Shown here: piece after piece, positions 1 through 64,000 of the stretch
Layout of the letters: every line of letters starts with the position of its first letter
Numbering within the stretch: the stretch's first letter is position 1
Source of the DNA: Bacteroidales bacterium
GTDB taxonomy: Bacteria; Bacteroidota; Bacteroidia; Bacteroidales; GCA-2748055
Assembly (NCBI GenBank): GCA_029210585.1
Contig: JARGFP010000022.1
Span: 1-64,000 of the forward strand
Direction of reading: 5' to 3'
DNA length: 64,000 nt
The notes under the pieces: model-generated
What the model was told of the DNA's origin: nothing
Databases searched by the model: none
Seen by the model: the letters and a program-made list of their open reading frames with translations, nothing else
Made by a program: the position numbers and the translations under genes

Positions 1-1
1 C

Positions 2-295
2 AAAGAACGGCTTAACTGCAAGAGGATGCTCGTCTCTTCCGATGCTAGTCTGGAAGGCAAACTCTTCGTTGAGTTCATCGCATTGATCTATCTATCTTAT
101 ATTAAAAAACGCATGGGCGAGAATAAACTTTTCAAAAGTTACACGCTTCAGGGACTGCTTGATGAAGTGGACATGATCGAATGTTTTACGGAACCCGGCA
201 AGTCCCTGTTTGTGGGAGAGGTCTTGCAAAAGCAGAGGCAGATCTACAAGGGTATGGATGTACTCGCTCCTGATGTGGTGGCCTCGTTATGTTAA
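2..295 (+). CDS. IS1634-like transposase, C-terminal fragment (cut by window edge)
   Basis: The reading frame is open from base 2 and stops at 295, so only the last 97 residues of a DDE transposase are visible. The stretch VSSDASLEGKLFVEFIALIY, followed by LSYIKKRM, a YTLQGLLDEVD block and an ECF...GKSLFVGEV block, has the layout of the C-terminal end of IS1634/IS4-like transposases. An internal ATG at 26 is not a plausible start because coding continues upstream of it. It is not the same element as the complete copy at 61915-63897, whose C-terminus differs. No terminal inverted repeat was found downstream, so the right end of this element is undefined. Family assignment is by recalled resemblance. 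Confidence 0.75.
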   Translation, partial: KERLNCKRMLVSSDASLEGKLFVEFIALIYLSYIKKRMGENKLFKSYTLQGLLDEVDMIECFTEPGKSLFVGEVLQKQRQIYKGMDVLAPDVVASLC

Positions 296-759
296 TGCGG
301 GAATCCAGGATATATGACCAGTCCGGGATAATAATGCCTGAAGAGCATTTCAAAAGCTGTTTTATCACCTTCTGAAAGCCTTAGTATCAATTGACGCTCT
401 TCTATGCCATTAATAAGATTCATACATCATTAAGTAGTGGTTCTTCACCATCAAAGTCCCTTTCTCAGAACATAAAAGTAAGGAATTCAATAGTGATTTG
501 CTTAAAGCGTAAAAAATATATTGATCCGAATACTGGAAACAACCGAGACGCTGACCACCCGGTACCGGAATCCTGATCCCAATGCAGGTATCAATTGTTC
601 AATATGATATGTAGGTCGATAAAAACCGGCCTGGCATGGTCAATTAGCCCGTTTTTTCCAATTCTGAGGTCGGTCGCTGAGTCTTGACATGATCTGGTAC
701 CAGGTATAGTCGATTTACTTTCATTTTAAAAAGTCTGAATTATTTCGTATTTTTGATAC
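296..759. other. Intergenic stretch with no convincing gene
   Basis: This 464-bp stretch separates the transposase fragment from the antitoxin gene. The only open frames are short and have no recognisable composition or start context. It presumably contains the right end of the insertion sequence, but no inverted repeat partner is in the window. Near its right end lies the promoter candidate at 748-755. Confidence 0.5.
748..755 (+). promoter_or_regulatory. Candidate Bacteroidetes -7 element (TATTTTTG) for the antitoxin gene
   Basis: TATTTTTG matches the Bacteroidetes -7 consensus TAnnTTTG. It ends five bases before the ATG at 760, so transcription would begin at or next to the start codon and the mRNA would be nearly leaderless. 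No clear -33 element is seen upstream, so confidence is moderate. Confidence 0.4.
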
Positions 760-894
760 ATGAAAACTCGGCCCGTAAAGAGATTATCAGACAAGGAGAT
801 TATTGCCCATTCAATACAATCGGCGGAGATTGAAGGCATCTATTTAAAGGATAAGGATAAGGAAAAACTTGTTGAGGCTCTAAAGAAAGTTTAA
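760..894 (+). CDS. VbhA-like Fic antitoxin, 44 aa
   Basis: This short ORF starts at ATG 760 and stops at TAA 892-894. It contains SAEIEG at residues 21-26, which fits the Fic-inhibitory motif (S/T)xxx(E/D)G. The motif sits in a predicted helix (LSDKEIIAHSIQSAEIEG), followed by a charged second helix (DKDKEKLVEALKKV). This is the two-part layout of VbhA, the separate antitoxin of class I Fic proteins, whose glutamate blocks ATP gamma-phosphate binding in the Fic active site. It faces the Fic gene on the opposite strand and the two stop codons overlap within TTAA (891-894). Known VbhA/VbhT pairs are, as far as I know, co-oriented with the antitoxin first, so this arrangement is odd. The call rests on the motif and the neighbour; no database search was possible. 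Confidence 0.7.
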   Translation: MKTRPVKRLSDKEIIAHSIQSAEIEGIYLKDKDKEKLVEALKKV

Positions 895-1502
895 AGTAAT
901 TCTCCTAATATCGAAATCATAGGCTCATAGTTCAGATTGTCTCCCTCATTAAGGGCATCGATATACCGATCATAATATTTCCGACTGAAATTTTCAAGTT
1001 TTATTTCTCCAAAGCCGGCTCTAAGGCTAATTAGATTGGCAAAAATACGTGCAGTTCTGCCATTCCCTTCTCTGAATGGATGTATATGAATAAGCTCAAC
1101 ATGTGTTTTAGCAAGGTCGATAATCAAATCTTCCTTTGAACTGTAATCCGCCGGCAAGTTTACCAGGTATTCTTTTTCATAATAACTCATTGCAGTATTT
1201 ATATGAGAAACTGGAAAAAAGTTGTGACCTGCTTTGGAGAGGTCAACTTTTCGATACATACCTGCGAAATAATATAGATGCTCCAATGCCATTTTATGAA
1301 TACTGCAAATGTAATCAGATGTAAATGAGGTAAATTTCGTTAACTCATCTGCAAAACTCCTGTAAGCCTTAGTAAAGCCGATCGTTTCCTGCACCTGGAT
1401 TTCATATTCATCAGTAATATCCAATTTGTTTCTTAAAACAGAAGTTCCAACCTCGGTATAATTACCTCTATAATCTGGTATGTCATATTCCCGCTTCTTC
1501 AT
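891..1502 (-). CDS. fic: Fic-family protein adenylyltransferase
   Basis: A 203-residue Fic-domain protein. Fic enzymes usually transfer AMP from ATP to a hydroxyl side chain of a target protein. The complete signature HPFREGNGRTAR is at residues 141-152, with catalytic His141, the Mg-binding Glu145 and the ATP-binding Gly/Asn/Arg residues, so the enzyme should be active. A flap-like segment (HNFFPVSHI) precedes it near residue 93. No inhibitory (S/T)xxx(E/D)G helix is evident in this protein, which fits a class I Fic regulated by a separate antitoxin, here the 44-aa ORF at 760-894. An in-frame extension upstream runs into the tRNA-Cys at 1639-1708 and is not credible, so I start at the ATG of MKKREYDIPDYRG. 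The downstream TAA overlaps the antitoxin stop. Confidence 0.9.
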   Translation of the reverse strand: MKKREYDIPDYRGNYTEVGTSVLRNKLDITDEYEIQVQETIGFTKAYRSFADELTKFTSFTSDYICSIHKMALEHLYYFAGMYRKVDLSKAGHNFFPVSHINTAMSYYEKEYLVNLPADYSSKEDLIIDLAKTHVELIHIHPFREGNGRTARIFANLISLRAGFGEIKLENFSRKYYDRYIDALNEGDNLNYEPMISILGELL

Positions 1503-1638
1503 GATATCCTTAAAGGTACTAATATCGAAACAGAATAACCAGAAGATACTTTTATAACACTCAAAAGAGGTAAGTTTCAGGTGTCTAAAAAGAAAATCGC
1601 TAAAATTCTTTATATATGAATAATAGCGATTTAAGTGA

Positions 1639-1708
1639 GGTCGGTAGCGGATTCGAACCGCTGTAACTGGTTTTGCAGACCAGCGCCTAACCACTCGGCA
1701 AACCGACC
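1639..1708 (-). tRNA. tRNA-Cys (anticodon GCA)
   Basis: Read on the minus strand, the 7-bp acceptor arms GGTCGGT and ACCGACC pair. The anticodon stem CTGGT/ACCAG encloses the loop CTGCAAA with anticodon GCA. The T-arm is AGCGG-TTCGAAT-CCGCT. CCA is not encoded. It is the downstream, intact member of a tandem pair and lies directly upstream of the fic gene. Confidence 0.92.
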
Positions 1709-1785
1709 ATTGTATCTTAGCTTTATTTAAGAACTTAATTCCTCAAAGCTATTTCAATATTTTATAAAAGAACTTCTCAGTTGCA

Positions 1786-1900
1786 GTCCGGTAGCGGATT
1801 GCCTCGCTGTCGCTCAGCGAGCTCGCTGCCTGCGGCTGCTCGGTTCGAACCGCTGTAACTGGTTTTGCAGACCAGCGCCTAACCACTCGGCAAACCGACC
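1786..1900 (-). pseudogene. Broken tRNA-Cys copy with a 45-nt insertion in the T-loop
   Basis: The 5' part (acceptor, D-arm and the GCA anticodon arm) is identical to the neighbouring tRNA-Cys at 1639-1708, and the upstream flank is partly alike too, so this is a tandem duplication with a period of 192 bp. Within the T-loop the sequence is interrupted by 45 extra nucleotides (1801-1845). The 3' acceptor strand has also changed to ACCGGAC, which gives a mismatch and a wobble against GGTCGGT. It is unlikely to give a functional tRNA unless the insertion is removed from the transcript. Confidence 0.8.
1801..1845. repeat. Palindromic 45-nt element inserted in the tRNA-Cys T-loop
   Basis: The insert begins with an inverted repeat CTCGCTG...CAGCGAG and contains the perfect 14-bp palindrome CAGCGAGCTCGCTG at 1815-1828. 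A second GC-rich arm (TGCCTGCGGCTGCTCGG) follows. Two T residues are shared at both borders, so the exact ends are ambiguous by two bases. It is far more GC-rich than its surroundings and looks like a miniature REP-like or palindromic element. No second copy was seen in the window. Confidence 0.65.
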
Positions 1901-2073
1901 ATAAAAGTATCTAAAGGACCTGTGAACCCAAGAACTTAAGCCAACTTAAGCCAACCAAGCCAAAAATACTGTCGTTGGTAAGACTTCCGCTTTGCAAATT
2001 CGGATGGCAAAATTAACAATTATCTTCCACTAAAGCAATGGATGACCGTAAATTCCAAAAAAGTCACGAACGG

Positions 2074-4377
2074 TCATTGCAATTCATTCCCAACCATTTC
2101 CAGCCTGATATGACTCCCGCTGGTAATCTGCGCATGAGTTACCCTGAAATGCTCCAACGGCGCATTGTTGATCCAGGCTTTACCAACAAAAACCTTATCT
2201 CTGCTGTTGTTTTTCGTTTCAATAGTCAGCACATCTCCCTCGTAGAAATCAGGATGCAGCTGTATCGTTACTTTATCGAATATGGGACTTCCAACATAGT
2301 AAACCGGATTCTCACCGGTTCCTCCATTCAACTGAAACAGACCAATTTTCATTAAAACAGATAAACTTCCCATTAAGCCCTGGTCCTCATCGCCATTGTA
2401 TCCTGTGTTGGGGGCAAGTCCCGAAAAGACCGAATCAACAACCGCGCGTGACCAGTAGTGCGATAAACCTGGGCGCCCGAGCTTGTTAAAGACCATAGCC
2501 GTCTGAATAGACGGCTGGTTTCCATAGTTAATGGGAACCCGGCTGTATTCAGGATGCTGCTCTTTCGCGTGTGCATCGCCCGAGGTAAACCCAAGCTGCC
2601 GGGCGGTCTCAAACTGTGCATTCAGTTTTTCAGCTGCATCTTCCTCACCACCCATTAATTCAGCTAACCCGGAAATATCGTGTGGTACAAACCAGGTGGC
2701 CTGGGCACCGTTGGATTCGATAAAACCATTTTTGTAAGCATACGGATCAAAATCGGCAAGCCATTCACCGTCAACATTTTTTGGACGCATCCATGTGCTT
2801 TCCGAATCATACACATTTTTGTAATTCCCGGATCGTTTCATGAAGTACGCATAATCTTCCTGGTGTCCCAGTTTCAATGCCAGCTGTGCCAATGTCCAAT
2901 CCTGGTATGCATATTCCAGGGTTAACCCGGCTCCGTCCTGATGAAAACCAAATTGTCCTTCAGGGATGGGATAAGGAACCCATCCATTTTTGATATAGTA
3001 TCCGAGCCCGCCTCCCAGTTCGGTATCGTGTTCATAGCCAGCCTTTGCCATAATACCGCCGGGCAGGTGGTTCTTTTTCAGCGCATGATAAATTTCAGGA
3101 ACATTTTCGGTAATGATTCCTTTTTGGATGGCACTGACAATAAAAGGGGTGGACGAAGCACCTGTCATTACAAAAGTGTAGTTTCCTCCTGAAGGACCGC
3201 GGGGGACTAAACCACCATCCTTGTAATATTGCATCAACGACAGGACAAATTCCTTGTAAATGTCGGGGTACACCAGGCCCCATAAAGTGTTAATGGTCCA
3301 TTGTGCACCCCAAAATGAATCAGAATTGTAATGGTTGAATTGTGGTTTTCCTTCTTCGTCCAGCGGAATCTGTCCTATACGAAATTCATTCCCTGTATAA
3401 TCCGGATAGGCGCCATTAACATCGCTGATTGTACGGCGTCCCTGCAGTGCATGCCATAAGTCTGTATAGAACCTCTTTTGTTGCTGCTCATTTCCACCTT
3501 CCACCTCAATTCTGCTTAAAAGTGCGTTCCATTCATCCTTCGACGCTTCCACCACTTTTTCAAAGTCCCAATGTGCCAGTTCTGCGTCAATATTGTTTTT
3601 CGCATTTTCAACCGAAGTATATGAAATACCGGCTTTTAGCTGAACTGCTTTTGCCGATGCATCAAAAACCAACAAGTAATTACCAGTCTTACCATCTTTA
3701 ACAATATCCCCAATTTCTGTGTCCGAGTCAATGTGAAAGAATACCCTGGTTGGTTTGGGACGGCGGCGTGTTGGCGCATTTGTTAATTCTCCCCTTACTG
3801 CATTTGTACCTGTCTTTTCCAGGACGCCATGCATGTTTTCACAGGGGCCAAGCATCGTATTCAGATTAACCAACAAAGCCGGCCTGCCATCTCCATTAAA
3901 AGTATACTTATGAAAACCAACGCGTTTGGTACTGGTAATTTCCGCCTGAATGGCATACCTGTCCAATTCGAGAGAATGGTACCCGGGATGCACGATCTCG
4001 GTTTCATGACTGAAACGGGAATAAAAATCGGAAAAAATGGTTTCCCCAACCTCTCCCGTAATTGTTACAGGCATCACTGAAAGCCCGGAGAGCTGCCAGG
4101 CATGTATGTGACTAAACCCTTTGATGGTGTCAGTATTGTAGCGGTAACCACTTCCCCAGGCGCCTCCGGTTTGGGTGTCGGGACTCAGATTTACCATTCC
4201 GAATGGCCGGCAGGCCGATGAGAAAAAGAACCACCGTGAGTTTTCGGTGTCCAGTTGAGGATACACCTGGTTGACAAATTTATATTCCTCCTCAGTCTTG
4301 TTCGGGGTGCATGCGAATACGATCACCAGGCAAGCTGAGAATATTATCCGGTATAGCAATTTCTGAAATATAGCCAT
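2074..4377 (-). CDS. GH92 alpha-mannosidase-like lipoprotein
   Basis: Glycoside hydrolase family 92 enzymes are Ca-dependent exo-acting alpha-mannosidases, often surface lipoproteins in Bacteroidetes. The start MAIFQKLLYRIIF gives a signal peptide ending at a lipobox-like VFAC, and the mature protein would be anchored at Cys. An N-terminal beta-sandwich (VNQVYPQLDTENSRWFFFSS, SPDTQTGGAWGSGYRY, GFSHIHAWQLSGLSVMPV) is followed by an (alpha/alpha)6 region (SDFYSRF, FYTDLWHALQG, FVPHDISGL). Near the C-terminus NGDEDQGLMGS occupies the place of the conserved acidic GNDD..G motif that holds the catalytic base. About 767 residues fits the family. Compared with classical members the motifs are divergent, so the exact linkage specificity is uncertain. 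A longer start is possible, but it would place the signal peptide internally. Confidence 0.8.
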   Translation of the reverse strand: MAIFQKLLYRIIFSACLVIVFACTPNKTEEEYKFVNQVYPQLDTENSRWFFFSSACRPFGMVNLSPDTQTGGAWGSGYRYNTDTIKGFSHIHAWQLSGLSVMPVTITGEVGETIFSDFYSRFSHETEIVHPGYHSLELDRYAIQAEITSTKRVGFHKYTFNGDGRPALLVNLNTMLGPCENMHGVLEKTGTNAVRGELTNAPTRRRPKPTRVFFHIDSDTEIGDIVKDGKTGNYLLVFDASAKAVQLKAGISYTSVENAKNNIDAELAHWDFEKVVEASKDEWNALLSRIEVEGGNEQQQKRFYTDLWHALQGRRTISDVNGAYPDYTGNEFRIGQIPLDEEGKPQFNHYNSDSFWGAQWTINTLWGLVYPDIYKEFVLSLMQYYKDGGLVPRGPSGGNYTFVMTGASSTPFIVSAIQKGIITENVPEIYHALKKNHLPGGIMAKAGYEHDTELGGGLGYYIKNGWVPYPIPEGQFGFHQDGAGLTLEYAYQDWTLAQLALKLGHQEDYAYFMKRSGNYKNVYDSESTWMRPKNVDGEWLADFDPYAYKNGFIESNGAQATWFVPHDISGLAELMGGEEDAAEKLNAQFETARQLGFTSGDAHAKEQHPEYSRVPINYGNQPSIQTAMVFNKLGRPGLSHYWSRAVVDSVFSGLAPNTGYNGDEDQGLMGSLSVLMKIGLFQLNGGTGENPVYYVGSPIFDKVTIQLHPDFYEGDVLTIETKNNSRDKVFVGKAWINNAPLEHFRVTHAQITSGSHIRLEMVGNELQ

Positions 4378-4487
4378 CAACTGAATTTTGTTGTTTTCGC
4401 CAACGAATTGAACTGCGATACGTACGTATACGAACTGCAAATGCAATGATAGTAAATGTAAATATCAATCAACAAAATCAGTTCATG

Positions 4488-4519
4488 AAAAATAATAAGG
4501 GCCGGTCCCGAAGCCCTGG
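4488..4519 (-). terminator. Probable intrinsic terminator after the FGE-like gene
   Basis: On the minus strand AGGGC and GCCCT form a short GC-rich stem, followed by TTATTATTTTT. It lies about 50 bp downstream of the stop of the 4567-5940 gene and before the GH92 gene. Confidence 0.5.
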
Positions 4520-4566
4520 GATGCACCACGATCTATGAAAGCAATGGCTTATATCTGATTCTGGCC

Positions 4567-5940
4567 CTACTCCGCACTCATCGCCAGCCGGAATCCCAGG
4601 TCACTGCCTGTTCCCCCCGCCCACATGCCATCGTAGGGAACTGCTATCTGCAGGTCGAAATGCTGCGAGACAAATCCTCCGCCCCAGATCAGCCGGTTGT
4701 ACCCGTCTGCACCCTCATCAAAACTCCACTCCCAGACATTCCCGCTCATATCGTACACTCCCAGCGCATTCGGCGCACGGTCCCCTTTCACAACATCCGA
4801 CGCCTCCGGGTTCGGTCGCACCCCATCCTTGTACCGGTAAACTGAAACGGCAGCTGTGGCATCCACGTTCGAAGTGCCAGCCGCCGCACCGCTGGCATAC
4901 CCACCCGGAGTCCAGTAAAGACCGCTCCCGGCAGGATATTCATAGGCACCATTGGACGGATCATCTCCCTGCCAGCGGGCCGCACATTCCCACTCAGCAG
5001 CAGTGAGCAACCTGAATCCCCTTTTGGATACATCAGCGATGGTCTCATCATCCAACCAGGTGGTATCGATCCCGTCATATACCTCGGCCGCACCACCCAT
5101 TTCCCGCTTCGTCAGCTCGTTACAACACAATACCGCCCCAAACCAGGTAATAAACTTCACCGGCTGGCGATCCCGGTTGTCATATACTCTGAAATCACCC
5201 TCGTAATAGATATCCAGCTGTTCCCCAAGTACTTCCCCCATGTCCATGAGGATCTCATCCCCCCACTTTACCGTAGAATAATTTACGTAGTTATGTGCAA
5301 ACCTATCTTCCTTGTTGAAGAAACCATCTCCCACCATTCCACCGATTCCACCGTCCGGGTTAAACTGGAAGCCCTCCATACTGTTGAACAGATCGGCAGC
5401 CAACTCATTGGTCACCTCCGTTTCGGCAATCCAGAATGGCCCGCAGGTCACCTCCGGACCGTCTTCAAAATCGCTGTCCGAATCATCATCATTGGATAAA
5501 AATGTTCCTCCCGGACAGTAGACCATCACGATCTCGTTTCCGGCAAACTCAAATACCTTTTTATCACCTGCCTCATAGGGAGGATCCTCGTCCTGGTCCT
5601 CCACGAAGTTGGCCACCACCCCCACCGAATCATCCACGGTTACGGTAAGCGGATTCTCCGCCGATGTTACATCCCCCGACCAGCCGGAAAACAGGTATCC
5701 CTGGTCCGCCACTGCAGTCAGGACCAGGGAAGTGCTGCCATAAAAATCATACTTCTCCGACGCTGCAAGGGTATCCCCGTTCTCAACAACGATCACGCTG
5801 CCGTTCGTTGCTGAAACAGTCAGAACATACACTTCATCCCCAGTCGGGTCTTCCTCCTTTTCACATGCTACGCATACCAGGAAGCAACCCGTTAAAAAGA
5901 TGAATAAAAACCGTTGTGAAATCACATGTTTCATCATCAT
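4567..5940 (-). CDS. FGE-sulfatase-fold lipoprotein with an N-terminal InlB B-repeat
   Basis: The signal peptide ends at CVACEKEED, a lipoprotein cleavage site. Residues about 40-112 form one InlB/SusE-like B-repeat (GYLFSGWSGDV...VVANF). Residues about 130-457 form a formylglycine-generating-enzyme fold: WIAETEVTN, PVKFITWFGAVLCCNEL, FRLLTAAEWECAARW and MSGNVWEWSFDEG, ending in LGFRLAMSAE. In catalytic FGEs the C-terminal block carries active-site cysteines; here GFRLA has none, so I infer a ligand-binding or structural role rather than sulfatase activation. No sulfatase gene is in the window. Three consecutive ATG codons make the exact start uncertain by two residues. Confidence 0.8.
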   Translation of the reverse strand: MMMKHVISQRFLFIFLTGCFLVCVACEKEEDPTGDEVYVLTVSATNGSVIVVENGDTLAASEKYDFYGSTSLVLTAVADQGYLFSGWSGDVTSAENPLTVTVDDSVGVVANFVEDQDEDPPYEAGDKKVFEFAGNEIVMVYCPGGTFLSNDDDSDSDFEDGPEVTCGPFWIAETEVTNELAADLFNSMEGFQFNPDGGIGGMVGDGFFNKEDRFAHNYVNYSTVKWGDEILMDMGEVLGEQLDIYYEGDFRVYDNRDRQPVKFITWFGAVLCCNELTKREMGGAAEVYDGIDTTWLDDETIADVSKRGFRLLTAAEWECAARWQGDDPSNGAYEYPAGSGLYWTPGGYASGAAAGTSNVDATAAVSVYRYKDGVRPNPEASDVVKGDRAPNALGVYDMSGNVWEWSFDEGADGYNRLIWGGGFVSQHFDLQIAVPYDGMWAGGTGSDLGFRLAMSAE

Positions 5941-6272
5941 TATTCTTTGTTAATATCGATAGAACCGCTCAAGAGAGGAGCGAAATAGCAGCAGTTATTT
6001 CAATGGGTATATAAATTTACTGAATTCCCGGGATCAGGAGCCTTCTCCGCAACGTTTATCCATCAACGGTACCTGATGATTGATATACAGTCTCAAGCGT
6101 GACGTAAAGAGCAAATAGTGTTGATTGAAGGGTCTCTGCATTTCTTCTTCAACACACATGCAGGCCCACTTTGAAGGTGCCTGCATACCCAAATTCAGTG
6201 CACCTGCATGATGCATTTCCGTACTTCTGCATTATCTTTGGTAAACCGAATCATTAAACCAAACTACAGATT
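5941..6272. other. Intergenic region with divergent promoters and TGCA-rich inverted repeats
   Basis: This region lies between two divergent genes. It holds a 7-bp hairpin (TGCAGGC...GCCTGCA, about 6160-6187) and further TGCACCTGCATGATGCAT repeats before the nitroreductase promoter. A 60-codon minus-strand frame here has no protein-like features and is not called. Confidence 0.4.
6233..6240 (+). promoter_or_regulatory. Candidate -7 element (TATCTTTG) of the nitroreductase gene
   Basis: TATCTTTG fits the Bacteroidetes consensus TAnnTTTG exactly. It lies 32 bases upstream of the ATG at 6273, giving a leader of about 27 nt. The -33 element is not clear. Confidence 0.5.
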
Positions 6273-6848
6273 ATGTCCACGCTCAGATCACTATTGCTTC
6301 AGAACCGCAGCTACAGGCGGTTCGACGCCTCCCGCAACATTACCACCGAAGCACTGCACGAAATGATCGATGCCGCCCGGCTCTCCGCATCGGCAAGGAA
6401 CGCCCAGCCGCTGAAGTACTTCCTCGCCAACACGCATGAAACCAACGAAAAGATCTTCCCCACCCTGGCATGGGCGGGGTACCTGTCCGACTGGCCCGGA
6501 CCGGAGCCTGGCGAACGCCCTTCAGCATACATTGTCCAGCTGCACGATACCACCATCCCGGGGAATTACTTCTGCGACGACGGCATCGCGGCTCAGAGTA
6601 TCCTGCTCACTGCCGTTGAAAAAGGCCTCGGCGGCTGCATCATCGCATCGGTGAAGAAAGAGCAACTCAGTCAGGCCCTGGATCTGCCCAAACACCTGGA
6701 GATCATCCAGGTCATCGCCCTGGGAAAACCGGCCGAAAAGGTGGTACTCGAGGAAATGAAAGCAGGGGATATCAAATACTGGCGGGACGAAAATGATGTG
6801 CACCACGTACCCAAAAGACCACTGGAGGAACTGATCATTAACAAGTAG
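6273..6848 (+). CDS. Nitroreductase-family flavoprotein
   Basis: A 191-residue protein of the FMN-dependent nitroreductase fold, which reduces nitro-aromatic, quinone or related substrates with NAD(P)H. The N-terminal block LLLQNRSYRRFD and the SARNAQPLKYF motif at residues about 38-48 match the FMN-phosphate-binding region. IAAQSILLTAVEKGLGGCII at about 105-124 is the conserved central helix and turn. The C-terminal part PLEELIINK is short, as in the small subclass. It stands alone between divergent and unrelated neighbours. Its last codons and stop are repeated downstream (see the repeat at 6816-6898). The physiological substrate cannot be read from sequence. Confidence 0.85.
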   Translation: MSTLRSLLLQNRSYRRFDASRNITTEALHEMIDAARLSASARNAQPLKYFLANTHETNEKIFPTLAWAGYLSDWPGPEPGERPSAYIVQLHDTTIPGNYFCDDGIAAQSILLTAVEKGLGGCIIASVKKEQLSQALDLPKHLEIIQVIALGKPAEKVVLEEMKAGDIKYWRDENDVHHVPKRPLEELIINK

Positions 6849-6898
6849 TTCCGGAATGTGCCGAACAGACCGCTGCAGGAACTGATCCTGAATGGGTA
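6816..6898 (+). repeat. Decayed tandem copy of the nitroreductase 3' end
   Basis: The end of the gene encodes RPLEELIINK-stop. Fifty bases further on (stop to stop) the sequence again reads RPLQELILNG-stop, with 20 or more matching bases across the block. The copies are out of frame with each other (offset 50), so this is not a read-through extension. A third, weaker echo (CCCGGAACAGTCCGATT) follows at about 6904. Confidence 0.7.
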
Positions 6899-7041
6899 AG
6901 TTGCCCGGAACAGTCCGATTATTTGCAACAACAAGGGATGCTAGGCATCACCGGCTCCCCGTTTTCATACAACAATATATACCATAGTAACTCCGGTTTG
7001 GGGTATATATAAAACGGTTTGGACTGCCATTTCCTTTTATT

Positions 7042-7057
7042 CAGGGGTTCGCCCCTG
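7042..7057. promoter_or_regulatory. Stable UUCG-type stem-loop in the TonB-receptor leader
   Basis: CAGGGG-TTCG-CCCCTG is a perfect 6-bp stem closed by a UUCG-type tetraloop, 94 bases before the receptor start. No U-tract follows on either strand, so it does not look like an intrinsic terminator. Its role is unknown. Confidence 0.35.
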
Positions 7058-7150
7058 CAACCACATTCAGTTGCCGAAATCAGGCCAGTCATTGAACCTT
7101 TGTACCTGACTTCTGTCTTAATAAAAGCACCATTCAATTCATCCGGCTGT

Positions 7151-9190
7151 ATGAAACATTTTGTCTTGCCCTTCCTGCTATTATTCCCGTTGCTTTCCAT
7201 CCATGCCCAGGCCGATACGGTCCATCTCGATGATGTCACCATCTCGGTTACACCTTTCGAACAGCGGTTAAGCGAATCCACCGGGAGCCTCTCGATCATC
7301 CGGCCACTGCCTACAGATGCCCTCAGCACCATCAATATCGCCGATGAGCTGAACACTGCACCCGGGGTTTTCATGGCCAGCGGAACCCATACCACCAATC
7401 GCCTCACCATCCGCGGGGTCGGTTCACGCACCCCCTATTCATCCAACCGTATAAGGGCCTACCTCGAAGAAATCCCGCTGACCAACGGGGACGGTATCTC
7501 CACGGTCGAGGACCTCGACATGCTCGGGATCTCCAGGATCGAGATCCTCAAGGGACCCGCATCGGCCATGTACGGATCGGGACTGGGCGGGGTGGTCAAA
7601 ATGAAAGCCAGTTATCCTTTTGAAAACGGCTTCAGCTATGGCGCTTCAGCGACGGCCGGGTCGTTCAACACCCAAAAATACGGCCTGCATGCCGGGTGGA
7701 AAAAGGACCACACAGCCATCACGCTTGGTGTGGGAAGGTCCTCCTCCGACGGGTTCAGGGAAAACAACCGCTACAACAGGAACAACCTCTTTCTCCACGG
7801 CAAAACGGGTACCACAGGTAATATGTTTACCTTCCACCTGCTGGTCACCGACCTGTATTCACAGATTCCCAGTTCGCTCAATGCAGCGGATTTTTCGGAA
7901 AACCCTGAAAAGGCCGCCGCCAACTGGCTGGCCATCGAGGGCTATGAAGCCTATGAAAAGGTTACCGCCGGAGCAGGATGGAAACATCAACTGAGTGACC
8001 GGTGGGAAAACCACCTGACCGTATTCTCTGCCTGGCAGGATCCATACGAATCGCGTCCATTTAACATCCTCGACGAAGTTTCCTTTACCTTCGGCCTGAG
8101 GGACTATATTCAATACCGGACCAACCGGCTGAACATCCAGGCAGGTATCGAACTCTTCGCCGAAAACTACCAGTGGGAGATCGTTGAAACTTTTTCGGGT
8201 ACCCCGGGCGCACTGCAATTGCACAACAGCGAGATCCGGCGCTACGGCAACCTGTTCAGTCACGCCAGGTGGACCCCGGCGCCCGGACTGAACATCGAAG
8301 CCGGCATCAATTTCAACCTCCTGGAATACCGGCTGTCGACCATCTACCACATCGATGGCGACGACCAGTCGGGGAAGTACGGCTACCCACCCGTGGTATC
8401 ACCCCGCTTCGGACTGAATTACAACATTGCAGGGGACCATTACCTGCATGCATCCGCCGGACACGGTTTCTCCGCTCCATCGCTGGAAGAAACACTCCTG
8501 CCGGAAGGAATGGTGAACCCCGACCTGCTGCCGGAGACCGGGTGGAACACCGACCTCGGGTTCCGCGGCTGGACCCCTAACGACCGCTGGTATTACGATG
8601 TGGCACTCTATGCGATCTTCATACAAAACATGCTGGTCACCGAACGGGTCACCGAGGAAATATTCACGGGGATCAACGCGGGAAGTGCCCGTCTCGCGGG
8701 TATCGAAATATTCAACAGGTTCGACATCACCCCCACAGGACAAAAAGACAACTGGGAGCATACGCTTACTTCCAGCATCTTCCTGAACAGCAATAAATTC
8801 ACCTCCTTTATTGATGACGGAACGGATTATTCAGGAAACGAATTGCCGGGAATCCCTGCACAGGTGATCCATACCCGGCTGCGCACATCCTTCAGGGAAA
8901 GCCTCAGTGTGGTGCTTGAATGGAACTGGAGCGGAAGTCAGTATTTGGACGATGCCAACACGGAATCCTACAGCGGGCACATGCTGGTCAATGCCAGGGG
9001 ATCATTCAGGATCGCCAGCCGGAAAATGCCATTTTCCATCCTCCTCAACGGGGGAATCAATAACCTGTTCGACGCTGCCTATGCATCCATGGTCCTGGTC
9101 AATGCCCCCTTCTTCGGGGGAGCAGCACCCAGGTATTATTACCCGGGCATGCCCCGTCATGCATTTATCGGCATCAGCATCGGGCATTAG
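7151..9190 (+). CDS. TonB-dependent outer-membrane receptor (siderophore/vitamin type)
   Basis: A 679-residue TonB-dependent transporter that would import a scarce ligand across the outer membrane. I start at ATG 7151 because it opens a signal peptide (MKHFVLPFLLLFPLLSIHAQ); the frame extends upstream but without one. The plug domain follows directly: TINIADELNTAPGVFMASG, RLTIRGVGSR, DLDMLGISRIEILKGPASAM and YGSGLGGVVKM. The rest is a 22-strand barrel with an aromatic-rich end (YYYPGMPRHAFIGISIGH). It lacks the N-terminal carboxypeptidase-regulatory domain of SusC proteins, and no SusD follows, so it belongs to the FecA/BtuB-like group rather than a glycan system. Ligand is unknown; no riboswitch or Fur box was recognised. 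Confidence 0.88.
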   Translation: MKHFVLPFLLLFPLLSIHAQADTVHLDDVTISVTPFEQRLSESTGSLSIIRPLPTDALSTINIADELNTAPGVFMASGTHTTNRLTIRGVGSRTPYSSNRIRAYLEEIPLTNGDGISTVEDLDMLGISRIEILKGPASAMYGSGLGGVVKMKASYPFENGFSYGASATAGSFNTQKYGLHAGWKKDHTAITLGVGRSSSDGFRENNRYNRNNLFLHGKTGTTGNMFTFHLLVTDLYSQIPSSLNAADFSENPEKAAANWLAIEGYEAYEKVTAGAGWKHQLSDRWENHLTVFSAWQDPYESRPFNILDEVSFTFGLRDYIQYRTNRLNIQAGIELFAENYQWEIVETFSGTPGALQLHNSEIRRYGNLFSHARWTPAPGLNIEAGINFNLLEYRLSTIYHIDGDDQSGKYGYPPVVSPRFGLNYNIAGDHYLHASAGHGFSAPSLEETLLPEGMVNPDLLPETGWNTDLGFRGWTPNDRWYYDVALYAIFIQNMLVTERVTEEIFTGINAGSARLAGIEIFNRFDITPTGQKDNWEHTLTSSIFLNSNKFTSFIDDGTDYSGNELPGIPAQVIHTRLRTSFRESLSVVLEWNWSGSQYLDDANTESYSGHMLVNARGSFRIASRKMPFSILLNGGINNLFDAAYASMVLVNAPFFGGAAPRYYYPGMPRHAFIGISIGH

Positions 9191-9242
9191 TGCAGATCAC
9201 ACACCTGCACATCACCGGCACCATCCGTCACAAAAAACGTGT

Positions 9243-9659
9243 TTACTCCTTCTTCCGGAACACCGTAACCATCCTGTAGGAGCGCAGCTGGTCATATCGT
9301 TCAAGGATCATCGCTCCGTCCTTAAAACCGTAAAAAAACTGTAAAGGTCTTTTCTGACCATTGATCAGAAGGAAGATCGTAAGCTTGTCTCCTGGTTCTG
9401 TCTTCCATGTACCCTCCATTTCATCCATGCGCGAAGCAGCATTGAAATTGCTTTTCTGGTAAAATGAGCCGTCGTCAGCGAAACGCATGATCCAGACCGT
9501 ACCATCTTCTTTCAGCTGCTCCCCGGAGATCACATCCTGCTTGTCAAGATCCTCCATGGTAAGCTCCTGTAAATGCCATTCGCCAATCAACGACTCCTGG
9601 GCCATTAAAACGTAAGCAAAAAGCAACATCCCTGCAATGAGCACATAACGCTTTTTCAT
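9243..9659 (-). CDS. Small secreted lipocalin-like protein
   Basis: A 138-residue protein with a signal peptide (MKKRYVLIAGMLLFAYVLMAQ) ending in the typical Bacteroidetes AQ cleavage context. The mature part begins SLIGEWHLQEL and contains GTWKTEPGDKLTIFL and MILERYDQL, the strand pattern of lipocalin-like/DUF4488-type domains that start with a G-x-W motif. I chose ATG 9659 because it starts the signal peptide; a start seven codons earlier adds only MEENTDD. It is convergent with the TonB receptor. Function is unknown. Confidence 0.7.
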   Translation of the reverse strand: MKKRYVLIAGMLLFAYVLMAQESLIGEWHLQELTMEDLDKQDVISGEQLKEDGTVWIMRFADDGSFYQKSNFNAASRMDEMEGTWKTEPGDKLTIFLLINGQKRPLQFFYGFKDGAMILERYDQLRSYRMVTVFRKKE

Positions 9660-10014
9660 GTCATCAGTATTTTCCTCCAAATATAATCATTTGCACAGAA
9701 CAGATGCAGTATGTTGTCGCGGTTCGGAGGCTTCCTGCATGCAAAAAAATCAACCGTACAGGTTGATTTACATACCGGTTCTCAATCCAGCTTTCTTTTG
9801 TTTAAGCTAATTATAAGATTCTTTAACATAGTGAATTGTTATATAGAACAGTTCTATTTTATCTGTACTTAGCGTACTTTGTCCCCTAATTTTATTTATA
9901 TTTAAATGCTGAATTTTCAGCACCTGTACCGAGGCTTGATTAGCTCTTTTTGATTCGATATTTTTAGGGTAGTCAGAATCGATACAGGTTGAACAATTAA
10001 CTACTACTACCAAC
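9660..10014. other. Intergenic leader before the polysaccharide-utilisation operon
   Basis: It contains the hairpin at 9747-9769, a promoter-like TACTTTG at about 9868, and a short stem TGCTGAATTTTCAGCA near 9907. Transcription of the operon probably starts inside this region, which gives a leader of well over 100 nt. I see no gene. Confidence 0.4.
9741..9769 (-). terminator. Hairpin with U-tract on the minus strand
   Basis: AAATCAACC-GTACA-GGTTGATTT is a perfect 9-bp stem. On the minus strand it is followed by seven Ts in total. No minus-strand gene ends just upstream of it, so it may insulate the small gene at 9243-9659 from antisense transcription, or may end an unseen RNA. Confidence 0.45.
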
Positions 10015-12333
10015 ATGAGAAGGACTAGGCACTTTGCGCTTATGGCGCTCGCGATGTCGCTATTGATGGGTTGTATCGAAGAAGAACCCTTCGACAAATA
10101 TGCACGACCGGACTGGCTGGCAGGAAAGGTTTTTACGCAGATCACAGACACTACCATCTTCGAGGAATTCACAAAGTGTTTACAACGTACGGGATACGAT
10201 ACGATCCTGAACACTTCCGGCAGCTATACCGTATTTGCTCCCAATAACGAGGCATTCGACCTCTTCTTCCAGGAACATCCCACCTATAACAGCGTGGAAG
10301 ACATCCCGCTCCCGGAGCTTGAGGAGATCGTAAAATACCACCTGGTACAGAATCCTTGGACCAAAGAGCAGCTGCGGTCGCTCGATGTCTATGGGTGGAT
10401 CGACCCAAAAGATGAAACCAATGATGAACCAAGGGGGTACAAAAGGGAAACCCTGCTTTCGGATAAAGACCTTAAGTACGGTACGAGGGGTACTGATGAG
10501 TTTGGTATAGCGATCGTCGACACCACCAAATCCAGCTGGTACAGGCGCGTAGCCACCGACTCCAGGAAATATGTCCCGATTTTTTTTAAATCATATTTCG
10601 ATATATACGACCTGAGTCTCGACGACTACACATTTTATTTTGACCGCACATTCCAGGACAACAATGATATCTTCTACATGGAAGCGCGCGTACTGGGGCC
10701 GGAAATCTTCGCAGAGAACGGTTTCATCTATAACATTGACCGCGTTGTTACTCCTGCCAGGAATGCCTACCAGATCATTGCTGAAACATACACAGACAAA
10801 TCCTACAGCCGGTACCTGAACCTGGTGAACCTTTTCCCTGAATTCCAGTACAACCAGGCGGCGACATTTGACCAGCCCGGAGCTGAGCTGGGGCTGAATG
10901 TGGATTCATTGTTTGAACTCTCTTTTCCCGAACTCGCATTCGACCTGACCAGGGAAAAGACCTCTCCCCCTCCCGGAGCTGTCAACCTTCCGGGGAATGT
11001 TACCATTCGATACCATCACGGAATGATTGCCCCCACCAATGAAGCACTCAAAAAGCTTGAGGATGAATACCTCCCTGGTGGTTCCTTCTGGGACGGGATC
11101 GACAATGCACCATTGAATATCAAACGGATCGTTGCCAACAGCCACCTGTCCATGAATTCCATCTACAGGACCGATCTTGAACTTGGGTTTTTTAATGGGG
11201 AACAGGATATCGTTTCCGTTTCCGAAGATGCGATCATCCACAAAGAATATGGAAGCAATGCATCCTTCCTGGGAACCGATGAAGCCATTGTTCCAAGGGC
11301 CTTTTCAAGTGTTACCGGACCGATTTACCTACGTAAAGGATTTGCAAAGATCATGCAGGCCATCGAAGAATCAGGACTGCTTCCCGCACTCAAAAGAGAA
11401 CGGCCACCTGATGAGCGGTATATGCTGTTCGTGGAATCCGATCAGAATACATCGGCCGACTCCTCCTTCATATACGACAGAATCACAGGGAATTACCTGG
11501 CATTCCAGATCTCCGCGAACTCCGCACAGCAGTTTTTTATAACGAAAAACGACCTCCGTACACTTTTTCTGAACCATATTGCAATAAGGGAACCCCAGGG
11601 GTTGGCACGCAAGGAATTTATTCCCAACCTCGCCGGTAACTTCCTCGTTTTTAACAACGAAACCGGTGAAGTACGGGGTACCGCCAACACCACGGTAGGT
11701 TATAACGGTGGTGAAACTTCCATTGTGATTCCCCGGCGCATCGACATCAACGCAGACAACGGCTCCACCTATGAGATTGACGACTGGTTCAGCTTCAGCA
11801 CAACGAGTCTGTACCTGCTGCTCCAGAGCAGGTTCCCTGAATTCTTCCAGCTGATTGTACAGGCTGAACTGGCAAAGACGAGCCTCAACCAGTTTACATT
11901 TATCTCCAAAAGTGAGAATTACACGGTCTTCGCCCCAAACAGCGCAGCCCTGAACGCTGTCCAGGCAGATACCCTTCCAAAGGAGGACCTTCAGAAATTT
12001 ATCCTGGCACATTTCCTCAGGAAGCAGATCGTCTTTACCGATGGCTATGCCCCCAGCGGATACTATGAAACGGTGCGTCCTGACGAAAGCTCCTCTGAAT
12101 TCGGAACGGTATATACAAAAATCAATATCGAAACCGCCACAGATGAGATCCGGTTCAAAGCCAGGGAGGGAGGTTATTACGCTACGGTTGCCGAATCTGA
12201 TTCCACCAACATGCTTGCAGGACAAATATTAAGTGAAGGTCAGCAATCCACATTTCCCATGCTGCTCAACAATGCAGTGGTACACAAGATCGACAGGGCA
12301 CTGCTTATCAGCGAACTTGACGTTTCGCAATAA
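10015..12333 (+). CDS. Fasciclin-domain surface lipoprotein, 772 aa
   Basis: The signal peptide MRRTRHFALMALAMSLLMGC ends in a clear lipobox, so the protein is membrane-anchored, probably on the surface. Fasciclin (FAS1) modules are adhesion or ligand-binding folds marked by a YTVFAPNNEAF-like motif. Here SGSYTVFAPNNEAFDLFF (about residues 68-85) and ENYTVFAPNSAALNAV (about 634-650) mark the first and last modules; two degenerate ones lie between (MIAPTNEALKKL near 340, RYMLFVESDQN near 468). It is the first gene of a + strand run that continues with SusC 49 bp downstream. In such operons fasciclin lipoproteins occur in the place often taken by SusE/SusF-like glycan binders; a binding role is inference. 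Confidence 0.85.
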   Translation: MRRTRHFALMALAMSLLMGCIEEEPFDKYARPDWLAGKVFTQITDTTIFEEFTKCLQRTGYDTILNTSGSYTVFAPNNEAFDLFFQEHPTYNSVEDIPLPELEEIVKYHLVQNPWTKEQLRSLDVYGWIDPKDETNDEPRGYKRETLLSDKDLKYGTRGTDEFGIAIVDTTKSSWYRRVATDSRKYVPIFFKSYFDIYDLSLDDYTFYFDRTFQDNNDIFYMEARVLGPEIFAENGFIYNIDRVVTPARNAYQIIAETYTDKSYSRYLNLVNLFPEFQYNQAATFDQPGAELGLNVDSLFELSFPELAFDLTREKTSPPPGAVNLPGNVTIRYHHGMIAPTNEALKKLEDEYLPGGSFWDGIDNAPLNIKRIVANSHLSMNSIYRTDLELGFFNGEQDIVSVSEDAIIHKEYGSNASFLGTDEAIVPRAFSSVTGPIYLRKGFAKIMQAIEESGLLPALKRERPPDERYMLFVESDQNTSADSSFIYDRITGNYLAFQISANSAQQFFITKNDLRTLFLNHIAIREPQGLARKEFIPNLAGNFLVFNNETGEVRGTANTTVGYNGGETSIVIPRRIDINADNGSTYEIDDWFSFSTTSLYLLLQSRFPEFFQLIVQAELAKTSLNQFTFISKSENYTVFAPNSAALNAVQADTLPKEDLQKFILAHFLRKQIVFTDGYAPSGYYETVRPDESSSEFGTVYTKINIETATDEIRFKAREGGYYATVAESDSTNMLAGQILSEGQQSTFPMLLNNAVVHKIDRALLISELDVSQ

Positions 12334-12382
12334 ACACAATTCGATCAGAATTTTCAGAACATTACCCAAAGGTTAACAACTG

Positions 12383-15300
12383 ATGAGAAAATTAAAACCA
12401 ATACTGATGCTGCTGATGGCCCTTGCGACTGTTACAAGTACCTATGGGCAGGATGTAGTGCTGAGAGGACGCGTGATCGATGCCGCCGATGAACTTCCCG
12501 TGATCGGAGCCAACATCATCGAATATGACGATGAAAACAGGATTATCAACGGTACCATCACCAATGTGAATGGCGACTTCGTGCTGGAAATGCGCGATGC
12601 TTCCCATGCCGTGAAGGTCAGTGTGATCGGTTACGAAACAAAGGAAATACCCGTGACCGGCGGACAGCAAACCATCAAACTGGCACCTGCCAACCTGGAG
12701 ATTGAAGAAGTCACAGTAACAGCCAAGGCGCAATCTGACTACAGCCTGACAAATATCGCCGAACGTGACAACGCATCTTCAACGGTGAAGGTGAACCTCG
12801 CTGATATGGCTGATGCCGGCATATCATCTGCCTCCGACGCGCTCCAGGGCAAAGTGAGTGGTCTGGATATCATCGCCGTATCAGGCGACCCGGGTTCAGG
12901 TTCACAACTGGTGATCAGGGGCCTGAGCTCCATGGGTAACAGCCAGCCGCTGATCGTCATTGACGGGATTCCCCAGATGCGCGTTTCCTCCTCCTTTAAC
13001 CTCAGCTCCTCTGATGCAGAAGACATCAGTAACCTGGTCAATATCGCGCTGCAGGACATTAAATCCATCGAGATCCTGAAGGATGCGGCTTCCACAGCGG
13101 TCTACGGATCACAGGGTGCCGACGGTGTATTGCTGATCGAAACATTCAAGGGACGCATGGGACAGGTACAGTTTGACTACCAGTATAAAAGCAGTATGAA
13201 CATCCAGCCCCCCGCCATCCCTATGCTCGACGGAAATGAATATATCATGCTGCAACTGGAACAGTGGCACAATAACTATGGTGTGCTGAATAACCAGAAC
13301 GAGATCCAGTATATTACCTATGACAGGGATTTCAAAGATTTCTATAATTACTCCGCCAATACCGACTGGATCGGGGCCATTACACAAAATGCCATGACCC
13401 ACGACCATTACTTCAAAGTCTCCGGCGGCGGAGAAAAAACCAGGTATTTCACATCGTTCAGCTACGTGGATGAAGGAGGTACAACGATCAATACCTCCTC
13501 CAAACGGTTTTCAACCCGTATCAACCTCGACTATTTCCTCTCCAGGAACCTGCTGTTCTCGGTCCAGTTCAACTACACGAATAACCGTACTGACGGTAAC
13601 CTTGAACTGGACAGGGGCGACGGCAAAACAAGAAACATCAGGGAAATGGCGTACATCAAATCCCCCAATATGAGCATATGGGAATATGATCCTTACGGTA
13701 ATCTGACCGGTGAATATTTCACACCCATCAACAGCTACCAGGGGAACGGTGAAATCTATTTTAACCCTGTGGCAGTAGCCAAACTGGGGAAAAAGGACAA
13801 TATCAGGAACAACCTGCAGAATACCTTCCGCCTTCGGTACAAGATCACCGACTGGCTCACATTACACGAAGTGGTCTCCTTTCAGTATGCCGGAACCAAA
13901 TATGAAAACTACCTGCCCTACAATGCCATTGGGGCCGACTGGCTGGCATGGACCATCAACAAGGCCGAAGAAAGCAACAACATCAACTCTTCCATCAGGA
14001 CCGAAACCAGGATGACCTTCGAAGCTCCCTTTAAGAACGAAAACCATGTGCTCTCCGGTGCAGCCTCCTGGATCACCAACCAGGAAAGCTATGAATGGAT
14101 GAACATCCAGAGCAACAGGACCCCTTCCACAGACATCCAGGACCCTGCCATTGACGCACAGATCAACTGGATCGGTGGCGGCTCCGGGGAAACCAGGCAG
14201 CTAGGTGCAGTTGGGAACCTGAACTATAAATACAAAGATAAATACCTGCTGCAGACCATCATAAGGGCTGATGCCCACTCTTCCTTCGGTGCCAATTACC
14301 GCTGGGGTGTATTCAAGGGACTTTCCGGGGGATGGCGGTTTTCAAGTGAACCATGGCTCGAAAACGTAGGATGGCTGGGCGAAAGTATGTTCCGTGTTAC
14401 ATGGGGTGTGGCCGGACGACAGCCCTGGGATGCCTACGCGCGTTTCGCCACCTATGCTTCATCCTCAACCGGTTCCTATATCGAATCACCGGCAATCGTT
14501 CCCCAGCAGATCCAGTTGAACAACCTCAGGTGGGAATCAAGTACCACCACGGATATCGGGGTGGAACTGAACCTTTTTGATGACAGGTTTTTCATAGAAG
14601 GGATCATATATAACAAAGTAACAGAGGACCTTTTATTCTACGAATATCCCATCCCATATTCTTCGGGTTACGGCGATCTTACTTTCTACAACGGGGGCGA
14701 ACTGGAGAACCGCGGCTGGGAACTGATGACGGATTTCAAGATTGTCCGGAACGAGAACTGGCTCTGGTCCATCAACTTCAACACTTCGCAAAACTCCAAC
14801 AGGTTCAATAACCTGCCGGACAATTTCAACCGGGAGGCATCTACAAGCATCGGGAACGAACAATATCCGCGTCGCGTGGTGGAAGGTGAGGCCATCGGTT
14901 CTTTCTTCGGGTTCCGCTACCTGGGTGTATGGTCAAGGGATGAAGATGTGGTTGCCAGGAATGCCAGCGGTGAAATCATCTACGATAACGAAGGCGAACC
15001 CGTTCCGCTCAGCTATAAAGGCACCTATATATTCAAGGGGGGTGATCCGATTTATGAAGACATCAACCACGACGGTATCATCGACCTGAATGATGTGGTA
15101 TATATCGGCGATTCCAACCCCGATTTCATGGGGGGATTCGGAACGACACTGAAATATAAAAATTACACCTTCTCGACCAGTTTCCATTACCGGCTTGGAT
15201 TCGATATCGTCAATGGCGTGGCAATACAGACCGAAGGGATGCTCAACAAGAACAACCAGAGCAAGGCCGTTCTGCGGCGCTGGAGGGTGCAGGGACAGGA

Positions 15301-15622
15301 TGATGAAAATATGTTGCCGCGGGCCTATATGTGGCACCCTGCCAGTAACCTCGGCTCCGACAGGTACGTGGAACCGGGCGATTACCTGAGGCTCATCAAT
15401 ATGAAAATCGCCTATCGCCTTCCAGCCAATGTATGCCAGAAACTGAATATCCGCAGCATGAATATCACTGCAAGCGCAAGAAAAATGTTCACGTTCACCC
15501 GGTATTCCGGTCAGGATCCCGAGGTGGGCCAGAATGCCCAGGATCCTTTCTGGATCGGGTTCGATTATGCAAACACACCCCCGCCGAAAATTCTTACGCT
15601 TAGCTTGAGTATAGGTATCTAA
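12383..15622 (+). CDS. SusC/RagA-family TonB-linked outer-membrane transporter (first copy)
   Basis: A 1079-residue TonB-dependent glycan importer. Signal peptide MRKLKPILMLLMALATVTSTYG is followed by a carboxypeptidase-regulatory-like domain (VVLRGRVIDAADELPVIGAN...VIGYETKEIPV, about 25-100). Then comes the plug (SDALQGKVSGLDI, LVIRGLSSMGNSQPLIVIDG, IEILKDAASTAVYGSQGADG). The remaining approximately 800 residues form the barrel and end in PKILTLSLSIGI, a typical terminal strand. It works with the SusD-like lipoprotein 21 bp downstream, the two forming a lidded importer. Placement behind a fasciclin lipoprotein and ahead of GH5 suggests an oligosaccharide substrate. Confidence 0.95.
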   Translation: MRKLKPILMLLMALATVTSTYGQDVVLRGRVIDAADELPVIGANIIEYDDENRIINGTITNVNGDFVLEMRDASHAVKVSVIGYETKEIPVTGGQQTIKLAPANLEIEEVTVTAKAQSDYSLTNIAERDNASSTVKVNLADMADAGISSASDALQGKVSGLDIIAVSGDPGSGSQLVIRGLSSMGNSQPLIVIDGIPQMRVSSSFNLSSSDAEDISNLVNIALQDIKSIEILKDAASTAVYGSQGADGVLLIETFKGRMGQVQFDYQYKSSMNIQPPAIPMLDGNEYIMLQLEQWHNNYGVLNNQNEIQYITYDRDFKDFYNYSANTDWIGAITQNAMTHDHYFKVSGGGEKTRYFTSFSYVDEGGTTINTSSKRFSTRINLDYFLSRNLLFSVQFNYTNNRTDGNLELDRGDGKTRNIREMAYIKSPNMSIWEYDPYGNLTGEYFTPINSYQGNGEIYFNPVAVAKLGKKDNIRNNLQNTFRLRYKITDWLTLHEVVSFQYAGTKYENYLPYNAIGADWLAWTINKAEESNNINSSIRTETRMTFEAPFKNENHVLSGAASWITNQESYEWMNIQSNRTPSTDIQDPAIDAQINWIGGGSGETRQLGAVGNLNYKYKDKYLLQTIIRADAHSSFGANYRWGVFKGLSGGWRFSSEPWLENVGWLGESMFRVTWGVAGRQPWDAYARFATYASSSTGSYIESPAIVPQQIQLNNLRWESSTTTDIGVELNLFDDRFFIEGIIYNKVTEDLLFYEYPIPYSSGYGDLTFYNGGELENRGWELMTDFKIVRNENWLWSINFNTSQNSNRFNNLPDNFNREASTSIGNEQYPRRVVEGEAIGSFFGFRYLGVWSRDEDVVARNASGEIIYDNEGEPVPLSYKGTYIFKGGDPIYEDINHDGIIDLNDVVYIGDSNPDFMGGFGTTLKYKNYTFSTSFHYRLGFDIVNGVAIQTEGMLNKNNQSKAVLRRWRVQGQDDENMLPRAYMWHPASNLGSDRYVEPGDYLRLINMKIAYRLPANVCQKLNIRSMNITASARKMFTFTRYSGQDPEVGQNAQDPFWIGFDYANTPPPKILTLSLSIGI

Positions 15623-15643
15623 ATCATATGAAACAGGAAGACA

Positions 15644-17140
15644 ATGAAACATAGCGCAAAAATATTTCTGATCATCACGGGACTGGCACTGGTAGTATCG
15701 TGTGACCAATGGATGGGCCTGATCCCACCGCAGGGACTCATCAGGGAAGAATTCTGGCAGAGCAAGGAAGATGTGGAAGCCATGCTGATGGGTGCCTATG
15801 ATACTTTTGGAAACATGAATGGCAACCTGCTCCTCTACGGCGAGTTGCGGGGCGACATGATCCGGCCTGACTACGGACTGGGAAATGATGCACGGCAGAT
15901 CAGCGAAAGCACCATCTACGAGGACAATGGCATGTGCAACTGGCGCAGTTTTTACGAGGTGATCAATTTTTGTAATGAGGTCATGAAAAATGCCCCGCTC
16001 GTAAAGGAGATCGATGAAACATTCACTGAATACCAGCTGAATGGTTTTCTTGCCGAAGCCATATACCTGAGAAGCCTGACCTACTTCTACCTGGTGCGTA
16101 TCTTCAAGGATGTACCCTATGTGACTGAACCGACGGAAACAGATGAGAGCGAGGTGTACCCGGTAAAATCCACCGACACGGAGATCATCGGGTACCTGCT
16201 TGAGGACCTCGAGACGTACCGGCCGTTTGCAACCACCGATGGCTACCAGACCATAGAGGAAATTAAAGGGCGTGCCACCAAGGCAGCTTTTGATGCCCTG
16301 ATGGCAGACATCAACCTCTGGATCTTTGATTACGAGGAGGTACTGCGTCATGTGGCCAAAATTGAAGCCAATAAGGATCTTGTCATCCTGTCAGAAGATG
16401 AATATTTCGACCTGTTTTACCCGGGGAACTCCATTGAGTCCATATTTGAAATTCAGTTCAACGATGAGAAAGGTCAGCCCAATGGCCTGTACGGACTCAC
16501 CAATTATTTCTCCAATAACCTGGATCCAAGTGAGGCAGCCATCCAGATGTTCGCCGCCAAAAACGGCGAAGAGCCTGTGCGCGGGGAAGGATTTTCCATA
16601 AAGAAGGAAGGTGAAGACGATTACATTATCTGGAAGTATGTGGGCCGGGCTCCCGATGGCGAAACCGCACGTGCCAGCTCCGAGCAGCGCAGTGCCAATT
16701 TTATCATCTACCGTCTTGCCGATGTGCTGATGATGAAAGCCGAAGCACTCAGCCAGCTGGAACGCTACACGGAAGCCAGGGAAATATTTAACGGTGGAAG
16801 TTCATATAAATATTTCTATGAACTCACTGACCGGGCCGGTATAAATGATTTTACGGCCGCCGATACGCCTGCATCGTTCGAAGACGCTATCCTGGACCAA
16901 CGCGCCCGCGAACTTGCCTTTGAAGGGAAGAGGTGGTTCGACCTGATGAGAATGGGACGCAGGAACAATTATCAAAGAAAACTGAAGTTTATTGAGATCG
17001 CTGTGCAAAATGCACCATCCACTCAAAAACGGATCCTCAGAACCAAGCTCACCAATCCCCTGGGATGGTATCTTCCCATACACGAAGATGAGCTGGAACG
17101 GAACAAGAACCTTGAACAGAATACTTACTATAATTTTTAG
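15644..17140 (+). CDS. SusD/RagB-family glycan-binding lipoprotein (first copy)
   Basis: A 498-residue SusD-like protein that caps the preceding SusC barrel and captures glycan at the cell surface. The lipoprotein signal ends at LALVVSCDQWMG. The N-terminal GLIREEFWQSKEDVEAMLMGAYD and LRGDMIRPD segments and the AIYLRSLTYFYLVRIFKDVPYV helix are typical. The C-terminal RARELAFEGKRWFDLMRMGR and LTNPLGWYLPIHEDELERN blocks are the conserved SusD signature. The next gene's ATG begins immediately after its stop, which implies tight translational coupling. Confidence 0.95.
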   Translation: MKHSAKIFLIITGLALVVSCDQWMGLIPPQGLIREEFWQSKEDVEAMLMGAYDTFGNMNGNLLLYGELRGDMIRPDYGLGNDARQISESTIYEDNGMCNWRSFYEVINFCNEVMKNAPLVKEIDETFTEYQLNGFLAEAIYLRSLTYFYLVRIFKDVPYVTEPTETDESEVYPVKSTDTEIIGYLLEDLETYRPFATTDGYQTIEEIKGRATKAAFDALMADINLWIFDYEEVLRHVAKIEANKDLVILSEDEYFDLFYPGNSIESIFEIQFNDEKGQPNGLYGLTNYFSNNLDPSEAAIQMFAAKNGEEPVRGEGFSIKKEGEDDYIIWKYVGRAPDGETARASSEQRSANFIIYRLADVLMMKAEALSQLERYTEAREIFNGGSSYKYFYELTDRAGINDFTAADTPASFEDAILDQRARELAFEGKRWFDLMRMGRRNNYQRKLKFIEIAVQNAPSTQKRILRTKLTNPLGWYLPIHEDELERNKNLEQNTYYNF

Positions 17141-18712
17141 ATGATGAACAGGAGAACGATATATATAGTCATTGCAGCAGTGATTACGCTGGCCTTTTCA
17201 TGTGAACCCGATCAGGTCATCACGGCTGAATTCGAGGATGCCGAATCTATGTCGATTTACAATTATATTGAAGAAAATGATTCCCTGTATGGCCATTTTC
17301 TCCAGATCCTGGACACCAGCGGGGTCGGCATGATCATAAGCGCATACAATCCCTACGGTGCGGGCTATACCCTGTTTCTTCCCACCAATGAAGCCATGGA
17401 AGAGTTTGTGGCAAGCAGCAGCACTTACGCATCCATGGACCAGCTGCTCGGAGATACAGAGTATGCCAGGATCCTTGCGAAATACCACGTGGTCAACCTG
17501 GGCATCGATGCCAATGACTTCCCGTTCGGTGCACTTCCTGCATATACACTTACGGAAGATCTTCTGACAGTAAATTTTGTGTTGGGTGAAGACTCTGCCT
17601 ACTACAACATCAATAACCAGGCACCCGTAATCAGTACCAACCATGAACTTTCCAATGGCTTTGTTCATGTGATCAGCAAGGTACTGTCGCCCATCACCTA
17701 TACCTCTTATGACTGGATCGCTGCCGATCCTGCATACTCCATTTTCACGGAAGCAGCTGAGGCCACCGGATTTGACCAGGTATTGAACCTGAACCTGAAG
17801 GAAGATTCTTCTGCAACAGCAATTACCCTGTTGGTGGAGCCGGATACTGTATACAACAAGAAAGGAATATATACTTTCCAGGATCTTGTGGACACCTTGC
17901 AAATTACAAACCAGGATTACGCCAGTCCTGATAACAAGCTGTACCAGTATGTTGGATACCATATCCTGGCTGCCAATGTATTCCTCGACGATTTCCTGGA
18001 TATAGCTACCAACTTCACTACCTATTCCAACTTTCCGGTCAATGTCAACGGACGGGGTCTGGATATCATCATCAACAGGGGAAAACAGGTATTTGACACG
18101 ATCATCAACGGGAGCGATACGACCATTATCGATTTTATCGGATTCAACTATGATGCCAGCAACGTCATTACACAAAGTGGGGCCATCCATATCATCGACC
18201 GGGTCATGATGCTGCAGAAGCCCTCGCGCGCAACCGTTACATTTGAATTCTACGAAGAGCCCCTGTTCTCCGAATTCAGGAAAGAACCGGGTGAATATAC
18301 CGTTGACAACCCCGATGCGCTCAGGGTGATCACCTGGACAGGACCGAAACTCGTATTTGTAGAATCTGCAGATGAGGAACACCGTGCATGGGGAAAGGAC
18401 TACCTGTTGCTCAATGGTGATTTTTCTATCACCTACCAGCTCCCGAAAATCGTCCAGGGAGCATACACGGTCTATCTCAGGACCCATGCATACAACGAAC
18501 GGAATGCCCTTGTCGAATTATTTATCGACGGCAAAAAGGTCGGAGGTTTGATCGACCTCTCCACCGGCGGCAGCGAGTCGTGGCCCTATGCAGATGTCGA
18601 AGTAGGGACGATCGATTTCAATAACTACGAATCACACGTGGTGGAGATCAGGGCCCTGATCCCGGGAAGATTAGAATGGGACTATGTAAGATTCGTACCT
18701 GTAACTAACTAA
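17141..18712 (+). CDS. Fasciclin-domain lipoprotein with C-terminal beta-sandwich, 523 aa
   Basis: It starts directly after the SusD stop. The signal peptide MMNRRTIYIVIAAVITLAFSC ends in a lipobox. One clear FAS1 module contains AGYTLFLPTNEAMEEFV (about residues 73-90) and ends with NGFVHVISKVL. A second, degenerate module follows and closes with SGAIHIIDRVMML. The last 140 residues (from about 380) form a different all-beta domain (YTVYLRTHAY, ALVELFIDGKKVGGLID, HVVEIRALIPGRLEWDYVRFVP) that resembles carbohydrate-binding or DUF5108-type modules. I infer a surface ligand-binding accessory to the SusCD importer. The same architecture recurs in the next gene, so the two are probably old duplicates. 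Confidence 0.8.
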   Translation: MMNRRTIYIVIAAVITLAFSCEPDQVITAEFEDAESMSIYNYIEENDSLYGHFLQILDTSGVGMIISAYNPYGAGYTLFLPTNEAMEEFVASSSTYASMDQLLGDTEYARILAKYHVVNLGIDANDFPFGALPAYTLTEDLLTVNFVLGEDSAYYNINNQAPVISTNHELSNGFVHVISKVLSPITYTSYDWIAADPAYSIFTEAAEATGFDQVLNLNLKEDSSATAITLLVEPDTVYNKKGIYTFQDLVDTLQITNQDYASPDNKLYQYVGYHILAANVFLDDFLDIATNFTTYSNFPVNVNGRGLDIIINRGKQVFDTIINGSDTTIIDFIGFNYDASNVITQSGAIHIIDRVMMLQKPSRATVTFEFYEEPLFSEFRKEPGEYTVDNPDALRVITWTGPKLVFVESADEEHRAWGKDYLLLNGDFSITYQLPKIVQGAYTVYLRTHAYNERNALVELFIDGKKVGGLIDLSTGGSESWPYADVEVGTIDFNNYESHVVEIRALIPGRLEWDYVRFVPVTN

Positions 18713-18716
18713 AACG

Positions 18717-20279
18717 ATGAAGATGAAGATGAACAAGATCATAATTTCATTGATGGTTGCAATGCTGATCCTGTCTGGTTGCAAAAAGGAGTGGGAGGAA
18801 CATTACAACGAAATCCCGCCAACCGTGAACAGGAACATGTGGGAGGTGATCAAAGAAGATCCGGAACTTTCTGCATTCGTAGCCCATATGGAAGCATTCG
18901 AGTTCGATACCCTGTTCAGGGAAGCAGGTAGCTCCTATACATTGTTCATACCGAACAATGATGCATTTGAATTGTATGAAATCAGCGACACGGTGAATCA
19001 AACCGTGTTGAATTACCACATTTCCGCACATTTTGTGCAATCGGGAAACATCAAAAAAGCTGACAAGATCCAGATGCTGGGTGAAAAATACGTCCGTATT
19101 GAACACACCAACAACACCACCATATTCGACGGGGTACCCCTGGAATTTGAAAGTCCGCTCTACCTGAACGGTAAGTTCTATGTGATGAGTGAAGTCGCAT
19201 ATCCCAAGCCCAACCTCTTTGAATATTACGCATTTACCAATCCCATACTGGAAAAATATATCCTGGGGCTCGATTCGGTAATCGTTGACAAGGAGAAGAG
19301 CCGGCCCATAGGTTTTGACGACCAGGGAAGGACCATTTATGATACCGTGGCGATTATTTTCAATGAATTCGAAGAAGCGTATTTCCAGGTGAGGGAGGAA
19401 TTCAGGTTCAAATCTGCAACGATTGTCTTTCCGAAAGCAGAGGACTACAATGCAGCACTGGATGTGATGGCAGGCGCACTGGGTGATGTGTACCAGGACC
19501 ATGCTGATATTCCGCTCGACTGGCAGAACGAGATCCTAATCCCATACCTGCTGGAACACGGAGTGTTTGAAAACTCGCTGGCCTCATCGGTATTTATCCA
19601 AACCGGTATTCCAAGTGACTCACTGAAACTGAAAAACATACTTGGCGACAGTATTGTCATCGACTACAGGGTCACTGACCGGTTTGAATGCAGCAATGGT
19701 GTGGCCTTCAATTATGAAAACTTCTCTGTTCCGGATACACTCTTCAATGGATCAGTGAGAATAGAAATGGAACAGTACCTGGAAAAACTGGGAAAAAACA
19801 GGTTTGCCTGGAAACCAAAACTGGTTACAGAAGTCAGTGACAAGAAGTTTTCACCGCGCGGGGACTCCATTCCCACTGCATCCAACGACTCTGTTATGCG
19901 GGTGATATTTGACCCAGGATATACAGGGAAATATTCCGTGGAATTCAAGATCGATAATCTATTCCCAAGAAAATACCTGATGGTGGTACGAACCAATATA
20001 AATTTTGGCGGGGTATTTGACGTTTATCTGAACGACCAGCTTATCCGTACCATGGATTACCATGACTACTACCTCTTCGACTACAGGTGGTACTACTACA
20101 GTGTTACAGGAAAAAGATACTTCCCGGAAGCGCAGGGATATCATAAATGGGATGCATGGGCAATCAACGAACAGCCTTATGGGAAAGCAACCCTCAGGTT
20201 TGAATACAGGGGGCCCAGTGCACTTGTATCACCGGCATTGCTGATCGACTATATTGACTTTATTCCATGGAACGAATAA
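18717..20279 (+). CDS. Fasciclin-domain lipoprotein with C-terminal beta-sandwich, 520 aa
   Basis: Only four bases separate it from the preceding gene. The signal peptide MKMKMNKIIISLMVAMLILSGC ends in a canonical lipobox LSGC. A FAS1 module has SSYTLFIPNNDAFELYE (about residues 63-80); the second module is much degraded. The C-terminal part (from about 390) has KYSVEFKIDNLFPRKYLMVV, GGVFDVYLNDQLI and ALLIDYIDFIPWNE, matching the C-terminal domain of the preceding protein in plan (ligand-binding beta-sandwich ending in Y-x-x-F-x-P). The two fasciclin genes sit exactly between the two SusCD pairs. Function is inferred to be glycan or matrix binding at the surface. Confidence 0.8.
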   Translation: MKMKMNKIIISLMVAMLILSGCKKEWEEHYNEIPPTVNRNMWEVIKEDPELSAFVAHMEAFEFDTLFREAGSSYTLFIPNNDAFELYEISDTVNQTVLNYHISAHFVQSGNIKKADKIQMLGEKYVRIEHTNNTTIFDGVPLEFESPLYLNGKFYVMSEVAYPKPNLFEYYAFTNPILEKYILGLDSVIVDKEKSRPIGFDDQGRTIYDTVAIIFNEFEEAYFQVREEFRFKSATIVFPKAEDYNAALDVMAGALGDVYQDHADIPLDWQNEILIPYLLEHGVFENSLASSVFIQTGIPSDSLKLKNILGDSIVIDYRVTDRFECSNGVAFNYENFSVPDTLFNGSVRIEMEQYLEKLGKNRFAWKPKLVTEVSDKKFSPRGDSIPTASNDSVMRVIFDPGYTGKYSVEFKIDNLFPRKYLMVVRTNINFGGVFDVYLNDQLIRTMDYHDYYLFDYRWYYYSVTGKRYFPEAQGYHKWDAWAINEQPYGKATLRFEYRGPSALVSPALLIDYIDFIPWNE

Positions 20280-20308
20280 GAATATAATTGTTATTGATAA
20301 TCCATTCG

Positions 20309-23300
20309 ATGATGAAATATATGCAAAACAAACTGAACGCAAGAATCCTGGCAATTGCCCTTTTACTGTTCCCGGCAATTGCCCTGGCCACAGCACAGGA
20401 CTCTGTTCGTGTTACCGGTAAAGTGGTCGCCCTTGACGGAACACCTGTTGCAAATGCATCAGTGAGTGTGGAAGGATCCTTTGAAATGCCCGTTCTTACC
20501 GATGCAACCGGAAAATTTTCTGTGATGGTGCCTGGTGGCAACGCATGGCTCATGGTATCTCCCACCGGGGACCTTAAAACAAAAAGGGTATATGTAAATA
20601 AGCGGAGGTCCCTGAAGATCACGCTTACCTCTTCTGACATCCCCTCTGGCGATGACCCGGTAAAGATCATGGCACAGACCATGCCTCGAAATGAAGTGGT
20701 GGCATCCTTTACCGATGTTGATATAGAAAATGTGGAACATTCACCCGCTATGTCGATCGACCAGTACCTGCAGGGCCGGGTTCCCGGCCTGAAGGTGGTG
20801 GAAAGATCGGGACACCCGGGCAGCGGAGCACTGATGACACTCAGGGGTGTGAATTCGGTATATTCCAATAATGAACCGCTCGTGGTCATCGACGGGATAC
20901 CGCTACCGTCTCAAAACCTGTTCGAATCCAATCTAGAGGGATATGCATATAACCCGCTGATGAGTGTGAACATGTTCGATATCTCCAGGGCAATTGTCGT
21001 GAAGGACCCGACGGTCGCAGCATCTTACGGATCCAAAGCATCGAATGGTATTCTCTTCATCGAGACACTGGATCCCAGTACCACACAAACCAGTATTGAG
21101 ATCGATTACCGAAATGGCTTTACCCTGAAGCCGGAAAAGGAAATTCCTTTGTTGAACGCAGCACAACACAGGACCCTGATCAGCGAAATCCTGTTCTCAT
21201 CACCACTGCTGGAAGAAGAAATTGTGGAAGAATATCCGAATCTCTTCCTGGAGCAAGACGATGACAGGTGGATTGATTACCAGCACAATACCAACTGGCA
21301 ACAACTGATCTTTGACGATGCCTTCTATACCAATTTCAATATACACGTAAAAGGAGGTGACGAAATCGCAAGGTATGGACTCTCTTTTGGCTACACAGAT
21401 GCCGAAGGGGTGATCAAAAACACCGGGTACCAGGGCTATAACCTCCGTTTCGTAAGTATGCTCAACATTTTTACCTGGCTGAAAATGGATGCAGGGGTCT
21501 CCCTTAATTACAGCTTTGCCAACATGAAAGAAGCTGCCACTGTGAAGCAAACCAGCCCCATTATGACCAGTCTTTCGAAATCACCCTTACTGAATCCCTA
21601 CCAGTACGACCTGGCAGGAAATGAACTCAACATACTTTCAGAAGTCGATGAGCTGGGGGTAAGTAACCCGCTCGGGACCATCCGGAACTATGAAGCTTCC
21701 AACAGTAACTATAATTTTACCGCTTCACTGGGTCTGACAGCAACAATCAGCAATGCATTGCACGTCAAGAGTAACCTGAGCATGAATTATAATGTCCTGA
21801 AAGAAGCAATATTCATGCCCAACAAAGGGATGGAGCGGTATTACAACTATGAAGCGATTAATGTCGCAAAGCTCACCAATAACAGCCTGAACAGTTTCTT
21901 CAACAATACCTACCTCAGTTACAGCAAAGTATTTAACGGACTACACCGCATCAATTCCAATACCGGAGTGAATCTGCAGATCAATGATTACCAGTACGAC
22001 TGGGGCCTGACCAAAAATGCACATGAAAATGACCAGTACAGGATGATCCAGGATGGCCTGAACGATCTCAGGGAAATCGGCGGTGCCAATAAAAAATGGA
22101 ACTGGCTTTCCTTCTATGAATATGTAAATTATTCGTTCGACAATAAATACCTGGCTTCCGCATCCGTTTCTCTCGATGGATCTTCCCGGGTGGGTGACAA
22201 GGCAGCCAACACCATTAACCTGGTGGTGCCTTTCGGATTGTTCTACTCGGGAGGAATCGGCTGGAGAATCTCCCAGGAATCCTTCATGCAGGGAATGGAC
22301 TGGATCGATGACCTGAAAATTCGCGCTACCGCAGGAAAAACAGGCAATGATGACATCGGAGAAGCCAGTGCAACCAATTTCTACGTCCCGGTGAAATTCA
22401 ATGAAACCGTGGGCCTGTACCCGGGAACAGTCCCCAATGAAGAGCTCAGCTATGAAACCGTTACCATGCTCAATGCAGGTGCCGACCTTTCCTCTGCAGG
22501 GAACAGGTTCAATGCCAGTATTGATGTGTACAGGAACACCACCAACGACATGCTTATTTACAGACCCATCGATCCGTACCTCGGATATGACCTCCGGCTC
22601 GAAAATGGCGGATCAATGGTCAATTCAGGTATTGAACTGAGCCTGCTCTACAGGATCGTGGAAAAAGTATCTTTCAAATGGGATGTTTCCGCAAGCCTTA
22701 CAACAAATCAAAATAAAATTACCGAGATCAAGGGCGACATGTTAAATTATGCAATTCCTGGTGGAGAGCGCGTAAATATGCTCAATGAAGAGGCAAACAG
22801 CTTCTACGGGTATATCTTCGATGGCGTGTATTCCACCCAGGCCGAAGCCAGTGAAGCAGGGCTGATAAATGACAAAAACATTCCTTACCAGGCAGGCGAT
22901 GCCATATTCAAGGACCTGTCAGGACCCAACGGAGTGCCCGACAGAGTGATCAATTTTTACGACAAAACCATACTGGGATCAGCACTTCCGGAATATTTTG
23001 GCGGGATACAAACCACCCTTTCCTACAAAAATATCTCGCTCAATGTGATGTTCCAGTTCTCCTATGGAAATGAAATCTTTAACTATGTAAGGTACCAGAA
23101 TGAGCGTATGTCTACGCTGGATAACCAGAGTGCCTCGACACTCAACAGGTGGCAGTATGACGGACAAACCACGGAAGTGCCCAGGGCCATATATGACGAC
23201 CTGCAGGGAAACGCAGATTTCTCTTCCAGGTGGATCGAAGACGGCTCCTATGCAAGGATCAAACATCTTTCACTGAGTTATCGTATTCCTGACGAATTCT

Positions 23301-23476
23301 TTTTTTTCAGGAATGCAGAGTTCTATGTGTCTGTAAACAACCTCCTGACCCTCTCCAATTACCTGGGGTATTATCCGGAATTCGCATATTCGCACTCACA
23401 AATCAACCTGGGTGTGGATTACGGTCAAACACCTCAATCCATGCAATTCATTGCAGGAATTAAACTGGGATTATAA
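20309..23476 (+). CDS. SusC/RagA-family transporter (second copy)
   Basis: A second SusC-like TonB-dependent transporter of about 1055 residues. I start at ATG 20309, which opens the signal peptide (MMKYMQNKLNARILAIALLL...ATAQ); an in-frame ATG seven codons upstream is less likely. The regulatory-like domain (VRVTGKVVALDGTPVANASV) is shorter than in the first copy. The plug carries YLQGRVPGLKVVERSGHPGS, LMTLRGVNSVYSNNEPLVVI and VVKDPTVAASYGSKASNGIL. The barrel ends in MQFIAGIKLGL. It has only distant similarity to the first copy, so the operon probably imports two related ligands or two sizes of one ligand. SusD follows 10 bp downstream. Confidence 0.94.
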   Translation: MMKYMQNKLNARILAIALLLFPAIALATAQDSVRVTGKVVALDGTPVANASVSVEGSFEMPVLTDATGKFSVMVPGGNAWLMVSPTGDLKTKRVYVNKRRSLKITLTSSDIPSGDDPVKIMAQTMPRNEVVASFTDVDIENVEHSPAMSIDQYLQGRVPGLKVVERSGHPGSGALMTLRGVNSVYSNNEPLVVIDGIPLPSQNLFESNLEGYAYNPLMSVNMFDISRAIVVKDPTVAASYGSKASNGILFIETLDPSTTQTSIEIDYRNGFTLKPEKEIPLLNAAQHRTLISEILFSSPLLEEEIVEEYPNLFLEQDDDRWIDYQHNTNWQQLIFDDAFYTNFNIHVKGGDEIARYGLSFGYTDAEGVIKNTGYQGYNLRFVSMLNIFTWLKMDAGVSLNYSFANMKEAATVKQTSPIMTSLSKSPLLNPYQYDLAGNELNILSEVDELGVSNPLGTIRNYEASNSNYNFTASLGLTATISNALHVKSNLSMNYNVLKEAIFMPNKGMERYYNYEAINVAKLTNNSLNSFFNNTYLSYSKVFNGLHRINSNTGVNLQINDYQYDWGLTKNAHENDQYRMIQDGLNDLREIGGANKKWNWLSFYEYVNYSFDNKYLASASVSLDGSSRVGDKAANTINLVVPFGLFYSGGIGWRISQESFMQGMDWIDDLKIRATAGKTGNDDIGEASATNFYVPVKFNETVGLYPGTVPNEELSYETVTMLNAGADLSSAGNRFNASIDVYRNTTNDMLIYRPIDPYLGYDLRLENGGSMVNSGIELSLLYRIVEKVSFKWDVSASLTTNQNKITEIKGDMLNYAIPGGERVNMLNEEANSFYGYIFDGVYSTQAEASEAGLINDKNIPYQAGDAIFKDLSGPNGVPDRVINFYDKTILGSALPEYFGGIQTTLSYKNISLNVMFQFSYGNEIFNYVRYQNERMSTLDNQSASTLNRWQYDGQTTEVPRAIYDDLQGNADFSSRWIEDGSYARIKHLSLSYRIPDEFFFFRNAEFYVSVNNLLTLSNYLGYYPEFAYSHSQINLGVDYGQTPQSMQFIAGIKLGL

Positions 23477-23486
23477 CACTATTATC

Positions 23487-25403
23487 ATGCTTGATATGAA
23501 GAGGATATTTAAAACAACAGCATACATCGCAGGCCTGGCTTCTTTGCTTCTCCTCACAGGTTCATGTGAACAGTTCATGAACCCGGAACAGGAGCTCAAA
23601 ATTACCGAAGACCGGCTGTATAACGACTGGTACGAATACAGGTCTATCGAAATGGGACTCTATGGATTACAACAAGAACTGGTGGAACAGCTGCTGCTGC
23701 TTGGTGAGTTGCGGGGGGACTTGCTGACAATCACTGAGAACGCCGATGCAGATATGGTGGAAATCTATAATTTTAATATTTCCAAAACGAATAAATATGC
23801 TGCTCCAACCCATTTTTTCAGACTGATCGCAGCCTGCAACAACTTTATCAGGGTGCTGAAAACAGAAAGACCGGAAGTGCTGGATCACGCTGTACCTACA
23901 AATAACTACGACCGGCTTTACGGGGAAGCTCTCACCATGCGCGCATGGGCCTATTTCAATGCCGTCAGGATTTACGGGAAAGTTCCCTTTATTCCCGAAT
24001 CACTCACCACCCTCGAAGAGGTTACTGCATTTGTAAATTCACCTGGTACGTATGTGGACAGTGTACATGTTCTGTTCGGCAAAGACGGATACTACCAGGA
24101 TTCGGTTGCGCAAATTCCCCAGGATACCATTGAGGTATACCAGTTAGAGCTCGAGAAACAGCTCTATGACGAGACCATGGTCATTGACTATTTTACCCAT
24201 GAGCTGGAGAATGATATCAAAGCTGTGGGTGTCAACCATTATATCGACAACAACGACAATACATGGGATGTGATCATCTGGAGGGAATTTGGCTATCATG
24301 CGTTGCTCGGACATATGTACCTGACGCGGGGAGATTATGCTTCGGCATATCCGCATTTCAAATACATCATGTTCAATACCACGGAAAATCTCAGGTACCA
24401 CCTTGTCCAGAGTTTCGCTACCTGGAGATGGCCTTCGATCTTTACCAATATCGACATCAGGGAACATATCTATACCATATGGTTTAATAAAGCCAATTTC
24501 CAGCAAAACAAATTCCAGGAATGGTTTGAATTAAGGGCCCCGCATAAATATATGCTGAAACCCAGCTACCCCGCAGTCAAAAACTGGGAATCGCAGTGGC
24601 GAAATGTAAGGATCAATATCAACAGCTCCAATAAGGCAAGGTCCAATGTGACCCCTCCTAATGGGAGCCCGGGTATTCCTTCAGATTATTTCAGGGGCAT
24701 GGGGGCATCCTATATTTACATGAATGGTTCTGTGCCCATCACCAGTGATGAGATGGCTAACATGCTATACCTGAGAATGCAGGGTGATGAACGGAACTCA
24801 AGGGCCATCATGGAAAACATGGATACCGTGGTATATAAATATTCCATCGGCAAGAATCCCTACGACCAGGATGCCAATTATATCATTTACAGGGCCGCAG
24901 GAATTCATCTCTATCTTGCCGAAATTTACCTGTACTGGGTAGCTGACCATGAAGGTGACGGTTCAAGTCTTATTAAACCAATTTATATCCGGGCAGCAAA
25001 TATTGTAAACGATGGGAGCATCTATACTTCTGATAACTCGCGCCCAGAACTTGGTGTCCGAGGAAGAGTCGGCCTCGGGGGACAGTATGCAGGGATGAGC
25101 GTATCCAATGATTACTGGATCCATGATCCCTACACCAACAAGATCATCGGTTATGAAAACCTGGAGGGGAAGATCGGAAAGAAACAAGCCATCTGGGAAC
25201 AGGAAATCCTCGATGAACGTGCCCTTGAACTTGCGTATGAAGGAGAACGGTTCTATGACCTGATGCGAATTGCCAAAAGAAACAATAAACCTGAAATACT
25301 CGCAGACAGGGTCGCTGCGAAATTCCCTGCCGGAAGAAGAACGGAGATCAGGGAGCTGCTGATGGATGAAAGCAACTGGTACATCAACTGGTTCGATGAA
25401 TAA
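23487..25403 (+). CDS. SusD/RagB-family lipoprotein (second copy)
   Basis: A SusD-like protein of about 638 residues, partner of the preceding SusC. I start at ATG 23487 (MLDMKRIFKTTAYIAGLASL...GSCEQF, lipoprotein signal); an ATG three codons later is equally possible. LYNDWYEYRSIEMGLYGLQ and LLGELRGDLLTITENAD are the N-terminal motifs; GEALTMRAWAYFNAVRIYGK is the conserved TPR helix. RALELAYEGERFYDLMRIAK near residue 575 is the C-terminal signature. It is about 140 residues longer than the first SusD because of insertions in the middle part (near 170-230 and 370-440), which usually form the ligand-facing loops. Confidence 0.94.
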   Translation: MLDMKRIFKTTAYIAGLASLLLLTGSCEQFMNPEQELKITEDRLYNDWYEYRSIEMGLYGLQQELVEQLLLLGELRGDLLTITENADADMVEIYNFNISKTNKYAAPTHFFRLIAACNNFIRVLKTERPEVLDHAVPTNNYDRLYGEALTMRAWAYFNAVRIYGKVPFIPESLTTLEEVTAFVNSPGTYVDSVHVLFGKDGYYQDSVAQIPQDTIEVYQLELEKQLYDETMVIDYFTHELENDIKAVGVNHYIDNNDNTWDVIIWREFGYHALLGHMYLTRGDYASAYPHFKYIMFNTTENLRYHLVQSFATWRWPSIFTNIDIREHIYTIWFNKANFQQNKFQEWFELRAPHKYMLKPSYPAVKNWESQWRNVRININSSNKARSNVTPPNGSPGIPSDYFRGMGASYIYMNGSVPITSDEMANMLYLRMQGDERNSRAIMENMDTVVYKYSIGKNPYDQDANYIIYRAAGIHLYLAEIYLYWVADHEGDGSSLIKPIYIRAANIVNDGSIYTSDNSRPELGVRGRVGLGGQYAGMSVSNDYWIHDPYTNKIIGYENLEGKIGKKQAIWEQEILDERALELAYEGERFYDLMRIAKRNNKPEILADRVAAKFPAGRRTEIRELLMDESNWYINWFDE

Positions 25404-25452
25404 TCGAGTAAATAACTAACAATTTTTTCCGATACAAACAAATATTGTCAAC

Positions 25453-26454
25453 ATGTCCGTATTGAAAATTGTAATAACATCTATTGCCCTTCTTATCATA
25501 TCTCATGCCGGCGCACAGGAAACCACCCTTGAAAAGATCTCTGTCAGCGGAAAGGATTTTGTGACCACTTCCGGCGAAGTGATCGTACTCGATGGCGTAA
25601 GTATACGCGATCCCCATGGCCTGGAAGAAGACGGACTGTGGAGACAACCACATTTTGAAGCAGCCAAAAAATGGGGAGCAGACCTGGTCCGCCTGCCGGT
25701 CCATCCTGCAGCCTGGAGAGAAAGGGGACAGGAAGCTTACCTTCACCTGCTTGACCAGGCAGTCAGCTGGGCCAGGGAACTGGACCTCTACCTGATCATC
25801 GACTGGCACTCCATCGGGAATCTCCACGAGGAAAAATTCCAGAGCCCGGGATATATTACCTCCGTGAAAGAAACACATGCATTCTGGTCCGTTATCTCTG
25901 AACGTTTCGCCGGCGAACCTGTCATTGCCATGTATGAGCTCTACAACGAACCTACTGTCAGCGGCGAGAGGTTCGGAGAACTTTCATGGGCAAAGTGGAA
26001 GGAGATGAATACGGAAATGATCGACCTGGTAAGAAAAAACGATCCGGAAACCGTGATCCTGGTGGCGGGATTCAACTGGGCATACGACCTTACACCGGTT
26101 CGGCATGACCCCATAGAAAGACCCAATGTTGCCTATGTAAGTCATCCCTACCCGCAAAAACGCGAGCAGCCCTGGGAACCAAAATGGCAGGAAGACTGGG
26201 GGTTTGTTGCAGAAAAATACCCAGTGATCCTTACGGAAATCGGGTTCGCACTGCCACACGAAAAAGGAGTACATGTACCGGTACATGGCGATGAAACCTA
26301 TGGCAATGCACTGGTCGATTTCTGCAGCGAACGGGAAATCTCCTGGGTCGCGTGGTGCTTCGATAACCGGTGGTCGCCCCTGATGTACACGGGAAACTAC
26401 GAACCAACACGGCAAGGGACGTTTTTCAGGGAAGCCATGCTGAAAAACGAATGA
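25453..26454 (+). CDS. Secreted GH5-family glycoside hydrolase
   Basis: A 333-residue clan-A (beta/alpha)8 hydrolase, predicted retaining endo-beta-glycanase (cellulase or mannanase type). The signal peptide ends AGAQ at residue 21. GADLVRLPVHP holds the conserved Arg/His; DWHS is at about 117-120. Glu166 in YELYNEP is the acid/base and Glu262 in VILTEIGF is the nucleophile; His231 in SHPYP and Trp304 in VAWCFD complete the active site. There is no carbohydrate-binding module. It is the last gene of the operon, 49 bp after SusD, so its products are the likely ligands of the importers. GH5 covers several substrates; with a GH26 enzyme nearby, beta-mannan is a reasonable but unproven guess. Confidence 0.9.
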   Translation: MSVLKIVITSIALLIISHAGAQETTLEKISVSGKDFVTTSGEVIVLDGVSIRDPHGLEEDGLWRQPHFEAAKKWGADLVRLPVHPAAWRERGQEAYLHLLDQAVSWARELDLYLIIDWHSIGNLHEEKFQSPGYITSVKETHAFWSVISERFAGEPVIAMYELYNEPTVSGERFGELSWAKWKEMNTEMIDLVRKNDPETVILVAGFNWAYDLTPVRHDPIERPNVAYVSHPYPQKREQPWEPKWQEDWGFVAEKYPVILTEIGFALPHEKGVHVPVHGDETYGNALVDFCSEREISWVAWCFDNRWSPLMYTGNYEPTRQGTFFREAMLKNE

Positions 26455-26524
26455 CCTGCCGCAAATACAATCATTACCGGGCTATTCAGTCCCTTGCAAT
26501 TTGCGCTTAGATTTAGGGAACCTT

Positions 26525-27214
26525 CTACTCCGGCTTTTCCTTATTTATATATGTTTCGAACGATCCGGCATCATGATTCCCGGACTCCCATACCTCAACC
26601 CGGGAAAACACAGCACTTTCCTTTACGGAATTATCATGGGAACAGATAAAGATACCTGCATAATATTGTTCAGGGATCGCTGCCGTTTCCAGTACAACCG
26701 TATCAATGATCCTTCCGGGAGCCCCGGTGACCAATTCAAATGAATCTCCCCTTTTTGTGAATTGAATATACAGGGGCCCGGAAGCATCCGATGTTACCTC
26801 CTGCATATCTGATCCCGCTTCAGGGCGGTACTGGATTCCCGTGAGCCCGTCACCATGGATCGTGGCACTCACATGGGCAGCGGCACTGTTCAATGCACTG
26901 CGGAACATCCATCCTGCCTTCCGGTGTGGATTCACCCCTTCCCCGATGAAGCGGATCTCGGCCCGCATGCCAATGTCCTCGTCTTCCCCGAACCAACCAA
27001 AATGGAACTGGTCCTTCCCGAACCAGATGTTTTCCCCTGCTCCGGTAACCAGGTATTCATCCTTTACAATATCATAATAAAAATCTCCCTCCAGGGCACA
27101 CGCACCAATGTCCCGGTGCCCCTCGAACAAGCCATAGTTGGTCTTCGGCTCTGTACATCCCGATACCGGCAACAGTATCGCCAGCAATAACAAATGGTTG
27201 AAATGTTTTTTCAT
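26525..27214 (-). CDS. Concanavalin-like (DUF1349-type) lipoprotein
   Basis: A 229-residue lipoprotein (MKKHFNHLLLLAILLPVSGC). The mature part reads as a jelly-roll fold: ALEGDFYYDIVKDEYLVTGAG, FHFGWFGEDEDIGMRAEI, RKAGWMFRSAL, ISVSATIHGDG-like strands and PEQYYAGIFICSHD. The order resembles the concanavalin-like DUF1349 or TolB-associated beta domains found beside glycoside hydrolases. It is convergent with the GH5 gene and 20 bp downstream of the GH20 gene on the same strand. I infer glycan binding; no catalytic residues can be assigned. Confidence 0.6.
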   Translation of the reverse strand: MKKHFNHLLLLAILLPVSGCTEPKTNYGLFEGHRDIGACALEGDFYYDIVKDEYLVTGAGENIWFGKDQFHFGWFGEDEDIGMRAEIRFIGEGVNPHRKAGWMFRSALNSAAAHVSATIHGDGLTGIQYRPEAGSDMQEVTSDASGPLYIQFTKRGDSFELVTGAPGRIIDTVVLETAAIPEQYYAGIFICSHDNSVKESAVFSRVEVWESGNHDAGSFETYINKEKPE

Positions 27215-27234
27215 AACAGTAAATATTTAAAGAA

Positions 27235-28794
27235 CTACCACACCCTGGCTGATCGGTAGTAATTCACGCCCAACCGGTCCAGCAATGTGCCGTGGCTTTG
27301 CAGACGGTTCCGGTAATTGTCCCACGACAGGTCTTCCGGACTGCTCCATCCAATTTCAGCATGCCCGATCAGTCTTGGGAATGCCAGGTACTCAATATCA
27401 TCAAGGGTCTCAATGGTTTCCGCCCACAGGGGTGACTCAATCCCCAGGATATCATCCCTGCCTATCCCTTCAACCAGTGTGGTTGGTGTCCAGTTATAAG
27501 CATCATCCACCTCGATATATGCAGCCCAGTTCAGCCCAAGCGTGGTGGTGGAATCATACTTCATGTCAAGGTAACAACGTTGCGCAGGTGAGATCAACAG
27601 CCTGGCACCCTTCTCAACCGCCCGCTTCGCGTTGGCCGCAGAAGCCCAGTACTGTGCAATGTCCCCCTCCGAAAGGTCTGCATGCGAGATCTCGTCCCAG
27701 CCCATCATGGTCTTGCCGTGTGACCTGACAATCTCCTTCACACGGTTCACAAAATAAATATAATCGGGCAACTCCGTCACATGCGATTCATCACCTCCCA
27801 TATGGAAATAAGGTCCGGGGGTCATTTCACTGATTTCCCTGACCACATCATCCACGAACTGGTAAGTGATCTCACTGTCAGTACACAACGTGCTGAATCC
27901 CACCCGGGTACCTGTGTACAACTCCCTGGCCCTGCCATCGCAATTGAGCTCCGGATAGGAGACCAGTGCCGCATTGGTATGCCCGGGCATGTCAATTTCA
28001 GGGACAATGGTAATATGGCGTTCTGCCGCATAGGCCACCAAATCCCTGTACTCCTCCCGGGTGTAATATCCGCCTGCACCACCGCCCACTTCCGTGCTGC
28101 CGCCGATCTCCGTGAGCTTCGGCCATGATTTGATCTCAATCCTCCAGCCCTGGTCATCGGCTAGGTGCAAATGCAGGTGATTGATCTTATACAATGTAAG
28201 CAGATCGATATATTGCTTCACAACATCGGGCTCGAAAAAATGCCTGGCGACATCCAGCATCGTCCCCCGGTACGCATATTCAGGCCAGTCGCGGATCTCA
28301 CCGGTGGGCACCATGATACTGTTCCCGCTGATCCTGACATCGTTGCCACTGATGCTGTCATCTTCTCCCGCCATGGAGATCAGCTGCTCAAATGTGGTGA
28401 TCCCGCGATAGATGCCTTCCTCATCCGGGGCCGATATCACCATCCGTTTCTTCTCAATCCGGATAGTGTATGCTTCCGGTCCGTGTTCGCCCGGTTCGAG
28501 CAGCAAATGGATACGGTTCCTTTTCACCCCGTCGGTAACATCTTCGGTAATCATTTCAATGTCCGACAATTCCCCGATGATGCCAGCCAGCATAACGGCA
28601 TGGTTTTCCAGGGCAGGATCCGGGTAACTGATGCGCGTGCGGTCCGATATCCTGAATTGTTCACCTCCTGCAATGACCTCGCGGGGCATGGGGATGACCG
28701 CATGTTGGGTGAGGTCTGTTGGAACGGTCTCTTTACAGGCTCCAATAAGCATGATAATGGGTAATGTGCCAAAAATCAACAATCGTTTTTTCAT
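27235..28794 (-). CDS. GH20 beta-N-acetylhexosaminidase lipoprotein
   Basis: A 519-residue exo-hexosaminidase that removes terminal GlcNAc or GalNAc by substrate-assisted catalysis. The lipoprotein signal ends at IGAC (residue 20). A GH20b domain (about 30-165) with EEGIYRGITTFEQL precedes the (beta/alpha)8 barrel, which begins at YRGTMLDVARHF. HLHLADDQGWRIEIKSWPKL and PEIDMPGHTNAAL are signature blocks. The catalytic pair is Asp335-Glu336 in HMGGDE. I start at the second methionine, which opens the signal peptide. It lies between a putative glycan-binding lipoprotein and the GH26 fusion, suggesting that N-acetylated sugars occur in the target glycan. Confidence 0.92.
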   Translation of the reverse strand: MKKRLLIFGTLPIIMLIGACKETVPTDLTQHAVIPMPREVIAGGEQFRISDRTRISYPDPALENHAVMLAGIIGELSDIEMITEDVTDGVKRNRIHLLLEPGEHGPEAYTIRIEKKRMVISAPDEEGIYRGITTFEQLISMAGEDDSISGNDVRISGNSIMVPTGEIRDWPEYAYRGTMLDVARHFFEPDVVKQYIDLLTLYKINHLHLHLADDQGWRIEIKSWPKLTEIGGSTEVGGGAGGYYTREEYRDLVAYAAERHITIVPEIDMPGHTNAALVSYPELNCDGRARELYTGTRVGFSTLCTDSEITYQFVDDVVREISEMTPGPYFHMGGDESHVTELPDYIYFVNRVKEIVRSHGKTMMGWDEISHADLSEGDIAQYWASAANAKRAVEKGARLLISPAQRCYLDMKYDSTTTLGLNWAAYIEVDDAYNWTPTTLVEGIGRDDILGIESPLWAETIETLDDIEYLAFPRLIGHAEIGWSSPEDLSWDNYRNRLQSHGTLLDRLGVNYYRSARVW

Positions 28795-28826
28795 CGTCTG
28801 AATCATTGTATTTTCATTTAAGCATA

Positions 28827-31800
28827 TTAGTGTTTCACAAAAAGATAACGCACAGCACCTTCCTCAAGAAGGATATGTAACACATACATTCCGGGACCGA
28901 TCGCCCGGGTATTGAACACCTGTACCTGGTCATCAATCCTGAATGATGCCACCTGCCTGCCCTGCATATCCACCACACGGGAATGTGCACCCACGAATTT
29001 CTCCGGAACCTTCACGTACAGCCTGTCGGAAACCGGGTTCGGCCAGAACAAAATTTCTTCTTGAATATGAGTCGCCAGTTCATTGGTCCCGGTATCCTCC
29101 TTTACCATTTCAATCTGAACGGTGGTATCCGTTACCAGTACCAGTGACCCGGTAACAAGATCATACCCTTCCTTCCGTACCGTATACCCATAGGATTGAT
29201 CCACCGGTAAACCATAAAACTGTGCAATACCCAGGTTATTGGTTTGGATGGAATCTTCGCCGATGGCTATAAATGCCTTGTTCACCGGCACGCCCTCCTC
29301 CCGGAGCCGGAATTTAATGTAGGCTTCCGTCCTGTCAAGATAGAAAACCACCAGGGTATCTGACCGCATGTCAAGTGTTCCCGACTGGTTCTCATACGAA
29401 ACCTTATCGATCAGGTAAGGATACATGCCCGATGGCAGCGAGTAATGCACAAGTCCCTGGTTATCCGTGACCTCCTTGATGTCGTTCAAATACACATTCA
29501 CCCCCCAGAAAGGTTCATGCGTGCGGGAATCCAGCAACTGGAAAGTAACGTCATGTTCAACCGGTGCCAGGCGTACCCTGATCACTGTATCACTATAAAT
29601 GACCAGTGTGCGTTTTTCATAAGGCGCAAAATTCTCCCCTGATACGCTGATTTCCAGGAAACCCGGGATGTCGCTGTAACTTACCAGGCCCGATGGGTCT
29701 GTGACTTTCACTGTATCGTTCAGGGTGACCATGGTACCCTGGACCGGCATACCGGTAAATTCGTTTTTCACCTCAACCTGCACGCTGTAGTAATTGACTA
29801 CCGGGCCGTACCCGCTGAGCCTTCTTTCCAGCTGATCGCGGTAGAGGGACACGGGCCGCAGGTCAGCTCCTTTCCCCTCCCCCTCCACATAATCCTCCGG
29901 GGAAGTATCGAAGGAATAGCCATTCTGGGTGCCCGACACCGGTGTTGTCTTCACGCTTGCTGCCGGTCCCGAGGTCCCCGTCACGATCCCCCAGTCGAAC
30001 TGACGCGAATCAATAATATAATCCTTGTTGGTATGATAGGAAGCACCGTAGGTATTATAAAAAACAGACTGTGTTGATGGATAGCCATGCAGGACCCTCC
30101 CGCCATAGGGCCTGAAGGCACATTCCAGGTAGTCACCGTCCACCGTGAACCCGTCGACCAGGTTGGCCATACTCAGGTACATATGGAAATCACTCGCATA
30201 CTTCGAATGTTCACCCCTGCAGTTCAGGATTACGTTCCCATTGCTGTGGGGGTATTTGAAATCATAGTTATGGCGGCTGTGATTGGCCCTGCTGTGCTGT
30301 ACCAGGCAGTCATTTCCATTAAGTGTGAACATATATCCGTTGCCTCCCCCCCCTTCGTACTGCGGTTTCTGGAAATCACATGCATCCACCGTGATATTTC
30401 TGCTCATGTTCATTACGAGACAATTTGACAGTACGTGAATATCAGCAGTATTCCCATCCGGACGATAGGTATGTACGTTTTTCACCCAGCAATCCATGGT
30501 GTACTTGAAATGCATCACGTGTGAGGCGTGGACATCATACGCACCGGTACCGGGGGTGGAATAATCCTCCTCCGCCCAACCTGTCCCGGGATTCTCCCTG
30601 TTGCCGAACGAAAGATTTTCAATGCCGCATTCACGGATGTGCGGACCAGCATGATAGACACGGGCATTGTCACGGGTCTTCATGGAATACCGTATGGGAC
30701 TGTCAATGACCAGGAAATTGTTTACAGCGTCGATCGAATCAATTTTACGCAGGAACATCATACCGTCCAGCCAGGTATTGTCCCAGATCCCATCCATCAG
30801 GTGCTCAGCTGCAAAAGCAGTGGTCATATCGTTTCGTAGGACCACCAGGTCGCCCTTGCTGAATCCGCTTACCGACTCCACTGGAATCACCCGCGTGGGA
30901 TCAGGGAGGTCATTGCGGATTTTTACTGAGGTGCCGGACGCGCGGTCCCCCCAGTTGGACCATGCCTTCCTGACATGCACGATATCCTTTTGCCGGAGAT
31001 GGTCCTGGTCGTGAAAAATAAACGTGGAATCAGGCCCGGCACCCCGTAACACCACGTTGTCGTATTTCATATGCAGCGCTGCATCTGCACCTGCCGTGGA
31101 GCTGCTTTCACGAATACGGTAGGTGCCCGCCGGCAAATACACCACCCCGCCGCCGGAAATCCCCACATCATCAAGCGCCTGCTGCAGGATCGTAGTGACA
31201 TCCATGTTTCCAGTCGGATCGGCATTATAAGGCGGTTGGGTAATATCCACCACGTTGTCTGATCTGTCCGGCAGGGGCACTGATCCCTGCCGGTAGCCGG
31301 CATATGAGAAGTCATGGAAGAATCGTCCCTTTGCATCCTTGTACCCCGGATACCACGTATCAGGATACAATGTGCTTCTCCAGAGTGCATTTTCAGACTC
31401 CAGGGTGACTACCTGCGGGTGATTGTACACCACCTGCAGATGCGTCGCTTCATTCTGCGACTCCACCAGGTCGCTCCATGACATGAAATACAACCAGGGT
31501 GCTTCCATGGTGAAACATTCATCCGGATCAGGGACCGGGCCATTTTCCGTCATGGCGATCAGCTTCTCTCCCCCTGTCAGTTCATGCAACCTGTCGAACC
31601 AGTATTTCTGTGTACCATAATTATAACTCCCGGGATAGGAATCGTAACCGATGATGTCCACTTTGTGATTGCCCGGGTACCAGTCTGCTTCCGGCGTGGA
31701 CCAGACCCATATAAGGTTATGGAGCTGGTGGACCTGCATCAGCCTTGTAAAAATAAGGTCATACAGCTTCAGACAGGGTTCCGGGCCATGTGCTCCCCAC

Positions 31801-32534
31801 CAGAACCAGCCGCCACCCGCTTCATGCAGGGGACGCCACAATACCGGGACCCCCGCATCTTCAAAACGCTGCAATTGAACCGCAATGGCATCGATGTCAC
31901 GCACTACCAGCTGATACTCCTCGGTACCGGGGATCACTGCCTGCCTGATATCAAAATCCGTATGCTCCGTGTAGAAATTGTTGTTTCCCGGTTCAGCATC
32001 AGAAGGAGCATGCCAGTGCCACTGCAGTGATACCATCCCTTTGCCTGCAGTGGTGGAATGCCAGTTGACCAGGTCTGTAACGGTTCCATCATCCGTAGCA
32101 CCAAAAGTATGTCCCCCGTCTCTCCAGAGATAGGGATAACCTTCTGTGTAGGAGGAGAGGTCACCCACCTTGAGCATCGGGGTGGCACCTGCCAATGCGG
32201 AAAGCTCATTAAAATACCTGCGTGTCTGACCGGAGATGATCCGCTCCCCGAACTGTGTCTTCAGAAATTCATACAACTTATTTGCCTGCACATCTGCTGA
32301 CGGGTCCACGAGTTGCTTGTCGATTTCAAATATTTTGGTTACCCCTTTCTGATCCCAATCCTCCGCCTCAACCTCGGCCACAGGAACCGCATCTTCACCG
32401 GATTTGGTCTGACTCCAGTTCAGTTCACCTGCAGAAACCGGGAGAAGCATGCAAGGGACAAGCGAACCCAGTAAAATAAGCAGGAACAAAAAATTCCAGT
32501 CTTTACCGGTACCACACGCGTATTGCTTTTTCAT
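28827..32534 (-). CDS. Secreted GH26 + pectate-lyase-like beta-helix fusion with T9SS sorting domain
   Basis: A 1235-residue exported protein of four parts (numbering from the upstream ATG at 32540). Residues about 70-400 are a GH26 (beta-mannanase-type) barrel with acid/base Glu240 in WRPLHEAGGGWFWW and nucleophile Glu332 in MTENGP. Residues about 430-860 form a right-handed beta-helix of the pectate-lyase/GH28 superfamily (GGGVVYLPAGTYRI, DNVVLRGAGPDSTFIFHD, ITVDACDFQKPQYEGG). Three carboxypeptidase-regulatory-like repeats of about 80 residues follow (PVQGTMVTLNDTVKVTD, PFWGVNVYLNDIKEVTD, PVNKAFIAIGEDSIQTN). The C-terminus (FWPNPVSDRLYVKVPE to the end) is a type A T9SS sorting signal. The signal peptide is long (NFLFLLILLGSLVPCMLLPVSAGE). 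The beta-helix may be a second enzyme or a binding platform. Confidence 0.88.
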   Translation of the reverse strand: MKKQYACGTGKDWNFLFLLILLGSLVPCMLLPVSAGELNWSQTKSGEDAVPVAEVEAEDWDQKGVTKIFEIDKQLVDPSADVQANKLYEFLKTQFGERIISGQTRRYFNELSALAGATPMLKVGDLSSYTEGYPYLWRDGGHTFGATDDGTVTDLVNWHSTTAGKGMVSLQWHWHAPSDAEPGNNNFYTEHTDFDIRQAVIPGTEEYQLVVRDIDAIAVQLQRFEDAGVPVLWRPLHEAGGGWFWWGAHGPEPCLKLYDLIFTRLMQVHQLHNLIWVWSTPEADWYPGNHKVDIIGYDSYPGSYNYGTQKYWFDRLHELTGGEKLIAMTENGPVPDPDECFTMEAPWLYFMSWSDLVESQNEATHLQVVYNHPQVVTLESENALWRSTLYPDTWYPGYKDAKGRFFHDFSYAGYRQGSVPLPDRSDNVVDITQPPYNADPTGNMDVTTILQQALDDVGISGGGVVYLPAGTYRIRESSSTAGADAALHMKYDNVVLRGAGPDSTFIFHDQDHLRQKDIVHVRKAWSNWGDRASGTSVKIRNDLPDPTRVIPVESVSGFSKGDLVVLRNDMTTAFAAEHLMDGIWDNTWLDGMMFLRKIDSIDAVNNFLVIDSPIRYSMKTRDNARVYHAGPHIRECGIENLSFGNRENPGTGWAEEDYSTPGTGAYDVHASHVMHFKYTMDCWVKNVHTYRPDGNTADIHVLSNCLVMNMSRNITVDACDFQKPQYEGGGGNGYMFTLNGNDCLVQHSRANHSRHNYDFKYPHSNGNVILNCRGEHSKYASDFHMYLSMANLVDGFTVDGDYLECAFRPYGGRVLHGYPSTQSVFYNTYGASYHTNKDYIIDSRQFDWGIVTGTSGPAASVKTTPVSGTQNGYSFDTSPEDYVEGEGKGADLRPVSLYRDQLERRLSGYGPVVNYYSVQVEVKNEFTGMPVQGTMVTLNDTVKVTDPSGLVSYSDIPGFLEISVSGENFAPYEKRTLVIYSDTVIRVRLAPVEHDVTFQLLDSRTHEPFWGVNVYLNDIKEVTDNQGLVHYSLPSGMYPYLIDKVSYENQSGTLDMRSDTLVVFYLDRTEAYIKFRLREEGVPVNKAFIAIGEDSIQTNNLGIAQFYGLPVDQSYGYTVRKEGYDLVTGSLVLVTDTTVQIEMVKEDTGTNELATHIQEEILFWPNPVSDRLYVKVPEKFVGAHSRVVDMQGRQVASFRIDDQVQVFNTRAIGPGMYVLHILLEEGAVRYLFVKH

Positions 32535-32612
32535 GTACATTGGAAAACCAGGTATACAATGACCAATGTTGTCATCAGCCGATGAAAACAGATTTCAATG
32601 TAGCAATTAATT

Positions 32613-32646
32613 GAAAAAAAAAGACCGCCCGAAGGCGGCCTTTTTT
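32613..32646 (-). terminator. Strong intrinsic terminator after the lamin-tail/T9SS gene
   Basis: On the minus strand GGCCGCC-TTCG-GGCGGTC forms a 7-bp GC stem with a UUCG loop, followed by nine Ts and preceded by an A-run. It separates the gene at 32664-36581 from the GH26 fusion, so these two minus-strand genes are separate transcripts. Confidence 0.9.
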
Positions 32647-32663
32647 AATTAACTATAAGAGGG

Positions 32664-35600
32664 TTACTCGATAACGAGCTTCAAGTGCGCTTTCACACCA
32701 GTTTTATCACTGATGGTCATGAAGTACAAACCCTGCTGCTGGCCTTCAAGTGAGATCACTTCAGTAGTATTTACAACAGCATGATCAAGTACCTGTGATC
32801 CGACAGCGTTGTATACACGGATCCTGTTTCCTGTCTCAAGACCGGCAACATTAATGATACCAGTACTCGGGTTCGGGTAAACATTCAATCCTGATCCGAT
32901 AGCATCGCGTGCCGAAGTGGGATCAACAACGATGTCGTAGAAGACAACTGTCGTGCCGTTTCCGGCTGTTACTTCGAGCATATCTCCATCGTCCATATCA
33001 TCCGTTCCGTCCTTGGCAACCATATCCATATCCAGTACGCGCATTGTCGCGCCCGGAGCCGGGTTCAGGTTCAGCAGGAAGTCACTTACCAGTGTCTTCT
33101 CATTGATATCAGTCTGCGGATCTGAAATAATGGTGAGCGCAACCTGGTCAACAATATAAACATCTGAAAGTGCATAGGCCAGGTAATTCACCTCTTCTGC
33201 AAGCATCTGCAGGAAATAGGTATTCTGCGACTCTCTATCGGATGAGATGACATTCAGTTTGTCATCGATGTAGAGATCACCTGCATACCTGTCGAATCCT
33301 GCCTTGTCTTTCACCTGCATGCTTGCGCCTGCAGAAGGTGTAAGGTTCTTGTAGAACGCCGGAACGGTTGTCCCTCTCGGCACTAGCTTGATCAGGAAGT
33401 CTTCCTGGTCCACTTCGTACACTGCCGATACTACAAATGCATCAGTAGGATCTGAATTCGGCATCAAATGGTAGGTGATCTGTGTAAGACCATCTTCAGC
33501 TGTAACAACGAACCAGATCTGGTCACTTACCTGCGTATTCACATACGTGGTATCGAAGTTAAGCGTCTGCATTGGTACATATGCACCATTGGCATCCACA
33601 ACGTCCATGGAAGCACCGGCAGGCACAGTGACACCGTTTACGACATCTTTCAATGCAGTTCCATAATCGAAATCACTTACGGTACCCGTAGCTCCATCCA
33701 CTGCAACTGTGTAAGTGGTTGATGTAAGTACAGCGTCATCACTCAGACCCTCATCGGTAACCTCCAGGAAGTACCTGGTTGTGTTGTCTCCGTTCGCGGA
33801 AACAACCACCAGCGAGTCTCCGTGCGTAATGGCAGCATCACCAGCAAGTACCACACCATTGCTCTTCACGGTGAGCGTCTGATCGTCATCCATCTTGTTG
33901 ATGTTACCATAGAACTGTAATACGGTGGTTCCGGTGGTCAGACCACGTATCTCCTCATCCATGCTGTAACCCAGGCTCACTTTGTAATTAAGTGAACTTA
34001 CCGTTGATTTATACTCGGTTACTTCATACATAAAGTGCTGACCGATATCCTCAGTGATATACAGGATGTCCAGTGGCCAACCGTATCCCTGCTGGATTCC
34101 ATAGTGACGGTCGAGTGTAATCCATTCACTGGTTCCATCCGGTTCCTTGGTGCCATTGTCTTCCTGGGTTCCCCATGAACCTTCTATCACAGGATTGGGT
34201 TTGTAATACTCGGGCCTCCTGATCCAGGAGATAGTCTGGTTATCGGCATTGGCATCACGACCGCCTATGACCCAGTTACCTTCCAGGGATGCCCATGATT
34301 CGAGCAGTTCAAAGTCAGCAGGATCATTTGCGGGTTTCGTACCGTTTCGTACAGAGTCGTTCAGGATCTTCCACATGAACCAGCTGGCGTTGATCCACTG
34401 GGTTCCCCATGTGTCACCAGTTTCCTCTCCCCATGGATTGGCTTTGAAATCGATGTCGATCTGACGGTCAACCCACCAGTCGCCACCAGTATAATCGTTA
34501 CTCTGACTCCTGCCCCTGATACTGCCCAGCACAAACACATCTCCGGGAAGTACCACCGAGTTTACATTAATATCCGGTTCCGGCTCAACCACTCCGGGCG
34601 TGATGGCCCACTGTGTTTCATCCACCCATTTGCGACCGGGTATGTACTTAACATACCTGCCCATCCAGTCGTCCACGCCAGAGTTCCATGTGATCATGGT
34701 CACGGGGTCGTTGGTGTACTGGAACATTACCATGTAGTTGCTCAGATCGAGCGGTGCGGTTCCCGGGTTGGCAATTTCCAGGATTCCATTGTTCCACTGG
34801 TCCTGCCATACAAATTGTGACACGAATGGTTCACCTATCCATGGCTGGATCTGGTCACTTGTCCTATCCTTGATAAGCTGAACCTTGTATACCTGAATGG
34901 TAGTGTCATCTTCGGCTGTAGTTGTGAAAGTAACTGTCTGGTCTGCAATCGTACCGAACAGGTTCACTGCCCTGTCCACTTCGATCCTGGTATTCAGATC
35001 CTGGGGCTTGGCCACCAGCGCAGGGATCTTGTTCACATCCGAAGGTACAATTGCCTTGTAGGAATAGATCTTGGGCTGGAAGTTCGGAACGGTGTCACCG
35101 ATATATCCGTATACATCTTTATAATAGGAAGGGATATCCGGCCAGGTGATGGAGCTCAGGAATGCATTGTGACTGGGCACATAGTCTTCAACCTGGATGT
35201 AATACTCCTTTACATCGCCATTCTGTGCAGTCACCTTGAGGATGTCGCCATCAACAACATCGGGACGCTCGACACCATCAACATAAACGAATTCCCATTC
35301 AGCCTCTGGTGCTTTCTCGAGATACTTCTCGATCGAGTCGGTCCGTGTGGCAAATGGAACCTCAAGGATGGTATCCATTCCCGGAACACCTGCTGTTACT
35401 TCAAATACCGGGCCGTGCCAGTCGCCGAATTCCTGGTCTGCATAATTGAATGCCGCCTTCGGAACCACCCAGTTGGCATCTTCGGTTGCCGGAAGCAAGT
35501 TGATATGAAACTTGATCTCATCCAGGTCATTTCCGCAGGCCCAGACAATAAGTGTGTCGCCGGTACGTGCTGAAATGAAGGAAGAGTCGATCTGTGCAGC

Positions 35601-36581
35601 TGCCCAATCCGGGTCTCCAACAGGCTTCCAGCTCAGCTGGTAGTGCCATGAAAGACCGGGATGATAGTCCATCAGCATCATCACGGAGTCCTTGTTATGT
35701 ACTCCCCAGGCAACATTGATCACATTGTTGTCCCAGTCAATATCCAGGGTGGAGGAAGTCAGCGTGGATTCATCCAGGTTGTAATCGCCATGATTGCCGG
35801 CGGTCCACCTGAGCTTATCACCTACCAGCCATCCGGAATAGTTCTTCGCGGGCTGGATCGGCATCCATTCTGAGTCGACACGGTCCAGACCGCGTCCCTC
35901 GGCAAAGTTGGTATTCCCGCTCTTAACGGTGAATTTCCTGACCAGGTCGTGCTGTGCCGTGGCATTTGTAACACCAGCGACGTCATAGGCTTTGTTAAAG
36001 TTTCGTCCATCGTTGTCGAATACGCCACCCACCTGGTCAATCACAGTAGAATCGCGTGTGCCATCGGGCAGCTCATAATGGTACCTTAGGTACCAGCAGT
36101 CTCGTCCGTTCCAGCGCTCCATAATCTGGTACTTGGGCGAGATACTGTCGGTCGGTCCCGAGGGAGCCTCGTACATATGCATGACCAGGTCAGCATCGTA
36201 CTGCCCTTCCCTGTCCATTATTCCCCAGTCATCGGGCTTAATAATCGCCATCTCACGGGCGAAATCATACGCCACAGAAATCCAGAAGGTTTCTCCGGGT
36301 CCCAGCAGGGTATCCACATGGGGAGCATACTGCTTGATGTACTCTCCGATGATCATTCGCTCATTGTCTGCGGGCAGATAAGGATCCGTCCATGGTGATA
36401 CCGCACCAAATTCAAAATCAACAAGATTCAGAGTTTCGGTTCCCATATTGGTAAATTCAACATAGTTGAACCTGGCTTCCCCGATCTTCGCTTCAGAGAT
36501 TACCAAAGGCTTGATCGTGTCCTGCGCATACAGGACCCCACCGGCCACCAGTAAACTCATGAGTAGTAATTTTAGTCTCAT
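32664..36581 (-). CDS. Giant secreted protein: lamin-tail domain, repeated beta modules, T9SS sorting domain
   Basis: 1305 residues with a signal peptide (MRLKLLLMSLLVAGGVLYAQ). The N-terminal KPLVISEAKIGEARFNYVEF...LNLVDFEFG is a lamin-tail domain, here split by long inserts; a second one occurs near 620-690 (NNGILEIANPGTAPLDLSNY). At least five related modules of about 85-95 residues share the pattern D-x-L-x-V-x-A-x-NG followed by Y-x-(I/L)-x-V (GDILKVTAQNGDVKEYYIQV, GDSLVVVSANGDNTTRYFLE, GDMLEVTAGNGTTVVFYDIV). The last 80 residues (NVYPNPSTGIINVAGLETG to the end) are a type A T9SS domain. No catalytic domain is recognised; it is likely a cell-surface or released structural or adhesive protein. 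A strong terminator follows it. Confidence 0.82.
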   Translation of the reverse strand: MRLKLLLMSLLVAGGVLYAQDTIKPLVISEAKIGEARFNYVEFTNMGTETLNLVDFEFGAVSPWTDPYLPADNERMIIGEYIKQYAPHVDTLLGPGETFWISVAYDFAREMAIIKPDDWGIMDREGQYDADLVMHMYEAPSGPTDSISPKYQIMERWNGRDCWYLRYHYELPDGTRDSTVIDQVGGVFDNDGRNFNKAYDVAGVTNATAQHDLVRKFTVKSGNTNFAEGRGLDRVDSEWMPIQPAKNYSGWLVGDKLRWTAGNHGDYNLDESTLTSSTLDIDWDNNVINVAWGVHNKDSVMMLMDYHPGLSWHYQLSWKPVGDPDWAAAQIDSSFISARTGDTLIVWACGNDLDEIKFHINLLPATEDANWVVPKAAFNYADQEFGDWHGPVFEVTAGVPGMDTILEVPFATRTDSIEKYLEKAPEAEWEFVYVDGVERPDVVDGDILKVTAQNGDVKEYYIQVEDYVPSHNAFLSSITWPDIPSYYKDVYGYIGDTVPNFQPKIYSYKAIVPSDVNKIPALVAKPQDLNTRIEVDRAVNLFGTIADQTVTFTTTAEDDTTIQVYKVQLIKDRTSDQIQPWIGEPFVSQFVWQDQWNNGILEIANPGTAPLDLSNYMVMFQYTNDPVTMITWNSGVDDWMGRYVKYIPGRKWVDETQWAITPGVVEPEPDINVNSVVLPGDVFVLGSIRGRSQSNDYTGGDWWVDRQIDIDFKANPWGEETGDTWGTQWINASWFMWKILNDSVRNGTKPANDPADFELLESWASLEGNWVIGGRDANADNQTISWIRRPEYYKPNPVIEGSWGTQEDNGTKEPDGTSEWITLDRHYGIQQGYGWPLDILYITEDIGQHFMYEVTEYKSTVSSLNYKVSLGYSMDEEIRGLTTGTTVLQFYGNINKMDDDQTLTVKSNGVVLAGDAAITHGDSLVVVSANGDNTTRYFLEVTDEGLSDDAVLTSTTYTVAVDGATGTVSDFDYGTALKDVVNGVTVPAGASMDVVDANGAYVPMQTLNFDTTYVNTQVSDQIWFVVTAEDGLTQITYHLMPNSDPTDAFVVSAVYEVDQEDFLIKLVPRGTTVPAFYKNLTPSAGASMQVKDKAGFDRYAGDLYIDDKLNVISSDRESQNTYFLQMLAEEVNYLAYALSDVYIVDQVALTIISDPQTDINEKTLVSDFLLNLNPAPGATMRVLDMDMVAKDGTDDMDDGDMLEVTAGNGTTVVFYDIVVDPTSARDAIGSGLNVYPNPSTGIINVAGLETGNRIRVYNAVGSQVLDHAVVNTTEVISLEGQQQGLYFMTISDKTGVKAHLKLVIE

Positions 36582-36883
36582 AGTAGTTTAGTTTTAATTA
36601 TTAAATTGGTTAATAGAAAAGTTTTATGGCATCCAATATAAGAAAAAATCATCTAAAGCAAAACCTAGAAAGCGTCAATTGTACGCTTTTCTTTGATTAT
36701 TTAGAATCTTTCTAAAATATATTCTTTTTCGCTTTATTTACAGGCGTTTGAGGAATCCCGTAATTCGTTAAACAAAAGTTGTTTCTGAAAAGATTCCGGT
36801 CAGAACTGTCATTTGACTGCCGCGTCACAGGGGCCTTTCAGACAAGGTGCCTATTGAATGTAACGGACCAGGCCCGTTCCTTA
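36582..36883. other. Intergenic region upstream of the lamin-tail gene
   Basis: An AT-rich leader of the minus-strand gene at 36581. It holds a small hairpin AGCGT-CAATTGT-ACGCT at about 36672-36688, which has a T-rich tail on the plus strand only. No gene or clear -7 element is seen. Confidence 0.4.
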
Positions 36884-38287
36884 CTACCTGTCAGCGGCAA
36901 GCTCCACGGCCCGGGTAGTGGTATAGTATTTTGCCAGCATCTGTTCAGCCTCCCATTCGGGAAGTTTCCCTTCCTCCATGTAACCAAGGAACTTATTTGT
37001 TACCTGTGCAAAATGGGCTTCGTGTCCCTTGCGGTACTTGTTGGGAATACTGACCCGCCACAGGCCCTCTTCCACAATTTCAAAGGCGATGCCCGGGTAC
37101 GCTTCACCCAGGGACGCTGACAGGTACAGTTCCAGTCGCGCCTGCAACGCGTCTGCCGGGAATCCATCCACTGCCCTGATATACAATTCCGGCCGGTAGT
37201 TTTCCGCCTCACCCTGTCGGATCACCAGGTCACAAGTATTACCGCGCATGATGGAATAATGTGTGTCCCCTGCCCCTTCAGGCGCCTGGAATGCCCACTC
37301 CACGGATACCTTCGCATGAATACCTTTTACCGTATAGTCAATTGCGCTGTTGGCAATGGCCCGGAGTGTATCATCAACAATATAGTCGTCAAGGAAACCT
37401 GGAAAGGCGGCTTCCCCCGTTACCTTGCGGAATTGTTCGGTACTCAGTAAGGTCGGCCAGCGTTGTGAATGAAGGATCCTGATGTCCTGTACATAATCAG
37501 CCACACCACCCGGAACTGCCTCCCACATCACCAGGTCAACCAAATGCGTACCCACATCCGCAATGGCCTCTCCTTCCTGGCGCACATCGAAGAACCAGGC
37601 CGGGCGTTGCAGGGGCTTGCCCGATACATACTTGAAAAAATGGTGCACCGACTCCTTGGTGATGGCCGGCACCTCCACGCTCCCCTTGCTCAGTCCGCCG
37701 AAGATATCCTCCTGTTCCGACAGTTTCTTCTGAAGGATGGTGGTGATCTCAAACCGCTCGGTCATGATATCATACAATAATAGCCCCTGCGCATCGGCTT
37801 TCTCAAAAGCCGATCGCAGCAGCTCAAAATCCGAGGGCTCAATGGCCATGGGCTTGTCGGAATACACGTGCAGACCGGCATCAATGCAGGCGTCGATGTA
37901 TTCTGTTTTCCGCTGGTTATTGCCCGCCAGCACCACCAGGTTGCCGGGTTGCTCTTTCAGCATCTTTTCCAGGTAATCAGGACCGGTATACACCTCCAGG
38001 GTCCAGGCAGTGGGATCCTCCTCCCGCTGGTTGTAGGAGGCAACCCTGGCAAGGTAGTCCTCCAGCTCCATGCCCCCGGGGGCAAACACATACACGGTGC
38101 TGTCAACGCCGGGATACATTTCCTTCTGCACCAGTGAGGCATGGAAATGTCCCGGATCCAGTACCATCAGGGTGATCATGTTGTCCTGGTTCATCGCAGG
38201 TTCTTTTTTCGTTGCACATCCCGAAAATACGACCGCCAGGCAGACAATCGCAACAATCAGCAAATTGGTTCTTACCATCCTCATCAT
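36884..38287 (-). CDS. Gfo/Idh/MocA-family oxidoreductase lipoprotein
   Basis: About 467 residues. The signal peptide (MMRMVRTNLLIVAIVCLAVVFSGC) ends in a lipobox, so this dehydrogenase-fold protein is anchored outside the cytoplasm. VLDPGHFHASLVQ stands in place of the usual GxGxxG nucleotide-binding loop; GLHVYSDKPMAI carries the conserved (E/D)KP motif, and ADVGTHLVDLVMW is the typical C-terminal domain block. Members of this lipoprotein subgroup are recalled as a putative-oxidoreductase family with a distinct C-terminal domain. Several ATGs compete (38311, 38299, 38287, 38278); a promoter-like TACTTTG just before 38311 favours a start downstream of it. Substrate is presumably a sugar or cyclitol derivative; redox activity without a classical Rossmann glycine loop is uncertain. 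Confidence 0.8.
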   Translation of the reverse strand: MMRMVRTNLLIVAIVCLAVVFSGCATKKEPAMNQDNMITLMVLDPGHFHASLVQKEMYPGVDSTVYVFAPGGMELEDYLARVASYNQREEDPTAWTLEVYTGPDYLEKMLKEQPGNLVVLAGNNQRKTEYIDACIDAGLHVYSDKPMAIEPSDFELLRSAFEKADAQGLLLYDIMTERFEITTILQKKLSEQEDIFGGLSKGSVEVPAITKESVHHFFKYVSGKPLQRPAWFFDVRQEGEAIADVGTHLVDLVMWEAVPGGVADYVQDIRILHSQRWPTLLSTEQFRKVTGEAAFPGFLDDYIVDDTLRAIANSAIDYTVKGIHAKVSVEWAFQAPEGAGDTHYSIMRGNTCDLVIRQGEAENYRPELYIRAVDGFPADALQARLELYLSASLGEAYPGIAFEIVEEGLWRVSIPNKYRKGHEAHFAQVTNKFLGYMEEGKLPEWEAEQMLAKYYTTTRAVELAADR

Positions 38288-38496
38288 TTTCTCAATCATT
38301 AGAATTTTCATCCTTACAAAGTACAATGCATGCTCCTGAACCCAACAGCACCTGGCTGTCCGTAAAATATCTGACTGCTTCAAAGTGCTCCTCCTCGACA
38401 GCACATCTCTCCGGCAGCGTACCTTTTCTGCAGCCTTCGCACATGCACCTTCACCTCTTCACCCGGCCTTATTCCAGGCTGCTTCAGGTCTCCAGC

Positions 38497-38538
38497 TTTA
38501 GCTTTCCGGGTTTAGCTCTCCGGGTTTAGCTCTCCAGG
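38497..38538 (-). repeat. Three tandem 14-nt units across the oxidoreductase stop codon
   Basis: The plus-strand units TTTAGCTTTCCGGG, TTTAGCTCTCCGGG and TTTAGCTCTCCAGG lie head to tail. The stop codon of the 38526-39905 gene lies in the third unit, and every unit regenerates the same TAA. The array is downstream of the gene on the minus strand. Confidence 0.9.
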
Positions 38539-39905
38539 TCCAGGTGTTCCAGCCCGTAGGGGGCACGGTCCGGACGATCCAGCATGGCATTGGCTGCCTC
38601 GCTGTTGGTAAAACGTTCCTTCTGTGGATCATACTTCAGTTTTTCTGGCACCTTCATGGCAATATGGCTCACCAGGCAGGTGGAGCAGGCGCGATGTCCC
38701 GGTTCCACGGGTGAGATCGGCTCTTTCCTGGACGCTATACAATCGAGCCAGTTGCCGTGCTGATCGTCGCTTTTGTACAGATGCAAATCATTTTCGCCCG
38801 GTCGCCAGGCCAGGATGTTGGGATCACTCGCATCCAGTGCCTTGCTGTTGGCCTCCTGCGCAACAGGATCGCTTGCAGTGGCCTGGTAGTTGCCACGTGA
38901 AACAAAGATCCATCCATCGGTGCCCTCATACCTGATGCCGTTGGTGTATCCGCCGCTGATGAGCATCTCAATACCATTGTCATATATCGCCCGTACCATG
39001 AAGTCTCCATGTACATCCCACATTCCTGAACGTGGGAACTGGGCCACAGCCTCGATTTCTATCGGGTTGGTATATTCTGTGTCCATCCCCCAGTTGGCCG
39101 AGTCAATGTGGTGTTGTCCCCACCCGGTGATCATTCCGGCCCCGAACTGCTCACACCTGAGCCAGCCCGGCCTGCTGTAATCGTGCTGCGGGTGCACCCG
39201 CGTTTCAGTATAATAGACTTCGGGGGTGGTCCCCAGCCACATATCATAATTGAGGTTGGAAGGGACTGGCATCTCTTCTGTCTCCGGACCGGAGGGATCA
39301 CCTGGCAGACCGATCTTCACGGTATGCACCTTTCCGATCCTTCCGTTACGCACCAGCTCGGCAGCAATACGGAATTGCGGCGAAGAGCGCTGCTGCGTCC
39401 CCATCTGCAGGATCACCCCCTGCTTTTTTACGATATCGCTCAGGATTCGTCCTTCCTTAATGGTCAGCGAGGTCGGTTTCTGCAGGTAGATATCCTTTCC
39501 TGCGAGTGCAGCCTCCACGGCCGGCTGTGCATGCCAGTGATCGGGCGTGCTGATAATTACGGCATCCAGGTCCTTGCGCTGAAGCATCTCCCGGTAATCA
39601 TCATGGATCTTCGTGTCCATGTATTTCTTCTTCCCGGTGGTGCGGGCATAATAGTCATCGATGAACCGCTTCCCGTCAGCGGCACGTTTTGAATCCACAT
39701 CACAGACCCCTACAACCCGGGCCACATCATACCTCATCGTATCCGGCAGATCGTGCGATCGGGCGATCCTCCCGAACCCGATCTGTCCGATCTGAATCTT
39801 GTTGCTGGGAGCCGATTTCCCGAATACTGTTGCTGGCACGATGGTGGGCACCATGAAAGCCCCTGCCCCTGCAGCCGCTGTTTTCATAAATTTACGTCGT
39901 TCCAC
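38526..39905 (-). CDS. Gfo/Idh/MocA-family dehydrogenase with Tat-type signal
   Basis: 459 residues. The N-terminus MERRKFMKTAAAGAGAFMVP is a twin-arginine-like signal (ERRKFMK), so the folded, cofactor-loaded enzyme would be exported. The Rossmann fold shows IGQIGFGRIARSHDLPD, VVGVCDVD and AVIISTPDHWHAQPAVEA. YLQKPTSLTIKEGRIL replaces the usual EKP by QKP, which is common in this exported subgroup. GWGQHHIDSANWGMD is the predicted C-terminal active-site region with the histidine. Exported family members are known to act on sugar derivatives such as glycosides. The gene is followed by the Gfo-type lipoprotein at 36884 and preceded by ThuA, a partnership often seen in sugar-oxidation loci. Confidence 0.9.
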   Translation of the reverse strand: MERRKFMKTAAAGAGAFMVPTIVPATVFGKSAPSNKIQIGQIGFGRIARSHDLPDTMRYDVARVVGVCDVDSKRAADGKRFIDDYYARTTGKKKYMDTKIHDDYREMLQRKDLDAVIISTPDHWHAQPAVEAALAGKDIYLQKPTSLTIKEGRILSDIVKKQGVILQMGTQQRSSPQFRIAAELVRNGRIGKVHTVKIGLPGDPSGPETEEMPVPSNLNYDMWLGTTPEVYYTETRVHPQHDYSRPGWLRCEQFGAGMITGWGQHHIDSANWGMDTEYTNPIEIEAVAQFPRSGMWDVHGDFMVRAIYDNGIEMLISGGYTNGIRYEGTDGWIFVSRGNYQATASDPVAQEANSKALDASDPNILAWRPGENDLHLYKSDDQHGNWLDCIASRKEPISPVEPGHRACSTCLVSHIAMKVPEKLKYDPQKERFTNSEAANAMLDRPDRAPYGLEHLDLES

Positions 39906-40065
39906 AACTATAAGTTTTTGTTAAGCAATTAAGTTTTCAATATAATATATTTCCAATAGATCAATTTTACATTTAATTACTGTGGGCTCCTTATTCACTG
40001 AACTTACCGCCAGGGCAATATCTGTTTCTATCCCTTTTTAAACAGAAGTTCACCCGATCCCCCTT

Positions 40066-40824
40066 CTACTCCAGGATCCATACAATCCCGCCTTGCAGGT
40101 GCTGCCTGAAAAACGTATCGTCGTAATATTCGATTTTGTGTCCCAACGCTGTGTAAAACACCCGCGTCCCCTCAACCACATGGTACCAGGCCAGGGGAAA
40201 CAGGTTACCGAACACATCCCCGGGATATTCATCCTTTTCGTCATCTTTTATCGTGCCCAGGTCCGCCGCCAACAATACATGGATGGCCGGATTCAGGTAG
40301 TTGGAATAGTAGCATTCGTCTTCCCATTGCCACACTTTCGGAAGATGCGAAGTGGAAACATGTGTCGGATCGATCACGTGGATATCGAATTTCTGCAGCT
40401 TCGGGTGCCTGATGAACTTTCCCCCGACCATCTCTGCGTACCAGGGCCAGTCACGCTCCGAGGCATTGGCCGAGTGTATGGCCATAAATCCCTTCCCCGA
40501 CAGAATATATTCCTTGAAAGCCGCACGCTGTTCTTCGGTCAGAAAAGCCTCGTTGTTGGAATTGGAGAAAATAATGGCATCGTATTTCTGCAGGCCTTTT
40601 TTCTCAAAGATCACGGGATCATCGGTATGCATCGTTTTAATTCCGATTGAGCTGCATATCTCCTCCAGCGCCTCAACACTCGCAGCGATATTGTCGTGTA
40701 CGTAGCCTTCCCCGTTCCGGGTGTAGATCAGCACCGATTTCCCATTCAGACCGCCATCCTGCGCCATGCCGAGGCTTGTGATCATTGCAATCATTATTAC
40801 CAGTATTTGTCTCATTTGCTTCAT
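40066..40824 (-). CDS. Secreted ThuA-domain protein
   Basis: About 252 residues. I start at MKQMRQILVIMIAMITSLGMAQ, a signal peptide; an ATG five codons earlier is also possible. The ThuA-like (glutamine-amidotransferase-like) fold is visible as SVLIYTRNGEGYVHDNI, YDAIIFSNSNNEAFL, FKEYILSGKGFMAIHSANAS and GTRVFYTALGHKIEYYDDTF. ThuA proteins accompany sugar-oxidising dehydrogenases (trehalose/3-keto-glycoside pathways); their exact chemistry is not settled. Here it lies between the Tat-exported dehydrogenase and DUF6807, consistent with one periplasmic sugar-modification pathway. Confidence 0.85.
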   Translation of the reverse strand: MKQMRQILVIMIAMITSLGMAQDGGLNGKSVLIYTRNGEGYVHDNIAASVEALEEICSSIGIKTMHTDDPVIFEKKGLQKYDAIIFSNSNNEAFLTEEQRAAFKEYILSGKGFMAIHSANASERDWPWYAEMVGGKFIRHPKLQKFDIHVIDPTHVSTSHLPKVWQWEDECYYSNYLNPAIHVLLAADLGTIKDDEKDEYPGDVFGNLFPLAWYHVVEGTRVFYTALGHKIEYYDDTFFRQHLQGGIVWILE

Positions 40825-40869
40825 GTTAAATATATTCACTTTCTGTTACTAACGCAATAACCATTCAAT

Positions 40870-40962
40870 CTAATGTGCATATGCAAATCGCCTCTGCTGA
40901 GCAAGCGCCGAATAATACGCATATTCCTCCAGGTACGAGCTATGCTATTCCGCATACGCAAA
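40870..40962 (-). repeat. Decayed copy of the DUF6807 gene's last codons
   Basis: The gene ends FAYAE-stop (40945-40962). About 75 bases downstream on the minus strand the sequence reads FAYAH-stop (40870-40887), with 13 of 18 bases identical. A partial third echo (AATATGCGTATTATTC) lies between them. Confidence 0.55.
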
Positions 40963-42183
40963 CCCGTTCCAGTACCTTTCCGCCTCTTCAGCGGTGATGG
41001 CTCCGTCAAACACCACCATCCTGTACTTTAACAGGTAGTCCCTTCCCGGCAGAATCACCCAGTCATTGTGCCGGATGGGACAAAACTCGAAAAACAGCTC
41101 CCCGTGGTTGCTGTCGGGCGGCCATACCCGCATGGGCTCGGGATGTTCGCGGTTTTCGGGGTGACTCATGAACAGGATGCCCGAACGTCCCTCCTTCACG
41201 GGAGAAGCGCCCTCAACGATGCACCACCTCGCCCGGGTCCCGTCGGCCGTTGCCCTGTCCGCTCCTTCCGAGGTGAGCACGGTACTGTTTTCATTGTTCC
41301 ATTCCCCTGTGGCCCGGTATCCGAGCCCGCCGCCATAACGGTAGGCATCAAACAAAATCGTATCCTGCAACACATTCCTGAGGGTGGTATGCAGGTCCAG
41401 AATGTATCGTTTTCCGTCTGCACTTTTCCCCCAGTAGGTCACCTCCCAAAATTCGTCCATGGTCACCCGCTCACCGGTTGTATGACCTTTATCAATATGC
41501 TGTTGCAGTGCAGTGTATGCTGAAAATACCGGACCCTCAACCGTTTCCAGTACCGCCTTCGTACGCACGGTGCCTTCACCTTTTCCCAGGTTCCAGTAGT
41601 CGATCTCCCGCCCATTGATGTGGGTCAGGGTCCAGGGATTCCATATCCCGTAATGGTGGTAGTGGTCGGGGGGCTGAATACGCGTGAGCACCATCCCGCC
41701 GGGTGAATAGAACGGGTGGATGTATGCCGATCTCCTGAATACGGAATCCACTCCTTCCGGCGGCATGATCTCCGATATGCGGTAACTCAGCACAGGTTGC
41801 GAAGCATCAGATAGTATCAGTTCATTCTCGTCCTGCTGCATTGTGGCTACGGGAAGGGTGACTGGTTGCTTGCCCCGCCTTTTCAATAAAACATATTCCC
41901 TGGTTGTTCCCCGTGACGTCACACCCGTTGCCATGAACCTGATTACCGCGGTCCCGTCTTCGAAATCCAGCTGGAACGGTACCGGTGCCCGGCCTCCCGG
42001 TGTAAGCTCAAAAAGCCCGACTGCCTCTTCAAGGTCGGCCGCCAGTGGCGGTACTTCCACCCGCACCGGCCAGTCCTGCCGGTCATATTCGCCGGCGGTA
42101 ACTTCGAACCTGGCAAGCTCAGTATCAGCGCAGGAACCCATGACGGTAAAAAGAATCAACAAAACCAGGTAGCGGATCATCAT
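40945..42183 (-). CDS. DUF6807 (PmoA-like) lipoprotein
   Basis: About 412 residues. The signal peptide MMIRYLVLLILFTVMGSC ends in a lipobox. The frame extends nine codons further upstream, but this extension (MMIRYRKRS) is the product of a 27-bp tandem duplication of the same start, so the true start is ambiguous. The mature part contains VFRRSAYIHPFYSPGGMVLT, PPDHYHHYGIWNPWT, FWEVTYWGKSADGKRYILDL and NDWVILPGRDYLLKYRMVVF, the pattern of the DUF6807 family (often labelled PmoA). Function is not established; members are found beside exported Gfo/Idh/MocA enzymes, as here. Confidence 0.8.
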   Translation of the reverse strand: MMIRYLVLLILFTVMGSCADTELARFEVTAGEYDRQDWPVRVEVPPLAADLEEAVGLFELTPGGRAPVPFQLDFEDGTAVIRFMATGVTSRGTTREYVLLKRRGKQPVTLPVATMQQDENELILSDASQPVLSYRISEIMPPEGVDSVFRRSAYIHPFYSPGGMVLTRIQPPDHYHHYGIWNPWTLTHINGREIDYWNLGKGEGTVRTKAVLETVEGPVFSAYTALQQHIDKGHTTGERVTMDEFWEVTYWGKSADGKRYILDLHTTLRNVLQDTILFDAYRYGGGLGYRATGEWNNENSTVLTSEGADRATADGTRARWCIVEGASPVKEGRSGILFMSHPENREHPEPMRVWPPDSNHGELFFEFCPIRHNDWVILPGRDYLLKYRMVVFDGAITAEEAERYWNGFAYAE

Positions 42184-42221
42184 ACTTCGTTTACGGTAGC
42201 GGATCATCATACTTCGTTTAC
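42168..42221 (-). repeat. Exact 27-bp tandem duplication of the DUF6807 gene start
   Basis: Two identical 27-bp units (42168-42194 and 42195-42221) contain the start region encoding MMIRY followed by RKRS. The duplication creates two equivalent start sites. The units are identical, so the event is recent. Confidence 0.95.
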
Positions 42222-42290
42222 GGTTTATGAGTAATTTTTGCGGTCGATAATACAGTTGTTACGGTCTATGATACAGTTTTTACGGTTTGC
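42222..42290 (-). repeat. 21-nt tandem units spanning the end of the UroD-like gene
   Basis: The plus-strand units GGTCGATAATACAGTTGTTAC and GGTCTATGATACAGTTTTTAC stand head to tail, followed by GGTTTGCAG inside the gene and preceded by a looser unit at 42222-42241. The stop codon of the 42266-43300 gene lies in one unit. Together with the 27-bp repeat, the whole intergenic region between the two genes is made of tandem repeats. Confidence 0.8.
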
Positions 42291-43300
42291 AGAAAAGCGC
42301 GGATATTTTCCGTGGGGACGTCCTGTGGCATCCCGCCACCGCATGACCAGATGATCCGGCTTGTATCCTTCACCTCCTCCACCATCTTCCGGGTCGCCGA
42401 TTCAATCTCACCGGGTGTTTTTGCCGCCAGCACGTCGCGCGGCGGAAGGTTCCCCAGCAGGGCCACATCGGGTCCGGCCAGCTCCCTGATATCGTTGATG
42501 CTGTGTTCAAAACTGAAATTATACAGGTTCACACCCATTTCTGCGACAAAAGGAGTGCTCACAAGTCCGCTGGCATCATTGTGGAAAAATTTGATCTGCG
42601 CATCAAATGCCGAAAAAATCTCTTTGATATAAGGCACGGCAAACGCCTTCACCTCCGGTTCGGCAATGAAACCAACAATATCATCAAGGATCAGGATCCC
42701 ATCGATGGAGGGAAACTGTGCTTTCTGGTGACGGACCCAGGCAACCGTAAAATCGGTGATAATGCGCAACAGCCGGTGGATCTCCTCCGGCTGCAGCATG
42801 ATCGCCAGCATCAGCTCAGAGGTCCCCATCAGGAAGGAGGCAATATTCAGGGGTCCGCGTGCAATGGCGAACCTGATCTCATGTCCCATGTCCCGGATCT
42901 CCGGCTGCATGGTCCTGAGACGTTGGATCATAAATGGAAGCAGTCCGTCGGAAGACGGATCGGGAATTTTCATGCCCGCGATCTGTGCTACATCTGAAAT
43001 GATCCGGTCGGCATGGGGCATCTGGTCCTTCTTCCAGATACATTTCGCACCGAATGCGGAAGGTTCCGTACACATCCCGTATTCCGACCAGAAACCCGGT
43101 AGGAAAAGGGTGTCGGGGAAAGTTTCCAGCACCTTGCGATAGGCATCCATCCAGACACGGTCGGATGCATAGAACTCGAGATGCGTCACACCGTACCATC
43201 CGGGGATCCAGGGACTGTCGATAATGAACCCGGTAACAGGATCACCCGTGTGCCTGCCGTGTACGACGTCGGTGAGTAGTTTCCATTGCGCGTCGGTCAT
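42266..43300 (-). CDS. Uroporphyrinogen-decarboxylase-fold protein (MtaA-like methyltransferase group)
   Basis: 344 residues of the UroD/MtaA superfamily. The typical parts are MTDAQWKLLTDVVHG at the N-terminus, GPLNIASFLMGTSELML, LLRIITDFTVAWVRHQ and IKFFHNDASGL, then LGNLPPRDVLAAKTPGEIES and IIWSCGGGMPQDVPTENIRA at the C-terminus. True heme-pathway HemE has conserved N-terminal arginines for substrate carboxylates that I cannot recognise here, and the gene is not with hem genes, so I favour a one-carbon or catabolic methyltransferase-like role. It starts the minus-strand cassette that continues with DUF6807, ThuA and two dehydrogenases. It has no signal peptide and is cytoplasmic. Confidence 0.8.
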   Translation of the reverse strand: MTDAQWKLLTDVVHGRHTGDPVTGFIIDSPWIPGWYGVTHLEFYASDRVWMDAYRKVLETFPDTLFLPGFWSEYGMCTEPSAFGAKCIWKKDQMPHADRIISDVAQIAGMKIPDPSSDGLLPFMIQRLRTMQPEIRDMGHEIRFAIARGPLNIASFLMGTSELMLAIMLQPEEIHRLLRIITDFTVAWVRHQKAQFPSIDGILILDDIVGFIAEPEVKAFAVPYIKEIFSAFDAQIKFFHNDASGLVSTPFVAEMGVNLYNFSFEHSINDIRELAGPDVALLGNLPPRDVLAAKTPGEIESATRKMVEEVKDTSRIIWSCGGGMPQDVPTENIRAFLQTVKTVS

Positions 43301-43402
43301 TTGTATTCAGGTTGTAGTTAGCATTCGTGAAAATTAATGAAAAAAATGTACCCGTCAAAAGATTTTAGCAACCTTCTACACCATGCCGGTGCCAAACGTT
43401 TG

Positions 43403-43570
43403 TCATTTAGCTTCATATTCTGACAAACAATCAGGACAGAGACAGTCGGTATACCGTTCCATGATCCTGATCATTTCTTTTTTCAATACCTGCGCCTGCT
43501 CACACCAGCAGTCATTGTCGCCCTCGCAGGAAAATTGTTTGTTACATTTCGGACATGTTTTTGTAGCCAT
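43403..43570 (-). CDS. Small cysteine-rich CWC-type protein, 55 aa
   Basis: The start at ATG 43570 gives MATKTCPKCNKQFSC followed by DCWCEQ and LCPDCLSEYEAK. The spacing of seven cysteines (CPxC, C, CWC, CxCPxC) is that of the cysteine-rich CWC family, small proteins presumed to bind zinc. A longer frame upstream overlaps folB's end and adds no motif. It follows folB in the same direction with a 43-bp gap. Function is unknown. Confidence 0.8.
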   Translation of the reverse strand: MATKTCPKCNKQFSCEGDNDCWCEQAQVLKKEMIRIMERYTDCLCPDCLSEYEAK

Positions 43571-43613
43571 TTGAATCAGTATCTTTAAGGTATCACCCAC
43601 AACAGACAAACGA

Positions 43614-43973
43614 TCAAACCTTCCGTGTCATTGTTACACTCACATTCCTAATGGGACCTCCCATGGGCGGGTTCATCTTGCGTATTGTAACAGTTACGGA
43701 AGTGAGTCCGCCCAGTTCCCGGTAGATGGCATCCAGGATCCGCTTCCCGATATGCTCCAACAGGTTAGAGGTGTGCCGCTTCATCTCCTCTTTCACCACC
43801 CGGTAAGCCACCTGATAATTCACCGCATCCTCAAGGGCATCGCTCTCAGCCGGTTTCGACATGTCGGTCTCCATCTCCAGGTCGACCAGGAAACGGTTAC
43901 CGACAATCTGCTCCTCCCGGTAATGACCGTGAAAGGCGTAAAACTCCATTTGTTCGATCTTGATCAGTCCCAT
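43614..43973 (-). CDS. folB: Dihydroneopterin aldolase (folate synthesis)
   Basis: 119 residues. FolB converts 7,8-dihydroneopterin to 6-hydroxymethyl-dihydropterin and glycolaldehyde in folate synthesis. IEQMEFYAFHGHYREEQIVG is the conserved N-terminal block with the catalytic-region Glu/His/Tyr residues; DAVNYQVAYRVVKEEM and SNLLEHIGKRILDAI match the body, and VTIRKMNPPMGGPIRNVSV contains the catalytic lysine (K in IRKMNPP). Its ATG starts immediately after the stop of the DUF3307 gene, so the two are probably translationally coupled. Confidence 0.93.
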   Translation of the reverse strand: MGLIKIEQMEFYAFHGHYREEQIVGNRFLVDLEMETDMSKPAESDALEDAVNYQVAYRVVKEEMKRHTSNLLEHIGKRILDAIYRELGGLTSVTVTIRKMNPPMGGPIRNVSVTMTRKV

Positions 43974-44732
43974 CTATCTGTTTTTTATCATCCACAAAGT
44001 TACAATACCTGTAATGATTGCAATGGAAAAACTCAACAAGGTTCCAATCAGTATATATTCTACCCTTTTCCTGTCATAATTGGTCTTTATATCACTATAA
44101 CGCAACACAGATTTTGCCGCAATCAGAAATCCTATCAGTGCAAACTGCTGGATCAGGACGAATGACACAATCATTACCCGCTCAAGAATACCGATAAATC
44201 TGCCGGCATCTTTTAATCCTATCACCTCTTCACCCACCCTTGCTTCAATAAATCCTGCCGGCCTGGAAGGCCTGTCGGGTTGAAATCTTTCCGTCAGAAT
44301 GCGGATAAGCACGGCCGCAGGAGACAGGATAATCATGTAGGCCAGGATGACCAGCAGGACCAGAGGGCCATTAAGGAAAAGCAACAGGCCCGGGATCGCT
44401 GAGGAATCACCGTAAAAAGTGATCCAGACCAATGATATGACAATGATGTGGAGTCCCTGGTCGACCAGGAAAAGAGCCGGCCGTTCCTTGATATATACTT
44501 TTCCCAGGTCCAGCAGGAAATGTGACAATGTGATGATGAGGGGCACGAGGAATCCCGTCCAGTCCCCCAGTAACAGATAAACCAGCAGGCCGTGAATTAC
44601 TGCATGCAGATAAAGGTGAACGGATCTGAACTGGTGCCTCCTCCGCTTTCCGGCCCATCGCTTCGGCTGAAAGAAAAAATCTCCCAGAAAATGGGCTATG
44701 AGTAATTTGATAATGATATCAATCTGATCCAT
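43974..44732 (-). CDS. DUF3307 integral membrane protein
   Basis: 252 residues with about six hydrophobic segments. The N-terminus IIIKLLIAHFLGDFFFQPKRWA is the hallmark of DUF3307, and LHAVIHGLLVYLLLGDW and LIITLSHFLLDLGKVYIKER follow. In many Bacteroidetes this gene sits next to satD, as it does here (20 bp downstream of it). The central AAVLIRILTERFQP and the VGEEVIGLKDAGRFIGILER segment are a soluble loop. The role is unknown; the conserved neighbourhood suggests a membrane partner of SatD. Confidence 0.85.
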   Translation of the reverse strand: MDQIDIIIKLLIAHFLGDFFFQPKRWAGKRRRHQFRSVHLYLHAVIHGLLVYLLLGDWTGFLVPLIITLSHFLLDLGKVYIKERPALFLVDQGLHIIVISLVWITFYGDSSAIPGLLLFLNGPLVLLVILAYMIILSPAAVLIRILTERFQPDRPSRPAGFIEARVGEEVIGLKDAGRFIGILERVMIVSFVLIQQFALIGFLIAAKSVLRYSDIKTNYDRKRVEYILIGTLLSFSIAIITGIVTLWMIKNR

Positions 44733-44751
44733 CGTTCAGTATGCAATATTT

Positions 44752-45420
44752 TTAGCGGACGACGCGTATAATCTGATCCTTAAAATAATTCAAAAGATAG
44801 CGGACTTCATCCATATGGGCAATTTTTAGCCTGTTTTGAACGGACGATTGTGATATTCCCAGGAAATCGGCCGTCTCCCGCTGGGTCTCTCCCACCAGCA
44901 GGTTCCTGTAAACCGCCTGGGAGGAATTCTCGCTCCAGCCGTTAATGATAATATCCGTCAGCCGGCAAATCATTTCAAAATGGACATTCAGCTGCGCATC
45001 AGGTGTGACAACAATAAGCCGCAATCCCTCATCGGTAATTGATTCGAGCATCTTCCCCGAAAGGGTAAACGCCTCACCATATGATTCGGAGATCGGGTCC
45101 GATATTTCCCCAACACCTCCAATACCGATGCTCAGACGCACATCGATGCTCTCATCCAGCATATCCTCAACTACCAGCGGCGATGCGAGCCGGTACACCC
45201 CACCCCGAAACCCGGAACGTAATATCAATGCGATGAGCAAGGACTTCTCCGGCTCCGTTACAAGCTGAAAACTGTCGCCACGGAAAATCTCCCACCTACC
45301 GGCTCGAACATATCCATGTTCCACCAACCGCTGCATAATCAACTTGAGGGACCTGATCATTTTCGCAGGGTCGCTGATATAGGTTGAGTTTACAATATCT
45401 CCTGTAATTACAGCCTTCAT
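44752..45420 (-). CDS. SatD-family protein with C-terminal helix-turn-helix
   Basis: 222 residues. The N-terminal MKAVITGDIVNSTYISDP is the family signature, and WEIFRGDSFQLV and VRLSIGIGGVGEISDPISES resemble a nucleotidyl-cyclase-like fold. Residues about 178-201 (ETQRETADFLGISQSSVQNR) form a sigma-70-region-4-like helix-turn-helix, so DNA binding is likely. It is divergent from glnS, and three exact 16-bp repeats lie in the gap just upstream (45481-45554), plausible operators for autoregulation. The downstream gene is DUF3307. Biochemical role is not known to me. Confidence 0.8.
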   Translation of the reverse strand: MKAVITGDIVNSTYISDPAKMIRSLKLIMQRLVEHGYVRAGRWEIFRGDSFQLVTEPEKSLLIALILRSGFRGGVYRLASPLVVEDMLDESIDVRLSIGIGGVGEISDPISESYGEAFTLSGKMLESITDEGLRLIVVTPDAQLNVHFEMICRLTDIIINGWSENSSQAVYRNLLVGETQRETADFLGISQSSVQNRLKIAHMDEVRYLLNYFKDQIIRVVR

Positions 45421-45480
45421 TGTTTATGTATCAACGCATCAATATATCGTAATAAGCTTGTTTAAATATCAAATATAGAT

Positions 45481-45554
45481 TATTTAATCGATATTTCCAA
45501 TTTATAGAATATTTAATCGATATTTTAATTTTATCTACTATTTAATCGATATTT
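45481..45554. promoter_or_regulatory. Three exact 16-bp direct repeats at 29-bp spacing (iteron-like)
   Basis: TATTTAATCGATATTT occurs at 45481-45496, 45510-45525 and 45539-45554, each start 29 bp after the previous. The spacers (13 bp) differ. Each repeat is centred on a palindromic ATCGAT. They lie between satD (-) and glnS (+), 61 bp upstream of the satD start. A spacing close to three helical turns would place all sites on roughly one face of the DNA, as expected for a cooperatively bound operator; SatD itself, with its helix-turn-helix, is the obvious candidate. Confidence 0.75.
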
Positions 45555-45649
45555 TTTACGGTCAAGCCAAAACACTCCATCTGAATACATCTCAAAACAG
45601 GGAACACATCTACACGGGTCCACAATCATACTTCCTCAATAAATATTGC

Positions 45650-45657
45650 TATTTTTG
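45650..45657 (+). promoter_or_regulatory. Candidate -7 element (TATTTTTG) of glnS
   Basis: TATTTTTG matches TAnnTTTG and lies 20 bases before the chosen glnS ATG at 45678, giving a leader of about 15 nt. It supports that start over an in-frame ATG at 45666. Confidence 0.5.
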
Positions 45658-45677
45658 TACCATAATTGATCAGCCTT

Positions 45678-47378
45678 ATGTCGGTACAACCCAACCAAAC
45701 AGCCAACGAAAAAAACGAACGAAAATCCCTGAACTTCATCCACGCATTCGTGGAAGAGGACCTGCGCGAAGGAAAGAACGGCGGACGCATACACACGCGC
45801 TTTCCTCCCGAACCCAATGGCTACCTGCACATTGGCCATGCCAAGGCGATCCATATCGACTTTGGCACGGCAGAAAAGTATGGTGGGAAATGCAACCTGC
45901 GGTTCGACGACACCAACCCGGTGAAAGAGGATGTGGAATATATCGACTCCATCAGGGAAGACATCCACTGGCTGGGATATGACTGGGAAGACCGGGAATA
46001 CTATGCATCCGATTACTTCGGGAAACTGTACGATTTTGCCGTCGACATGATCAAGAAGGGACTGGCCTACGTCGATGACCAGTCATCGCAGGAAATTGCA
46101 GACCAGAAAGGTACCCCGAATGTGCCCGGAAAAGAAAGCCCCTTCAGGAACCGCCCGGTAGCCGAAAACCTGGACTTGTTCGAACAGATGAACAAGGGTG
46201 CGTTCCCGGAAGGCGCCAGGGTACTGCGTGCAAAAATCGACATGGCCTCCCCCAACATGCACATGCGCGACCCGGTGATCTACAGGATCATCAACCATCC
46301 CCACCACCGTACCGGGACACAATGGAAGGTCTACCCGATGTACGATTTTGCACACGGACAAAGCGACTACTTCGAAGGGGTGACCCACTCCCTCTGCACG
46401 CTGGAATTCGAGGTCCACCGTCCCCTCTACAACTGGTTCATCGACCGGCTGGCCACAGACGATTACAAACCCAGGCAGATCGAATTCAACAGGCTCAACA
46501 TCACCTATACGGTCATGAGCAAGCGCAAACTGCTCCAGATGGTACAACAGGGTGTGGTCAGCGGCTGGAACGATCCCCGGATGCCGACACTGAGCGGCCT
46601 CAGACGAAGGGGCTATACCCCCGTATCCATCAAGAACTTCATCAACAGCATCGGCTACACCAAGGTAGAGGCCCTCAACGATTTTTCTCTGCTTGAATTT
46701 GCCGTACGCGAGGACCTCAACAAAAAGGCCCCACGCGTAATGGCCGTGCTCGATCCCCTGAAGGTGATCATCACCAACTATCCTGAAGATAAAACCGAGG
46801 AGCTGGAGACAATCAATAACCCGGAGGACGAAGCCATGGGCTCCCGGACGATCCCCTTCAGCAGGGAACTGTATATCGAGCGCTCCGATTTCATGGAAGA
46901 TCCGCCAAAGAAATTTTTCCGGCTGGGTCCCGGTATGGAGGTACGGCTGAAATCAGCCTACGTGATCAGGTGCGACGACTACAAAAAAGATGACCAGGGC
47001 AACATCACGGAGCTTTACTGCACCTACGATGAAACAACCAAAAGCGGCGCCGACACCTCGGGAAAGAAGGTAAAGGGAACCCTCCACTGGGTGAGCGCCG
47101 GCCATGCCCTCGAAGCCGAGGTCAGGCTCTACGACAGGCTGTTCTCGGATCCTGAACCCGACGGGCACAAGGAACGCGACTTCATGGAATTCCTCAATCC
47201 CGATTCGCTGCAAGTGGTTAAAGGATACGTGGAGCCGGGTCTCGCCGAGGCAAAGCCGCTGGACCATTTCCAGTTCCAGCGGATCGGCTATTTCAACCTG
47301 GACCCCGACAGCAAACCGGGTACACTGGTATTCAACCGAACGGTACCTTTAAGGGATACGTGGAACAAAAATAACTAG
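45678..47378 (+). CDS. glnS: Glutaminyl-tRNA synthetase
   Basis: 566 residues. GlnRS charges tRNA-Gln with glutamine. The class I motif HIGH is at residues 51-54 within [20 protein letters not shown], and the KMSKS counterpart appears as [26 protein letters not shown] is the GlnRS-specific block that separates it from GltX. The C-terminal beta-barrel anticodon domain is complete ([36 protein letters not shown]). An in-frame ATG four codons earlier exists, but the promoter spacing favours 45678. gltX is also in the window (50862-52382), so both discriminating synthetases are encoded close together. Confidence 0.97.
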
Positions 47379-47542
47379 AAGCGGCTACCGCCAGTCGCAC
47401 GGTATGCATCATTAAGATAAGCAGCGATTTTCACTTTGGGGTCAGATGCAGGGGGCAGGTTGAAATCTCCGCAGAGAATCTCCGGACTGTCCCCTTTTAA
47501 CTGCCCGATCTTTTGTATGATCAGGTCCGAAGGGTGTTTCAT
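47375..47542 (-). pseudogene. Endonuclease/exonuclease/phosphatase-family fragment, 55 aa
   Basis: The minus-strand frame from ATG 47542 to TAG 47375 reads MKHPSDLIIQKIGQL, then PEILCGDFNLPPASDP, and ends SLNDAYRATG-like. The CGDFN block followed by P-x-S-D-P is the active-site strand of the endonuclease/exonuclease/phosphatase fold. A complete domain has about 250 residues, so only an internal slice remains; upstream in frame a stop lies three codons before the ATG. Its end overlaps the glnS stop codon by convergent orientation. It is best read as the remnant of a deleted gene. Confidence 0.6.
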
Positions 47543-47600
47543 GGCCAATCATTTTCTGCAAAATAGCAGTTTTTCCTGCAAGAATCCATTATATTGCAAT

Positions 47601-48083
47601 ATGTATACCTACGAAAAGTTCAATGTGAGGCTTTTATCTTGGTTCCTGTTGCTGCTCGGAATCATATTCATCTTTTCAGGTATGTATACTGAAGCCGCAA
47701 TCTTTGGACTCCCCGGTGCCCTGACGGCCGTATCCTATACGGGATTCAATATCGATCCGGAAAAAATGCGTATCAGGAAATACGACCGTTTCATGTGGGT
47801 ATGTATCGGGCAATGGCAACCCATCCAAGATCCAATGTATGTTACCGTTGTAAGGGTAATGCTGAGTGGAAAACGAACGATGCCCCTGCCCATAATCGTA
47901 CCACAGACCGGACGCGCCTCACGGACCTACAAGATCAACCTGGTGGTCAATACCCGCGAACGCTATATTCCCCTCACCTATGGCAACCGCCGTGCCATGC
48001 TCCAAGAGGGTCTGAAAATCGCCACGCTGCTGCATATTAAACTCCTCGACCACACCACCAGCGAAAAACACTGGCTGGCGTAA
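47601..48083 (+). CDS. Hypothetical membrane protein, 160 aa
   Basis: I start at ATG 47601 (MYTYEKFNVRLLSWFLL); the open frame extends 55 codons upstream across the pseudogene remnant and is not credible there. Two hydrophobic segments at about 12-55 (SWFLLLLGIIFIFSGM and EAAIFGLPGALTAVSYTGF) form a hairpin in the membrane, followed by a basic soluble domain of about 100 residues (RIRKYDRFMWVCIGQWQPI, NLVVNTRERYIPLTYGNR). The plan resembles small PH-like bacterial membrane proteins, but no family is recognised. It stands alone between glnS and a convergent outer-membrane gene. Confidence 0.65.
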   Translation: MYTYEKFNVRLLSWFLLLLGIIFIFSGMYTEAAIFGLPGALTAVSYTGFNIDPEKMRIRKYDRFMWVCIGQWQPIQDPMYVTVVRVMLSGKRTMPLPIIVPQTGRASRTYKINLVVNTRERYIPLTYGNRRAMLQEGLKIATLLHIKLLDHTTSEKHWLA

Positions 48084-48237
48084 CAGTGTGACCATTTGCG
48101 CTCCTGCAGGAGACGACTTGTTACACTTTCTGATGCAAGCGTAAGATCTCTGAAACATACTTGCAACACTGCCTGATGCTGCAGACTGATTTGTCCTGAG
48201 CTACGCAGCGGAACGTCCCACCCCACTATCATGCATA

Positions 48238-48268
48238 AACCCCCGGAACAATTGCCCCGGAGGTTCCG
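48238..48268 (-). terminator. Probable terminator of the outer-membrane barrel gene
   Basis: On the minus strand AACCTCCGGGG and TCCGGGGGTT pair into a stem of about 10 bp (one G-U), followed by TTTATG. The T-tract is short, so efficiency is uncertain. It lies about 40 bp downstream of the gene at 48310-48945. Confidence 0.55.
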
Positions 48269-48309
48269 TCATACCATTCATTCCCGTACAACCGGGAGCA
48301 TCATTCCGG

Positions 48310-48945
48310 TCAGAACCAGTATCCCACTGTGAAGATCACCTGCGTGGGACGGGCATCCAAAGCATAGTCGGCTCCATTTACAGTAAATGAATCCCCGTAT
48401 TTGGAAAGGGAGCCTTCATAACGCAGGTCGATGGCCAGCTTCTTGAACAGGTCGATGCCCACCCCGGCCTGGTACCCCCAGGTAAGTCCGCCGGTAAGTG
48501 TCTCCAGGTCCTGGGAAATGGACTTGAGCTCATTTACAGAATTGATCATCGCAGAACCCACCGGACCTGCGTTGATCCTTGCAGGTCCAACTTTCACACC
48601 CACAAGCAAGGGAATATCAATCCGGTTGAACTTCACCTCAAGGAGTTCATTTGCACCGTTCTGCACCACCTGTTCAACCATTCCGCCAGTAGTGTTAAAG
48701 TACAATTCCGGCTGAACGAAGAACATGGCCACATTCACCCGGCTCATTAAACCTACCTGGTACCCGGTAACAGATTCACCTGTCACCAGGTCATACACCT
48801 GGGAACCGTCGCTGATCCCTTTGATATCATCCATCTGGAGGGTTGAAAAATTGATACCACCCTTGATCCCAAACTGGAACAATTGTGCCTGTGCCGATAA
48901 CGATAAGAAGAGCACTGCTATGGAAATAAATGCAATTTTTTTCAT
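48310..48945 (-). CDS. Outer-membrane beta-barrel protein (porin/PorT-like family)
   Basis: 211 residues with a signal peptide (MKKIAFISIAVLFLSLSAQAQ). The mature protein begins LFQFGIKGGINFSTLQMDD and consists of alternating amphipathic strands (YQVGLMSRVNVAMFFVQPEL, IDIPLLVGVKVGPARINAGP, LAIDLRYEGSLSKYGDSF), ending in a terminal strand VIFTVGYWF with the C-terminal Phe typical of outer-membrane proteins. It matches the small eight-stranded PorT/OmpW-like barrels common in Bacteroidota. Substrate or function is unknown. Confidence 0.85.
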   Translation of the reverse strand: MKKIAFISIAVLFLSLSAQAQLFQFGIKGGINFSTLQMDDIKGISDGSQVYDLVTGESVTGYQVGLMSRVNVAMFFVQPELYFNTTGGMVEQVVQNGANELLEVKFNRIDIPLLVGVKVGPARINAGPVGSAMINSVNELKSISQDLETLTGGLTWGYQAGVGIDLFKKLAIDLRYEGSLSKYGDSFTVNGADYALDARPTQVIFTVGYWF

Positions 48946-49071
48946 AATTAATTGTTTTGGTTGTGCGTTAAAATTTCATCTATTAAACGGGCAGATACGT
49001 CCTAAAGTTGCATTTTCAGTGGATTTTCTGACCCCTGCCTGGACCTGGTACGGCCCCGGTTTAATCCCTGC

Positions 49072-49848
49072 CTAATCCTTGTCATTAGCCGCTCCTACTG
49101 TAAGTCCCTCAATAACAATGGATGCGAGCATGCAGCCAAAAATAGCCGGAATGTAGGAAATCGTACCCGGGATCGACTTTTTATTGGGTTCATCCCCGGC
49201 GGCAACCAACCGCTCCCTGTCTGTCTGCTCCGTGGAGAAAACAACCCTGAATCCTTCCGACACCCCCCGTTTTCTCAGCTTCTTCCGCAACAGGTAGGCA
49301 AGCCTGCAATTGTAGGTTGTTCCAAAATCAGTGATACCGATCCTGGTGGGATCTGTCTTCCCACCCGAACCCATGGAGCTGGCCAGTGGAATTCCCCGCT
49401 TGTAGACCGTCTCGATGAACTGGATCTTGGGCATCAGCGTATCGATGGCATCCACGACAAAGTCATACGGGATGGCCAAAATCCCGTCCATCGTATCTTC
49501 ATTGATATAGGTCTGCATGGTCCTGACCCCGATTTCCGGATTGATGTCCTTCAGCCGCTCTTCCATGATCTTTACCTTCTGGTTACCCAGGGTGGAATGC
49601 AACGCCGGCAGCTGCCGGTTGATATTGGTGGGTTGCACAATGTCATTGTCGATCAGGGTCAACTTCCCGATCCCGGCCCTGGCCAGCATCTCTGCGGCCA
49701 TTGACCCCACACCGCCCATTCCTGCCACCAGCACATGGGTATCACGGATCAGCCCGGCCTTTTCTTCCCCGATCAGCTGCACCGTGCGCGACATCCATTC
49801 CGGGAATCCGGCGGAGCTGTTATTGGTTCCTGCTGCTGCTGTCATCAT
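49072..49848 (-). CDS. tcdA: tRNA threonylcarbamoyladenosine dehydratase (ThiF/MoeB/E1 fold)
   Basis: About 258 residues. TcdA cyclises t6A37 in tRNA to ct6A using ATP. The adenylation fold is clear: VLVAGMGGVGSMAAEMLARA is the ATP-binding glycine loop, followed by LTLIDNDIVQPTNINRQL with the conserved Asp/Asn/Arg residues and DFVVDAIDTLMPKIQF. SSMGSGGKTDPTRIGITDF and RRKGVSEGFRVVFSTEQ-like blocks (here LRKRGVSEGFRVVFSTEQ) are specific to the TcdA/CsdL group rather than ThiF or MoeB. The C-terminus GTISYIPAIFGCMLASIVIE is also characteristic. I start at the ATG pair near 49848; an upstream in-frame ATG at 49872 adds MLKILQRL. Confidence 0.9.
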   Translation of the reverse strand: MMTAAAGTNNSSAGFPEWMSRTVQLIGEEKAGLIRDTHVLVAGMGGVGSMAAEMLARAGIGKLTLIDNDIVQPTNINRQLPALHSTLGNQKVKIMEERLKDINPEIGVRTMQTYINEDTMDGILAIPYDFVVDAIDTLMPKIQFIETVYKRGIPLASSMGSGGKTDPTRIGITDFGTTYNCRLAYLLRKKLRKRGVSEGFRVVFSTEQTDRERLVAAGDEPNKKSIPGTISYIPAIFGCMLASIVIEGLTVGAANDKD

Positions 49849-49946
49849 TAACCTTTGTAATATTTTCAACAATAGCCTTCTTCATTTATAATCTGCTGAG
49901 AATTTCGAAAACTTCCGTCATTTTTGCACTTTGAAATAGTTCCCGT

Positions 49947-50105
49947 TGAAGCGCCCTTCATTTATTCCCTCTGATATACTTTCAACTGATATACTCTCTC
50001 ATGAAGCGCCCATCATCTCTTTCTTATAATATACTTTCCCCTGAAGCCTCCATCATTTAAGCACGTTAAATAAGTATCCCGTGGCGTCCCCTTCATTTAT
50101 TCCCT
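49947..50105 (-). repeat. Four decayed copies of the TatD-gene 3' end
   Basis: The 14-bp block TTCATTTATTCCCT, which contains the TatD-gene stop codon at 50097-50099, recurs exactly at 49957-49970. Related blocks TGAAGCGCCCATCATCTC (about 50002) and TGAAGCCTCCATCATTTA (about 50042) lie between them, each with a nearby ATACTTTC or GTATCC. The units are 40-55 bp long and partly decayed. They fill the gap between the TatD-type gene and tcdA. Confidence 0.7.
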
Positions 50106-50774
50106 GTTAAAGATTTTCCTGAATAACCAGTGCTGCTCCGTGCGCAGTGCCTGGAGGCTGACCGACCGGAGGTGTGCTGCACGCTCATACAGCCTGGCGA
50201 TATCAACATCCGACTCGTCGGTCTCTAAGAAAAATTTCCCGTCTGGCACCTCCCGGAAGGCTGCTGCCACTTTCGCCGACTTCAGCAAAGCTTCCCCGAA
50301 GGAAAGCAAAAAACCGAATTTCAGCAGGTCCCCTGCCAGCTGTGCACCTCCCCTGAATCCATGGATGATCATGGGAACGGCAGGCTGGTACGCCTTTGCA
50401 AACCCGATCAGCTCCTGGTAGCTCTTTACTGCGTGAATGACCACCGGCAGGTCAGCCATTTCTGCAATCTCCACCTGTGCACGGAAGACCTTTTCCTGCA
50501 GGTCCATTGGTGTTTGGATGGTTGCATCCAGTCCAGCCTCCCCGACGGCCAGCACCTGGCAGTTTTCTGTGGCCAGCTGCACCTTTTTCAGTGCCTGGTC
50601 CACACCTGCCTTTTCGATGTCCCAGGGATGCAGTCCGACGGACCAGGCGGCATCCGGATCCGCTTCATCGGGGGGATAGGAGCGGACAGACAGGTTCTGC
50701 AATACCCATTCCTCACCGGAAACAGCGCCCCTGTGCGCATGGATGTTGATATGTTGTTCCAGTTCAGGATACAC
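50097..50774 (-). CDS. TatD-family metal-dependent hydrolase
   Basis: 225 residues beginning with GTG at 50774. TatD proteins are two-metal TIM-barrel DNases/hydrolases. INIHAHRG is the N-terminal metal motif (usual DxHxH, here N-I-H-A-H), AWSVGLHPWDIEKAG follows, then VLAVGEAGLDA with the bridging Glu, LPVVIHAVKSYQELI, PMIIHGFRGGAQLA and FFLETDESDVDI with the catalytic Asp. It is about 30 residues shorter than Escherichia coli TatD because of tightened loops. The start codon lies inside a 43-bp tandem repeat; an ATG at the same position of the next unit upstream opens only a 13-codon peptide. It is downstream of gltX. Confidence 0.85.
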   Translation of the reverse strand: MYPELEQHINIHAHRGAVSGEEWVLQNLSVRSYPPDEADPDAAWSVGLHPWDIEKAGVDQALKKVQLATENCQVLAVGEAGLDATIQTPMDLQEKVFRAQVEIAEMADLPVVIHAVKSYQELIGFAKAYQPAVPMIIHGFRGGAQLAGDLLKFGFLLSFGEALLKSAKVAAAFREVPDGKFFLETDESDVDIARLYERAAHLRSVSLQALRTEQHWLFRKIFNRE

Positions 50775-50874
50775 GTTACGACAATGGATTGATATGTTGT
50801 CCCTGTTCAGGATACATGCTACGACAATGGATTGATATGTTGTCCCTGTTCAGGATTCACGCTACGACAACCGG
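50746..50874 (-). repeat. Three 43-bp tandem units joining gltX end to TatD-gene start
   Basis: The units 50746-50788, 50789-50831 and 50832-50874 differ at only a few positions. Each contains, on the minus strand, a GTCGTA block equal to the end of gltX (RLS-stop) and a TGTATCCTGAAC-like block equal to the start of the TatD gene. The first unit supplies the TatD start; the third contains the gltX stop. So the whole gene junction was duplicated twice. Confidence 0.92.
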
Positions 50875-52382
50875 TTGATGCCGGTTTCAATCCGCTTCAG
50901 CACTTCTTCTTTTCCCAGGATTTCCGCAATATGAAACAACGATGGCCCTTGGGCGGCGCCCACGAGCAGGAGCCGCCAGGCATTCATCACCGCACCCATG
51001 CCCCATTCGCGGGCTTCGATTTCTGCCTTTACTTCGCGCTCAATATGCTCAGCTGTAAAAGGGTCAATATGCTGCAGCAGGTCCGACAGCGCACGCATCA
51101 ATTCCGGGGTCGATTCCTTCCAGCGTTTTTTTACCACTTTCTCATCGTAGGATTCCGGGGCCCGGAAGAAAAACGATGACTGCTCCCAGAGGTCTGAAAC
51201 AAAATCTGCCCGCTCCCTCACAAGCTGTACCACTTCCAACACCATTTCCGGGGAAGCCTGTACTCCTTTCTCAGCAAGGACCTTTTCAAAGGATGTGGCA
51301 AGTTCTTCCCCTGGCGCCTGCTGCAGGTACTGGTGGTTGAACCAGCGGGCCTTGTCATGATCAAATTTCGCCCCCGCTTTCCCTACTTTCTGCAGATCAA
51401 AGTCATGGGGCAGCTCTTCCAGGCTGTACAATTCCTTTTCCGTCCCGGGGTTCCACCCCAAAAATGCCAGGATATTGATACAGGCTTCGGGAAAATACCC
51501 TTCCTCGCGGTAGCCCGATGATACCTCGCCCGTCTTCGGATCTTTCCATTCCAGCGGAAAGACCGGGAAACCACCCTTGTCCCCGTCGCGCTTGCTGAGC
51601 TTCCCTTTGCCATCCGGCTTGAGGATCAGCGGCAGGTGGGCAAACTGCGGCATGCTGTCTGTCCACCCGAATGCCTTGTACAGCGATACATGCAGCGGCA
51701 GGGATGGGAGCCATTCCTCTCCACGTATCACATGGGTGATCTCCATTTCATGGTCATCCACCACGTTGGCCAGGTGGTAGGTGGGCATGCCGTCCGACTT
51801 GAACAGGATCTTGTCGTCCAGCGTCCGGCTCTCCACGCGTACTTCCCCGCGGACAATATCCTGCATTACAATCTCTTCATTGGGAGGGAACTTAAACCTT
51901 ACCACGTAGGGCGTACCTGATTCAACCAGCTGCTGCACTTTTGCCCCGTCCATCGTCAGGGAGTTATTCATGCCGTTACGCGTGGTGGCATCATAGGTAA
52001 AGGTCTGCTTTTCAGCTTCGGCCGCACTTCGTTGCTGGTCCAGTTCTTCCGGTGTATCAAATGCAAGATACGCATGTCCGGAGCGCACCAGCCGGTCGGC
52101 ATATTCAGCATACCGCTCTTTTCGCTCCGACTGCCGGTAAGGGCCCATGTCTCCCCCGGCACCCACACCCTCGTCGGGACCGATGCCGCACCACTCCAGC
52201 GACGCAAGAATGTAATTTTCCGCCTCGGCCACGTACCGCGCCTGGTCGGTATCCTCGATACGCAGGATGAATGTTCCTCCATGTTTCCTGGCAAACAGGT
52301 AATTGAACAACGCTGTTCTCAGGCCTCCGATATGCAGCGGTCCCGTGGGACTCGGTGCAAAACGTACACGTACTTTACTCAT
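50862..52382 (-). CDS. gltX: Glutamyl-tRNA synthetase
   Basis: 506 residues. GltX charges tRNA-Glu with glutamate. FAPSPTGPLHIGGLRTALFN holds the class I HIGH-type motif (HIGG, residues about 17-20), followed by FILRIEDTDQARYV. KLSKRDGDKGG is the KMSKS loop (residues about 265-275). The C-terminal helical anticodon-binding domain ends at GINRLS. The absence of cysteine zinc ligands fits many Bacteroidetes enzymes. It is preceded by a clear TAnnTTTG element and its 3' end is part of the 43-bp tandem array. Confidence 0.97.
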   Translation of the reverse strand: MSKVRVRFAPSPTGPLHIGGLRTALFNYLFARKHGGTFILRIEDTDQARYVAEAENYILASLEWCGIGPDEGVGAGGDMGPYRQSERKERYAEYADRLVRSGHAYLAFDTPEELDQQRSAAEAEKQTFTYDATTRNGMNNSLTMDGAKVQQLVESGTPYVVRFKFPPNEEIVMQDIVRGEVRVESRTLDDKILFKSDGMPTYHLANVVDDHEMEITHVIRGEEWLPSLPLHVSLYKAFGWTDSMPQFAHLPLILKPDGKGKLSKRDGDKGGFPVFPLEWKDPKTGEVSSGYREEGYFPEACINILAFLGWNPGTEKELYSLEELPHDFDLQKVGKAGAKFDHDKARWFNHQYLQQAPGEELATSFEKVLAEKGVQASPEMVLEVVQLVRERADFVSDLWEQSSFFFRAPESYDEKVVKKRWKESTPELMRALSDLLQHIDPFTAEHIEREVKAEIEAREWGMGAVMNAWRLLLVGAAQGPSLFHIAEILGKEEVLKRIETGINRLS

Positions 52383-52401
52383 ATACCATCATTGTTTGCT
52401 G

Positions 52402-52409
52402 CAAAGATA
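52402..52409 (-). promoter_or_regulatory. Candidate -7 element (TATCTTTG) of gltX
   Basis: On the minus strand TATCTTTG matches TAnnTTTG and lies 19 bases before the ATG at 52382, leaving a leader of about 14 nt. Confidence 0.55.
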
Positions 52410-52502
52410 AGGATTAATCAACAGATGTTATGTTCCCATTCTTCTACTATTCCTTTCCCTGCTGGATTGAAAATAGTATTCAAGTTTTCAGATGCAACTC
52501 CT

Positions 52503-53243
52503 TCAGAATTTTCCCTGGTACTTCTTCAAAAACGTGGGGTACACCTCTTCCCGCATCCATTTCAGCCGCGGCTCTACCCGCAGCATTTTCTGGTATACCT
52601 CGTTCGCTTCCCGGTACATCCCCGATGCGATACAGGCATCTGCCAGGCTTCTCAGCGTATTCAGGTAAAGCCAGTTATGCTTCAACCCCTGCCTGTCTGC
52701 CTCGTAAAGCTTCACCGACTTCGCGTAGATCTTCGCCGCCTCCGTACTGCTGCCGCCAAAAATCGCCGGCTTGTAGAATTCTATGTTCCCTTTCTCCATC
52801 CATACCTGCGGATCGGCGGGATCCAGTTCAAGGGCCAGTTTGTTTTCTGAAAATGCCTTCCCGCCAAACACCACCGCCTTGTATGCGTTCAATCCAACCT
52901 TGTAACCGTATATGGCCCCCAGCATTGCATGTGCCCTGGCATTTTCGGGCGAGCGGTCCAGAATAATCTCCAGGTATTCTTCCGCCTGCTTAACATATTC
53001 CCGTGCCTCCTTCTCCTCCTTCTGCGAGATCAGCCAGGCAATATACCCGTACTGCGCCACCACCAGGTCGTACAGCAGCTCATGACTCCCGGTTGATTCC
53101 CATACCTGCTCCATCTCTTCCATCGCCCGGTGCCAGTCGCCCATTTCTCCTGAAATATACGCCCCGTAGATCCGCTCCTCGAATCCCTGGGCAACTCCCG
53201 GGATCCAGACAAGCAACAACAGGTATACAGCCAGATTTCTCAT
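52503..53243 (-). CDS. Secreted TPR-like protein of unknown function
   Basis: 246 residues with a signal peptide (MRNLAVYLLLLVWIPGVAQG). The mature protein is helical with repeat-like segments: GDWHRAMEEMEQVWESTG, REYVKQAEEYLEIILDRSPE followed by NARAHAMLGAIYGYKVG, and LALELDPADPQVWMEKGNIE, which read as tetratricopeptide repeats; DACIASGMYREANEVYQKML is the last. I start at the signal-peptide ATG 53243. It lies 76 bp downstream of the glycosyltransferase of the carotenoid operon on the same strand and could be co-transcribed, but no functional link is evident. Confidence 0.75.
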   Translation of the reverse strand: MRNLAVYLLLLVWIPGVAQGFEERIYGAYISGEMGDWHRAMEEMEQVWESTGSHELLYDLVVAQYGYIAWLISQKEEKEAREYVKQAEEYLEIILDRSPENARAHAMLGAIYGYKVGLNAYKAVVFGGKAFSENKLALELDPADPQVWMEKGNIEFYKPAIFGGSSTEAAKIYAKSVKLYEADRQGLKHNWLYLNTLRSLADACIASGMYREANEVYQKMLRVEPRLKWMREEVYPTFLKKYQGKF

Positions 53244-53319
53244 ATTTTTAAATACTTGATATGTAGCACTATAAAAGAACAGTATGCATTGACAATACAA
53301 GCTACTTCGCATTGGTTCA

Positions 53320-54420
53320 TTACCCGCAAAATTTTATCTCCCTGCCTTTCCAGATGTTGCGTGCCCTGAACCGCCGCCTGAAGGCTTCCGCCACCAGCAC
53401 CACGAAGCTTGCCTGCTGCACCGGCTGCAACACCACGTTCCAGAAAAGCGGCTGCCTGCTCATGGCCGCCACAAGCATCCGCATCAGCCAGGTAAGCGTT
53501 AGGTACAATACCATCCACTGCAACGACAAACCCAGCCATACAAACAGAAACCCGAATGTGGTAAACACCGTAAACAGCAAAAGTACCAGGCCGCTGCCAC
53601 CGAAAAAGGCAAACACACTGCGGGTCATCCCGCCGATCGCCTCACTATACCCCCTGTACATCCTGCATTCCACCTCCCCGGAACTCAGCATCGTGTGCAC
53701 CTTCAGCCGCTGCACTTTCATGAGTTTGATGATCGCCATGTCCTCCACGTTCAGCTCACGCACCCGCTCATGATACCGCTGCGCGCGGTAGGTGTTCGCC
53801 TCAAAGAGCATAAACTGACCGTTGGCTGCGGCGAGCGATGGGCGGTGACTGAGCCGGATCAGCCGCATGGGAAGCAGGCTCAGCAATATCAGGTTCATCG
53901 CGGGAACGGTAAGCAGCTCACCCAGGGTATGCATCTTCTGCCGGGGAAAGAGAGACAGCAGCAAGAGATCATATTGCATCATGTGCCCGAGGGAGCGCCT
54001 GATCAACCCATGCCGAATCCGTACATCGGCATCAAGGAAAAGCAGGTAATCCCCACGCGCCTGCAGCGACAGCCGGTGACATGCGTGGTTCTTGCCCAGC
54101 CACCCCGCAGGAAGCTCCAGGCCTTCAAGCACGCTGAACCGGCTGTCACGATCCGCAAAGGAGCGGGCAATGGCCAGCGTGCCATCCTCCGATAAATCAT
54201 CATATACGACCACCTCTATGTTACGGTAATCATGCGTCTCAAGATCGGCCAAAATCAACGGCAGGTTCAGCTCCTCGTTGCGGGCCGGGATCAGCACGCT
54301 GACCAGCGGTTCGCCGGACAGGTCAACCTCCTTAAGCCACTGCCGGTGGTACATGTTGATCAACACGATCAGCAACCTGACCAGCAAAATGACAAATGCA
54401 GCAATGGCTAATCCTGACAT
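53320..54420 (-). CDS. Membrane GT2 glycosyltransferase of the carotenoid cluster (CrtQ/CruG-like)
   Basis: 366 residues: an N-terminal membrane anchor (residues 1-25), a GT-A domain, and three or four C-terminal membrane helices. VSVLIPARNEELNLPLILAD begins the GT2 domain; IEVVVYDDLSEDGT carries a DDLSxD nucleotide site, GWLGKNHACHRLS is a block shared by carotenoid and hopanoid glycosyltransferases, and LLFLDADVRIR holds the DxD metal site. VEDMAIIKLMKVQRLKV corresponds to the catalytic ED region. The C-terminal ARNIWKGREIK matches the end of this group. In a cluster with CruF the 1'-hydroxyl of the carotenoid is the natural acceptor; this is inference. Confidence 0.82.
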   Translation of the reverse strand: MSGLAIAAFVILLVRLLIVLINMYHRQWLKEVDLSGEPLVSVLIPARNEELNLPLILADLETHDYRNIEVVVYDDLSEDGTLAIARSFADRDSRFSVLEGLELPAGWLGKNHACHRLSLQARGDYLLFLDADVRIRHGLIRRSLGHMMQYDLLLLSLFPRQKMHTLGELLTVPAMNLILLSLLPMRLIRLSHRPSLAAANGQFMLFEANTYRAQRYHERVRELNVEDMAIIKLMKVQRLKVHTMLSSGEVECRMYRGYSEAIGGMTRSVFAFFGGSGLVLLLFTVFTTFGFLFVWLGLSLQWMVLYLTLTWLMRMLVAAMSRQPLFWNVVLQPVQQASFVVLVAEAFRRRFRARNIWKGREIKFCG

Positions 54421-54612
54421 CTTATTGCTTTTAGTTTAATATGGTTCCGGGAAAACTGAGCAACATAATTTATATCCAGCGCTTACCTCTTTTATTTTCC
54501 AACACACAAAAAACTCTCCATTTTTCCTGTTACCTGATACTTGTTAAATAGTATTTCCCTATACAACAATCCTACCAGTACAACTTCAGCATCCATGGTC
54601 CTCACTGTCTTA

Positions 54613-55284
54613 CTATTTGCCGGCTTCCTCCCCCGCATGACCCCCGTCATCCAGTTGGGACCGTTGTATCGCCAACGCATCCCTGAACCGTTCGTTAAAT
54701 GCTGCCTCAACCCTGTCCGCACCCCCGGAAGGATAATCGTGTGCGTACACGTAAATATTCAATGTCGGCTTCCGGTGCGAATAATAATCCACAAGCGCAT
54801 AATAAAAAACCATCTGCACCGGCTGCTCCATCCGCTCGATGATCCTGTACCACCCCTTTTCAAACACATAGGGCTGGTCGTGCATGCTGAAAATTTTACC
54901 CTGGGGATACATCACCACCAGGTTCCCGGGATCACTCAGCAACTCCCGGGTATAGGCAAAGGTCTCCACCATGCTGCGCTGACCCTTGGCGAGGCTGTAA
55001 GCCCCCGACTTGTTCAGGAACATCCGGTCCCTGAGCTGCTCCTCGAGCATCATAATATGAAATTTTTTTCTGAAAAACCGCTGGTTGATATTCAGCGCGA
55101 TAAACCCGTCCCACCACGAAAAATGATTACCGATCATGAACACAGGAAGCGGTGTTTCGTTAGCGGGTGCTTTCGTCCATTCAGCATGATAATTTACCTT
55201 CCTGAAATCCAGCCGGGTCATGAACCTGGAGTAACCTTTAAAAAAAGGATAGTAGAACCAGTGGTGACGGGCTTTGATGATCAT
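54613..55284 (-). CDS. Lysophospholipid-acyltransferase-fold protein in the carotenoid cluster
   Basis: 223 residues of the PlsC/LPLAT superfamily. FMIGNHFSWWDG holds the HX4D catalytic motif (His54, Asp59), and GNLVVMYPQGKIFSMHDQP is the second conserved block (usually FPEGT; here YPQGK). A short hydrophobic stretch near residue 8 may attach it to the membrane. In staphyloxanthin synthesis an acyltransferase (CrtO) acts after a glycosyltransferase (CrtQ); here the gene likewise stands beside a GT2 in the same orientation, so esterification of a carotenoid glycoside is a plausible role. A general phospholipid function cannot be excluded. Confidence 0.8.
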   Translation of the reverse strand: MIIKARHHWFYYPFFKGYSRFMTRLDFRKVNYHAEWTKAPANETPLPVFMIGNHFSWWDGFIALNINQRFFRKKFHIMMLEEQLRDRMFLNKSGAYSLAKGQRSMVETFAYTRELLSDPGNLVVMYPQGKIFSMHDQPYVFEKGWYRIIERMEQPVQMVFYYALVDYYSHRKPTLNIYVYAHDYPSGGADRVEAAFNERFRDALAIQRSQLDDGGHAGEEAGK

Positions 55285-55427
55285 TGCTGTAATAGTTTAG
55301 TCCCCGGTGATAATTAAGTAAATGTATCTTTTGCGAAAGGCATAGTGGCCATAATGATAATTTATTAAGAAATTGAACAGGACGACGCAATGATCACAGG
55401 CATAATGATAATCATAAGCGAAGCGTT

Positions 55428-56150
55428 TTAATGTTCGTGGGTTGCCGTAGCAGGCTGCTTCATCCTGTACAATTGCCACCAGGGCGTGCCGGGAGAGGCA
55501 TGGTGTTCGTAGTGGTACCCGAAAAAGTAACACGACAACATCGCCCAGAGGTGGTTTTTCTTCAGGGTGCGGGCACGGTGATTGCCCATTTCTTCGGTGT
55601 GCGGTCGCCGGTGGGGCAGGAAAGTGCCAAAATAAAAGAGCTGGAAGGTGCTCAGGAATGCCGGGATGATCCACAGCACCAGCAGTGCCGGGACACCGAC
55701 CCCTGCCACCCGGCTGAGCACATTGAAAATGATCGCCATGGCGATGATCTGCCAGATCGTGGTATACCGCACCATGAACTTGAACCACCAGGCCCAGAAA
55801 TTCTGCGACTTCACATTGAAATCAGGATCCTTCTCCGTGCCGGGATACTTGTGGTGGTCCCAGTGGTTTTTGATCAGCCGGCGGTACGACATTCCCGCGA
55901 ACATGAACACCGCCGCATAACCAACCGCGTCGTTGACCTTCCTGTTGGGCGAAACCAGCTGGTGCATGGCATCATGCCCGGTGATGAACAAACCGGTATA
56001 CAGGTACGCCTGGAGCAGCATATGGACATACATCCATGGATTGTCCCACGCTACTTCCACGTTCAGCAGCACATATATCAAATGGACCGTCCAAAGCACC
56101 ATGATGGTCAGCGCGATCAGAAGCCCCATATTACTTTTGCGTACATCCAT
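55428..56150 (-). CDS. crtW: Beta-carotene ketolase, CrtW type
   Basis: 240 residues with a di-iron histidine pattern of membrane oxygenases: HDAMH at 59-63, HWDHH at 96-100, and HYEHH at 213-217 in FFGYHYEHHASPGTPWWQL, plus His180 in FLPHRRPH. These positions and the PGTPWW tail are those of CrtW, which introduces the 4-keto group on a beta-ionone ring. Four membrane helices are visible. The start at ATG 56150 lies inside the 3' end of cruF, giving a 34-bp overlap; the longer frame is cruF in another frame. No CrtZ-type hydroxylase is seen, so the ring would be ketolated but not 3-hydroxylated. Confidence 0.9.
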   Translation of the reverse strand: MDVRKSNMGLLIALTIMVLWTVHLIYVLLNVEVAWDNPWMYVHMLLQAYLYTGLFITGHDAMHQLVSPNRKVNDAVGYAAVFMFAGMSYRRLIKNHWDHHKYPGTEKDPDFNVKSQNFWAWWFKFMVRYTTIWQIIAMAIIFNVLSRVAGVGVPALLVLWIIPAFLSTFQLFYFGTFLPHRRPHTEEMGNHRARTLKKNHLWAMLSCYFFGYHYEHHASPGTPWWQLYRMKQPATATHEH

Positions 56151-56785
56151 ATATCTAGTAAAATAAAGAATCCCAGCTGTACGAAAAACAGCGGAGCAGC
56201 AATTTTGTTCTCCCTGTTCACAAAACCGGTGCGATCGGCGAACCACACGAGCACAAGGGAAATCACCAGCCAGGCAATGTAATTCTGCATCGGCACGGGT
56301 CCGCCCCAGTCCCACATATCGAGATCGATCGCTGCCGGCTCAAGCGCAAAATCGTATACCACCATCAGCACCGCGGCGACCAGTACCCTGAAATACCGCT
56401 TTTCAATGAACCGCGAGGTGATCACCAGGCTGGCGTAAACCAGCATCAGCCAGTTGACACCAATGATCAGCGGTGTATGAAAAAGTTGCGGTCCCAGGGT
56501 CGGTCCGTATTCGTAACTGCCAAAAATCAACCCGGTATTCACCCCCGCGATCTCCACGATGAACCCACCACTGTAAATCACCAGCGCCTTCCATGCAAAC
56601 CGCATATCCAGCCTGCCATGGTAAATCAGCAGCAGCATCACATTCAGCAGCAGGTTCAGCGGCACCATCGCCTTGAACAGCTCGCGCGTCTGCGGTATGA
56701 TCATTCCGGCTACCCCTACACTGTAAAAGATCACCAGCCAGGGGGCCAGGTTGAAGTTCCGTATTCTGTTAAATATGTCCTTCAT
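56117..56785 (-). CDS. cruF: CruF-like carotenoid 1'-hydratase (DUF422 membrane protein)
   Basis: 222 residues and six or seven membrane helices. VEIAGVNTGLIFGSYEYGP and LFHTPLIIGVNWLMLVYASL are the conserved blocks of the carotenoid biosynthesis DUF422 family, whose member CruF adds water to the psi-end of gamma-carotene to make a 1'-hydroxyl. YDFALEPAAIDLDMWDWGG is a further signature with conserved acidic residues. Combined with CrtD, the expected end group is 1'-hydroxy-3',4'-didehydro. The first 18 codons are duplicated upstream in an 80-bp tandem repeat. The 3' end overlaps crtW by 34 bp. Confidence 0.88.
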   Translation of the reverse strand: MKDIFNRIRNFNLAPWLVIFYSVGVAGMIIPQTRELFKAMVPLNLLLNVMLLLIYHGRLDMRFAWKALVIYSGGFIVEIAGVNTGLIFGSYEYGPTLGPQLFHTPLIIGVNWLMLVYASLVITSRFIEKRYFRVLVAAVLMVVYDFALEPAAIDLDMWDWGGPVPMQNYIAWLVISLVLVWFADRTGFVNRENKIAAPLFFVQLGFFILLDIWMYAKVIWGF

Positions 56786-56901
56786 ACTTCGTTAAAATTT
56801 TACTTCGCTGAACACCTCGCCGGGGCCAGGTTGAAGTTCCGTATTCTGTTAAATATATCTTTCATACTTCGTTAAAAATTTGCTTCGCTGAGCACATCGC
56901 C
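56742..56901 (-). repeat. 80-bp tandem duplication of the cruF start
   Basis: Unit 1 (56742-56821) holds the first codons of cruF; unit 2 (56822-56901) repeats it with about ten changes. The upstream copy still begins with an ATG and reads MKDIFNRIRNFNLAPARC followed by SAK and a stop (56800-56865), a 21-codon relic of the cruF N-terminus. The duplication lies between crtD and cruF in the operon. Confidence 0.95.
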
Positions 56902-57052
56902 GGGGCCCGGCTTGTATCCTTTTGTCATTATACAACGAAATTATCTGCTTCCTTTAATAAGGTTTCCATTTTTATATCTGCATCATCATTCAATGTAACC
57001 GGCCAGCATTGGCATTGTTGCGATTACCGTATCACCAGCAGCTGTAAGAGAA

Positions 57053-58528
57053 TTACCCATATTTTTTGTCAATAAGCCCGTCGACAATTTTTGCCGAAGC
57101 CAGGCAGAGCGGGATCCCTCCCCCCGGATGTACGCTTCCCCCGACAAAATACAAACCGTGGAAATCCTTCCTGTGGTTGGGATGACGGCTGAATGCCGCC
57201 ATGCTGCTGTTGCTGCTGTTCCCGTACAGGCTCCCCCTGAAGGAGAATGTTTCCTCTTCTATATTCCGCGGATCACGAACGGTTTCATGAAGGATATGCG
57301 GTGCCACATCCGTTTCCAGGATCCGGCTGATCTTGGCGATGATGTTTTTCCGCACCGCAACAATCGCCGCATCCCAGTCCTGCCCGGTATTCTCCGGGAC
57401 ATTGATCATCACGAACCAGTTCTCTCCGCCCTCCGGCGCATCGCTTTTCACGATCTTTGAGCTGATGAACAAATAAGTGGTCGGATCGTCGGTGATGGTC
57501 TTCGTATCAAACAGGTGACCGAACTCCCCGCGGTAGTCCCTGCTGAAAAAGAGGTTGTGCAGCTCCAGTTCCGGGAACTGCCGGTCCATCGCCCAGTAGA
57601 AGATCATGGCTGAGGTGGAGCGCTCCGGCTTGAAATACTTTTCCGGGAAGGGCACATCAGGCAACAGGTCCCTGTACAGGTAGTAGATATCCACATCGCT
57701 GACAACCAAATCGGCGCTGCGTGTTTCCCCGTTCACCTGCACGCCACGGATTCGCTTGTCCTGGTGCACGATCCGCTCCACGGGTGCGTTGAATTCAAAC
57801 TTCACCCCCACGCGCTCCGCCAGTTGTTGCAATTCAATGGCAAGGGTGTGCATCCCCTTCTCCGGGAAATAGGCCCCCAGGTTATGTTCCAGGTGGGAGA
57901 TCACATTCAGGGTGCCGGGCGCCTTGTATGGATTGCTGCCGTTATAAGTGGCGTACCTGTCGAACAGCTGCACCAGGTGGTCAGACCTGAACCTGCGCCT
58001 GTTGGCACCATGCATGGTGGACAATACCTCCAGCCTGTAAATCTGCATTGCCGAACGCAGGAATTTTCTGGAGACAAATGTCCGCGGTGAACTGAAATCA
58101 CCAAAAATAAACACATCCCGGGTCAGACTATACATGGCCCGGGCCTTCCTCAGAAACCGCCGGATACGACCAGGGTTTTCACTGGTCTTCTCCGCGGCCT
58201 CCTTCACAAACGCCTCCGGGTCCCCGTAAGCATTCAGCACCAGCCCGTCTTCGTAAAAATATTTCGTGATCACCTCCAGCTGGGTATAGCGCACCGAGAC
58301 CTTCATCTCTTCTTCGGCCAGCATATAGAGCTCCTCCATCAGATCGGGCAATGTAAAAAGCGAAGGACCGGCATCCCAGCGGTAGTTTTTCCACCGGAGC
58401 TCCCCCATCTTGCCCCCGGGCACCGCCGATTGTTCAAAAACAGTGACCTCATGCCCCTTTAAGGCCATCCTGATCGCCGTGGCAAGTCCGCCGATCCCGG
58501 CACCTATGACAGAAATTTTTAATTTCAT
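57053..58528 (-). CDS. crtD: 1-hydroxycarotenoid 3,4-desaturase, CrtD type (phytoene-desaturase family)
   Basis: 491 residues. KISVIGAGIGGLATAIRMAL is the dinucleotide-binding loop for FAD; GHEVTVFEQSAVPGGKMGEL follows. The C-terminal FYFVGGSVHPGGGIPLCLAS-like block (LYFVGGSVHPGGGIPLC) is the family signature. Being divergent from crtI with cruF directly downstream, it is best read as CrtD, which introduces the 3',4' double bond after hydration, rather than a second phytoene desaturase. Its ATG is 41 bp from the first open codon of the crtI frame; both promoters share the inverted repeat at 58535-58569. Confidence 0.87.
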   Translation of the reverse strand: MKLKISVIGAGIGGLATAIRMALKGHEVTVFEQSAVPGGKMGELRWKNYRWDAGPSLFTLPDLMEELYMLAEEEMKVSVRYTQLEVITKYFYEDGLVLNAYGDPEAFVKEAAEKTSENPGRIRRFLRKARAMYSLTRDVFIFGDFSSPRTFVSRKFLRSAMQIYRLEVLSTMHGANRRRFRSDHLVQLFDRYATYNGSNPYKAPGTLNVISHLEHNLGAYFPEKGMHTLAIELQQLAERVGVKFEFNAPVERIVHQDKRIRGVQVNGETRSADLVVSDVDIYYLYRDLLPDVPFPEKYFKPERSTSAMIFYWAMDRQFPELELHNLFFSRDYRGEFGHLFDTKTITDDPTTYLFISSKIVKSDAPEGGENWFVMINVPENTGQDWDAAIVAVRKNIIAKISRILETDVAPHILHETVRDPRNIEEETFSFRGSLYGNSSNSSMAAFSRHPNHRKDFHGLYFVGGSVHPGGGIPLCLASAKIVDGLIDKKYG

Positions 58529-58534
58529 TACAGC

Positions 58535-58569
58535 AAGTTAAACAATTTATCAAAATTATTGTTTAACTT
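58535..58569. promoter_or_regulatory. 12-bp inverted repeat across the divergent crtD/crtI promoters
   Basis: AAGTTAAACAAT (58535-58546) and ATTGTTTAACTT (58558-58569) are perfect inverted arms 11 bp apart. The minus-strand TAATTTTG at 58551-58558 fits TAnnTTTG for crtD, and the plus-strand TAACTTTTG at 58564-58572 is a near match for crtI, so the arms overlap both promoters. A further TTTAAC half-site occurs at about 58594. This is a likely operator through which one regulator controls both operons; the regulator is not in the window. Confidence 0.65.
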
Positions 58570-58608
58570 TTGCTTTCATTTACTGAACAAAAATTTAACA
58601 AAACCAAA

Positions 58609-60096
58609 GTGGAACGTAAAGCCCTCATTGTCGGAACAGGATTAGGCGGACTGACCACCGCCATGCGACTGGCCCATGCCGGATATAAGGTCGAAATGGT
58701 GGAAAAGTACCACCAGGCCGGCGGAAGACTGAACCAGCTGAAAAAGGATGGATTCACATGGGATCTTGGCCCTTCCTTCTTCAGCATGACCTACGAATTT
58801 GATAACTTCTTTAAAGATATCGGTATCAAGGCCCCGTTCGAATTCGTGGAACTGGACCCCCTGTATACGGTCAACATCAGGAACGATGAACGGAAGTATA
58901 CCATATACAAGGACCTCGACAGGCTGGCGGAAGAATTCAAAGAGATCGAGCCGGATTTTAAGAAAAACATGGAGAAACTGCTGCATTCGGCAGGACAGTT
59001 TTTCCATTCCACCGAGGAGCTGGTGATCAAGAAGAATTACAACAGCATGATGCAGTACCTGCTTACACTGGCAAGGGTGCCCGTGCACCATGCTCCGAAA
59101 ATGATCCGCACCGTCTGGAAGGAACTGGACCGGCATTTTACCTCGGAGCAGGTCAAACAGATCTTCTCCCTGGTGGCGTTCTTTTTAGGCGCCACACCGT
59201 ACGACACTCCCGCCATATATACCCTCCTGACCTACACCGAACTGGTGCACGATGGCTACCACAATGTGCGGGGCGGCATGTACAGGATCGTGGAAGGGCT
59301 CCTGGAGGAGATGGAGAAAATGAATATTACGATACATTACAACACAGAAATAACAGGATATGAACAGAACAACGGACAGGTATCAGCACTTATTGATGCT
59401 GAAGGTAAGAAGTGGACAGCCGACACGTATGTTATCAACAGTGATGCAGCCTCTTTCAGGCACTACATTTTCGACCGCCCAAAATATACGGAAGAGAAGC
59501 TGGATAAAATGAAATGGACCCTGGCTCCCTTTACCATGTACCTGGGAGTGAAGGGAAAGATCGATAACCTCGAACACCACAATTATTTCCTTGGAGATAA
59601 CTTCGAGGAGTATGCCAACAAGATCTTCAAGAACAGTGTCAACCTTGACAGGCCCTATTACTATGTGAATGTCAATTCCAAGTTCAACGAGGAGATGGCG
59701 CCCAAGGGACATGAGAACCTGTTCATCCTCTGCCCGGTGCCCGATTTGCGGAACAAGCCCGACTGGAGCGACCGGGAGAAGCTGGCCGATGATATCATGA
59801 CCGACCTGTCGGAGCGGACGGGATTCGACATCAAGAAAAACCTGGTCACCAGCACCATCTATGACCCGGTCGACTGGCGGGATGCATTCAACCTGTACAA
59901 GGGCAGCGGACTCGGACTGGCGCATGACCTGAACCAGATCGGGTACTTCAGGCCGAAGAACAACGACGAGGTATTCGGCAATGTATATTATGTGGGCGCT
60001 TCGACCATTCCGGGTACCGGGTTGCCGATGACCGTAATTAGTTCCAGACTTGTAACCGAAAGAATCATCAAGGAACATGGACCTGTACACGCATAA
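58609..60096 (+). CDS. crtI: Phytoene desaturase
   Basis: About 495 residues starting with GTG 58609 (VERKALIVGTGLGG); the frame opens earlier at a TTG, but that lies in the promoter. KALIVGTGLGGLTTAMRLAH is the FAD-binding loop, YHQAGGRLNQL follows, and the C-terminal VYYVGASTIPGTGLPMTVIS is the CrtI signature (usually GAGTHPGxGxPxV). The enzyme introduces the double bonds that turn phytoene into lycopene. It heads the + strand operon and overlaps crtB by 20 bp. Confidence 0.93.
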   Translation: MERKALIVGTGLGGLTTAMRLAHAGYKVEMVEKYHQAGGRLNQLKKDGFTWDLGPSFFSMTYEFDNFFKDIGIKAPFEFVELDPLYTVNIRNDERKYTIYKDLDRLAEEFKEIEPDFKKNMEKLLHSAGQFFHSTEELVIKKNYNSMMQYLLTLARVPVHHAPKMIRTVWKELDRHFTSEQVKQIFSLVAFFLGATPYDTPAIYTLLTYTELVHDGYHNVRGGMYRIVEGLLEEMEKMNITIHYNTEITGYEQNNGQVSALIDAEGKKWTADTYVINSDAASFRHYIFDRPKYTEEKLDKMKWTLAPFTMYLGVKGKIDNLEHHNYFLGDNFEEYANKIFKNSVNLDRPYYYVNVNSKFNEEMAPKGHENLFILCPVPDLRNKPDWSDREKLADDIMTDLSERTGFDIKKNLVTSTIYDPVDWRDAFNLYKGSGLGLAHDLNQIGYFRPKNNDEVFGNVYYVGASTIPGTGLPMTVISSRLVTERIIKEHGPVHA

Positions 60097-60910
60097 TTCA
60101 CTGCATCTCAGCAGGCTGACAACGAAAAACTACAGTACCTCGTTTTCATTGGGGGTGGGCCTGCTGAAAAAGGAATACCGGCTGCCTATCTACGCCATAT
60201 ATGGGTTTGTGCGGGTGGCGGATGAAATCGTCGATACCTTCCACGACCAGGACAAGGAACGTAAGCTTGCAGAATTCCGCCGCGACACCTACCAGGCGAT
60301 CGTGGACGGAATGAGTACCAATCCAATATTGCACAGTTTCCAGTGGGTTGTGAATGAATACAACATCGACCACCAGCTGATCGAGGCCTTCCTGGAAAGT
60401 ATGGAGATGGACCTGACGCAAAAGGAGTACACCCCGGAAGAATTTCAGAAATACGTGTACGGCTCTGCCGAAGTGGTCGGGCTGATGTGCCTGCGGGTGT
60501 TCTACAAGGACCAGGACGAAGCCTACAATGCGCTGATCCAGCCGGCACGCAAGCTGGGTGAAGCCTTCCAGAAAATCAATTTCCTGCGCGATATCCACTC
60601 TGATTACGAAGAACGCGAGAGGTTTTATTTCCCGGGGGTCGACATGCACAGTTTTACCAATGCGACCAAGAAGATCATCGAGGACGATATCAAGAAAGAC
60701 TTTGACGAAGCCTATGAAGGGGTGAAGCAACTTAATCGTGCTTCGAAACTTGGCGTGCTGGTGTCGTATACCTATTACCTGAAACTCTTTGAGAAAATCC
60801 GTAAAACGGATGCCTCCAATATTTTCCAGAAGCGTTACCGGATCGCAAATTTCCGAAAGATAATGATCCTGGTCCGCTGTGCCATTGAGGTCAAACTGGG
60901 ATTGAAGTGA
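60077..60910 (+). CDS. crtB: Phytoene synthase
   Basis: 277 residues. CrtB condenses two geranylgeranyl diphosphates to phytoene. SFSLGVGLLKKEYRLPIYAI is the N-terminal block. The first aspartate-rich motif is VADEIVDTF (Asp49-Asp53); the second is INFLRDIHSDYEERERFYFP (Arg171-Asp172, Asp176). Both diphosphate/Mg sites are therefore intact. The start codon lies inside the end of crtI, a usual arrangement for coupled translation. Confidence 0.95.
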   Translation: MDLYTHNSLHLSRLTTKNYSTSFSLGVGLLKKEYRLPIYAIYGFVRVADEIVDTFHDQDKERKLAEFRRDTYQAIVDGMSTNPILHSFQWVVNEYNIDHQLIEAFLESMEMDLTQKEYTPEEFQKYVYGSAEVVGLMCLRVFYKDQDEAYNALIQPARKLGEAFQKINFLRDIHSDYEERERFYFPGVDMHSFTNATKKIIEDDIKKDFDEAYEGVKQLNRASKLGVLVSYTYYLKLFEKIRKTDASNIFQKRYRIANFRKIMILVRCAIEVKLGLK

Positions 60911-61104
60911 GAAAAAAATCTTTTTGCATGGGAAAATCCACCCAGCCTGACGCAATGGAGAGAAAGAAGCCTGAAGATAATGCTTAAGAAGTGCCAGGTT
61001 GAAAAAATGACAAACGTGAGAATATGACAGTAAAAAAACAGGGCAACGCAGTCACAAAAAAATATTAAAAAGGGGGCAAAATAGTCACTTAATTATTACA
61101 CAAA

Positions 61105-61836
61105 ATGGATACAACCTGGACCTATTTCCTGCTGCTTGGACTATCGCTGCTCTACCCGCTGGCGCAAAGTTTCGAAAAGCGGGTGTTCATGTTCCGGAAG
61201 GTGAAATTCATCTTCCCCGGGATCTGGTTTTCGGGAACCCTGTTCATTATCTGGGATGTCTTCTTCACGAAGGCCGGGATCTGGGGATTCAACCACAACT
61301 ATACCAGGGACTTCTACCTGCTCGGTCTGCCCATCGAGGAATGGCTCTTTTTCCTGGTCATTCCCTACTGCGTTTTCTTCCTGCACGAGGTACTGCGGTA
61401 CTTTGTAAAGAAATTCTATTTCCCCCTGTTTGCGAAATATGTGACCTGGACCCTCCTGGTGGCCGGAACCATCGCGCTTCCTTTTGTATGGGAAAAAACA
61501 TACACCTTCACCACCATCGCTTTTGTACTGCCGTTCCTGGCGCTGCAGCTGGTGCTGAAAACATGGAAAACCTGGTTCTCCGGGTTCCTGCTCACCTACC
61601 TGGTCTCCTTTATACCATTTATCATCGTCAACGGCTACCTCACCCGCATTCCCGTGGTCTGGTACGACAACACCGAGAACCTCGCCCTCAGGATCACCAC
61701 CATCCCTGTAGAGGACTTCATCTACCTCCTCGGCATGCTGCTCCCGGCCTTCACCATCTACCAATGGCTGTTGCACCGGTACGGCTCCGAAAAGCTAAAA
61801 GCTAAGATGAAACTCGGAGAAGTGAGCGGGTTTTAA
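61105..61836 (+). CDS. Lycopene cyclase, membrane CrtYcd type
   Basis: 243 residues and seven or so membrane helices in two related halves, each a lycopene-cyclase domain (about 1-110 and 125-235). First half: LFIIWDVFFTKAGIWGFN and LPIEEWLFFLVIPYCVFF; second half: PVVWYDNTENLALRITTIPV and EDFIYLLGMLLPAFTIY. The D-x-x-F-T-x-x-G-I-W-G-F and P-x-E-E motifs are characteristic of CrtYc/CrtYd fusions, which cyclise lycopene at one or both ends. It lies 194 bp after crtB on the same strand; that gap holds AT-rich short repeats but no gene. Cyclising one end would give gamma-carotene, the substrate of CruF. Confidence 0.88.
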   Translation: MDTTWTYFLLLGLSLLYPLAQSFEKRVFMFRKVKFIFPGIWFSGTLFIIWDVFFTKAGIWGFNHNYTRDFYLLGLPIEEWLFFLVIPYCVFFLHEVLRYFVKKFYFPLFAKYVTWTLLVAGTIALPFVWEKTYTFTTIAFVLPFLALQLVLKTWKTWFSGFLLTYLVSFIPFIIVNGYLTRIPVVWYDNTENLALRITTIPVEDFIYLLGMLLPAFTIYQWLLHRYGSEKLKAKMKLGEVSGF

Positions 61837-61852
61837 ACCTGTAAATTCCAAT

Positions 61853-61914
61853 TTAGTCCTCAGCTTTAATAATGTTATCCATTAAATATTCATTTCCATT
61901 TTCATATCTATAAC
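61853..61914 (-). pseudogene. C-terminal 20 codons of a gene split by the insertion sequence
   Basis: Joined directly to 63898-64000 across the element, the codons continue as SHW-S-GYRYENGNEYLMDN and then IIKAED before a TAA at 61853. The total of the two visible pieces is 165 bp, a multiple of three. No family is recognised. Confidence 0.6.
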
Positions 61915-61935
61915 CTAGCCCGAGTTTACGAGTTA
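61915..61935. repeat. Left terminal inverted repeat of the insertion sequence
   Basis: Twenty-one bases pair perfectly with 63877-63897. The left flank immediately outside is TATAAC. Confidence 0.9.
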
Positions 61936-61995
61936 TCTAAATATACAAACGTAATACACTCATAAATAACAATATACAAAGGCCACTTCATTCCC

Positions 61996-63711
61996 CTAAA
62001 TTGCAATATAGTCATTCATTTTAAAGAGGTCAAACAATTTCTCCTGGACTTCGTCCATCCTGGTGAGTGTTTGAGTTTTCCGCTCCTTCATATTTCCCTG
62101 TCCTTTCTGCTTGGGATAAATATTGATCACCTGTTTGATTCCTTTCAGTGATTCATGCATCCGGCCCAGTGACAGGTTAATGTTTTCTTCCCTGGTCTTC
62201 TTGATCATCAGCGCCCTCATCAACAGCGTGATTGTACAATAGAGACCGTGAACCTTTATCTTTTGGTCAGTCCAGTGATTCAACGGCCACCAACACCCCG
62301 TCTTGCAGTCCTTGGTCTCTTTGAATATGTTCTCAATGACGTGTTGACCATGATAAGCCAGGATGATATCCTCTGTTTTCCAATTGTGATTATCGGTGAA
62401 CAGTATCTTCTTGCCCAGAAGGGTATCAGTCAGCTTTGCAAATTCTTCTCCGTCCAGAGAGTATTCTATCAGGGGGGTGGATTTTTTTTCCTGATAGTCC
62501 ACCCTGATCAGCTGTTTCATATATTGCCGTTTCAATATATCCTTTACATTTTTCTCGACAGATGTTTTGGTGGGTTTCTTGCCCCGGGTAATCAGGCCCT
62601 CAGCCCTGTCTGTCAACCGGCGGCTCAGTCCAGAGAGTTTTTCCTGGCATTTTTCAAGATCATTATACAATGTCTTAATCTGATCATTGTACAGGTGCTG
62701 ATTAAAGGTTACGATCACCGTTCTTTGTTCGCTATATACCTCCTTCTCTACACGTATAGCCTTCATGCTCTCCAGTTGCGGGTGTCCGGTCGATTCAAAT
62801 CGCTGGTCCGCATTGGAGATGGATGTCAATTCGGGATATTCATTCAACTTCAATGATCCTACAAAGTGGAAGGGTGACTGATCAATTTCGTCTATTGCCT
62901 CCGGAGAGTTATTTCCCTTATCAAATACAATGGTCATCGTGGACCCTGGGGTGAGCTTGTTCTTAAAAGCAGCCTGAAAGCCCGGAAGGATTTCTTTGAA
63001 CTTCGTTGCATCATGTACGTTGCCCTGGTACACATCAAAATATAGCGGCAAATGATGCTCCTTTGAACAAAACAGCGCATAATTTACCTGTCGCAGATTA
63101 GATCGACCCTGCTTGTTCTTCCCCCGCTGAGGGATATTGCAACGTTGGTTAAACGTGCTGATGAATGTGTAGAAATTTGTTTCATCAAAAGCAACACTCG
63201 AAAGATCAATATGAGCGGAGGACAGAGCACTGTTTAATACCTCTAACCAGACAGGCGTAATCTTCTCTTCCGGGATCAGGTTCATATGATCCCAGAAACG
63301 CTGCGAGGTCAACTGCTCTTTCTTAATGCCGGAGAAATGGTTTAACAATACGGTATTCTGGAACCATGACCACATGCCCCGTTTACTTACCGCTTCCAAA
63401 CCACGGTTTATGGTTGCAATTAACAAATACTCCCCGATACTGAGTCCTTGCTTCCTTTTAGGGAGCAGGCGGTCAATCTTTTCAACCATCTGGATCTCTT
63501 TTGCCAAAGAAAGATATGATGCCACACCCCCTAACTCAAACAAAACAGCATGATCAGGTGTGAGTGGATTCCCTTCAACGGCGTCCATGATATTGTCAAT
63601 GTCACCAAGGTATTTCTGCCACTCCCTACAGGACTTACCGCCTTTCCAGACCCTGTGTTCGGCATAGTAGTAAGTCTTCCCGTTTATTTTCTTGCGTGTG
63701 ATATAAGCCAT
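61996..63711 (-). CDS. IS1634-family DDE transposase
   Basis: 571 residues, full length. I start at ATG 63711 (MAYITRKKINGKTYYYAEHR), which is the usual family beginning; the longer frame adds an unconserved piece. The RNase-H-like core shows SSVAFDETNFYTFIS (first Asp), STMTIVFDKGNNSPEAID (second Asp) and HVIENIFKETKDCKTGCWW (Glu), with a long beta-rich insertion between. No frameshift or stop interrupts it, so the element is likely active. The start of the window carries a remnant of a related but distinct transposase. Confidence 0.92.
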   Translation of the reverse strand: MAYITRKKINGKTYYYAEHRVWKGGKSCREWQKYLGDIDNIMDAVEGNPLTPDHAVLFELGGVASYLSLAKEIQMVEKIDRLLPKRKQGLSIGEYLLIATINRGLEAVSKRGMWSWFQNTVLLNHFSGIKKEQLTSQRFWDHMNLIPEEKITPVWLEVLNSALSSAHIDLSSVAFDETNFYTFISTFNQRCNIPQRGKNKQGRSNLRQVNYALFCSKEHHLPLYFDVYQGNVHDATKFKEILPGFQAAFKNKLTPGSTMTIVFDKGNNSPEAIDEIDQSPFHFVGSLKLNEYPELTSISNADQRFESTGHPQLESMKAIRVEKEVYSEQRTVIVTFNQHLYNDQIKTLYNDLEKCQEKLSGLSRRLTDRAEGLITRGKKPTKTSVEKNVKDILKRQYMKQLIRVDYQEKKSTPLIEYSLDGEEFAKLTDTLLGKKILFTDNHNWKTEDIILAYHGQHVIENIFKETKDCKTGCWWPLNHWTDQKIKVHGLYCTITLLMRALMIKKTREENINLSLGRMHESLKGIKQVINIYPKQKGQGNMKERKTQTLTRMDEVQEKLFDLFKMNDYIAI

Positions 63712-63876
63712 AACAAGTTCTTTTTTATCATTTAGGGAGCATGTTACGAAATATATCAATGCAAAGCCAGTATTTTAAAGGGTTTAAGCTAACATCTTAT
63801 CAACAATTATTTAGGGGGCAGGAAGTGAATAAATTAACCAATTCTTTATCAGAAGGTTAACTTAATTGCTATATTG

Positions 63877-63897
63877 TAACTCGTAAACTCGGGCTAG
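63877..63897. repeat. Right terminal inverted repeat of the insertion sequence
   Basis: Reverse complement of 61915-61935 without mismatch. The right flank immediately outside is CAGACC. Confidence 0.9.
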
Positions 63898-64000
63898 CAG
63901 ACCAATGTGAATTTAAATAAGAACATACTCCACATTCTTCAGCAAGATTAAGCAAACTATCATAATAATTGATTTCATTCACATATTCAGGACTTCCTAT
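63898..64000 (-). pseudogene. Upstream part of a gene split by the insertion sequence (runs off the window)
   Basis: On the minus strand the frame is open from the window edge to the element and reads GSPEYVNEINYYDSLLNLAE then ECGVCSYLNSHWS. It continues in frame into 61914-61853 if the element is removed. The start lies outside the window, and I do not recognise the protein. Confidence 0.6.

Follow-up and report, generated by a model that had tools for sequence, protein, structure and literature searches.

A probable Fic toxin–antitoxin pair in convergent layout from a Bacteroidales bacterium, with a probably leaderless antitoxin mRNA, among related pairs of the same layout

Introduction

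Placing the antitoxin gene first in an operon is widely held to help maintain an excess of antitoxin. The antitoxins of class I Fic toxins are described in this way, as upstream genes of one operon, in the available text of two studies (PMC3667792, PMC5033356). In VbhA/VbhT of Bartonella schoenbuchensis (3SHG, 3ZC7, 3ZCB) the antitoxin gene lies upstream in a single operon, and the EcFicA/EcFicT pair of E. coli (YhfG/Fic), a class I Fic with a small motif-bearing antitoxin, has its antitoxin upstream and co-oriented (PMC5033356, available text). The fic-1 and antF genes of the Pseudomonas fluorescens Fic-1/AntF pair (8WT0) appear to share one promoter, according to the available part of PMC7479194. 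Protein B of the mobile mystery proteins A/B is also a Fic-family protein; protein A is encoded upstream and co-oriented, and the one locus read held no partner with an inhibitory motif.

A different order has been reported for FicY/AntY of Yersinia pseudotuberculosis, where the small inhibitor, with the motif STAIET, is encoded convergently and expressed from an independent promoter, as is the toxin, and where AntY inhibits FicY in vitro in a dose-dependent manner (PMC7479194, whose available text calls the pair ‘convergent’ twice and ‘divergently’ arranged once). Here we describe a pair of this kind at the left end of a stretch of DNA from a Bacteroidales bacterium, the window, which is cut from a contig of 72,332 bases and runs from its first base to base 64,000. 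The novelty of layout implied by an initial annotation of this DNA does not hold, since FicY/AntY is already convergent with independent promoters, and the layout is therefore not new in kind. A search of the literature, mostly open-access, found nothing on a convergent Fic lineage, on its spread in Bacteroidota or on a leaderless Fic antitoxin, and it is these three, not found in print, that are presented as new here.

Methods

A Fic search covered 198 genomes of the window's order, and larger sets of genomes were searched with two profiles built from convergent Fic proteins, A1 (two rows) and A3 (12 rows); some genomes fell into more than one search. Fic trees were built from 67 and from 69 rows, the smaller omitting L118 and the phage locus L117 (branch 4.73). 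Near-copies (L005, L012, L031, L045, L065, L072, L073) were removed by hand before both trees. Fragments shorter than 140 aa (L061, L067, L088) were excluded, as were L006, L033, L039, L042, L044, L046, L074, L075, L083, L091, L092, L096, L097, L100, L107, L108 and L109, and other omissions were refetches of the same gene. Rows labelled co-oriented carried the motif in the upstream ORF in 17 of 21 cases; L101, L102 and L105 were so labelled by an upstream small gene without the strict motif, and L103 by the ‘antitoxin VbhA family protein’ of its record.

A -7 promoter element was scored when five or all six of its fixed letters matched, and L027, L029, L030, L031, L034, L062, L083, L091, L092, L115 and L116 were left out of the count. 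In the chance control, a comparable ORF was a convergent, abutting ORF of 38–100 aa with the motif outside the gene. Ratios of pN/pS were calculated on the antitoxin frames of eight relatives, with the last eight codons omitted.

Results and Discussion

The elements of the locus are as follows.

748 to 755, plus strand: Bacteroidota -7 promoter element TATTTTTG, a match to TAnnTTTG, spanning -12 to -5 as numbered from the antitoxin ATG (from sequence and position statistics).
760 to 894, plus strand: putative 44-aa antitoxin ORF (FicA-like) with the motif S21-A-E-I-E25-G26 (from the ORF, convergent relatives and selection in relatives).
891 to 894, no strand assigned: TTAA common to both stop codons, a 4-nt coding overlap (from sequence).
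891 to 1502, minus strand: 203-aa Fic protein (FicT) with HPFREGNGRTAR as residues 141–152 (from Pfam Fic, 5e-18, and structural matches to VbhT and other Fic proteins).
1511 to 1518, minus strand: -7-like element TACCTTTA, matching at 5 of 6 letters and spanning -16 to -9 as numbered from the fic ATG (from sequence).

The two ORFs stand tail-to-tail, the fic stop (TTA, 891–893) and the antitoxin stop (TAA, 892–894) sharing TTAA, and an in-frame TGA at 754–756 makes ATG 760 the first usable start of the smaller one, which reads MKTRP...SAEIEG...LKKV. SAEIEG fits the inhibitory motif (S/T)xxxE(G/N). The two ORFs, the motif and the shared stop letters were read correctly in the initial annotation, which had also called the small protein VbhA-like; that label is not supported, for a search of the 44-aa ORF gave no match to Pfam VbhA (PF18495), nor any to NCBIfam or PDB entries, its only Pfam hit being unrelated and weak (0.14). 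Upstream of fic, at a distance of 134 bases and on its strand, lies a tRNA-Cys gene (1637–1708). The contig end carries a C-terminal fragment of an IS1634-family transposase (2–295; 44 bits against a model cut-off of 100).

The larger ORF is the sole Fic match in its genome, scoring 66.2 bits against Pfam Fic (cut-off 24), and its Fic motif, HxFx(D/E)GNGRxxR, is complete. No (S/T)xxx(E/D)(G/N) inhibitory motif occurs anywhere in its 203 residues; as in class I Fic proteins, the motif is carried by a separate ORF. A model built from five sequences had a mean pLDDT of 70.3, with residues 1–22 and 78–96 below 50, and was closest to VbhT (Z 15.6, rmsd 3.8, 171 residues aligned), other Fic proteins coming next; three VbhT entries head the ranking at Z 15.0–15.6, where differences below 1 are ties with Bep proteins. 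Taken together, these results support a Fic protein of class I type, accompanied by a small convergent partner that carries the motif.

The locus has the fold and the inhibitory motif in common with VbhA/VbhT, from which it differs in that its genes converge, rather than following the antitoxin-first operon order, and in that its antitoxin lacks a Pfam VbhA match. The solved EcFicA/EcFicT complex is likewise among the structural matches of the Fic model, but that pair is co-oriented, and the two antitoxins have no sequence match to each other. Fic-1/AntF, likewise of class I, is the best PDB sequence match of the window Fic (8.4e-13), and the mobile mystery protein B family (TIGR02613) is matched below its cut-off. 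Closest in layout is FicY/AntY, which, as described in the available part of PMC7479194, also pairs a class I Fic with a small inhibitor on a convergent ORF downstream of fic; it is gammaproteobacterial and carries STAIET, whereas the motif of the window pair is SAEIEG and its promoter is of the leaderless type of Bacteroidota.

Whether this layout recurs was read from the neighbours of related fic genes, because the 44-aa protein is too short a query: used alone on the 198 genomes of the order, it returned the window and two weak matches only, and these (L008, L009) proved to lie inside larger unrelated ORFs. The Fic search of the same genomes gave five matches including the window, the best relative (L003, 41% identical) having a convergent small ORF with SFRIEG that overlaps the fic end. 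Because both profiles were built from convergent Fic proteins, the following counts should not be read as prevalences for Fic proteins in general. With A1, 30 of 395 genomes of the phylum matched and all 30 loci were read; 20 were convergent (the window, L015–L031, L034 and L038) and 10 had the antitoxin upstream and co-oriented (L032, L033, L035–L037, L039–L043). With A3, 27 of 395 genomes of the class matched, 21 convergent and 6 co-oriented; all 16 matches among 128 genomes of the order of genome G558 had a convergent partner, cut by the contig end in L092; and 5 of 98 genomes of the class of genome G299 matched, 3 convergent, 1 co-oriented and 1 unclear (L097). Six loci without a partner under the strict motif rule (L027, L029, L030, L031, L034, L062) yielded one in a positional listing. 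Conservation of the ORF beside fic genes, on which the initial annotation had staked its reading, is thus borne out, for example in 20 of 30 and 21 of 27 genomes.

Convergent pairs are also found on Pontibacter and Hymenobacter plasmids, further named Bacteroidota, and outside the phylum, where the partner overlaps fic by 4 nt in Proteus mirabilis (L014) and E. coli (L047, L107, L108), lies 14 nt away with the motif SSAIET in Marinomonas (L110), and is convergent in Citrobacter (L111, L119) and Aeromonas (L112) as well. Partners of the STAIET/STAVET type occur in Proteus, E. coli, Citrobacter and Aeromonas. Of 5426 E. coli genomes, 12 contain 80% or more of the query, and the pair of the three loci read lies between ygbA and restriction-system genes, possibly a defence-island setting. 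A Salmonella phage, FSLSP004, carries an unannotated convergent antitoxin-like ORF (L117, 1950–2147; SFSLEG) that overlaps the phage fic by 4 nt. Viral contigs otherwise gave no relative in a single-protein scan and, with A3, one distant locus (L109) at which no partner was seen. A search of genome contigs with A1 gave four loci. L048 proved to be an IS region rather than a Fic locus. Small genes upstream of and co-oriented with fic were found in Acinetobacter, Providencia, Rhodococcus, Roseibium, Acidovorax, Photobacterium and Parageobacillus.

In the 67-row Fic tree a single branch (support 100/99) divides 46 convergent from 21 co-oriented rows, none of the latter having a convergent motif ORF. 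This split was present in all 200 bootstrap trees used, though the tree program warned that long branches meet at the divide. The 69-row tree requires two changes of layout because of L118, a mobile mystery protein B on a long branch without a motif partner. Within the related toxin pairs examined, the convergent layout thus appears to mark a whole branch, in a tree that is unrooted as to the age of the layouts and drawn from a sample chosen by similarity to convergent Fic proteins. The gammaproteobacterial rows with STAIET-type partners fall on the convergent side, and from these we infer that FicY, whose inhibitor carries STAIET in the available text of PMC7479194, is kin to this lineage.

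In Flavobacterium johnsoniae the -7 element spans positions -12 to -5 ahead of the site where transcription starts (PMC6847099, available text). Four bases (756–759) separate TATTTTTG from ATG 760 in the window, and the predicted transcription start of the antitoxin is the A of that ATG; no TTTG or TTG occurs at the -33 position. Of 37 distinct antitoxins from Bacteroidota, 17 carry an element exactly at -12, seven of them in perfect form, and counted by sequence cluster the figure is 10 of 22, no other offset between -50 and -8 exceeding 4 of 37. The same position is occupied at 9 of 31 fic starts (among them a few of uncertain placement, in truncated frames), at 2 of 50 starts of the other genes in these loci and at none of 31 ORFs of the window. 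Fisher tests gave 3e-6 for the sequences, an optimistic value given their relatedness, 5e-5 for the clusters and 0.002 for fic. Two observations count against a leaderless start: the window has no -33 element, and 20 of the 37 antitoxins carry nothing of the kind at -12, although in four the perfect element stands somewhat further upstream, at -15 to -17. The group with SSKIEGH has no element at -12 and some at -26 to -40. For the co-oriented antitoxins with SNMFEG the start taken is an internal ATG, so that no promoter comparison comes from that group. The convergent antitoxin of E. coli has a Shine-Dalgarno-like AGGAG instead.

The conserved position of the element at -12 thus makes a leaderless mRNA probable for the antitoxin across much of the clade and for the toxin in some members. 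Such an antitoxin mRNA has probably been kept in a portion of the convergent clade, and in the window its first base is most likely the A of the AUG; the position of TACCTTTA would give the fic mRNA a leader of about 4 nt. The initial annotation had proposed both separate promoters and a leaderless antitoxin mRNA, and both are supported, the second by the conserved position of the element (17 of 37 antitoxins versus 2 of 50 other genes); its distance of five bases to the ATG holds when the G at -5 is included. Leaderless mRNAs account for 5.5% in Flavobacterium psychrophilum (PMC9723704), and leaders under 10 nt for about 3.7% in Bacteroides thetaiotaomicron (PMC7366714). As such mRNAs are rare in the Bacteroidota that have been mapped, a family that seems to keep one offers a handle on their purpose.

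We consider it highly probable that the locus is a type II FicT/FicA module in which a class I Fic and its antitoxin are arranged convergently and read from two inward-facing promoters. Binding, target, toxicity and transcription starts at the window locus we infer as follows. By analogy with FicY and VbhT, the window Fic would be an AMP-transferase toxin that AMPylates a type II topoisomerase subunit, probably GyrB and/or ParE to judge from characterised class I relatives. The 44-aa protein would bind Fic such that Glu25 of its inhibitory helix pairs with Arg152, the second Arg of the Fic motif, a pairing that would block productive ATP binding. Two inward-facing promoters, giving a leaderless antitoxin mRNA and a toxin mRNA with a leader of some 4 nt, would take the place of the operon; with the genes read from two promoters, the dose ratio would be set by promoter strength and protein stability. 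An operon-free Fic lineage would be a natural test of how the ratio of toxin to antitoxin is kept.

Control at such a locus might involve more than protein inhibition, if transcription of the antitoxin also damped fic through antisense pairing or collision of RNA polymerases. The genes overlap by 4–117 nt in 45 of 47 convergent rows, the two exceptions being L027, with a 3-nt gap, and L110, with a 14-nt gap. A scan of 560–1640 found no terminator-like site, so the two transcripts may overlap beyond the four coding bases; the view that the mRNAs are complementary only at their 3' ends agrees with the coding overlap, but its ‘only’ is weakened. The scan used a simple consensus, however, and close convergent genes also arise without regulatory reason, such that we regard this hybrid control as possible but doubtful. 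Somewhat more speculative still is a fuller version, in which a deep Fic branch has dispensed with the operon in favour of two inward-facing, leaderless or near-leaderless units overlapping at their ends, the antitoxin acting twice over, once as a protein inhibitor and once through a transcript that damps fic by antisense pairing or collision, and leaderless translation sustaining the antitoxin when ordinary initiation fails.

Decay is a further consideration. Interrupted toxin frames stand beside a readable antitoxin frame in seven convergent genomes (G229, G366, G431, G457, G856, G925, G955; loci L022, L026, L028, L061, L087, L088, L091) and two co-oriented ones (G295, G321), which is the bias that a toxin harmful on its own would produce, although draft assemblies may contribute. 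The window Fic itself is a long branch (1.2) without a close relative, its highest identity being 46%. These observations, and the IS1634 transposase fragment that the contig end adjoins, would suit a decayed or domesticated remnant, inactive as a toxin module, beside an IS fragment and a tRNA gene; both frames are intact, however, with the Fic motif complete and the promoter element in place, and we think this improbable.

That the small ORF is spurious, a chance frame opposite the 3' end of fic with a lucky motif, is hardly credible: it has only 44 codons and no database match, and 18 of 5000 mononucleotide shuffles of 591–890 yield such an ORF, but its relatives share place, strand and motif (37% identity to the antitoxin of L003; 14–27% in a 15-row alignment), pN/pS is 0.13–0.45 in all 28 pairs from the eight relatives, which indicates purifying selection, and a counterpart is annotated as a gene in records of E. 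coli, Citrobacter, Pontibacter, Hymenobacter and Marinomonas. Among 183 non-Fic genes from the window and the fetched loci, only one had a comparable ORF, and with the shuffles and the recurrence in relatives this marks the arrangement as more than a chance one. In annotated convergent records the partner is a ‘hypothetical protein’ or is unannotated, so such Fic proteins can pass for orphans.

In the 15-row alignment of the antitoxins, whose rows were originally picked by motif, M1, S21, E25 and G26 are invariant; since most partners were selected in this way, conservation of the motif is partly circular. Listed by position without demand for a motif, the antitoxins end it in G, N, T, E or A, and three (L030, L031, L034) have Asn at the Ser/Thr position, leaving only the Glu constant across everything read. 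A model of the 44-aa antitoxin from three sequences (mean pLDDT 75.9, pTM 0.38) has helices at 11–25 and 31–43, with the inhibitory motif at the end of the first. Pfam VbhA is matched by 1 of 15 convergent antitoxins, weakly (0.17), and passed by one co-oriented relative (1.2e-6), and 3 of the 15 match Pfam Fic_N, all below cut-off (best 0.012). In class II Fic proteins the inhibitory helix lies in Fic_N. A second convergent subgroup (L063–L067, L069, L038, L115, L116, L027, L029–L031, L034, L062) has the antitoxin motif (S/T/N)Mx(L/I)E(N/E/T/A/G) and mostly a K/RxYPxLxE-type N-terminus.

Beyond the tRNA-Cys gene lies a second tRNA-Cys-like sequence (1790–1903), not called by ARAGORN, with a G+C-rich insertion of about 43 bases in its T arm; a 20-base piece of this insertion occurs once in the genome.
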